Source of the DNA: Beroe ovata | Taxonomy: Eukaryota > Ctenophora > Nuda > Beroida > Beroidae | Direction: 5' to 3' | DNA length: 64,000 nucleotides | Assembly: GCA_946803715.1 (NCBI GenBank) | Contig: CAMPET010000011.1 | Location: forward strand, 494,941 to 558,940 | Shown here: piece by piece, positions 1 to 64,000 of the stretch | How positions within the stretch are numbered: position 1 is the stretch's first letter | Layout of the letters: each line of letters opens with the position of its first letter | Notes under the pieces: model-generated | Database searches by the model: none | Seen by the model: the letters and a program-made list of their open reading frames with translations, nothing else | What the model was told of the DNA's origin: nothing | Position numbers and translations under genes: made by a program

Positions 1-150
1 CAAGTAAAAAGTGGTGTCAAGTGAAATATGGTGCCAAGCGCAAAGTGGTGTCAAGTGAAATATGGTGCCAAGTGCAAAGTGATGTCAAGTGAAAAGTGTT
101 GTCAAGTGTAAAGTGGTGTCAAGTGAAAAGAGTTGTCAAGTGGAAAGTGT
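1..150. repeat. Tandem repeat rich in GGTGTCAAGTG
   Basis: About nine imperfect units of 15-19 bp with the core GTGRTGTCAAGTG, alternating with GGTGCCAAGYGCAAA, fill the left edge of the window. They lie in the intron after the last visible exon of the FAPP-type gene. The same GGTGTCAA / TTGACACC word recurs in other repeats of the window. Confidence 0.85.
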
Positions 151-171
151 AGATTAACGCGGGATTCTCAC

Positions 172-1249
172 CTGATGAGGATGATACTTCCGGAGCCTGG
201 ATCGCCGGGATATCCTGTTGCGGAGGAAAGTACGATCCGAGAGATACCGGAGTTACCGGACTGTGTCCCTCACTGTGGGACGAGGCTCTCTTCACGAGAA
301 GATTCGTCCCTCCCTCCTCTCCTCCTTGGACTATATTACTCGTACACGAGTCAAGTGTCTTAAGGAATTCCTCACATAGCTCGTTTATCATAGTCTGACA
401 CTGTTTCAGCTTTTCGCGATCGACATCAGGCTGGCTTGAAATGTCACAAATCTGGAATAAAGGTGACAGCGATTAAAATCGAAATATCACTTCTCGATAT
501 GACGAAAATAACTTTGCAAAGGGAATAATCATTCTCACGTTCACTCACCGTGTCAATCTGTTCGGAAAGCAAAAGTCGGACTGTTTTCAACTCGCTCTTG
601 TGCTCGTTAAACGACGCCAGGGCAACTGTAGCGACATCAGGCATTTCCTCTGATATGTTCGCTTTTGTAGTTCCCAGTTGGATAATCCATTTCTGTCGGC
701 AGGGTTTCGTGTTTGTCTTCAGGTATATTCGTTGTGAAGATGTCGTCAGGTCAAATCTGTTGAAAATCTAAATCTAATATTCACCAATTTACCCCTATAC
801 GAACAGAAAAAGCTCAAATTCCGTGATTCAACTGTGACAAGGATGTCGCGGGTTGTCCAAATTTCCGATGGTCCACAAATAGATTATCCTCTCACCTTAG
901 TACATCAACAGGATGCACGATAATGTTGCAAGCCTCAAGTTTGAAACTGCCCCGACACCCTGTATCAGTGGTGTTTGCATCCTTGTAGTAGGTCAGCGAG
1001 CCGTCTTTCAGTACAAACCATCTGAGAGAAGGACAGGGTTTGAGAGATATATTCGATTCGAAGAGATCCTTGGAAAATATACAAATACGATTAAATCATT
1101 CATTGGGATCATTATCATTTTCATGACATGATTGGGATCTAATAGAATTCGTCATGAGAATTATCAAAAGCTAAATCCTACCTTTGTTGCCAGCCACCAA
1201 AGTAATTAGTCCATTTCCAGAGGTAACCCTCGTGCTCATGTGTGACCAT
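172..1249 (-). CDS. PLEKHA3/PLEKHA8-like: FAPP-type PH-domain protein, N-terminal part
   Basis: Four exons were joined: 1182-1249, 896-1021, 549-756 and 172-451. All have GT..AG borders and compatible phases (2, 2, 0). The ATG at 1249 opens a short N-terminus leading straight into the PH fold: GYLWKWTNYFGGWQQRWFVL, then GCRGSFKLEACNI, HPVDVLRFDL and RQKWIIQLGTTKA. This matches the PH domain of FAPP1/FAPP2, which binds PI4P and ARF at the trans-Golgi. The following FLKTLDSC segment also matches the FAPP family. The last visible exon ends in phase 1 at 172, so the gene continues beyond the left edge. Whether it has a C-terminal glycolipid-transfer domain (FAPP2) or not (FAPP1) cannot be seen. 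The ATG lies 312 bp downstream of the KIAA1143 stop on the same strand. Confidence 0.88.
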
Positions 1250-1560
1250 GTCCTTGTGACCATGTCACATATGCGGGGTGGGTCGGGTCACATTAACTCC
1301 GCAAAGTTATTCATGAGACCTATGTCGGGCATTTAGTGATGATGAATTGTTCATTTTACCTTATCTGTGATGACTTTTTGGAAGGAAATAATGGGTGAAA
1401 GTCCCTCGGCATAGCAATTTAACAGAAACTGAGACAAAGCACAAAGTTGAATACAGCAATGGAATGTGATTACTTATATCTGTTCAGATCTGGTTTCAAT
1501 GCTTCAACTTCTGATATCAAGGTATTGGGGAATTGGGTGGGATCCGGTTCACGGTATCAT

Positions 1561-2205
1561 TCATGTTTCTTCATCATCATCACAATCAAATGATAAAAGT
1601 TTCGTGTTCTTGACACTTTTCGCCTTCTTCTTCTCCTTCTTATTTTCTTTGGTATCGGTCTTTTTCTTTTTACTACTGCTAGTATTCTGTTCACTGCTAT
1701 ATCGTTTGGTTGGTTTTTTGAACATGATTCGACCACCTGTATCGTCATGTTCATCATCTGAAACTGATAAGATGACTACCGAGAGTTGAAATGATAATCC
1801 GAAGGACGAAACTACGAATCTGCTCTTCTTTCACTAACCTGAATCCTTCTCATCTGAAGCATTCTTTTCCTTAGCTTCCTCAGAATCCCAATGTGTCTTC
1901 GCTTCTTCTGCCGTCAGGTCATTGGCAGAAAGTTGGACAACTTGAGGTCGCTCATCATCCCTGTCCCCAGCATCCTGGATTGGGACATAGTCAACTCATC
2001 GCGCGATACATATATCATGGAAATGGGTGAGTCAAACTGCTCAGTCAATCTTGACCCAACCCCCAATACTAACCTTTTCATTCTTATCAGGACCTTTGTT
2101 CTTGTCCTCTATTGTGTCTTCCCTGTAGCCTGTTTCCTCCTTGAACCTCTGAAGAAATGCTGGAACCGCTTGCTTCACATACTCCACTGAGGTTTTCTTC
2201 GGCAT
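1561..2205 (-). CDS. KIAA1143: KIAA1143 family protein
   Basis: Three exons, 2074-2205, 1839-1974 and 1561-1757, give a 154-residue protein, the same length as the human KIAA1143 protein as I recall it. The N-terminus MPKKTSVEYVKQAVPAFLQR with RFKEETGYRE matches the family's conserved start (VxYVxPAxPxFLxRFKExxGYRE). The middle exon carries QVVQLSANDLTAEE, and the C-terminus carries GGRIMFKKP followed by a lysine-rich stretch and KLLSFDCDDDEE, matching the conserved acidic LLSF end. Function is not established; the family is small, charged and probably nuclear. Phases at the two junctions are 0 and 1. It sits between the FAPP-type and CELF-like genes, all on the minus strand. Confidence 0.93.
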
Positions 2206-2937
2206 TCCTTAGGTAGAAAAAGATTAACAAAATTCGCTACAGAAATCCGACTGAATTTGTCTGAAAACAACATTCAATGGATAACATGTCCTTGAGCACT
2301 CACGAACAGATTTGGTAAGAGAAACAAGACTTCGAGTGAAACTGAGAAAATATCACCAACAGATCAAAGACTGAATAATAGAATAAATTGACTATTGGAA
2401 ACATAGGCCAAGATTGTTATTTTAACATCACAGGAACATAAATGTGGACAAAGGCAACAATAACTCTGGTTTTTGAGAGGAAAGAACAAACTGAGCAAAA
2501 ATAAACCAAACAAGAGTCCAACCTACAGTCATTCCTCTATTCAATACGAAACAAATCATTACATCGACACATCTAACACTCCAAAATGCAATCTGAAAAA
2601 TTAAAAAGCTAGCACAGCACAATGGTGACATCACTACTTGCTACTTCCTTAAAATTAGAAATATTTCCAGATAAATGTAACGAAATGGATACTTGTTACG
2701 GAATTTGATGTTTCTGAGACAATTTCATTTTTCAAAGACACTGATAACGAAGAACAAGACAGTTCTTGCAACACAAGACTGAAGGAGGACAGGCCTCTGG
2801 AACAGAAACATGGTCAGGACACATTCTCTGGACAGTAACATTTGTGAAACCTGAACATGAAAACAGTTATATTTCTCACACAAGGGTTGAGAATGTGCAG
2901 AATCAATGAATGGTGATGGGAATGGTGAAGACTAACC

Positions 2938-4050
2938 TCAGTTGGGCCGACTTGATGAGTAGTTGTAATGTGGTGTTGTTCCAGGGGCAGCAGAACTCTG
3001 CCCATTGTAGTACCCAGATGAACCTGAGTATCCTGAGTACTGCTGACTGTAATCTGAGGGGTACTGAGTGGACCCTTCTGATGGTGGAGCAGGGGTGTAC
3101 GAACTCTGATTCTGAGTCGCAGATAGGTTGTTAGCAACTGCAACAGATAGGTTGCTTGCAATGGTGACAAGAGCTGTTTGGGCATTTGGAGTATTTTCAC
3201 GTTGGAGAGCGTTTAGAGCAATCTCTATTGACTTGATTAGCATTTTAGTTGTGCCTGGGTTGTTATGCTCAGCAACACTGTTGAGGAGAGGAGTGAAGGC
3301 ATTAATCAAAGCTACTGCGGTGGCATTTTGACCAGAATTCTGAGGGGGCTGAGGTGGCTGATATGAATTCATCTGTGGCTGCTTAGAAGCATAGGGTGAA
3401 TTTTGAGTGTATGATTGTTGGGTGAATGGTCTTTTCATCTGATGCCCATCAAATCCAGGTCCTGATTGTGCTTGTCTTTTCATTTTGTCTGCAGGAGTAT
3501 CCGCATGCTTCACTACAATTGGTGAATTGCATCCCTCCATAGTCTGACTGTGATGCATTTCTTTGATGGCATTGAGGCAGCTACTACCTTTTTCAAACTT
3601 CACAAAACCACATCCCTTACTACTTTTATCTGGACCAAACAAGATGTTGCAGTCTGTTATTTCACCAAATTTAGAGAACATCTCTTCAAGCTCTACTGCA
3701 GTCAAAGACTTTGACAGCATGCCCACAAATAATCGTTTCTCAAACTTCTTTTCATCCTCATTATGGACTGGTTTAATCTGCATCTCCTTCTTTGCTCCAG
3801 CTAGAGCTACTCTATCATGCATCTCATGAATAGCATTGTCAGCATCATCCAAATTTTCGTATGTGACAAAAGCACAACCTTTATGATTTTGGGTTTCTCT
3901 ATCTCTTAGGATTCGAATGTTTGCTAGAGGCCCATATTTCTCAAAAAAGGGCTTAAGATCGTCTTCTTCCATGTTTTTAGGAACTTGACCAACAAAAAGT
4001 TTCATGGTCATGTCCATGGCTGTGGATTCTTCAGCAGCAAATTGAGACAT
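2938..4050 (-). CDS. CELF-like: CELF/Bruno-like RNA-binding protein, two RRMs
   Basis: A single uninterrupted 370-residue coding exon. RRM1 (about residues 16-95) has KLFVGQVPKNM and the RNP1 motif KGCAFVTY. RRM2 (about 106-185) has RLFVGMLSKSLT and RNP1 KGCGFVKF. The spacing and the FxKFGEITDCNILFGPDKS segment are CELF-like. After RRM2 comes a long linker that is Gln/Asn/Pro-rich, then a Tyr/Ser/Gly-rich tail (residues about 320-370). There is no third RRM, although typical CELF proteins end with one. CELF proteins control splicing, translation and decay of mRNAs through UG-rich elements. A likely acceptor (TTTCCAG, near 4065) lies just before the ATG, so the 5' UTR is probably interrupted. 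The stop lies next to GAGGTTAGT, a possible donor, so an alternative 3' end is conceivable. Confidence 0.85.
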   Translation of the reverse strand: MSQFAAEESTAMDMTMKLFVGQVPKNMEEDDLKPFFEKYGPLANIRILRDRETQNHKGCAFVTYENLDDADNAIHEMHDRVALAGAKKEMQIKPVHNEDEKKFEKRLFVGMLSKSLTAVELEEMFSKFGEITDCNILFGPDKSSKGCGFVKFEKGSSCLNAIKEMHHSQTMEGCNSPIVVKHADTPADKMKRQAQSGPGFDGHQMKRPFTQQSYTQNSPYASKQPQMNSYQPPQPPQNSGQNATAVALINAFTPLLNSVAEHNNPGTTKMLIKSIEIALNALQRENTPNAQTALVTIASNLSVAVANNLSATQNQSSYTPAPPSEGSTQYPSDYSQQYSGYSGSSGYYNGQSSAAPGTTPHYNYSSSRPN

Positions 4051-4579
4051 GGCTGTTACTTCCTGGAAATTATTTTAGTAAGGGCTCCCATAGACTATAA
4101 AAATTTCAAAAGTTATTGACACAGATTGACAAGGCGTGTAGGATTAATTAAGTTATAGACTGACAATGCTTGCACAATGTAATAGTGTGAATAGAGGTTT
4201 CACTTCAACATTGTCCTTATGATTAATAACTGCACTAACTTCATCAATAGCTGTGGTTGTATTACTGTGATGTGCGTATTTGGCCATATTTCTTGAGGCG
4301 AAGCTGAGTGAAATTTGGGCAATACACCTGAATAGGTGTGATGTAACAATGTTATGTGACGATTGGAAAGCAAGCTACTATTACCGCTGCATTTCAACAT
4401 TCAAACGGCTGAGACATCCTCATGAGTTACATAATACGAAGTCTTATCTTTAGATGTGTATGCATATACTGCAGACATAGCAAAATACTGGATTTCAATT
4501 TTCTAATTCAAGGATTGACACAACAGATGTACATATGTCATTTCATTTCTATGTACATGAAATCTAATCACTAATTCAA

Positions 4580-5025
4580 CGACGCGCGCACCGACGGTTT
4601 GCCGGATGTCATCTGTCCACTGTTTCTTGCGCGCGGCGTGCGCAAGAAACAGCGGACAGATAACATCCGGCATCCGACGGTAGGGTAAAATCCTACAAAC
4701 ATCTGCTTGTCTGGCGATGCAAGACCGCTGATGCAAGCCGCGAAGCGGCTTGCGTCAAACTCTAAGACGAGAATAAGTTTAGCGCCGCGCGCGCGAAATT
4801 ACGAAATTCTCGACTTGACAAGGCCAGGCCGGGTCTATCATCGATTGACAAACATCTGCATCCGGCAAAGCAAAGGCATCCATGTCCAGATCCCGTTGAA
4901 TAGCATGCTCCCGCGCTGCGTGACCCAAATACTCCGCGCGCGCTGCGCGTCTCCGTGGTTTGGTCTCCTTTCTACGACTTTTCAGTTCACTGAGTAGAAT
5001 AGGGGCGCGCAACGTGTGCACAGAA
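4580..5025. repeat. GC-rich dispersed repeat, copy 1
   Basis: Blocks here recur elsewhere in the window. One block is CGCTGATGCAAGCCGCGAA followed by an AAGTTT..GCGCCGCGCGCG..AAATTCTCGAC stretch and GGGTCTATCATCGATYGACAAA. Another is CCCGCGCTGCGTGACYCAAATA followed by TTCTACGACTTTTCAGYTCA and GAGTAGAAYAGGGGCGCGCAAC. Both also occur at about 46180-46510. The first recurs at about 23400-23510 and the second in part at 60190-60250. Its base composition (CpG-rich runs of GCGCGC) is unlike the surrounding AT-rich DNA. Confidence 0.85.
4603..4672. repeat. Perfect-looking hairpin, about 30-bp arms
   Basis: CCGGATGTCATCTGTCCACT..TTTCTTGCGC is followed after about 8 bp by its reverse complement with about two mismatches. 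It is flanked by sequence resembling the inside and one end of the MITE family (CACCGACGG at about 4590 and GGTAGGGTAAAATCCTACAA at about 4680-4699), so it is probably the core of a degenerate or nested copy. Confidence 0.75.
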
Positions 5026-5055
5026 TAGCACATAGCATGGCTTAGATTCGATCAA

Positions 5056-5167
5056 GAGTAATGATTGTAGGATTTTACCATTACCTTGTAGGATTTTACC
5101 CTACCGTCGGTGCGCGCGATTTTCAATCCGCCAGCAAGGGTAGGGTGAAATCCTACAAGAGTAATGA
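5056..5167. mobile_element. MITE with TTGTAGGATTTTACC inverted ends, copy 1
   Basis: A 94-bp element (5065-5158) begins TTGTAGGATTTTACC and ends GGTAGGGTGAAATCCTACAA, which are inverted copies of about 19 bp. It is flanked by the 9-bp direct repeat GAGTAATGA (5056-5064 and 5159-5167). The left end is doubled (a second TTGTAGGATTTTACCCTACC starts at 5086). There is no coding capacity. The 9-bp target duplication suggests a Mutator-like origin by analogy, but no transposase is present to prove it. Confidence 0.85.
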
Positions 5168-6547
5168 GTAACTTTCCTGGGCCTGTGTTCGATATACTTA
5201 TAGATAGACCCGGGTAAGCTAAAACTGCAACTGGCTGTAGCTGTGGCATGGCGCCATGGCAGTGGATCACGCTGGATCAAGACAAGTACTTAACTTACAA
5301 CGTACTTCATCATATTTCTTCACTCTGAAACTTAAAGTTAAATTCTCCTGATAAAAGTTTTAACTTAAAATTCTGAATCAACTTCAAGACTAGACAGTAT
5401 AGTACATTTCCACAAGTGCAAGTGACAAGGGGTATAGTGAATCACTATTCAGTACAGGACACTAGTTCGGCGGCGACTGACCATGGCCAGGGTGGACGCT
5501 AGGTCGGGATGCTCTTACCTTAGAATTAACTATTGTACTTAAAGTTAATTGTGCGTATTGTGGGTAAGGAAGATAGCCCCCTTCATTCATAATCATATTC
5601 GCTACATTGTGCTAGATCCTATTCACTATTCCTATGATCAGCGTAAGGAAACGTTGCGAATATAAAATCTCTTGACCTAGCTCTAGTGTCCACCCTGTGG
5701 GAATCTTCCGACCTAGTCTCCACCCTGTGGGAATCTCCCGACCAAGCAATATCCAGTATCTACCCTGGTCTACCGCTGCGACCTAGCCTCCGCCCCCCTT
5801 CCACAAGATCATTCTTAAAATAAAATTGGGGATAAATCAGTTCAACAAATGCAGAAAAATATATATGCTTTTAAAACCATTACCAAATCACTATTTCTCG
5901 ACATACGAGCATGATAATTGAGAACTTTCAAAAATCAAAAAATCAATCTAACCGAATGGAGATATTGATTGTTTTAGTCATGGTGCCTCCCAACATCTAA
6001 TACTGGAATTGTTATAATATTTTCAGTATTAGTATGACTGAAGCATCTGAGGTTTAAAACTTCTGTATTAATAGGTACCGCTTGTTACTATGTACAAATG
6101 ACTAAAACAAACTTCTGGAATGCTACTCAAGTTCGGTTCTGCTTGGGGCTGCAGTCCAATACAAGACAGATCCATGAAAGCCTGGCTTCAGTTCCGGTTC
6201 AAGCTTCACACTACCGCGTTTATATCCTAACTCTGCTAACTTGTTTTTTGATAACATTTCAATGTCTACGACGCGTCTCACGATCATCCAATACCAAAAT
6301 CGTCTCGTCTTGTCTTCAGTCACACACTCCTGCAAACTCTGCATCTCGTCAATATTTCCCTTCATCGGTCTTCATCTTCATATTCCACATCATCAACCAC
6401 CGGACGCTCCAATTACGCTCTTCTTTTCTCAGCATCCATCGCGATGTGTCCTCATGAACAACTCATCTCATCTTTATCTGTCATCTCCTCTGTGAATGCA
6501 AACTTTTCGCGTCCTTTCCTCCAATAGGCGCGATGCGATTGGCTACC

Positions 6548-22149
<15,602 letters not shown>

Positions 22150-23734
22150 AGTTTGCTTTTGGCACTTCAGAAACTATACCATTCTTCTTCTAGTGACATT
22201 AATCTATTATGATACTCTCCAGGCATTATATCCCCTAAAGTTGCACGCTCACTATTTCTGATGATAGTGCTCACAGTGCAAGATAATAGCAGCTAACACC
22301 TCTGTTGTTTTGACAAACTATATATTTTTTCTTTTGAAATACATATCTGTTTTAGATATCACAGGTAGAATATTATAACACACAATACCTTTTGCATTGG
22401 GGCATTATCTCATGTATCCCTCATGCCAGAAGGTATAATCTAATTATATGATATCAATTATTTGAACTATCCAAAATTCTAATGATGCAGTGACAGAAAG
22501 GTTTTAACTGGTGGTCATTTGCCAAATTATTTGATTGATTTCTGCTTCATGTGAATATCTGAGAGGGGCTTTTCTTAACAGATAATCTTGAATTAAGGTG
22601 TAGGAACATGCCAGTTCATGATTTGAATCATAGCACAGGAATAAATTCCAAACCATCAAATTTGAGATTGTGTTTTCACCAGTGAACTACAATATGAAAT
22701 ACTAGTTCAATAATTACTGAGAATGACACTTCATGTCCCTCTGCTGATACAAATTTCATAATTGCAGTGCAATGATGTTTATTGTTTTCTGAACAGCACA
22801 GATAAATGATGATAAAAACAGGTATATGAAGAAAAGCAATGAAAAGACTGTTGAACTATGAGAATACTCAAAAGAAAATGCCTCTTATTGAATCTTCAAT
22901 CTAACTCGTCTCGGTCTATGAGGAAGAATTTCAGGTTGAACAGTGATCATTAGGATTTGATCTGCCTAGTGTTTCAGAAGCTAATCGTGGTGCATTGGCT
23001 GCAATTGATAAAAAACAAGTGGGCACGTCACTCCAAATTTCATACAGCATGACGAATTGTAATTGTATCCATTGCATCGAATGATACAACAAGCAATAGC
23101 TTGAGCAGCTGTTAAATTTCCCTGGCGCGCGGCGCGTCGAAATTTTTTCTGCGCGGCGCGTCACCCGTACAATGATAAAAGTAAAACGCGGCAATGCGGT
23201 ATTTACGAACTTAAACTAATAATCACAGATTAATGATTTTAAATTTTTGGTATCTTCATTCTTCAATCTAAAAGTTATCTCATTCGAAAACCAAATTAGT
23301 AAATTACCGTGTCAGATTTTATCTGACCTCTCTTTCTCGCGCGCGCGTGAAACAGTGGTCAGATCAGCCGCGGCCCAGTCCTGCGTTTTAATACTTATAG
23401 ACCGCTGATGAGGATTAGTTTGCGCCGAGAATTTCGCTTAGCTTCGCGCGCGCGAAACGAAATTCTCGACAGAGTGCAGAGTGAGAGTCTAACATCGATC
23501 GACAAGTCGACTCTCGTCTCTCAGCCTTCTAATGAAATAATATTCAATGTCAGTCTCTGAGTCTGAGTCATAATCATTCTTGATCTTCGAGTTTGTGATC
23601 GTGATTCAGTGATTGTGTCAGAAGTACTAAATAGAAGTGGCTGGACCTTGATCAATCTCGACGCATGAAAAAATGATCAGGAGGAACGAACTGGTTCTAA
23701 TTCAAATTGCCGTACATTAATTAAGACGTCCTGC
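22150..23734. other. Upstream region of the FOXJ-like gene, with repeat
   Basis: About 900 bp of AT-rich DNA upstream of the FOXJ-like ATG, then a GC-rich dispersed repeat (about 23120-23510) and the 3' flank of UBE2J2. No coding exon recognised. Confidence 0.55.
23120..23510. repeat. GC-rich dispersed repeat, copy 2
   Basis: It contains GCGCGCGGCGCGTC (23125-23160), GTCAGATTTTATCTGACCTC..TTCTCGCGCGCGCG (about 23312-23350) and a GCGCGCGAAACGAAATTCTCGAC block with ACATCGATCGACAAG (about 23448-23505). The first motif pairs with an inverted match at about 60636-60680. The second matches the copies at about 4776-4853 and 46455-46510. Confidence 0.75.
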
Positions 23735-25375
23735 TCACTGGAGACTTTGTACCATGTGCTTGACAACGAATGCGAAGATGGCAAACACTACGAGCACAGT
23801 GAGGTTCACGATGTTTGAATTCGGCTGGGAGGACAGAGGAGGAAGATCGGATTGGGGATGGGTTTCCTGCTGCTGCTCCAGGGATGCAATCTTCTCCTCG
23901 ATTTCCTGGGATTTGAGCGGATTATGGTCAGCGTTAAGATCAACAAAAACAAGGTTTTGGATTTATAGTCTACAGCTGGCAGTGGCTCAGGCTATCCAGT
24001 GATATGTTTGAACTTCAAACCCGTATAGAAACCCCCCTCATATAACGATATCACCAAATTCCAATCAGCAATAACTATAGGTTTCTCAAATTACCTCTAC
24101 AAGAGCCGGGAAAAGCTCCTTGAACCGCTTGTCTTTGAGATTAAACGCACCGCTGTCACGAGCATAGATAGCTTTCATCCTGTCTGATGTTTCGATGCTG
24201 CCCAGAGTTGATGCCTTCTCCAGCTGGGGATAAGAACATGATAGCGGGAAAAAAGGCTGACGATGAATATCATTTGAAATTTGAAAGATGCAGCTATGAT
24301 TTCATAGCTGTCGTATCACTTTGACGTTGTTAATGTTAACTTGCTATCTAACCAGATATGGCGTTCCACGGGTCCATATCATGAGAAGAAGTTTCACTTC
24401 TGAACCTAGGTAGAACTAGAATTACTGTGTTTTACCGATAGTACTTATTAGAAGCTTACCATGAAGCTGAGGAGTCCTGTCAGTATGGTACTGACACTCC
24501 ACCCTGGATTCCATGTGTCTGGATGGAAGTCTGATATCGACAGACACAATCGCGTATTCGTCTGAAATGAAAATGGGTTTGTCTCACGGTAAATATGATC
24601 TATCAGTGTCAGATTAGGAAAATTTGAGGTTCTTATTCCTTAAAACCGAGAAGTTTTCACAAAATCAGTTCCCACACACCTTAAATCTGCCGTTAGGTGT
24701 AATCATGAAGATGCTCGGAGCTTGGAATGGATATTCCTTGGGGAAGACTAGTTTACCGTGATAGTAGCCACCCTCATAGAGTGAACCAGGGGGTCCCATC
24801 ACCACATAGTGCCTGGGTGGAGTGGTGTCAACTTGAAACCACACTGTCAACAGATAGTGTCAATTTGCGGTGTCAAGAGATGGAATGAGGTCAACAACAG
24901 ATTGGAGAGTGGTGTCATCGTCTTGAGAGGAGTTTTCAATTACACATTACACGATCGCACGAAGAGGTGTCAAGATGAATCCTATCAATTCATGGTGTTC
25001 AGTATCGTTGCTCGGTCGTGTACAGATAACAATACTCGGTGGTGTCAACACGCTTACCACTCCAGGATATTGGTCGGCAGAGGCTCTGCGACAATGAAAG
25101 GCACCGGGTCTTTAGCCAGCTGGAGCCTAGGGGGGATTATAGTAATTTTGGATGAGGGATAGTTTATTCTCGTAAACAAATGAAACATGTCCAGGTCCTT
25201 GTCAATTGCAACCAATAGCTGGTATCAGAGGAGACATCGTACAACTGTAGAGGACACACAATATGGACAGCAAAAAACAATGTCCCGTGAGGAATTGAGT
25301 CCCGCACACTCTAACTCACCTGTCCAATTTGAGCCTCTTCGCCGCAGTAATGGGAACCCCCGACTTATGAGGCAT
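23735..25375 (-). CDS. UBE2J2: Ubiquitin-conjugating enzyme E2 J2 (ER-anchored)
   Basis: Six exons, 25320-25375, 25058-25126, 24680-24812, 24460-24561, 24095-24223 and 23735-23905, give 219 aa with all phases compatible. The UBC fold shows [39 protein letters not shown] and [20 protein letters not shown]. The active-site cysteine lies in [13 protein letters not shown] (UBE2J type, no HPN-x-C motif), followed by [18 protein letters not shown]. The last exon ends with a hydrophobic anchor ([20 protein letters not shown]), making it tail-anchored as in UBE2J2 of the ER-associated degradation pathway. Compared with the human enzyme the linker before the anchor is short. Intron 2 (24813-25057) is peppered with GGTGTCAA words. 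The ATG at 25375 is the first in frame ([19 protein letters not shown]). Confidence 0.96.
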
Positions 25376-26525
25376 CCAGGCTAGAGCAAGGAGGGGAAAG
25401 GTCAGATAGTGGGTTGATCATAATTATTGGGGGTAATAAAAGAGCAGCTAGTCAATCGTCAATGCATCAAACATACAATATTCTATCGTCACTATAACTC
25501 AATTCAAGCTGGGAAGACCCAACTGAGAACTATACTCCTCAGTAATTGAACCAAGAGATAGGGTAATAAAATACTTAAACTTAACAAACTAACAATTCAA
25601 ATATATGATCATTCATCAAATTAACCATCTTATAGGCGTAGGTACAAATTAGAGTCAAGTTTCGTCTGATTTGACATAATTTTACCAAGTTGAAGGGTTA
25701 TTGTTCAAGCTCTTAATGGAAATAAGAAAATCTCTGAAAAAGCATGACAATGCAAAAGCTTGACAATGTCATAACGCGAACTTCAGCATGCAAATATTAT
25801 TAGAAATACTATCACTTAAACTGCAAGTAAAATATCAGAATCTAAAGATAGTAGAGTTAGTGTCTTAACAAATAAATTACGATACACTAATAATCATCTT
25901 TCTCCAATAAAATTTCTAAAATTTGTAATTCTAATTTCAAAAATCAACCATGATGCTATACAACTTTTTGCCGAACATCCGGCTCCTTCTCGACGATATT
26001 TAGCAACGTTTCTTGAAAACACAGTTAAGGTCGAAGCACTCTATCCTAAGTTAGATATAACAAAACTGGTATAAAAGCCTCCCAGAAATGCCATAGGTAC
26101 ATTATTCACAAACATCACAGCATAAACCGCATAAATATTACAAAGGAGGAGGTAGGTTTCTGATGTTTTGGGGGTAAAAATATCCGTTACATATTAAACA
26201 CTGTGTCTCATGTTCCTTGTATATTGTAGAGTATACACTATACATTGTACATACTATACATTGTACATACATTTGCTGTACATACTATACATTGTACATA
26301 CATTTGCTGTGAAATGCAAATGTACATTGTACAATGTACGGTACTGTACATTGTACTGTAACTCAGGTACATGTTCATTCTACAATGTACAACAATGTAC
26401 GGCGTACAATGCGAGAGGCCGCGGTAGAACGGTACATCCTGAGTACCTTGATACATCTGTTCAATGAACACTTGATCTGAGACACGTGATCTGAAACACG
26501 TGATCAGGGGACACGTGACCTGAGT
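25376..26525. other. Intergenic, AT-rich, with TGTACATTGTACA-type palindromes
   Basis: No gene seen. From about 26224 to 26420 the sequence is built largely from TACATTGTACAT-type palindromes and TATACATTGTACATAC units, which can fold on themselves. At 26482-26518 three CACGTGA sites occur just past the PLXDC-like stop. Confidence 0.6.
26224..26420. repeat. Cluster of TGTACATTGTACA palindromes
   Basis: Many overlapping TACATTGTACA / TGTACAATGTACA words, including two near-identical units ACATACTATACATTGTACAT separated by CATTTGCTG. The same palindrome recurs at about 27390-27425, 31950-31982, 32480-32496 and 43385-43460. Confidence 0.75.
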
Positions 26526-28353
26526 TCATATTCCACCGTCCATGTAGTAGGAATCGGCGAGACTATCGTGATGTCTTGAATACCTGCCAGCCGTCAATTT
26601 AGGGAGTATACAAGGGAGTGAGTTAGGGAGTGTACCAGAGAGTGAGTTAGGGAGTATATAAGGGAGTGTACCAGAGACTACATAACAGCAAGACAAAGAC
26701 ACAATCTAATCATTTGGCAGCCAAACAGTCATGCTTATCCAACAGACTTTTTGTCTATTCAGCTATCTATTTCTAGTAGAGGTGCAGCGCAAGTAAAACC
26801 CGCTCCTAACTTTAAAGCAGATTCCAGCTGACACCCATTCTATTTCTATGACCCTCGCTGGCAGGAACTCTATTTGGCAATGCTCGCGCGGCGGGAAGGA
26901 AAAACCCTAAGACATGGAATTATACTGCAGCCCATACCTAAACATATCAAAGTGTTGTGTCCCAGAGTTTATACTACAGCGCTCATGGGTATTGCTCCTA
27001 TATGGAGTGAAATGTGCTTCACAAAATAGTCGCTTCAAAATCAAAGAAATGGTGTTCATTGAGCATTGATTTAGAAATCGGAAGCAAGAGCATTGAATAA
27101 ACAATTGGAAACGCTTCTGGATGAGAAAAATAGGATCATAGTTATTATTGTTTCAGTGTTATCCTGTGATAGGCAAAGTAGAAACTGAAAGATTGACAGC
27201 GAAAGAAAACATTTCCTTGTGTTTCACATACCTCGATCGACTTCTCCACGTCCAAGGTCGACATTTCTCGATAAGGAAGAGACCAGACGGACTTGTTGGA
27301 TGCCTGTTGAGTGAAACGTGAGAATAAGATATGCAAATTTGGGCGAAACTCCGGAATTTGCACTGTGAACCATATACTGAGTACACAGTACAATGTATAC
27401 ACGGTGTACATTGTACATTATGTACCTGTACGCGTAGAGCACCCAAGCTCCCACTATACACACGACTGTACAGATGAAGATAGCGAGGAGTATCTTGAGG
27501 GAATTGGCGGTTGAGGAGTTCCGCTAGAAAGGGGGTGGAATATCATACAAGAGAAGGGGGGGGGGTTACGTTAAGGGGGTTCCAACCCCCTGCAAACATG
27601 AAGGAACTGTTCAATATGAACCTGTGCTTGGGCATTCAAGATCAATTTATGTTGATATTGGAGTTTCTCTTCAACGAATCAATGAGCAAATATTTTCACG
27701 AAACGTCCGAATATATAATCTGAATTTTGGAACGCTTCCACAAAACTGGAAATAAAGTTTTTCGGATAATATCTACCGTTTTCGTGACCTCCTCATACAC
27801 ACACGTGGGCAGGTCTAGGAGCTCGGGTTCTGAGCATCGGAACTGTTGATCTGGATTCTTCAAAGCTGTACCATTAGCACACGTGATCGTGATTTTATCT
27901 CCGATCTGAAGTGGGTAATTCTGAATGTGTGCGAAAAATCGATGGAGTGAAATCACGGAAACCTTATGTTGCCTCAGATGATCACAGTTTAGTCAGATGT
28001 TTCCGCAAAAAAGGTATGCGTTCCCTCATATACATGGGGTCCGGGTAACAAACAAAGAAGTCCATAATACTTGTCAGTGGTCAGAATATCTCCAGCCCCC
28101 ACCCTGGGAACAAAATCAGGGACAACTACAGCGCTGAGAGGCATAATTACCATTGGTACAAGAGGGGTGTACGTGGTGTTAGGATGGCTCGCCAGAAATG
28201 AACAGTAGCCCACGCATTCCCGTAGTAATGCCGTCAAATTCGCGCCCTCCGTACACGTCATCAGGACCGTGGAGTTGGGGTACGTACCTTGTACGTACTC
28301 GTATAGGATGTGGTTAGGTTTGCACCTGCAACACGGAGATAGGTAGTGTTAGG

Positions 28354-28388
<35 letters not shown>

Positions 28389-31300
28389 NNNNNNNNNTGT
28401 GTGTGTGAGTGTGTGTGTACTGTGTGTGTGTGTACTGTGTGTATACATTGTGGGGAGGTTGTTAGCGAGTGGTGTTCGTATGAAAGTTGCTACTACTATC
28501 TGCTACTACTAATGAAGTGTGAAGGTTGTCAGGGATTGTGGCGGTTGTCATGGAGTGTGGCGGTTGCTAGGGTGTGTTGCTAACGTGCGACTAGGGCTGC
28601 ACGTGCAAAACTAGCGTTGCTATGAGTATGAACTAACTCACATCATTTTAGTGGATTCTCCCTCATGGAGTATGCCCTGGTCGTCGGGTTCCGGCATGTA
28701 GAATGCGAACGGCTGGTGAGGCAGCGTGCAGAACTTCTCGCCTAGGAATAGACAGTTCGTTCATTTCAAATAGGAGGAAAATTCCGGGAAATTGAAAAAT
28801 TCGATCCTATCGATACGGCATGACAATTGAAGCAGGATACTCAAAATTCACTAACTATTCATTGCATTCTGATGGAAATCTCGTAGGACGGCGCGCGCAT
28901 ACAGCACGTGCAACATGTCTGAATCTGTGCGCCGCGCGGCACAAGTTGTAGTTCAACGCGTACAACTGCTTCCATATTATTGTTTTGTCTTTCATTTTCT
29001 GATGTCCATAATCGTTATTCGTTATTTGCAAAGCACCTCCAGTTTTTAGATTCGAACAATTCTACGATGCCCTCGGACACGAATAAAGACGTCACTTTTG
29101 TAGGACAAATTTTAGACACGGAATAATGACGAAATAGTTTTAGATATTGCTGTCATGAAAAAAATCCTTCCAAGTATTCCTAACATCGCTAATTAAGATT
29201 AATAATTAAGATAAATAATTAAGATTAATTAAATAAGATTCATATCAAAAACGCACCGTCTATAATCAAACCCACAGTCATGTGCTACAATACGTAATTC
29301 AACAAACATTGTTATTTTAAGTTAAACGGTTGTCTTAAGTTAAAAAGGTTAAGCTGCTCCTCGAAAAAAAAATATATCTAAATTAGAATGAGAAATTAAA
29401 CATAGATACTATTTTATGACATTCGATAAACAGTAGTTCAGTTCAGCATGCACTGAAATGTATGTTTCACACATCACAATTCCCAAGAAAACTCCTTCAA
29501 CTTTTCTCATGTCTTTCCCGTCCATTCGTAACCGATGCCTCAAAATTGAGCAAGTTGCTTAAAGCCCCAATGAAATCAGTCAGCTTTTCCTCTAGTAATG
29601 ATTTGTCTTTATAGAAACTTTCATTATTTCCGAGAAATTGTTCCAGCTCGCATAGAGCACTGATCGTCAGATCTCTGCGGCCTTTCAAAAATCCATTGAG
29701 ACGCCTTTTTAGTTTCGAGGATCCTATATTGTCTTTTATCAGGATGGGTACATCAATTTGAACAAGCAATTTGATGTGTTTTAAAAACCCAGATAAGGTG
29801 TTATCTTCATTAGGCGCTCCTGCTAGCACAAAGGAGTTTATCCTCTGTATACCATTATAAATACGATTGTATAAGTGCTCGGTGATGTCCGTCATCAGAC
29901 CAGGGGGAAGCAGCGGGGAAGGTAGCTCCTTCCTTGATTTTTGTAGAATTGCAATATCCGGCGGATAACTGAGTAGCGTGAGGAGTTCTACAGCTTTAAT
30001 CTGAGGAGGGACTTCATCTCCATAATCCTCATCGATCTGATCAACCTTCCGTCTTTTCACCTCCGCAGCCTTGATCCACATAGGTAACCTATAATAACAT
30101 TTAAGTCGGTTAGAGTAACGAATGCATGAACGCAAAATCTATTTATGACATGCATGCATGCATGACAATGACATACACATATTAATCCCGTATGTATGGT
30201 AACTGGATAGTTACCATGCCTGACTAAGGTATGGCACAGCCATGCTTCTTGAGAAAGTCGAATCAAACGACATCGCATATCTTAATTGGAATAAGAAAAG
30301 AATCAAAACCAGTAGAAATAAGGACACATGTATGAACTGTAGTTCAATCCAGCATGAAGCAATTCATGACGAGATTCTTTACCTCTCTTTATTGGATATC
30401 ACTCCCCTGGGATTCCCTTTCTAAATCTTCAATTATTCCCATGAAATCTTCGGGGTTCAGATAATCTGTGTCCTGCCCAATGAGGTGTGCCCGTCTCATA
30501 ACTTTACTGAACCGCCTCAGATGCTGCTTTCCCGACACATGTGTGTTTAGCTGGAGCTTGTCAGGAAAGTTGAGCTCACACATGCGACAGGAAAGGGCTT
30601 CCACGAATTTGTCAGCAAATGCTCTGTTTTCCCGAAAAAGGGCGTTTCTAAGTCCCAACAGGTGACGATCTCTCTTCTTCCAATCATACCTCGTGGAGGG
30701 CCCTGGCCCTTCAACCGGGAGTTTTTCCACTTGATCCCAGTAATTGCTCGAATTCAGGCAGTGGAGAAAATTCTCTCCTTCCTCCTCCATTAGTCTCTCT
30801 TTCTCTGCATCGCCCGCTATAGGCAAGTTAGAGCTGGCCTCCAGCTGAAGCCGGTCAACCTCATCCCTGATCTGCTCTAGTTCCGCCTTTTCTACAGGAT
30901 TGGAACACTCCGAGATGCTCCGACTGAGAGTTTTGATTTTCTTCATGTGTTTCTTCCCCTCCATGTGCATTTTCAGCGATACGATTGACTCTCCCGCTAC
31001 ATTGCAGGGGGTACAGTTCCATTCGGCCATTCCTGTAATTTATTAGATAGTTTTACATCAATTTCAACTAATTACATGTAGTTTCACATCGATAAATGTA
31101 TTTATGTATGTAGGAAAAGGTATGCATTATGCACTGAAATATAGTCGCAAAAAGTGTACCGAGAGGAAAGTTTGGACCGTGAATAGGGTGGGAAACAACC
31201 AAACGGAGTTGACACGAATCCAATCATTTCTGTCCCATTCACTTAGCATCAGAGTGAAGTCAAGCGTGCAGGGACTGCCGCCGAGTAAATGAGAGATGAG

Positions 31301-34300
31301 TGCAACGCCAGTACATTGCGAAACTTATACTGCTGATGACTTCAGAGATGACGTAATTCAATCAGGCAGCAATATATGCATGTTGAGAGCGCAGCGTCTG
31401 AAATAATGCTGAGCGAACGGAACAATATATTCTAGGCAAGAACTTTCCTTGTGTTTAGAAAGCCTCATTTTTTCTACCAGCAAACATTTGTTTTGAATTG
31501 TTAATCTGTTCTTCGAACTTAACAATTTACTATGGTAGGTTTTAATTCGAGCGCTTTAGGTCTCCAGCATTAGTTAGCTGTCAGTGTAATTAATTACTCT
31601 TCATAGAATGCAGACATACACATACACTGTACAAACGCATACACTCTACACACACAAACTCACTCACACACATGTGCACACGCACGCAGTACGCAAACAC
31701 ACACATGTGCACACACACACACACACACACATACACACACACAGTACCCACACACACAACACAGTGTTGAGTATACATTGTACAAGGAGTTACAAAGTGT
31801 AACTCGACACTCTTCTGACCCATCCTATGCGCGTCCTGTCGTCGTATAATATCGCCCAAAAACTCTGAAAGTTGCGCACACCATTTCTTCGAAGAGTGAA
31901 TATACTTTATCTAGACAGTAGATAGCATAATGTACAACACACACACAGTATATTGTACATGGTATATTGTACATTGTACATGCATTTCAGATCTGATAAT
32001 GATAAGCGGTTGCTATCGCTGTCCAGTTCCAAAACAAACGCAAAGCACGCAGATAGCTGTTGCCGTAGCAACATGATGCTAAAGCAACAATCGAGCCATT
32101 TACTCTACACAATCATATCGTAGCACGTGCAACAGTACACGATGTCTTGTGCGTCATAGAGTTTCAATACATTGTATACCATGCCAGTCTCTGGTAAATG
32201 AAATGTATAACGGTTGTGGCAGAGAAATCTCATTATATATATATCACTGCTGCGCGCACCACACGTGCAATTTACCGCGTGGTATCACGTGATACACCTC
32301 CACGTGCAAGTAACGGGCAGCATAGCGATCACGTGACCTGAGCGCGTGACACGTGGTGCGCGGCTCTCGAGTCACGCGACCGCGATATTTATTTCACGTG
32401 CAAGAGACACCGAGAGAGAGCCGTAAATACATTTCTCCCTTCGTTGTGTGTGTTGAGCGTCGTGTGTTTTCTCTTAGGCAGTGTACATTGTACAATGGAT
32501 TATGTATAAAGTACTGGTCGCTGATAGTGATATGTATACACTGTACAGTATACATTTGGTGCAATTTTAAATTGATTTATCGATGCAATCACACACTCTC
32601 ACTTCTTTGCACATTGTATTAAATTTGTCTTTATAACATCAGTACCATGCATTGTATACATCATCCATGATTCCATCTACGTGATACTGTAGACTGTGAA
32701 ATTTGAGCTACTTGCAGACATTCACCTACTTATTCTTTTCACTTACTTAACATGTTACCCTCTATACATTTTACGGTGTACTATACACTGTACAGTACAG
32801 CTAGTGTTTATCCTTGTAAATAGGGGTTATCTTGTAACTTTGTACATTTTCATAAGTTCGGTGTATGCGATGTATATTTATTTGCGCGGTATTCAGTTTT
32901 CTTGATTCAGTGATTGATTTTCAAAACATTTCCACATCAGTCTAGCGTCACGAGACCTTCATGTTATTAACGCCTCACTCTGACACCATTTTCTCTTGAC
33001 ACCACTTTTCTTTCTACCTCGTTAATGTCTTGGCACCATTTTCTCTTGACACCAGTTTTCTTTCTACCTCATTCATGTCTTGACACCACTTTCTCTTGAC
33101 ACCAGTTTTCTTTTTACCTCGTTCATGTCTTGACACCAGTTTTCTTTTCTTTGACACCACTTTTGTATTGACAATTTTCTGTTCTGACACCACTATCTCT
33201 TCCAGAAGTCCACCTATTCTATTTCAAGAACTGACATTATGCCATATAAGGGCATGTTATAAATACTCAAGCAAAGACAATGTATAGATTGCATGTATTT
33301 CGCGCTGCATCATGCATGAAAATGTTTCTTGTGTTTGACTTTCTACATTTTCCTTGTTATTTTCATTTCGGAATTTTTCTTTTAGTGTCATCCTATTTGC
33401 CTCTTCTTTTCATAACATGATCGTATTCCCTGGTTTTGGTTGCGATAACGACAGAATCATAGCCCGTAGTAAACATATTTCCCATCCCATAACCCGTACT
33501 CAACCCGCTAGACTATCATGGTACAGTGCTGTGTCACTGGATGTGATAACAAGACGGGGGACGAATCCAGTATAGAACAGCGTCCCTTTCTCCGTCTCTA
33601 CCAATTCCCCAGAGACAGGAACCTCATGACCAAGTGGATTATCCGTCTAACTCGACATGATGGCCGCAGAATCGATCCCTCAAACTCACACATCTGTTCA
33701 GACCACTTTTCCGAGACCGATTTCGATGAGGTGAAGTACAAGAGGGCGAAGGCGAATGTTTATGGGAATATTCCGGTGCCCCTCAAGAAGAATGCTATTC
33801 CGAGACTCAGACTTATGTCGGAGAAAAAACAACAACGGTCCCAGCCATCGCCATCACCTGAGCCATCACCTGAGCCATCACCTGAGCCATCACCTGAGCC
33901 ATCACCGGAGTCGTTACAGATTGCCAAAATAAACGAAGGTGTGTATGACTGACGCGATTGTTATAGGTACAGGGTGTGCAGTGTGCCAAAAGCGCACTTA
34001 AACTTAAAAACAAAAGTAAAACTTATAAACAAAAGTAAGAAAAACGTCTAAAAAAAGTAGCCCACACCCTGTATCTGTATGATATCCAGATTCCCGAAAT
34101 AAACTTATTATCGTTATTTTCGGGGATTCGTAAGATCGACGTTGAACATCATGATCTACATAATTGGTACCATATCATGTTAGAACCCATCTTCTTTTTT
34201 CAGAGATAATCTATCATGTGCCTGATGTCAAGATGGAATTTGAAGAAGAAGAAGAAGAAGAAGAAGGTGACGAAGACAAAGATGACGAAGAACAAGGAAA

Positions 34301-37300
34301 TGTTGAGGAGAAAGGAGGAGAATATAAAGCACCTGAAAATACCGAAATAAAAGTCGAAGTTATGGAAGCTTGCGACTTCGCACCACAGGATAAAACTGGC
34401 AGTGATCAGGGGGATGAACAGCCAATTAGTGATCAATTAGGGACAATTAGTGATCGATTAGAGACGACAGATGTTACTGGAGATCAGGAGACGGGAGGGG
34501 GACAAGTAATAAGCCGGGGCCGGAGGACGATCACAACAAGATCGTCCATTCATGTATCAGCTGATAACGGTATAAGGAAGAGAAAAGCTAATTCAAGCAT
34601 CGCTAAAAAACGAGCGAGCAGTGCTGAAGCAGCGTCCAAATCCAATACCGAACCGGTTTCTAGTCCTAAACCAAAGCCTATAAGATCTCAGGAGAATGTC
34701 TCAATTTCCAAAAAAGACGCTCCGGTGAGTCCTGAACTGGTTATAATAAAGAGCGAGGCAGACGAGTCTGAAGCAGAAGTGAGCGTGGCTCCCCTCATAC
34801 AAGGTAACGAATAACAGTTGACTCCACAGATAGTTCATATCTGTGACCAGACTGACCACTGGGAATTGTGGGATTGGCAGTGTAAGCCGGTGAAACTCAA
34901 TTATAGTGATCCTGAATATATCGATTTGAATGTTTCAGGGGATCAAGTGGATGACGTTGTGAGGAAATTGTCGGAATCTGTGGCAAACGTTATGAATCCT
35001 TCAAAACCGTCAATTAACGAGCGTCCTCTACGAACTTATTCCAAGGTTTTTACATGCCTAATGACTTATGAGTATGATGACTCACCGTACTGCAATTTTC
35101 TCACCTCAACTTTGGTGATGGTAGATACAGCTATTTTAGCTGATCAATGATGCCCTACTCATCACACTAACTCACCACCCCGCTCCCCCTCGCCACCTCG
35201 TATATCGTCACTATAATCTGACTTCAACCCTATCTCCTCTCAGAGGCATTGCGCAAGGGAACCGGGGACCACCAGTTCAACACCCAAGCCAAGAACCCGA
35301 AACTCCTCCAAAGGGTCGGCCCCCCGCCTCAGGTTAATCATGCCGAACCCGAGTCCTCTTCAACTACAAGCGGGTAACTCGACCGCGAGTCCGCCGCTTG
35401 AAATCGACTTGGCGGCTATCACCCCAATTTGGCCGAAATCGGATGCCACCAAGAAGCCGAAACCATCCCCATCAGCGAAGAAGGTCAGTGAGATTGCTCT
35501 GTCAAACACGTGATTTGTTGGTCGTTTCCATGACAACAATGTGGATGATGAGCACTAAAATTGGTCACTAATTGGTAACTAATAATTGGTCACTGATTGG
35601 TTACTAATTAACATGTTCACTGCTTAGGGTAACAGCTCGACTGAGAAACCAGCTCCCTCCCCCAAACAGTATCCTTGTTCCACATGCGCCAAGATATTCT
35701 CACAGAGACTGCACCTACAGGTTAGTGTGTCAATCAAATGAGGTGTCAACGTGTTGCGTCATGTGGGTTCAATACGTGGTGCCAAGTAGCGCTGGATTAT
35801 AGATTTGAATTGCTGGCCGAAATCGGGAAATCATTTTTAACTTTTGAGTGACCATGAAACTCATGGTAACTGAAAGTGATGCAGACTGTATCAGCCCACC
35901 AATGACACTGCTAACACTAACGGTGGCATTTTTCTACCTATGACACCGCTAACACTCACGGTGTCATTGTTTGCAGCGTCATGTGAAGAGCGTGCACGAG
36001 GGAACGAGGGACAATCTGTGTGCATTCTGTGGCAAGGGGTTCATGTTGAAGAGGTCAGATTTGACAGCCTGCTGCATGAGTTACGATTGATCACTCAAAA
36101 ATCATGGGACCAAATTTTGTGTTATCAAGTATCATTTATGACTAGGAGAAACTAAAATTCGATCACTTGCACTCCTATAATAATAGTTCGATAATTGTAA
36201 TCGAGAATATCACAATTTCAGTCACCTGATGGAGCATATCAGAGCTATTCACTTCAAATTGAAGAATCACTCGTGTCCTTACTGTGACTGGAAATTCAAC
36301 AGAGTCGTAAGTACCTAATACGTCACGTCAAACTATATGACACTTGATAACACTCCAAGCGGAAAGCTGCTGTACCTTTCATTTTGATAGAAACTTCGGT
36401 ACCGGAGCAACCCGAAAACGGGTTCCAGCCATTTATTTCGGTCTTTTTGAACGAAAATTTCGAGCACTTCCCTCCTATTCTCCTCTCATTCTCCTCTTCC
36501 ACTCATCCCCAGCTACATCTCTCTTCCTCAGGGTGACATGAACAGACACGTGAAGAAGGTTCACGAGGAGGGAAAGAAATTACGGAAGAGGAAAGCACAG
36601 GACCTCACTAGCTGCTGGAATGAGTCTGATATCCCGACCCTTGTCAGGGAACCTAATTCATTTCTTGATGTGACCGTGAGTTAATATCTAGTTAGTTGGG
36701 CTTTATAATCTGCTCGTTATTATATTTATAACATTGTTTCAATTTTTAGAGGTGCTGTTTCCAATTGCCAGAGGTGTTTCACCCTAGACGTCCTCTAATT
36801 TGTGTCATGATCAAAATATGAACATTTTCCATTTTCAGTCCGATATTGACTACTCCAAAGACGCAACACTATTCGATCAACCCATAGGCACACATCAAGA
36901 CATGGACAGGTAAATAACACCCTCATAATACCTAATGATACCTAATGATACCTAATGATAAGAGGATGCCAACTGATAACCACTATTTGGATTTCCCTCA
37001 GCCCCATCCTCACCACTCACTATTCCCTCACGACTCCCTATTCCCTCACCACCCCCATCCCCTCGGCCCTCACCACCTCACTTTTCAGCAATTCCTCGCC
37101 TCTCGGAGCTCCCCTCTCCCTCACTGACAGATACATAGACGAGTACAAGACCAAGAAACTAGAGGCATTGGAATCCGAAAACCCCCCAACCATGACGAAA
37201 ATGACGAATCTAGCGTCGTCGGCGACAACGATGATTGTCGAAAACGGTGGAACTTCGTCGGAAACCGAGGAGGAGATAGTTGTTTCGCCCTCCGACTTTT

Positions 37301-40300
37301 TATAGCCGGGTCAGAACACTTATAATTATACTCAATTATGATATAGGAGAAAATTTTTTTGGTGGAGTCACAAAATCGATTTGAACTCTGACAACTATCG
37401 TTATTTGCGGAGGGGTATTTTTATTTTATTGTTTTCTAAATGTTTAAAAATTCGTAATTATCTGATTCCGCCTTAGTGAACAGTATTATGATAACGCTTG
37501 CAGTTGAATCTATAAATAATCCAGTTTTGACAGTTTATATAGGACTTTTCCTGTCTTCACTTCAGCCTGAATTTGTTCTCAAACTTTTTGAAACAGAACT
37601 TAGTTAGTGTAAACCAAGAATAACAACACCTACTGCACAGTGTACATTTTGACTATTTCGACTAAAGTCTAACAACATTCACAACACTAACACACACGCA
37701 CACGCTCACAACACAAACAATACTATTACTAACAACACAATCACTCACAACACTAACAACACTAACACTAACGACACTCACATCGTATGTTAGCCGGATC
37801 AGGGTCCAATATTCCCCCCTCAATGCACCGTACTTCCTTGATAGTCTGTGATCTCAGTCGGTGTCCAGGGTCACAGTATACGGGGAAACTGGCATCTGAA
37901 AAACAGCAAATTAGAATGATAAACACCCAGGTCCGTGAAATTTGAAAATTTTTGACGGAGACCATTTTTCAATTTCTGCGGCACACTCGCATCGTACAAA
38001 ATCAACAATAGAAGTAGAACTAAGAATCAAGATGAGTATTTACCTGGTCTTATGGAATGACCGATGTCTATACCCTGGAGTATGCCGTTAGTTGGGGCAG
38101 TTGTGTATTCACAGCTCTTCCTACAGGAGGGAACATCGATACCTGGGGTATCACGGAGGTTGAAAGAGGGGAAATCATTATTTTCTTCATGTTAATTCGG
38201 TGCAGATTGCTGATTTAATGAAGAAAACTTGATTATATGCGTAAAAATGAGTCACGAAATCATGAATTTCATCCCATACCTCCTGCCGTACACTGATAGA
38301 TGTCAGCTGCACTGATATGATAGTTATTCGATACTGAGTACCCGTCATCGCACTCTACCTTCACTGATGACGTGCTGAGACGAGGGGGCCGGGGATAGTA
38401 TTGATAAAGGAGCAGATTTCGCAGATTCCCTTTTAGTTTAACCAACTTGCACGCGTATTACAAACAAAATATTCCCAATTCGTGCTTCCCATGACATTTT
38501 TGTCAAGAAGGGGAAGGGGAAGGGGTGAAATATTCCGACTCTAAGTTTTACCCGTTCTCGTTAGCATCCATGATGGGTCTCTCTCCCCCGGGGGAGGGTG
38601 TGTACGTGGTGTTGGTGGGGGATGGGGGGAAGTAGCAGTACTCGTCACACTTTGTACCGGGCTGGAGGGAGGGGGAATAACGAGAATATTAGCTGGAGGG
38701 AGGGGGAGGAACATGAGATGCAGGGTATGGCCGAAACGGAATTACGATGGGTAGAGTTGGAAATAGCAGCTGGTGATTGTGTCAGAGACCGGGCTCATTT
38801 GAGGAAGAATGAACCCGTTTCAAGCGGCATGGTCTTGAAACCAGCACCCACTTCTCAGTACCCACGCCCCCTGGCCCCATTGTACATGTTAACTGCTCCA
38901 AACCTTGGTGCTGGTGACGGAACACCCAGCCTCGTGCCACTCCTGGATATTCCTATCTCCCTCAATATCGGCACACTTGTTCAACTTACTGCACCACCTA
39001 CACTGGAAATCGGGCAGATTGGTAGTCGTACAGTCGTAACAGTTGTCCAGCATCATACACACTGTGGGGAGGAGAGGGATGACTGTGTGTGTGTGTGTGT
39101 GTGTGTGNTGTGTGTGTGTGTGTGTGTGTCTGCTGGTGGACTATCACTAACAAACTGTGTAAAGAACTCACACAACTGATGCTCGAATTTGACTGCCGTA
39201 TGACTGCCGATCTTAGTCTTATTAACCACTAGTTCGTGATAGACATTGATCATCACTGAAATGTATCGGCAACATTACGAAGTCATAAACTTAACTCCGT
39301 TATTATGTACAAATCAAAGATTGAAAGATGTGAAACAATAAGGGCGGGAGGTAAGGTAACGGTGAGATGAAATGCCCTGTTACCACACATTGGTGATGAT
39401 TAATGGTACTTGCAAAACGAACCGATAATGAAGAAATGATGCGAATAACTCTATTTCTCACTCACCCCAATCACTATTTTCTTTTTCCGTCATGTGATAC
39501 GCATCAGATATCCCCACAAGAGCTCCGTGTTCGTCATTGGGGAGCACCACGATCGGCAGCTGAGGAATATTAATGTGAACTGTCACTTGGGTGGGAGTTG
39601 AATGAGAAAAGATTTTCACCCGTTTTGCATGAAATAATCCGGTATCCAACATGATTTATCAACTGTATGTGTGAAAATAATCTTGGATGAAAGGATACCA
39701 GTATTATTCAGAATATGAGTAGTGACTAGTGAGCACAGTATTATACATTGACACACTAATTTGAGTATGTCTACGTTAACGGCTTGATGAGTGATAATGA
39801 GATGAAGCCTTGTTCTGCAGTAAATTGTGTATTTGGAGTTTGTGCGTTAATTTGAAGTACTTATTTTCATATCATAACTGAGTATACTTACAATGGATAA
39901 CTTCCAATTATGTCTTTAAATCTAACATATTCATATGATGCATCTATTTTGATCAATATGACTGCCTCGCAGTTACTTTATGGTGAAAGTTGACAGTAAA
40001 AAGTAGTCGAGCCTCGGATAAGACGCACACATGCGCGCGCTGCGTTCTAGCGCAGGCAGCACGCACGAAGGCGCGCCGCGCGCGCGCGGCTCGAGTGATA
40101 CAAGATGTTTACAATGAGCTGCGCAACTTTTCTCACAAACTCTGTCAAAATAACGCAGTGATTTTTGCGCGCGCGTTCCATTCCCCTCCATCCGCCCTTA
40201 TTCTTCAGCTATAATCTCGTTTTCATGCCACAGGTTCCACGATTCTTGGCTTATAATAATGAACATACAGTATACACATGAACATTATGCCACAACACAT

Positions 40301-43207
40301 TCATAACACCAATCAACATTGTGTCGCGAAATAAATATCATGTGATTTTGGACAAACTGGCACTGACTGAATTATCGCTGACATTAAATCATCGGGAATC
40401 TGACACATGACCTCGATATGACGTCATAAACCTCGGACCTAGGAATTTTATCCCAAAATTTCCGGGGCTGTCAGACATTCCCCTCCATTAAACTTGATAT
40501 TACCGTCCCGATATTATATATGCAGAATTCTCGTTGTATGGCACGGTTAATTGATTAGAATTAGCGTAGGTATATTGCGGTCAAGGGAAATTGAAATCCG
40601 GACGATTTTCGTCGGGAAAATTAAATTATTTTCCCGCTCCAGTGCACATTTGATTCAGATAAAGCTAGAAATAGACGTTACCTACTTCGTATTGCTTGCC
40701 CATTGGATGGACAAAATCATCAACTGAATAGGATGTATTATGAGATATACAATTATTGTATTGTATACAATTGATACACATTCCTGTATACAGAGTTACC
40801 CCCTGTAGTATTGAAATGTGCCGCAACTCTAGATTTATTCTTGACTTATCATTCAGGAATGAATGATTCCGATCAAATTTCAATAATTTTTCATTCATGT
40901 ATGTTTAGTTATTTAAATGCGCCGAGATTCATTTGTACATTAATTTAATGTATGTGATATGTATACATGATATACACTGATATACATTATACATACACTA
41001 ATCATATACTGTCATGTATACGGTATATCAAACAATATATCCGTAAAGCTATGAACAGTTAGAGTAATTTGTGGGCAACACACTTGGTAGTAAGGTAGCT
41101 ACAGTATTGAGTACACCCAAGATTTGACGCAAAACAGAAACGTTTGCGAAAGTTTGAATACCAACTTCGCTTTCAGTTTTTTCTTTGAACTAGGAGTTCT
41201 AACTATATTCGAAAATCAAAACTTCAAAAGTCGTGATTTTTGTGCCAAGACACAAATGTAGAGTTTTCAATCCTGTAAAATCACACATCGCAAAATGTGC
41301 GGTGTAAACGGTAGTCGGGATATGAAATAGATGTCGAACCTATACATTGTACATTTTTAGATCTATCGTCAATCTGATCAGAACATTTGTGAGATTATGA
41401 ATGAGTTATGTAGCCTACTATAGTGTAAGATACACTTGAGAATCGACATATGACTTCGTAACATGCAACTACAGACAAGCATGACCGATTTCACAGATAA
41501 AGTACTGACAATAATGAACATTGCGATCTATGAATAGATGTATGTGTGTGTGCGTGCATGTGTTTGTGAGTGTGCGTCTGTGTATGAATATTGAATAAAA
41601 TTAGGTTTGTAACTAATTTGAGAAGGTTCTGTTATAAATGCGTTACTATTATGTTGCTATATGTGTATTGAAACTTAGTAGAATCCTGTGCCACCATATT
41701 ATTATTTATCTAGCTATTGTACTAACTACTTCTTGAACATTAGAGTAGACGAGAAAGTTGATCAAAAAACAAAACACCGCACAAACAAACAAACAACAAC
41801 CACACAAACAAATAAACAAACAACAACCACACAAACAAACCTAAAAACATTCCTCACCTCTTTGTAAGCAAATACAATGTCGTTATTACTGTGCAACTGC
41901 ACTTGGAAAGTGAAATTCCCGTTTTCAGGGCGATTCTCCAGCTGCATCTTGTCCCACTGTACTATGAACACCGTTTCTAGGAGGGATAGATTGCGTGTGC
42001 GTGTGTGTGTGTGTGTGTGTGNNNNNNNNNNNNNNNNNNNNNNNNNNNNNNNNNNNNNNNNNNNNNNNNNNNNNNNNNNNNNNNNNNNNNNNNNNNNNNN
42101 NNNNNNNNNNTGTGTGGGGATGTCACGCAATAAGCCGAGGGGTATGGGTTTTTTCATCAATGACACCCGGAAGCGGGTTTGAAATGAGTCAAATACTGTT
42201 GTGAACGGTCCCACTAGGGCGTGCAGCGGTCACCATGGCATAGTGGCAATTAAACATCTCTATAAAGAGGAGGTAATGAGGAGATAATGAGGAGGTAATC
42301 ACTAATCACTTACCGCCCGCCCTTTTTAAGTGATAAAGTGATAGAGCATGGTAATGTATCCGTAGGTATCATGTCTGGTGAACTTCAGACATAATTGACA
42401 CTGACACAATACAGGATTCATAGCCAGGCTCCAGTCTGCTACCAATTTTACACCCAATTATGAAGTGGAGTTGTTACAAGTCACTGCATCTCGTTACACC
42501 TCAGTACATACAACCATTGCAAGATATGAGCATATTATGTGACCAATGCCACTGGCGATACCTTCGTAATGTCCTCATTGCATGGCTTGCAACTATTGTA
42601 ATTAGGAGCATATCGGAGAATAACAGACCATTATCATCAAATTCCAATGATTGATTAGCAAGCAATTAGCAAGCTGTTGTCATTACATGGCCGATGTTAC
42701 ATTCCTAGACCTTCATACATACATGATACATTGCCGCCTGCCTGAAATTGCTTCAATTGCAATCTCGGAAATCGACATGCAATCGTGTCACAAGGCAAGT
42801 CAGCCCAAATACACTTTGATACCAAATACACTTTGATGTGTAATTGATACTCTGCTGACGTCACGTACAAAATTGTAGATCGGGTAGATTGTGCAATGGG
42901 AAGGCTGAATCAGTGTGATGTTCATTCAATGTAATGTATGAAGCGCTCGAGTAACTGCATAGGTACCGAGTGTTGTATTGCTTAATCTTTTGTTTCTATC
43001 ATCGGACCTCGTATATTTAATACCTATACATAATGAATGATGTCCATAATAAATGATGTGCTCATCACAAATTCAAAGGACATGAAATTTCCACATCAAA
43101 GTAGGGACTTCTTCTGTGCACTCAAAAATGGTCAAACAGTGACCCACGGAACCACTGTATAGTACATATGACTGTGCGTGTGTGTGTGTGTACGCGTACT
43201 GTGTACT

Positions 43208-43275
<68 letters not shown>

Positions 43276-45628
43276 TTATGATGTGTAGTGTTGACTATAC
43301 AGTATGTACAGTACAATCCAGCGTTATATTCTATTTCCAAGCATTGCAGTGCCATTCGCTGCCAAATTTTCAGTAAATCGATGTTGTACACACGCTGTAC
43401 ATTGTACAATGTACAATCTAATGCGATGTACTGTAAACTGTACAGTGTACATTGTACAATAATATACACCGTGTTCACTGTACACTCTACAAAAGTAGTT
43501 TCTTTATTCAGATCGCAGTGAGAATGTTACTTATACCTTATGAAAATTTGCCACACTTTCGTTCAAAGACGCATACCATGAATTCAGAGTTGAAAACACA
43601 CGGACACACACGTACATGTATACAGACAATACTATTCGGATACTGTCAGAAATCATAATTCTATCATCTTAAACAAATAACACGCCCTATACTCATGCCT
43701 TCGGCAGCATTCCTCTATGTATGTAATGATTCTGGAGGAATGGTTTTCACAAAAGTGTGCTACCACGAAAAGCACTGGGAGTTCCACATAATATGGCCCC
43801 CAGCTTGCATTTCGATGAGGACGAAAAGCAGAGGAAATGTGACATAGGATAATCGGGTAATTTGTTTGAAATCTCACCATTGGAAAAGTAGTAGACATTC
43901 GACTCGTTACTCTGTCCAGGAGCAAAGTTCCCCATAAACGGAGAGATGTAGTTAGCCTGAAATAATTCCATGAAACGATGAAACAAATCCCGATTATTAG
44001 TTTGCTGTCGTCGTTTTGTCCGGCACGACGAAAAGTAGTACGTTTACTACTTCACAACAAACATCAATTCACCATGGCAACGTGTACCCACATTCTTTAT
44101 GATATTCGTCATATGAGCACTGTCAAAGTACGTGGGTCCCACGTGGAGAAATCCTCCGGTCAGTATGGAAACAGTGTCCAGAGGTAGACCGTAGAAGAGG
44201 TAGCTCGTCAGGTTGAGATGTGCATCCTGAAATTGAAACATTTCACCATTCAGAGTGAAATAAGTGCAAACTGCAACCAGAAAAAACTCTGATATTTTGC
44301 AATATACTGATTCGAATTCTGGCGTCGAAAATAGACCAGATTAAAAGCTATTGTCACAAGATAGCCTCGATACGAAAGATTATAAGTAGCCCATGATATT
44401 TCACAAGGATGAATCCCCAAAAGTATCATTTAAACAAGGCATTTTTTACTTTACTGGATCAACTGGACCAAGTTTCTCACCGTCATGTATCCAAGTTTTT
44501 CGGTTGTATTCGAGAGTTCTGCATGTTTGATACTAGAAATAGTAGAGCCTTCCTCAGGACAAAGCTCTATCCAAAGGGAATTATCTGAAGAGTAGGAATA
44601 GAAAATATCATATCAGCTATGTTGACTAGTACTCTAGACTCATACTCTGGTCTCTGGAATGTTTTTGATCTAAGTGTTTTAATTAAGAGAGGAATCCAAA
44701 CCTTGAATGTAAACTGCTTCATAATACTTGTGATTATCCTGCAAGGAAAGGTGAAAATGAATGACCGATGGTTCGTTAACCCAGTATATTACTTGAATTT
44801 GAAATTTTCAACTCACAACTGTACAATTAGTTAACCCAGCATTTCTACAATCTTCAAGAGCTTGGCTTGCGGAATCATCAGAGTTTGATAAAGCACCATC
44901 ATCAGAACTTTCAGATAAATCTTCATTTATCTGTGACTGACTATTGTCTGTTTGAACTTCATCACTATCTGAATTTCTAGCTGCTATAGTTACATCCTCT
45001 GGTGGCGAGGTTAGATCTTTCTGATTAGTTACTTCTTCACTATTACTATCACCACTACTCATTTCATCAGTGGCTGTTGAAATGGCAATGTCTTTTTTAC
45101 TGTCCATACTATTGCTGTTAGAGTCCGTGTCAATAATGCTGTCTAGTGTTGTTGCTGAATCAGTGCTTGAGTCCTTGCTACTTGTCTCCCCTGTGCTAGA
45201 TGTACTATCTGAAATATCATATAAAATATATATTCACCTATGTTCTTTTAACATGGCTATGATCTCTATAAACAGTGATTGTAGTGCTAGCAAAAACAGT
45301 TGTATTAATTGCAAGGAATTACCAGTGGCTGAACGTCTTCTTCTTGCAGTATATCTCAACACTACAGTGGAGTCTTGATTGTGTCCGACATTATTGATCA
45401 TGTAACTGATGGTGCTCATTCCAATAACTACCAGACCTGTTCATATTATCTATTATTTTGAGTCAATGAACCTTTCAAATAGAGGTAAGTTATCTTCATT
45501 GACAGTTCTTTTCTGAATCATAACTCCTGTAAATGCAATAAAGGTGCTAGTTCGTATATAGGGAGCTAGTACATACAGACAGCAATGAAAATGTACTTAC
45601 ATGAGAAAACAAGAGCCTTAGAAATCAT
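26526..45628 (-). CDS. PLXDC-like: Plexin-domain-containing (TEM7/PLXDC) receptor with CCP modules
   Basis: Twenty-one exons, 841 aa, exact total of 2526 nt: 45601-45628, 45323-45436, 44817-45208, 44702-44738, 44481-44584, 44092-44226, 43878-43956, 41858-41976, 39466-39559, 39172-39255, 38904-39061, 38552-38661, 38280-38374, 38044-38142, 37782-37895, 28642-28741, 28034-28325, 27777-27920, 27426-27523, 27232-27303, 26526-26583. A signal peptide starts it; exon 3 is Ser/Asp-rich. The PLXDC core follows: DNHKYYEAVYI, SILTGGFLHVG, ANYISPFMGNFAP, VFIVQWDKM, GNFTFQVQL, IVFAYKE, VGISDAY. A PSI domain (about 396-448) has FQCRWCSKLNKC. Then about 320 residues form four divergent CCP/sushi-like modules, a membrane segment (about 774-797) and the family tail HPTSPSGLFLIEK. 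PLXDC1/2 are single-pass cell-surface receptors; vertebrate ones lack CCP modules. Intron 15 (28742-37781) carries two other genes. Confidence 0.9.
28355..28446. repeat. TG microsatellite around a 9-N gap (28389-28397)
   Basis: (TG)n with GTGTGAGTG and TACTGTGTG interruptions, in the PLXDC-like intron between exons 16 and 17. Confidence 0.9.
29497..31030 (-). CDS. U1-type zinc-finger protein, apparently frameshifted
   Basis: Two exons in PLXDC-like intron 15: 30383-31030 and 29497-30088. The first opens at the ATG at 31030 (an acceptor TTACAG lies just before it) and encodes two C2H2 U1-type fingers: WNCTPCNVAG..HMEGKKHMKK (about 4-30) and LSCRMCELNF..HVSGKQHLRR (about 147-175). As read, it stops at 213 aa (TAA at 30389-30391), just before a strong donor AGAGAG|GTAAAG. 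The second exon is open for about 195 codons in a different frame (LPMWIKAAEVKRRK onwards). Removing one G from the GGGG run (C at 30404-30407 on the plus strand) fuses both into one frame of about 412 aa. Either this is an assembly or allelic error, or the gene is broken. U1-type fingers usually bind RNA or structured nucleic acid; the C-terminal half is not recognised. Confidence 0.72.
31606..31760. repeat. CA-rich microsatellite
   Basis: ACACACA, ACACATGTGCACAC and ACACACACAC runs upstream of the THAP gene. Confidence 0.85.
32981..33175. repeat. 50-bp tandem repeat carrying TTGACACCA
   Basis: Three full units plus a partial one start at 32981, 33031, 33081 and 33131. Each contains TGACACCA..TTTCTCTTGACACCA and CTTTCTACCTCGTTCATGTC. 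The TTGACACC word is the reverse complement of the GGTGTCAA core of the repeat at 1-150. Confidence 0.9.
33518..37305 (+). CDS. THAP-domain and C2H2 zinc-finger protein
   Basis: Nine exons: 33518-33938, 34204-34778, 35244-35483, 35628-35720, 35977-36053, 36222-36306, 36532-36675, 36839-36909, 37131-37305. They total 1881 nt (626 aa), phases compatible. Residues 1-90 form a THAP zinc-binding domain: CCVTGCDNK, KWIIRL, HICSDHFSETDF, NAIPRL. It ends with a Ser-Pro-Glu-Pro repeat (about residues 111-130, coded by four 12-nt units near 33850-33905). Exon 2 is acidic with Lys/Arg-rich patches. Exons 4-7 encode three C2H2-type fingers: YPCSTCAKIF..RHVKSVH, NLCAFCGKGF..HIRAIH and HSCPYCDWKF..HVKKVH. 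THAP domains bind DNA, so this is probably a transcription factor. It is nested antiparallel in intron 15 of the PLXDC-like gene. The exon 2 donor (GAA|GTGAGC) was chosen because it keeps phase; an alternative use of the open stretch 34818-35150 cannot be excluded. Confidence 0.88.
37306..37781. other. Gap between THAP gene stop and PLXDC-like exon 15
   Basis: AT-rich DNA with an ACACAC/AACACTAACAACACTA simple repeat (about 37680-37780). Probably the THAP 3' UTR and PLXDC-like intron. No gene seen. Confidence 0.5.
39084..39130. repeat. TG microsatellite with 1-N gap at 39108
   Basis: (TG)n in the PLXDC-like intron 10, directly next to the acceptor of exon 11. Confidence 0.85.
40020..40110. 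repeat. GC-rich patch in PLXDC-like intron 8
   Basis: GCGCGCTGCGTTCTAGCGCAGG, GCGCGCCGCGCGCGCGCGGC and similar runs inside AT-rich intron DNA. It resembles part of the other GC-rich repeat copies (for example about 60480-60540) but the alignment is partial. Confidence 0.5.
41996..42116. repeat. TG microsatellite around an 89-N gap (42022-42110)
   Basis: (TG)n on both sides of a sized gap, 20 bp upstream of PLXDC-like exon 8 on the minus strand. Confidence 0.9.
43169..43275. repeat. CA microsatellite
   Basis: A short TG run (43169-43190) followed by an uninterrupted (CA)n run of about 60 bp, in PLXDC-like intron 7. TGTACATTGTACAATGTACA palindromes follow at about 43385-43460. Confidence 0.9.
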
Positions 45629-47322
45629 TTTCCAGTGCTGGGCTAGGGGAAGTACAAGTGAAATAATTTCAGAGTTTTGCTAAACTGCATTCCATAGCCA
45701 AATTTCATAAGTCTTGCGTTGTAAGTAGTGTTGATAAGTTAAATACATGATATCTATATTGTGATTCGGTTGTTTGCTTGACCATTTGTCTGTCCGACGT
45801 TATGGTATAATGAACCCTACAATCGCGCAATTTTGATTATTGGCTATATTTCATCAAGATTATAAAATTTTGCTAAATTGCATTCCCAATTCCAGAGCCA
45901 AATTTCGATTTCATAAGTCTTGAGAACGCGCGCCGCAGGTCCCGCCAATTCTGGTCAGATGCAAATGCAATATAGTATAAGTACGAATTTTTTATTGTCA
46001 TGCTGCATTATCTCTGTTTATCGCGCACTGCGTATCATGCACTCATTGCGCGCTTCGCCCTGAGTTCCCTAGCTACGCCGCGCGCAGAAAAATCGGGTCC
46101 CCATTTCCGCACTGAGTGACGCGCCCAGATACTCCGCGCGCGCTGCGCGGCTCCTTTCCACGATATTTCGCGTCTGTTCCCGCGCTGCGTGACTCAAATA
46201 CCGCGGCGCGCGCTGTGCTTGCCGCTTCTACGACTTTTCAGCTCACTGAGTAGAACAGGGGCGCGCAACGTGACGTGTGCACATTCGGATCGCGTCGCGT
46301 CCGCTGGCATCGACAGGCAACATAAAAAATTGTTTTGAAATTGAATGTTATTGTTCATGTTTCAATCTCTGCTATGATCAAAATTCAAAAACCATTAAAA
46401 ATCTAACATCAATCATTGTCTGACGATGCCAGACCGCTGATGCAAGCCGCGAATAAGTTTGCGCCGCGCGCAACGAAATTCTCGACAGGGTCTATCATCG
46501 ATCGACAAATCAATCACCGAAAACCAAATTCGTATCGTCGCATATCTATATCCATGATCAATTGATAGTGCAGTGATACGTATCCTGTATCCGCTAACCA
46601 CGAGACTAAGTTTTGACCACAACCACATGAGATAATGATATCAGTATTCGATATAGACAATTTGGCAACATGTTCATTCTCTGCGTGATTGATCATAACG
46701 AGTACGACGGCATTATATATGTAATTGTATACTTGTGCCCGTTCAGTGCATTTCCAACACACCACGTTGAGTTGATCAAACAACGTGATTAGACAAGGCT
46801 ATATCCTAAAATCAGTATAGTTGGTTGAAAATCGTAAAATCCAAGCTTGATTTATTCAAGCCACACATGAGATTGAGCTATTCTGACATGATGATTCATA
46901 TAAGTTCATCATAGATGGACTCATATCATAGTCATTATTTAAATCCCTTCAAATATCACGTTTAGAGATTTTGATTTAGACCTAAGTCATTCGAGTTCTC
47001 TACAAATATATCCTAATGACGAAAGCACACCGTTCAAATCCTAACAATAATTCCTATACCCAGATAAATGTCCCAAACCTACTACCTCGTAATCTAGACT
47101 GTGAAAATACAAAATAATTTATTCTTATTATCCAATTAACACCTCGACCTACTGCACACCTGTTAACGTAATTGTTAACACCCCTGTTAACCGTTGTGTG
47201 AACAAACGTTTCTTTAACACTGTCTTTTCTGGAACTCTTTTCAGCATTTAGAGATAAACTCAAATCCCTCATGCATCTAACAACTTTTATAGATAAAGAG
47301 TCTCGGAGGGCTCGTCTTATAC
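45629..47322. other. Intergenic between PLXDC-like 5' end and CEPT1-like 3' end
   Basis: The first 300 bp precede the PLXDC-like start and may hold its promoter. A GC-rich repeat occupies about 45930-46510. The rest is AT-rich without a recognisable exon. Confidence 0.55.
45930..46510. repeat. GC-rich dispersed repeat, copy 3
   Basis: The longest copy. It has GATACTCCGCGCGCGCTGCGCG, CCCGCGCTGCGTGACTCAAATA, TTCTACGACTTTTCAGCTCA, GAGTAGAACAGGGGCGCGCAAC, then GACCGCTGATGCAAGCCGCGAA, AACGAAATTCTCGACAGGG and TCTATCATCGATCGACAAA. The order of the two halves is swapped relative to copy 1 (4580-5025). Confidence 0.85.
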
Positions 47323-50300
47323 CTAATTTCTGTCGCTCAAACTAGTGCCTGAGCCACTTGAGTCAGTATTACGGCGCCCGGCGATTCGCGACGACGAACG
47401 GCGCATGATTGGCGCCACTTCGGCAACCGCAGGCGCATTTCTGATGGTGGAGAGTCTTTTCGAGGGGGACGTGTGAGAGGAAGTATATGCTGAGTAGGAG
47501 GAGCGGGATTTGAGAGAGGATGAGGAGGAAGAGCGCGAGGGAGCGGAGGGGGGAGCTGGGGGAGTTAGCTTGACCTGGGGGAGTGGGAATGTTAGGGAGG
47601 GAGTGGTGAATGCAGGGGAGCAGTTGAACAAGTTGGAGTGTAGAGTGCGAAGAGAGAGAGTTAAAAACTTACTCCTTCAGGCATTGTTAAGCAGGGTATC
47701 TCCAAGAATGTACAAATTTCCTTACACACGTCTGTACAGTATCTGATACTATCGTAGGATGTGAATAACTGAAAATGTCGCACCGGTTAGAATTAATGAA
47801 TATTTCTTATGATCGATTCTATACGGCAAGAAGGGCATTATCAATACCGTCATCCCATAAGATGATCGAATAAAGTGCGGAATAATTCGATATTCGTCAC
47901 AGGTGCATATCATAAGATCACGCCATCACGCCACTATATTCAACATTGACATATATGGCCAAGCGGCGTGATTAACTATGATCTTTAAGCATATCAAAAG
48001 ATATGACTTTTAAAATAACGATATCAAATCTTGATTCATCAATGGAATCATTTAAAAAGGTGGGCCTTTCGAAAATGCTTTCGATAGGTGAAATATTTTC
48101 AATTTTTAAAAAATTAATCGGTGTGCAGTGAAGACAGCATGATCACTGTACAGAAATGTCGCCGCGCGTTACGTATACGACACCAAAACGTTGTGTGCGC
48201 GCTACGCGGTCGCGTGATCAAAAACAAGGCATGTTCTCAACTCTCAGGAAATTGGGTGATCCGTGATGCTATCGATTCGGTTTAAGTAAAAGCACGTGAA
48301 GTTATGTGGTGAGAATGTAGGGGGAATATTTTAGAAATTCTCGATATAATCGATTGAATGACGAAAGTGCTGAAATTAATTGAATTTCGTGAAATCTAAT
48401 TTCCCAAGATTCTATGACAACTCCTGCTGCTTTGTCAAATTAAATTACGTGAATTGATGCTGAAATTATCTTACTATGTCCTTGGATTCATTTTTAGCAG
48501 AAACACATAGCACATCAAGGCAGATTTTCATTGAAAACACACTAACAATACTTACCAAACCAGCACTTGTACTGACAATACTTACCATGACCAAGTAAAG
48601 TAAGTAGTTTTCTGGCACTGGTGCGCCTAGGTACTGGTTAACCAGTAGTAGAGCAGGTCCAAGCATAATACTATCCACAACCAGGGTTGGCGGAGATTTC
48701 GTCATGTGTGCCACCTAAGAAGAATAGGAGTGTGGATAAGGTGCCTTGGGGTGAATTAGGTGCCGTAGGGTGTATTAGGTGCCTTGGGGTGAATGAGGGG
48801 TGCTTGTAGAGGATATTGAAGGGTTAATCAGGTATCCAATTCGTTGTATTGAGCATATTTTGTGGGACATGGATGTTCATAATACAACATACGATGTGTG
48901 AGTACATTGTATACATTGTATAGTATATACAACATAGGTGTATCATACTTACTGCAAAGGTTTACGTCATTTGTGTGGAAACTTGAAGCGAAGTCTATAG
49001 AAAGTTGCCCTTGAAACAGAATAGAGAATTTTGCAGCGTAAACGCACCCATTCACGCACCCTGCATCTACACTGCCTATTGCGTTCAAATGTACATATGA
49101 AATTTGGCATACACATCATCACATGAATCTTAGCAGCCAATCAGAATTCACTATTTCCATACATAACCAATCAGAAACCTTGACAACTTTCTGATCCAAT
49201 CAGAATCCTCCATACATGTCTGTGATGAGTACTATGAATAGTGAGCTGACAGGTTACAATGATATAAGTCACAATACATAAATAGGTATGTCATAACAGT
49301 AGACAATGTATAGTGTATAGATCTATACGTCATGTTAATGAGTTACAATAACATTGTATTCGTATTCGGCTAATCAGGTATTGTATTGTAATATCACTGC
49401 ATCAACGTAACATTGACGCTAGTTAGCAACGTATCATTGACACCAGTAGGTGACGTATACTAGACACCAGTATGCGACGTATAATTGACAGTTGACACCA
49501 CTCTGTACAGCAGCGTCACTTATATAAAACATAACACTACATGCAGTGTCTTATCGTTGGGACAACAGTGTATCATCATACATCACAACACTATGACAGT
49601 CTAAACGCACACACACAGTACACAGACACACACAATACACACACACACACAATACACACACAATACACAGACACAGACACAGACTCATACATAATATAAT
49701 ACGATCGAAGAATTGCGACTACTCATTCACAAATTTCACAGTGGCAATGCAGACGGTCTCCTAATAAGTTCTTCAACGCTTTTCCGATAAATCTACAGTA
49801 GGTATCAAAATATTCCTCCTTCTAAAAGAATGGTTACACCAGAAGAAGGGTTAACAATAACAACATTCTACACAAAGTTTCTATTATTATCCGCCTATGG
49901 ATTATAATACTAGCGAATAGATTCTATTGTGGATGCCAGGTAATATTTGCTCCTTATTGCGCCCGCGTCGTAAGTGCCAGTAAAGACCCTTACAAACGGT
50001 GTATAAAAGAGTGGGATTCACTTCACTTTTTACCGATACTCAGCTCAGAAAATCGAAGAAATTTTTTTGTTCTATTTCAATGTAAAGACCATGTATTCCC
50101 ATGTATTTTGAGACGCTGAATCGATTCCCGGTCGAATTTTGGTCTTATCTCGCTTCCCTGAGGAGCTGTGTGCCATGTGACTTCGAACCTCAAGTCTAAG
50201 AAGAAATTGGAATTTATCCAATTTTTCCGACGAGATAGATCAAAAATTCTTACAGAATTGGATTCTACGTCAAAAAATAGGCCAGAAACACTTATTACCA

Positions 50301-53300
50301 GTCATCGTCCCGCGAAAAAACAAGTTTACCGATTTTGGTGTGTCCCATTGAATTTCGTGTTTTGCAGGTAATGCTTCCCACTGGTTAAAAATCGTGATTT
50401 GGGCGTGGCTTTATGCCGAGTATAAACTCTTCATGACCGTGACGAGGGTTCATATTTATAGTGAGATAGTAGGAGAGAAGATTTGGTGAAAAAATGGCGT
50501 CGTAAGTGCCAGTAAAGACTTCTTTAGAGACCCTTAAAAACGGTGTATAAAAGAGTGGGATTCACTTCACTTTTTACCGATACTCAGCTCAGAAAATCGA
50601 AGAAATTTTTTTGTTCTATTTCAATGTAAAGACCATGTATTCCCATGTATTTTGAGACGCTGAATCGATTCCCGGTCGAATTTTGGTCTTATCTCGCTTC
50701 CCTGAGGAGCTGTGTGCCATGTGACTTCGAACCTCAAGTCTAAGAAGAAATTGGAATTTATCCAATTTTTCCGACGAGATAGATCAAAAATTCTTACAGA
50801 ATTGGATTCTACGTCAAAAAATAGGCCAGAAACACTTATTACCAGTCATCGTCCCGCGAAAAAACAAGTTTACCGATTTTGGTGTGTCCCATTGAATTTC
50901 GTGTTTTGCAGGTAATGCTTCCCACTGGTTAAAAATCGTGATTTGGGCGTGGCTTTATGCCGAGTATAAACTCTTCATGACCGTGACGAGGGTTCATATT
51001 TATAGTGAGATAGTAGGAGAGAAGATTTGGTGAAAAAATGGCGTCGTAAGTGCCAGTTAAGACTTCATTAGAGACCCTTAAAAACAGTGTATAAAAGAGT
51101 GGGATTCACTTCACTTTCTACCGATACTCAGATCAGAAAACCGGAGAAAATTTTTTGTCATATTTTCATGCAAATACTACACATCCCCATGAATTTCTGG
51201 ACGCTAAATCGATTCCCGGTCGAATTTTGGCCCTATCTCGCTTTCCTGAGGAGCTGTATGTCATGTGACTTCGAACCTCATATCCAAGAAGAAATTGAAA
51301 TACAAAGCGTAATCTAAAGCCGGATGTAATTGCTTTCGGTACTTCGAATTCGGTACCCAATTTAAATTTGGATTCTTGCCGAACGATACAACTAGTAATC
51401 GAGTTGATTGAGATTCACAAGTTGTGATCATGATACACTATGCTTGTACAACCTGTGGTGACATACCTAAACAGGCATGAGAGGCATTGCTCTATTATAC
51501 CTCAATGTGCTAAACCAGTAAGTTAAGACATGGCTATGTTAGAACGTGTGATAATGAGCAGCTATGACGTCATTCAGTGCAATGTCACATCTCAATGACG
51601 TCATAATGAACAAACCACACTGACACTATTCTAGAAAACCACATGTCACACAGCACAGCTGTGTCATTAGCATGCAGAGTAGTGAATAAAACATAGCTGA
51701 CAGTCGATGCATGCATACTGCACGCTTTCATTAAGAATATCTCAAAGATGTAACTCAGTTTTTCATCATTTATAGTGCTAATTAAAGGTATACCTACTGT
51801 CCTTAAACGTGAAAGGTTATAATATTTCCTTGTGTTCGTATTCGAAAAATCATTCAGTAACAGTCAGACTTGAAAGGAAACCGCGGTCTTGTCATGTGTG
51901 GATGCATGTGTGTGCGTGTGTCTAATAGATTATGGATTGAATCAAGAATCGATCATTTTTGCTTGCTAACTATAATGATACTGGAATGATTCCTCTAAAC
52001 TACCTATCACTGACATCATCGATCGAAGTTGATCCTGCATATTTCCATGTTTACTCACCACAAGAGAGTTGGTGACTTTAGTGAATGCTATTCCCATAGT
52101 CATGAGGAAGAGAACGGTGTTTTGCTGGTATAGCTGAGACTGACTCTCCACCACTATCTTGTAGAACATGCCCGTGAGGAGGAGAATGGGAATTCCCGGG
52201 GATAGGACTGATGTGTCCTGGGGAGAAAACTATAATTTGTAACGAGGGGAGGGGTTAAAATGTCGAGAGTTTAAGAAAATTATGATTATCACGATGCAGA
52301 AAATTCATTCTCTAGTCTCAAAAAATCATCCAATATCGTCCATGGATCAAATTGATTTCCCATGAAAATAAAGGTCGCGTATGAGGTATATCTCATAGTC
52401 TGCTTCCATGATACTCACAGCTATTGTAGCTCCATTTTTCCCAATACCACCACTAAGGATAGAGTTCACATTTCCCGATAGTATGAACGCCCCGACCCCA
52501 CAAATTGTACTGAATATCAACATGAGGTGCTTCAACTGGAAACCTGTATAATGAGGATGTTTGAATGTGGTGGTAATTTATTATTCTCGTATCTCGTATC
52601 TCGTAAAGGACATTCAATTCACTTACCCTCAGTTATCTCATAATTCCACAATTCGCATCCAAATATCCCGGTATAAAACTGTACTCCTATCATGAACAAC
52701 TGTGCTTCTGTCACGTCAANGGGTGAGGAGGGGATAGGACTGATGTGTCCTGGGGGAAATGGGGTGAGGCGGGGACAGGACTGATGTGTCCTGGGGGAAA
52801 TGGGGTAAGGAGGGGACAGGACTGATGTGTCCTGGGGAGAAAATTATAATTTGTAACGAGGGGAGGGATTCTGGGGTTAAAAGGTCGAGAGTTTAAGAAA
52901 ATTATGATTATCACGATGCAGAAAATTGATTCTCTAGTCTCAAGAAATCATCCAATATCGTCCATGGATCAAATTGATTTCCCACGAAAATAAAGGTCGC
53001 GTATGAGGTATATCTCATAGTCTGCTCCCATGATACTCACAGCTATTGTAGCTCCATTTTTCCCGATACCACCACTTAGGATAGAGTTCACATTTCCCGA
53101 TAGTATGAACGCCCCGACCCCACAAATTGTACTGAATATCAACATGAGGTGCTTCAACTGGAAACCTGGGAAGTAGGGGGACATGAGTTGTGAGTAGAGT
53201 GTGAGCACAGAGGATGAGTACAGAGGGTGAGTATAGAGGGTGAGTATAGAGGATGAGTATAGAGGCTGAGTATAGAGGATGAGTACAGAGGATGAGTATA

Positions 53301-53824
53301 GAGGGTGAGTACAGAGGGTGAGTACAGAGGCTGAGTATAGAGAATGAGTATAGAGGATGAGTATAGAGGATGAGTACAGAGGGTGAGTACAGAGGGTGAG
53401 TATAGAGTGTGGGTACAGAGGGTGAGTACAGAGCACTTACCCTCAGTTATCTCATAATTCCACAATTCGCATCCAAATATCCCGGTATAAAACTGTACTC
53501 CTATCATGAACAACTGTGCTTCTGTCACATCAAACCTGCGGATGTGTGATATTCTAAGTTCCAAATCATTGGTATATTGGTGACTGGTGAGTGAATGGAG
53601 CTGGAGGAAGCAACTGTCATCTGCAATCAGAGTCTCTGATTTAAGATGTCAGATTGAACACCACATTCTAAAAATAGCATCGTATAATGTAACAATCAAT
53701 AGCGGCTCCATATCTTCATTAATTGCAGTACACGGCAACATACTTAGCCACCAACGAACACACAGCGACACACGATCACAGCAACACTCGAACACAGCAA
53801 CACACACACACACACACANAAACC

Positions 53825-53889
<65 letters not shown>

Positions 53890-56800
53890 GCCACGGCATT
53901 ACGAAGTATCACACTTACTTCCCAAAGTGTAGCTCGCCTGACACCAATGTCTGCCAATGAGCAGAGTAGAACACCATGTTGCACGTGCAACACAGGTACA
54001 GAAACCACAAACTCGGTCCCAGATCTGCAGGAAGTGACGTCATTGCATTGCCTTATATGGGCATAAACTGTGCTACGTAAAATGGAATAAGTTAAAATAC
54101 GAGGTTCGAAATTGATAAAATCATATTAAGCTAACATTAACGTCAACATCAGTGTCCATAGCTGTATCATTAAACGGGATCTTTTTCTATGAAATAGCGT
54201 ACGTTTAGTGCGCAAAAACCTGTAGCTATTCCGTATGCTATGATGACAAATACAGTGGAGAACGCATCACACCCATGATCAAACAGTTCCCCGAGCGGTG
54301 ATGATGTTCCTGGGAGTTATTAATTAGTTAATTAATGAGTTAATTGATTACTTAGTGATACATCTGATTATCTGACTAATTAGCTTTCTACATGCGATAT
54401 TTTCCTAAGGATCTAAATTTTTAACCTAATGTTTGTGTTTATTTTGACTTCCTCTTTCATCGGTTTTTTGTGCAACGTGGCGCTGTTCTATAAATAACAC
54501 AATAATATTTTGGAAATAAGAAACCGGCTGAACGGGTCTTTGTCAATTTTATCTTTTTCTCGCGTGCAATATTGCAATAATATAATACATTGCAATATTG
54601 CAATAATGAGATTTACGTGATTTACATTGAGCCAGGTGATAAGAAAACCGTGCTGTTATTAAGAAATGCGCAGAATTCTCCACGAGTATTTCATGACTAC
54701 CTTTCGCAGGTCTTCAGAGATTCAGGGCCCAAGGACTGGGGAGAATTGAGTGTGCATGAAACGTCACAAAGACGCTGACACACAGACAAACACACACGCG
54801 CACACAAACACACACAGTACACACACACACAACATTCACAGTAGGTACACTCACACACAAACACACACACACATACACACAGACACACACAGACACAGAC
54901 ACACAGACACAGACACACTCACATGCACACACACATGCACACACACACATGCACACACACAGAGGGTTTAATGCGCATCACACTACTGTGCTCCGAGTTT
55001 ATACACTTTGGTCACATTGATTTGTACCTATCTACATTCATACTGCAAATGCACGAGATGTTTGGAAACCTATCAATTCTTAATACAGTACTTGAGGTTT
55101 AGGTTGCGGTCATTACGGTCACATTCATATTCTAAAATGTGAAACCTTTTGATGATGGTACAATTCTTCAAACTTTTCAATTTTCTTTTGATCAACTCTA
55201 CCTGAATCGAAAAACCGAGCATAACAATGCAACTACGCCCCCTGGCCTTGAATTCCGTTGATTCAATTTGAATAGATTCAAAACAGATCACTCCAATTAT
55301 GATACCTAACACAATTCAGCATAATTCATAATATTATTCAAACGATACATAATATTGTACCATTATGTCGGGTGATCAAAGGCAGCCACAACTCTCCCAA
55401 CCAAAGCATTTGTGTTCGCTTTTGTTACACGAAAAGTGTATCGAGTACAATTACTCATAATAATGCATGGCAGTATTCCAATGTGCGAGGTTGGCACAAT
55501 TCCAAATTCAAGAGTCATGTGAGCGTCCCAATTAATTGATAATGGGATCAGGGGGAGTAGGGTTAATTATCCGTGTTTATTACTCCATACACGAACACGT
55601 CATGATACATGAGGCAATGTGTATATCCAACCTTGAAAATGTCTTGGCTCGAATGAGAAAGTTAAACTTCCTCCGTGTTGCTCAGTTTCACTGTCACTCT
55701 TTGCAGTGAACCAGGGCTCACATATAATAAATTGTTGTGTCGATTCCATTTCCATACATAGGGAATAATAAGGGACACACGACGGCAGTCCAGATTTGGC
55801 ATTATTGAGATCTGCCATACAACCGCACTATTATTCCGGTATCATGGACCATAATCCCTTCCATTGGTGTAGGGCACTGTTAACAAGGTACAATCAAGGG
55901 TCAAGTTCTATTGAGTGGTATTGAGAGGGATTGCAGCAGCCAGTACCAACACCAAGCCAAACTGCTCTGAACTCATTAATCCAATCACACCACATCCACA
56001 TATTGCTGTGGTCAGACACTCCTTGAACATTCTCATACAGGGATAAGCCGAGCTATTGCTCCTTCATTAAACACCTGCTGTGTCTTCAGATACAATTAGT
56101 AATGGAATGGGGCCAAACATATATCCAGGCCAGTCTGGGCAGATTGCCAAATTTCATATTGAGTCAGTAAGTCTGTGTTATCAATATTATGTGAGACACC
56201 GGACACGTACAAAAACGTTGGTGTCTTCTCAAGAATTGGTGATTATTTCGGTCGAATTTTTATACATTCAGATGCTTAGATTGTAGTAAATTGATTAAAT
56301 GATGACAATATTTTGAATGAACATTGACGTAGGCTACGATCTAACTGCTTGATGGTTGACAGAATCAAACTATTTATTTATTTAATTCGATCTAACATTA
56401 ATTTAAATTTGTAGCTCAAACACCAACACTATCATTATATGTTTAGCTGTTGACGGCTGTTCTACATTTTCAATTAAACATGAACAAAGACAGCGTTGGT
56501 ATGTGGTGGAGTCAAAAACAACCCCACTCCTAGCTCAATGTCTAATTATTGCAATGAGAGGAGAAAAATTGGAAGATAGCCAACTCATTGACCTATCATG
56601 AGACATGTGGTTCTCTCACTGCTGCGAGTATGTTCAGTATTTGTGTGTTACAGCTGATAAGCCAGGTGTGGGACTCTGTGTCACATGATTAGCAGATTTC
56701 GTCCGGGGGTTCCCAATTTTTCTATCCATGACCTCACTACACCCATCCCCAATTTCCTTCCGCGATAATAAATCCACAGATAAGGAAATAGGAAGCATGC

Positions 56801-59137
56801 TATAGTGAGGGAGCATAGATGAGAATACTGAATAGTGGCAGTTAACTAGTCACGATTAAACGATTAAGTTGCTACTCACCGGTACGCCGAGCTTGTTTCC
56901 CGTCGATAGCATCCAAACTCTGGTAAAGGAAGAGACCCACTCCACAAGCAATGTATGCAAACGGCGGTGCCTGAGAGTGATTATTGTCAGGCGAAATTCC
57001 TCAATAAGATTGGGCAGGAGCTAGGCGGTGTTGATATTTGATGGCCCTTCACCTACATGATGATAGACTCAACGAAGTTACGAACTTAGTTAGGACCTTT
57101 CTGGTTTGGAGAAATATAAATTGAGCTTGCTAGAAATCGGGGTTATATTAAAGATGAGAGATTGTCAAAATCCTGTTACGCCGTTGTTAACTCTTCAATC
57201 CTGGCACGGTTTACCACTTCAATTAGATAATTGAGGAAAGGTATTTTGGAGTCATTTGTCGAGACATGGAATTTGTTTTAAAACGCGCGCGTGTGTGCTT
57301 ACATTTCGAGTAGTAACTAGAAAATTGGAACGGGATTGGAAGGTATGTACTACGTACATTTTCCATAAAACATACGTAGACATGTAGTGTAAGCGATGGT
57401 CAAAATTGAAGTCTGTACATCAGTGATGAAATACCTAGTGCTGATTGTTCGTTACATATGTCCAGTGTGCGAAGACGTCTACAATGGGATGCATATTTCG
57501 TGCATATATTCTACAAAAATGAATATTTCACACAGCTAAAATGTATATCCCAGCCCGAAGGTAAAAACTTCTATTGGGATCGATCAAATAAAATATTACT
57601 CAAATCTACACTCCTCTACATTTAAGCCAGCCCATGCAAATATGCCACATCAATAATCCCCCTCATTCCACTGCCATCCCTGCCTTCCCTCATCTGAACC
57701 TTTGCGGAGTAACTGCACATTTCCCGGACTCAACACATTATCGATAGGATTCACGTCACTATTCCTCAGCAACTGAATTTCTCCAGGCTTCTCCCCCTCC
57801 TTTCCGCCCAGTAGCACCCTCCTGCAATGCTGATGTTTGAAACACGTGTAATACTCGACAGTATCCTGGCAACGATCATTCTCATCCCTTTTCCAGGATC
57901 GATATTTCTGTCTGCAGTCCATGCCACATTCCTCCTCAACATAGCGTCCCTGACAAGCTGTCTGAGCAAGGTTGAAGAGGGGTGACGGGTCACATGCAAA
58001 CTCTCCACACGGCGCAGGGCAGTCGCCATCATCCCTTCTCCAGTTGTAACGGCCGGGAGGCATGCCTTTTTTCCGGCACCAACCCACAAACACCCACCGT
58101 CCACACGAACTACAGTCGTAAGTCTCAGAGGGGGTGCCGATGTTTGCAGATGCGGGGGTGTAAAGCGTGTAGTCAATACTGCACATCCCACCAATACAAT
58201 CTTTCTCTAGCAGTGTGATGAAACAATTGCCACTGTATTTCGTGAAGATGAGTGACTTCTCCTTACATTCGGCATCGCAAATCCCATATGGTACCTCGCC
58301 CGAACAGGCATTGGTTGTATCACATACTTGAGCAGGACACTGGACAGGATCACAGTTGTCACGGTCTGTAAGAGTCCGGGTATACAGGATACCAGACTTT
58401 CCAAAAGACGTACATTCCGAGCCGAGAACAGCTTCAAATCTCCCACATCCCTCGCAATCTATCATGGTCGATGAGGAAGTGGCAATAGGAAAGAGGTGAA
58501 TGAATAGGATAAACATACCAGGCAACATTTCAGAAGCGGCTGCAAATCCGGGTAAGCAACTTGTGTGAGTGAAAATTGTCTCAGTTGAGTTGTTGTGCTT
58601 TGAAGTTTAACACGTGATGGTGCACATGAATATTTATTGGGTGGCAGCAAATTGTTGTTTTGACAGGCAATATTGTTATGACTACTTTATACTACTGCTA
58701 AATATCAGATGTTTGCATAGAATATAATCAAAAACATGATACCATGGTAAGTCATCACCAGCAAACTTACTGTGGCATGGCCATTACTGCTGTAGTAAAC
58801 CAAGATGAGAGTTGTGGACACATTGATGATGAGTCCCACTAATGTTATCATGTTAGGTGCAAGCCATATGGGAACTCTTTCCACTAGCCAGCACCAAAAT
58901 ACCTGCAATGGTTATTGGTAAACTTATTCATCCATTATTGCAAAATATCTATACAATAAGATGCAAGTAGTTAATAGAGCTGCAAGCTCCATTGAAACAA
59001 ACATTCAACATTGAAAAGACCTGCATATATGGATCCAGGATCGTTTTTCCAGAACTTTTGTAGATATGACGACGTAGGTTTTCCAATTGAAATTGATTGA
59101 GGATACAGTTGGTTGTTGATTCATTCTTAGTCTTCAT
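47323..59137 (-). CDS. CEPT1-like: Choline/ethanolamine phosphotransferase (CEPT1/CHPT1-like)
   Basis: Eleven exons, 463 aa: 59021-59137, 58771-58902, 56880-56970, 54220-54309, 53919-54024, 53441-53535, 53041-53165, 52059-52217, 48586-48714, 47673-47768, 47323-47574. All phases match (1392 nt). The CDP-alcohol phosphotransferase signature DGx2ARx8Gx3Dx3D is intact: [18 protein letters not shown] continued by DHGCD. Flanking blocks [52 protein letters not shown] and VAHMTKSPP are typical of the family. It is a multi-pass ER/Golgi membrane enzyme that joins CDP-choline or CDP-ethanolamine to diacylglycerol, the last step of the Kennedy pathway. The C-terminus is a Ser/Arg-rich tail unlike vertebrate forms. 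Exons 6 and 7 occur twice (second copies 52627-52719 partial and 52419-52543) around the N at 52720. Intron 2 holds an intronless gene. Confidence 0.93.
48715..52058. other. CEPT1-like intron 8: repeats, no gene
   Basis: A 3.3-kb intron with GACACCAGTA-type repeats (about 49430-49500), a CA array (49600-49690) and a 0.54-kb tandem repeat (49965-51310). The identical 67-codon frames at 50168 and 50712 arise from this tandem repeat. Confidence 0.6.
49965..51310. repeat. About 0.54-kb tandem repeat, 2.5 copies
   Basis: Units start GCGTCGTAAGTGCCAGT at about 49965, 50498 and 51041. Units 1 and 2 look nearly identical apart from about 11 extra bases near the start of unit 2; unit 3 is shorter and more diverged. 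No terminal inverted repeats or transposase were seen. Confidence 0.9.
52419..52543 (-). pseudogene. Second copy of CEPT1-like exon 7
   Basis: 125 bp encoding the same [22 protein letters not shown] segment as 53041-53165, with acceptor and donor intact. In the genome as written, exon 7 would be present twice in tandem. The intron next to this copy lacks the 13-bp minisatellite seen beside the other, so the two copies look like two alleles of different repeat length. Confidence 0.75.
52627..52719 (-). pseudogene. Second, truncated copy of CEPT1-like exon 6
   Basis: Matches the 3' part of exon 6 (53441-53535) nearly base for base, including the donor, but runs into the N at 52720. Together with 52419-52543 it duplicates exons 6-7. 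Probably an unmerged allele. Confidence 0.75.
52727..52840. repeat. Triplicated start of CEPT1-like exon 8
   Basis: Three units of about 43 bp with GGGGACAGGACTGATGTGTCC and TGGGGGAAATGGGGT. They resemble the exon-8 acceptor region (52200-52225). Confidence 0.75.
53200..53433. repeat. 13-bp minisatellite, about 18 copies
   Basis: Unit GRTGAGTAYAGAG, 234 bp in total, filling most of CEPT1-like intron 6 (53166-53440). Open frames across it encode only a repeated [12 protein letters not shown]-type peptide. Confidence 0.95.
53800..53887. repeat. CA microsatellite with 1-N gap at 53819
   Basis: (CA)n run in the intron between CEPT1-like exons 5 and 6. Confidence 0.9.
54779..54964. repeat. CA-rich microsatellite
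   Basis: Interrupted ACACAGAC/ACACAC array in CEPT1-like intron 3 (54310-56879). The rest of that intron is AT-rich with no recognisable exon. Confidence 0.85.
57650..58528 (-). CDS. Secreted Cys-rich protein with duplicated domain, intronless
   Basis: A 292-residue uninterrupted frame inside intron 2 (56971-58770) of the CEPT1-like gene, same strand. The start [20 protein letters not shown] is a convincing signal peptide; there is no later membrane segment. The body consists of two related halves. Half 1 (about 24-110) begins [19 protein letters not shown] and half 2 (about 138-228) begins [17 protein letters not shown]. Both then show G..R..D.DC.P..C....CD....AC.G......C...C..K and a final pair of cysteines. 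A short Arg/Gly-rich tail follows with two QLLR motifs. The spacing loosely recalls thrombospondin type-1-like Cys modules but the WSxW core is not evident, so I leave it unnamed. Confidence 0.8.
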   Translation of the reverse strand: MLPGMFILFIHLFPIATSSSTMIDCEGCGRFEAVLGSECTSFGKSGILYTRTLTDRDNCDPVQCPAQVCDTTNACSGEVPYGICDAECKEKSLIFTKYSGNCFITLLEKDCIGGMCSIDYTLYTPASANIGTPSETYDCSSCGRWVFVGWCRKKGMPPGRYNWRRDDGDCPAPCGEFACDPSPLFNLAQTACQGRYVEEECGMDCRQKYRSWKRDENDRCQDTVEYYTCFKHQHCRRVLLGGKEGEKPGEIQLLRNSDVNPIDNVLSPGNVQLLRKGSDEGRQGWQWNEGDY

Positions 59138-59413
59138 AGCTCACTCTATACTAAAGATATTGATATCATTTATCAAATGACAGATTAACTATTTGGGAAT
59201 CTTTCATAACATAAGTCCTGAAACACAGAAAATATTATGCACCTACCTATAATAACAAGATTAAACCATATGTTTTAGGAGAATAACTTTTTGCAACAAA
59301 AGAAATATTGAATAAATATAATCTTTGATTAGAAAGTCCTACAATCCTAGACTGCAAATTTTTCACTTCTAATAGCATAGCAGAATAGGATCTAAACGTT
59401 GTACTGTTCTCTT

Positions 59414-59450
59414 ATCATTGATGAGCCAAACTTTAAGCCCAACAAGTCAT
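59414..59450 (-). promoter_or_regulatory. SECIS element of the selenoprotein W gene
   Basis: On the minus strand, 41 nt after the TAA, the transcript reads AUGA (59450-59447), then C UUGUUGGGCU, an apical loop UAAAGUU with the AA pair, GGCUCAUCAA, and UGAU (59417-59414). The two arms pair over 9-10 bp (UUG-CAA, UGGGCU-GGCUCA with one U.U). AUGA opposite UGAU is the non-canonical SECIS quartet, and the 11-12 nt from quartet to AA fits the usual spacing. Flanking GUUC/GAAC can extend the basal helix. Confidence 0.88.
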
Positions 59451-59490
59451 CAAGTGAGGAACAATAGCAGTCAAATCCCAGTAAGTAAAT

Positions 59491-59772
59491 TTATAAGATA
59501 GAGCAGCTGGACTCTTGTAGCTTTATCTCTGGTATTGGTTGATTATTAGATAATGCTTCAATAGCTTTTGAGATATCTTCATAGCAAGGAAAATTTCCTG
59601 TCTCGAGTTTGCTGAAAATGAGCTTGCCATCTACAACAACTTCAAAACTAGAGGATCTTCCAACTTTTCCAGAGCACTCAGCTGAAGAGACATTCTCCCT
59701 AATGGTTGTTGCAAGTTGCCTATACTTTGGGGCGTACCCTCAGGCACCACAATACTCCACCTCCACTTTCAT
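59491..59772 (-). CDS. SELENOW: Selenoprotein W (UGA at codon 11 read as Sec)
   Basis: A single exon of 94 codons including the stop, interrupted only by an in-frame TGA at 59742-59740. Reading that as selenocysteine (U) gives MKVEVEYCGAUGYAPKYRQL at the N-terminus, the Rdx-family CxxU redox motif, then SFEVVVDGKLIFSKLETG, which matches the F.V.V.G.LI.SK segment of vertebrate SELENOW. The protein is 93 residues, close to the usual 87-90. A SECIS hairpin lies directly downstream, which makes Sec insertion likely. SELENOW is a small cytosolic thioredoxin-fold oxidoreductase. It is upstream of, and on the same strand as, the CEPT1-like gene (354 bp between its stop and that ATG). Confidence 0.96.
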
Positions 59773-60189
59773 AGCTCTAAATCTTGATTTTGTACTCTAT
59801 GTACAGCTATCCTGTGTGCGTGAAGTTGAATAGCCATTATTGGTATATAGGAAATATGCATTCCGCCAATAGTAAAATTAAACAACTTGGTTATTTGTGG
59901 TGAATGAATCCAAAAGGTTTATATAAATGCTGTCATTTGCATTCATGACCTCACATGCTGCCCATTGACCTCAGTATCAAAGGATCTTATTTATTATTTT
60001 TATCTGTAGTTGGATGACATTATCACTGCCGCATATTATTGTAGTAGAACAGAATAGAGTCCAAATAGAATAGAATTGAATTGAATTGAATTGAATTGAG
60101 TAATATCCAAATAACCCACAGAGAAATAGCATACAAAAAATTGACCCATATCAAATATAGAAATTAGTGATTATTAACCAAGAGAAACA

Positions 60190-60740
60190 CTGAGTAGAAC
60201 AGTTCACTGAGTAGAACAGGGGCAGGGGCGCGCAACTTGAACGTGTGCACACAATTTTACAAAATTATCATATGCCACATTTCTAATTATTTCGAATCGG
60301 ATCGCGCGCGGCTTTACACTTTTAAACAGATACCAAAAGCATTTTGTAGGATTTTACCCTACCGTCGGTGCGCGCGATTTTCAATCCGCCCCTTGCCAGG
60401 GATAAAATCCCGCCAGCAAGGGTAGGGTGAAATCCTACAAAAAAGCATTCAGTTAATCAGTTCACCCGCGACAAAGTTGTTTTTGCGTTGCGCGACTCAA
60501 ATATCTTCTCGCGCGCGCCGCGCTCGTGCCTTCGTCCGGGCCGTGGTTCTTTATGTCATTTCAGATCTGATCGCGATCAGAGATTGTAAAATTTCTTTTT
60601 ACCCTTCCTGGCCTTTCGATGAAGGCGCGCGCGCAGCGCCGCGCGCGAGAAACAGAGGTCAGATAAAATCTGACAAGCGCGGCGCTGACGGTAAAGAAAA
60701 ACTCCTCAAGATCAGAGTCGAGAGTAAAGTAAAGGCGCGC
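60190..60740. repeat. GC-rich dispersed repeat, copy 4, interrupted by MITE
   Basis: GAGTAGAACAGGGGCAGGGGCG with CGCAACTTGAACGTGTGCAC at 60220-60252 matches copies 1 and 3. TTGCGTTGCGCGACTCAAATA at 60482-60502 and the GCGCGAGAAACAGAGGTCAGAT stretch with AAAATCTGAC at 60645-60680 match other copies. The MITE sits between these parts with its own target duplication, so it may have inserted into an older repeat. Confidence 0.75.
60335..60449. mobile_element. MITE with TTGTAGGATTTTACC inverted ends, copy 2
   Basis: A 97-bp element (60344-60440) with the same ends as the copy at 5065-5158 (TTGTAGGATTTTACCCTACC / GGTAGGGTGAAATCCTACAA) and the same interior (GTCGGTGCGCGCGATTTTCA). It is flanked by a perfect 9-bp target duplication AAAAGCATT (60335-60343 and 60441-60449). 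Confidence 0.93.
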
Positions 60741-61578
60741 ATCGCCGACAAGTAGACAGATGAAATTCGATTTAAATGAGTTAGTTTCATTTGAGACCAA
60801 CTTGTGTGCCATGAAAAATGTAAAATACTGTGGAATGAGTCTCATTATTGTTATTTCCATCAAATTCAACGTCATAGTATGATATCTCGGGAAAATTCAT
60901 TTAGTGGAACAAGTCTAACTTTAAGTTTAAAGTGAGCCCTAATTTCGAACCTGTCAAGAAATCTTCTCAGCTATTGAAGTTTATTTGCCCCTTATGATGG
61001 GTAGTCTCTCCAGATTTTTACTCACAATCTCTATCCAGTGAGCAAACTTCAAGAGAACTGCTTTCTTATTCAATAGCCTGGCCACTATGTAAAATCTTGT
61101 CCGTCATTTGTAAGCCACTTATACATTGTTTGCAATTTTCAAATTGTTGCCAGAAATTAAGTCTTTTTGTGCTCAATTTCAATTTGTGCTCAATTTCATA
61201 TTCAAACTATGACAGGATTCTGGTAATATACTGCTGTATGGCCTTCCTTGATGCCACTGTTTGACAATAGGTAATGTGTTGAATGTCATGAATTTGATGA
61301 ACACTTTGCTATCTATTATATCTATTTGATAGTAGAGGTGGTTATTTTGAGATCATTTCAGTGAAAAGATATTCAGTAACGATGATTTGAAGAGTTGAAC
61401 AGAGTACAAAATGTCAATTGCCTCAATGTCAATTCATTCAAACTCTGAAACAAGAAGTATACCACATCTGTCAGAAATAGAAAAGTATGATGTCATTCTC
61501 GCAACCCCATTTCATACTTATATTTGGCTCTTTTTTATTTCAGCTTTTTGATCAATGAAATTGACTATCAACCCATAG

Positions 61579-63937
61579 ATCTGAAGCCAGGATAAAATCA
61601 TTGCAAGCTGAAAAGAGAAAGTTGGAACAAGACATAACAAAAGAGAAACTTATTTCGTCAAGGTATATCATCAAGATAACAAGGGCATAACAGCATAATT
61701 CAAATCTTCTCATGCTGGGTACGATCTACTAATAAGTTGCAGCTGGTCCATGTCATGAAAGAATGTGGAAATAGAAGATACACTTCATCATCTTTAGTGA
61801 TCATTAATCAACAATCTTTGCAGATTAGAACAGAAGGTCACACTTTTGGAAAATGATCTGGTGGCTAAAGGGGATGAACTCAGTGTGTACAAGGAACAGT
61901 TGAACATCTGTGAGACTAATTTATATGAGACAAAACTCAGGAGTAAAGATGAAATTAGCAAACTCAGGTTCAATAATTCCCATATTGTGAACACTCATTC
62001 AGTCTGTACTGAGTTTGGTTGATAACTTTGTTCCCATGATCCAGAGACAAGCGTGAGATGACAGAAGCTCTTGAAGCTACGATCATCAAGCAGAATGCGC
62101 TTTGCGATGAGCTTGAGGAAAAGTGTAGTAAACTGCAAGAGGAATGTGCCAACTTATCTTCTCATAACAGGTAATTATCGTCTTTTTAACCCGTAATCCT
62201 AATCATCACGAAAAAGGCTTGCTGCAATGAAGCAATTTTATATAGGGCAGAGAATTGTAAAAAGTAGATGAGACCAGTACCTCAACCAAGTTTAAATCAC
62301 TTACCTTTTCATCTAAGTACGTATTTTAGGTTTCAATGACTGATTGAATACCAAAAACTTGTAGCCATTCAAAATTCATTCCTGAATACTTATTACGTAG
62401 TTCCAATCTAATCAATTACTGCCATTCAAGCTCTTAATTGCCAAATGTAATTTGTAAATTGAATAGAATTATATTCATAAAATTTGATACGACTCCAGAC
62501 ATCAAATGCTATGCTGAATTATCGTTCTCAAATTGATGTGTAATCAATAGTCTCAAAATATGACATTAATTGCTCCAATCCGTAACCAGCTTTTCGTCAC
62601 GCTCCCTTTTCAACAAATTGTTATAATATTTTTCACATTTCTAATTGCACGACGACATGCATGATAACATGACACCCTCATGAAGGGGCATACTTTGTAT
62701 CTTTCACCGCGGTTAGTTACCATGGTAACGCAACCTGTACCAGTGTCCCTTAGGTGGCTTATATTACCACGCGTTGCCATAGCGACACTTGACTCTCACT
62801 ATCAGATCCAGTGTTGCTGCTTCCTCTTTGCTCTATCACCTTCAACGTTTTCATGACTAATTGTATGTTCCATGATAGTGGATCTGAGTTAAATGTTATC
62901 TGCATTCGCTTTGTGCGTGCGTGTGTGTGTGCAGAAGTGTGCTTGTTTATTAGTGCGCATTCTGTGAAGTAGGTATTCAGTGGAATGAACTCCTGAGTTA
63001 AAGCAAGGATCGTACTTGTAAAAACTCTAAATTTTTAGAGTCATTCGTGCTTTCGTTGACCATTTCCAGTGAAGATGCTCATATTTTCATGGACAGTTTT
63101 GTGTGTTATTTGTCGATCGCTCAATTGCTTACTCCAATCTTGTAATGTCTTCTAGTGTACGAAGGCTGAAATAATCTCCCTTTGTATTCATATCCCTGAA
63201 TAACTCTCCAAATATTCTGCTCAAACACAAGGAAATATTTTGTAGAGTTCTCCAAGAGGAAAACGACAAGCTCCACTCGCGGGTAACGGAACAGAGTGAC
63301 GTCATGTACTCGCGTGATCTTGCGAGGGAGGAAACGAGGAGGAAGATATCCGACCTCAGCAAGGATATCCAGAAACTCAAGTAAGTAATTCAACTCAAGT
63401 AAGTAATTCAACTCAAGTAAGTAACTCAATTACCGCTTAGTTTTCTCTCTTAATTCAACTTTTGGGTATTGATCCGTAGGATTCATATTCCTTGAGTTGT
63501 GAAGTACAGCCTGGTTGTCTTCTAGTTTCTTGAAAAAGTTCGATAGCGTCCCTTCATTTTCTAAGCTACGGTGTCGTTCGAAGGATTTCATCCTTAACTA
63601 ATGAATGTGTTGACAGTTGTTGTTCATTATAGATTTGAATTGGAAGATGCACAAACAGAGAACACCACACTCAAAGCGAAGCAGCGTGACTATGAGGAGG
63701 CACTCATCAAATCTGATGGTGAGTCATCTAAACAATTCATATGATTAGGTTATCAAGATTTTGTGCCGAACTAAATCATGCGACATTCAATCTAAGCATA
63801 AAAACATTTCCTTGTGTTCAGGTTCACTAAACTACACACGTGAGTGTGCTGAGGAGGAGGCGGACAAGGCGAACAGGAAGATAGCTGAACTTAACCATCT
63901 TGTTAGAGATTTGGAGCAGGAGAGAAGACAGCTGGAG
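61579..63937 (+). CDS. Coiled-coil protein, partial (runs off right edge)
   Basis: Six consecutive exons, 61579-61662, 61824-61967, 62045-62170, 63246-63380, 63633-63718 and 63822-63937, join in frame (phases 2, 2, 2, 2, 1, 0). The last donor (GAG|GTGAGT) points beyond the window. The translation is almost pure charged heptad-like coiled coil: KSLQAEKRKLEQDITKEKL, KVTLLENDLVAKGDELSVYK, LCDELEEKCSKLQEECANL, RKISDLSKDIQKLK and KIAELNHLVRDLEQERRQLE. The first exon begins mid-codon, so at least one upstream exon is missing from this model. No catalytic or named domain is visible, so I do not assign a family. Candidates are cytoskeletal, kinase-associated or centrosomal coiled-coil proteins. Most donors are AG|GT in phase 2, a regular pattern that supports the chain. 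Confidence 0.8.
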
Positions 63938-64000
63938 GTGAGTCCACCACATCTGGGAACTTTCACTTTCTCTAATTTTTCATGATTTTTCTGCAGTCAT

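Follow-up and report, generated by a model that had tools for sequence, protein, structure and literature searches.

Within the window (the whole 64,000-nucleotide stretch of Beroe ovata DNA that we analysed), a short frame on the minus strand is interrupted by a single TGA. Is this TGA a selenocysteine (Sec) codon, and if so, which selenoprotein does the gene encode? An earlier note on this DNA had proposed an intact SELENOW gene with a SECIS element, which would be missed by ordinary ORF calling because of a TGA at codon 11. We are confident that the locus is a working animal selenoprotein gene, and that its product is the CaaX-bearing, Sec-containing form of the MIEN1/Rdx12 branch, which is known as SelW2.

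The frame can be read directly from the sequence. It consists of 93 codons and a TAA stop, and the TGA at codon 11 is the only in-frame interruption, as the earlier note had described. With U for the TGA, the translation is MKVEVEYCGAUGYAPKY...SSCSIL. The coding part of the gene is intronless, and its features are:

59491..59772, minus strand: coding frame of a SelW2/MIEN1-type selenoprotein, 93 codons plus TAA, with the ATG at 59772-59770 and the TAA at 59493-59491 (direct reading and a match to Pfam Rdx)
59740..59742, minus strand: TGA codon 11 (59742-59740), read as selenocysteine (by reading, and by the W, or TGA by code 4, at this site in homologues)
59740..59751, minus strand: C-G-A-U redox motif, codons 8-11 (by reading)
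59494..59505, minus strand: C-S-I-L, the C-terminal CaaX prenylation box, codons 90-93 (by reading, and from homologues)

If the TGA is translated as a residue, then the frame matches Pfam's Rdx family at 64.1 bits (cut-off 22.6), which is the top score among the five Rdx matches in the genome. The C-G-A-U motif is within this thioredoxin-like domain, so reading the TGA as Sec does yield the CxxU motif of an Rdx protein, as had been claimed. In a selenoprotein gene, we look for a UGA at a redox position in a frame that is otherwise open, and this is what we find.

We then asked what homologous proteins have at this site. In a search with no bias towards W, the query had cysteine at the Sec site, and just 15 candidates were scored. 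All 15 homologues (34-75% identity) have tryptophan at the site, which is TGA by code 4 and is protein-level evidence that the UGA is kept; none of them has the cysteine that the earlier note had named as evidence against a Sec-encoding gene. A profile search gave 668 proteins. Among the best 120 of these 668, the site holds W in 111, a gap in four, Y in two, and C, Q, or S in one each, but 15 of the 16 rows behind the profile have W at the site, so the ranking favours W and the share of 111 in 120 should not be taken as a census. W is rare elsewhere in the domain: at no other position among the domain's 72 is it present in more than two of the 120 listed rows. Only nine of the listed rows carry database names, and these are the same nine that lack W. 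The sole C belongs to a 'MIEN1-like' protein from Sinocyclocheilus. The rows from Boleophthalmus and Pocillopora (P0118 and P0119) start directly after the site, as expected if the gene caller stopped at a TGA. The rows from lamprey, lobster, newt, medaka, and frog (two rows) have other letters or gaps. Because W is rare elsewhere in the domain, and because two solved animal relatives have Cys at this position, we believe that gene callers have read a TGA as Trp and that the W in the homologues is very probably TGA. (A scan of viral contigs with the window protein's family found no relative.)

Those 111 W residues would also be seen if this organism read TGA as Trp, or as sense in general, and the W of the homologues were a true tryptophan. 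We rejected this change of code, to which we give next to no credence. The two solved animal relatives carry Cys at the site; among the named rows, P0118 and P0119 begin past it and the remainder show different letters or gaps; furthermore, the tRNA with a UCA anticodon that we examined is tRNA-Sec, and a SECIS element is present (both are described below).

A selenoprotein gene also needs its SECIS, and two more features describe the region downstream of the stop codon:

59400..59464, minus strand: SECIS element in the 3' UTR, with AUGA at 59450-59447, AAA at 59434-59432, and UGAU at 59417-59414
59135..59137, minus strand: ATG of the likely next gene downstream, which is choline/ethanolamine phosphotransferase-like (start codon by reading alone)

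The ATG of the next gene (at 59137) is on the same strand as the window gene and is 353 nt past the TAA, and it probably bounds the 3' UTR to within about 354 nt. We take the downstream gene to be a choline/ethanolamine phosphotransferase from its APNMIT motif and a second protein motif. A phosphotransferase-like exon is present there in two near-identical copies (window positions 52300-53140, approximately, on the minus strand, with GKN at 53064 and 52442). The similarity of the two copies suggests a local duplication inside the gene downstream of the selenoprotein.

The hairpin that was said to begin 41 nt past the stop, with an AUGA/UGAU quartet and apical AA, is present. The A of AUGA is the 41st base after the TAA, and the AAA is twelve bases beyond the AUGA. 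We scanned both strands of the 64 kb for SECIS-like structures (AUGA, 10-13 nt, AA, and UGA, plus helix energies). This hairpin was the best of 41 candidates (23 and 18 on the two strands), with a score of -14.8, and the next best scored -13.3. In random first-order Markov sequence with the same dinucleotide make-up, a score of -14.8 was reached at 85 places per 5.12 Mb, or 0.006 per 354 nt. Three of the eight pairs in helix I and one of the ten pairs in helix II are non-standard. The folding energy is -17.7 kcal/mol (z = -2.32), which is a mild signal, as 5 of 200 shuffles were as good.

Rfam did not report this hairpin. With Rfam's own cut-offs there was no match in the whole 64-kb window, and a permissive search of 59300-59900 gave five weak matches, none of which was to SECIS. 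Across the genome, with 133 of 1316 candidates scored, Rfam's SECIS_1 model matched eight places, with a maximum of 34.2 bits, and none of the eight was above the cut-off of 35. None of these eight matches, from the same 133 scored candidates, was at the four Rdx/SelT genes, the window gene included. Because the elements of all four Rdx/SelT genes go unreported, we consider Rfam's silence to be weak evidence, but we still count it against the hairpin. Our scan did give candidates behind the other three genes: -17.1 for L002, -13.1 for L003, and -12.6 for the SelT exon (L005). In random sequence, these scores were reached at rates of 0.005, 0.030, and 0.036 per 1000 nt, respectively, and about 1.4 kb was scanned for each.

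We also built a covariance model on nine SECIS candidates from elsewhere in the genome, with the window hairpin excluded. Three of these came from the SECIS-like scan and six were Rfam SECIS_1 matches under the cut-off. (The two weakest of the eight SECIS_1 places, L033 and L034, were kept out of the model.) Four of the six SECIS_1-derived elements adjoin frames that we named by reading, namely Sep15, SelH, GPx, and a SelS-like frame without TGA; the other two (L027 and L029) have no neighbouring frame that we could name. The paired structure was drawn by hand after the sequences were inspected. AUGA, AAA, and UGAU are invariant in all nine sequences, in part since we searched by that pattern. 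In helix II, 94.4% of cells pair and 10 of 10 pairs show changes on both sides; in helix I, just 47.2% of cells pair. The covariation score for the whole structure was matched by none of 500 shuffles and was abolished by sliding the partners.

With this model, the best match in the 64 kb is the window hairpin, at 22.4 bits (with a rough E-value of 0.013), and the next best place has 14.0 bits. The model also matches an element that was not used to build it, 175 nt past the stop of the selenophosphate synthetase gene SPS2 (29.8 bits), and it gives L034 17.9 bits. The earlier note had proposed a check with SECIS models, and the outcome is split: the model from the same genome favours the hairpin, and Rfam does not report it. 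The hairpin has the AUGA / AA / UGAN core and the helices I and II of a 3' UTR SECIS, and it is beyond chance. Both parts of the Sec signal, the frame and a hairpin that is ranked first by both the scan and the covariance model, are present, as had been argued.

The SECIS-like element L031:4978-5052 (plus strand) is about 155 nt behind the SelS-like frame (...GDYNPLMGSGGSGGLLPSSCINNST), in which no TGA is visible. Perhaps its Sec exon is elsewhere, or Sec has been lost.

Part of the machinery for Sec insertion is also visible in the genome. The tRNA-Sec, which the earlier note had suggested looking for outside the window, is there: it scores 70.1 bits (cut-off 47) and by reading has a UCA anticodon. 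The elongation factor eEFSec is a single 524-amino-acid frame, with 206.5 bits against TIGR00475 (under its cut-off of 242.25) and 547 bits against a solved eEFSec. Among the 120 relatives listed, its best named one is from another ctenophore, Bolinopsis microptera (75% identity), and the next named animal is Octopus sinensis (55% identity). SPS2 has 221 bits (cut-off 125). An exon upstream of it, which we joined by eye, reads TDFTKLKGUGCKV (where U is TGA), so SPS2 seems to be a selenoprotein itself.

SepSecS was not matched in exon-wise searches of the genome with PF05889, TIGR03531, or a typed human sequence. Similarly, SBP2 was not recognised among six L7Ae-family matches from exon-wise searches, and a typed human sequence gave no match. 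Empty answers from the typed human sequences are uninformative without a positive control. Because these searches were run exon by exon, we describe SepSecS and SBP2 as "not found" and not as "absent." A KTI12/PSTK-like frame (L044) was tried as PSTK and had no match in the PDB.

By reading, we named further selenoprotein-like frames with TGA for SelH, GPx, and Sep15, as well as an exon of SelT. The SelH-like frame (HCKSUS; L030:4551-4994, plus strand) apparently also ends in UGA, which lies 21 nt upstream of the AUGA in the SECIS of this frame; one and the same message would then use UGA for Sec and for stop. The available text of PMC3473315 states that virtually no TGA serves as a stop in selenoprotein genes.

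Could the window gene be a recently dead copy, with a TGA that is a nonsense mutation and a hairpin that arose by chance? The TGA is exactly at the active-site position, where all 15 homologues have a W that is probably TGA. An intronless frame, the silence of Rfam, and the exon-wise searches in which SepSecS and SBP2 were not found would each fit a dead copy, but apart from the TGA the frame is open, with 74-75% identity to its nearest homologue over the full length, and the SECIS is top-ranked in the window. We rejected the pseudogene as very improbable given the position of the TGA, the open and conserved frame, and the first-ranked SECIS.

We propose instead that the gene is expressed as a selenoprotein. 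The SECIS in the 3' UTR, via a SECIS-binding protein and eEFSec, would recruit Sec-tRNA, and the ribosome would decode the UGA at codon 11 as selenocysteine. The product would be a thioredoxin-like redox protein of 93 residues whose active site is CxxU.

Which selenoprotein is it? The closest solved protein is MIEN1 (also known as Rdx12 or C17orf37; PDB 2ljk), with a match of 66.1 bits (E = 2.6e-17) over residues 2-93. Mouse SelW (2npb) matches at 30.5 bits (E = 3.6e-6) over residues 2-61. The window protein thus has the Rdx domain and CxxU of SelW2 and is closer to MIEN1/Rdx12 than to SelW1, which is not its best match. The earlier note had claimed a full-length, Sec-bearing SELENOW. The selenoprotein stands, but we dropped the name, given 30.5 bits for SelW versus 66.1 bits for MIEN1. 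Judging by its sequence and its CaaX box, the window protein is in the SelW2/Rdx12/MIEN1 branch rather than being SELENOW (SelW1). To our knowledge, SelW1 does not have a CaaX box.

An AlphaFold2 model of the window protein has a pLDDT of 89 (and under 50 for the last five residues). When the PDB was searched for similar folds, and the results were ranked by E-value, 2ljk was first and SelW was seventh; the fold alone cannot separate MIEN1, SelW, and bacterial Rdx proteins, because their TM-scores are alike (0.66-0.75 by query length in the first 16 rows). We also made a quick tree from 54 rows that were hand-picked from 122; it has few columns, and 24 of its 51 inner branches are open. In this tree, MIEN1 is in a set of nine rows (SH-aLRT 97), together with five W-bearing rows that end in CVIL, CVIM, or CIIM and the rows from Oryzias, Sinocyclocheilus, and Boleophthalmus. 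The window gene pairs with P0002 (97). The fold search with the predicted structure and the tree also favour the SelW2/MIEN1 branch, though weakly.

That the window gene is instead an orthologue of SELENOW (SelW1) seems improbable to us. It shares the Rdx domain with CxxU, the GA-(C/U)-GY letters around the site, and the 30.5-bit match with 2npb, but the SelW match ends at residue 61 and the stronger match to MIEN1 continues to the last residue. Also, MIEN1 is inside the nine-row SelW2-like set and SelW is a far outlier in the tree, although the SelW row has 63 residues and a very long branch, so its placement is unsure.

The assignment to the SelW2/MIEN1 branch does not imply the same function as in humans. 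When we read the translation for YxxL/I, following the ITAM consensus, the complete ITAM of MIEN1 was not there: there is only half of it (YRQL) and no second YxxL/I. The signalling role of human MIEN1 is therefore not transferable to the window protein.

At the C-terminus, the CVIL end of MIEN1 aligns with CSIL of the window protein. All 15 homologues from the search with the Cys-bearing query have a CaaX box: 12 end in C-x-[IV]-[LMV], and the other three have W directly after the box. A CaaX-like end is present in 95 of the 120 listed profile rows, including 10 with W directly after the box. Most of the 25 listed rows without such an end (22 of 25) are 78-83 residues long. From these counts, the CaaX box and the Sec site appear to have long gone together in the SelW2/MIEN1 branch. 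The 10 rows with W and further residues straight after the CaaX are P0008, P0012, P0014, P0026, P0029, P0030, P0033, P0035, P0048, and P0059. It is as if, in these 10 of the 95 proteins, UGA served as the stop following an earlier UGA for Sec.

The genome contains prenyltransferases, namely FTase beta and an exon of GGTase-I beta, and a terminal L in a CaaX box favours GGTase-I. Perhaps the SelW2 of the window is geranylgeranylated. If so, geranylgeranyltransferase-I would add a lipid at C90 of the CSIL box, and the lipid anchor would place the redox site on the inner face of a membrane. The protein would presumably have a redox partner. For the human protein, the available text of PMC3527542 describes the CVIL end of MIEN1, its geranylation, and its ITAM. 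In the open literature that we searched (subscription journals were mostly outside the scope), there was no paper on a prenylated selenoprotein or on a SelW2 with a CaaX box.

Besides the window gene, two Sec-Rdx frames (L002 and L003) are present in the genome and match Pfam Rdx at 59.2 and 55.1 bits. L002 ends in ...QIDPQ and L003 ends in ...RISKL, so neither has a CaaX box. To judge from these C-termini, two soluble Sec-Rdx forms appear to coexist in this genome with a single anchored one. The 3' UTR of L002 contains two successive SECIS-like elements for one Sec codon (L036:4959-5034 and 5096-5164, minus strand; C31 21958-22163). Our covariance model gives them 39.8 bits (this element was used in building the model) and 28.9 bits (unused). 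A SelW1 with two SECIS elements has already been published for Ciona, according to the available text of PMC2874816. Downstream of L002 is a partial tandem copy (L004, with L036:3537-3612 on the minus strand), which has no in-frame ATG and has an N near its joint. The first SECIS of L002 is unmatched in L004 and the second is matched at 24.4 bits. These observations suggest that L004 is a broken copy or an assembly fault.

Sec-containing SelW2 proteins in animals are already known. According to the parts of PMC3316567 available to us, the SelW2 of bony fish, frog, and elephant shark is a selenoprotein, mammals have only the Cys-bearing Rdx12, and Rdx12 is proposed to have arisen when SelW2 was duplicated before the amphibian split. 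SelW1 and SelW2, or SelW, are described from flatworms, Trichoplax, Ciona, sponge, and others in the available text of PMC3828610, PMC2874816, and PMC3473315. For the ctenophore Mnemiopsis, the available text of PMC9925728 reports GPX and does not mention SelW. What we add is a better name for the window gene, the signal for a lipid anchor, and the gene's kin.

The locus is a clean and checkable selenoprotein gene from what appears to be a deep animal lineage, and standard gene calling truncates genes of this type at the UGA. Provided that the CaaX box is functional, a prenyl group would tether a Sec redox centre to a membrane, and human MIEN1 could be read as the Cys descendant of such a protein. 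We lean slightly towards the view that the form with both Sec and CaaX is ancestral in animals, and that human MIEN1, which is prenylated and linked to cancer, is a former selenoprotein that lost its selenium and kept its lipid anchor. If this is true, the SelW2/MIEN1 branch would be a wide group of lipidated selenoproteins, most of which lack annotation, since their genes are hidden or cut short by the UGA. The family also offers a concrete comparison of Sec with Cys and of anchored with soluble forms.

Among known proteins, SELENOW (2npb) shares the Rdx fold, the CxxU motif, and a small size with the window protein, but its match is weaker (30.5 bits over residues 2-61). MIEN1 (2ljk) is similar over the full length of the window protein and has the same thioredoxin-like fold and a CaaX end, but it has Cys where the window protein has Sec, and its first 25 residues are outside the match. 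SelW2 and the window protein have in common the Sec in CxxU and the Rdx domain; where homologues group with named rows from fish, the Sec site holds W and the last four residues are CVIL, CVIM, or CIIM. Unlike these, the window gene is from a ctenophore, its coding part is intronless, and its protein ends in CSIL.
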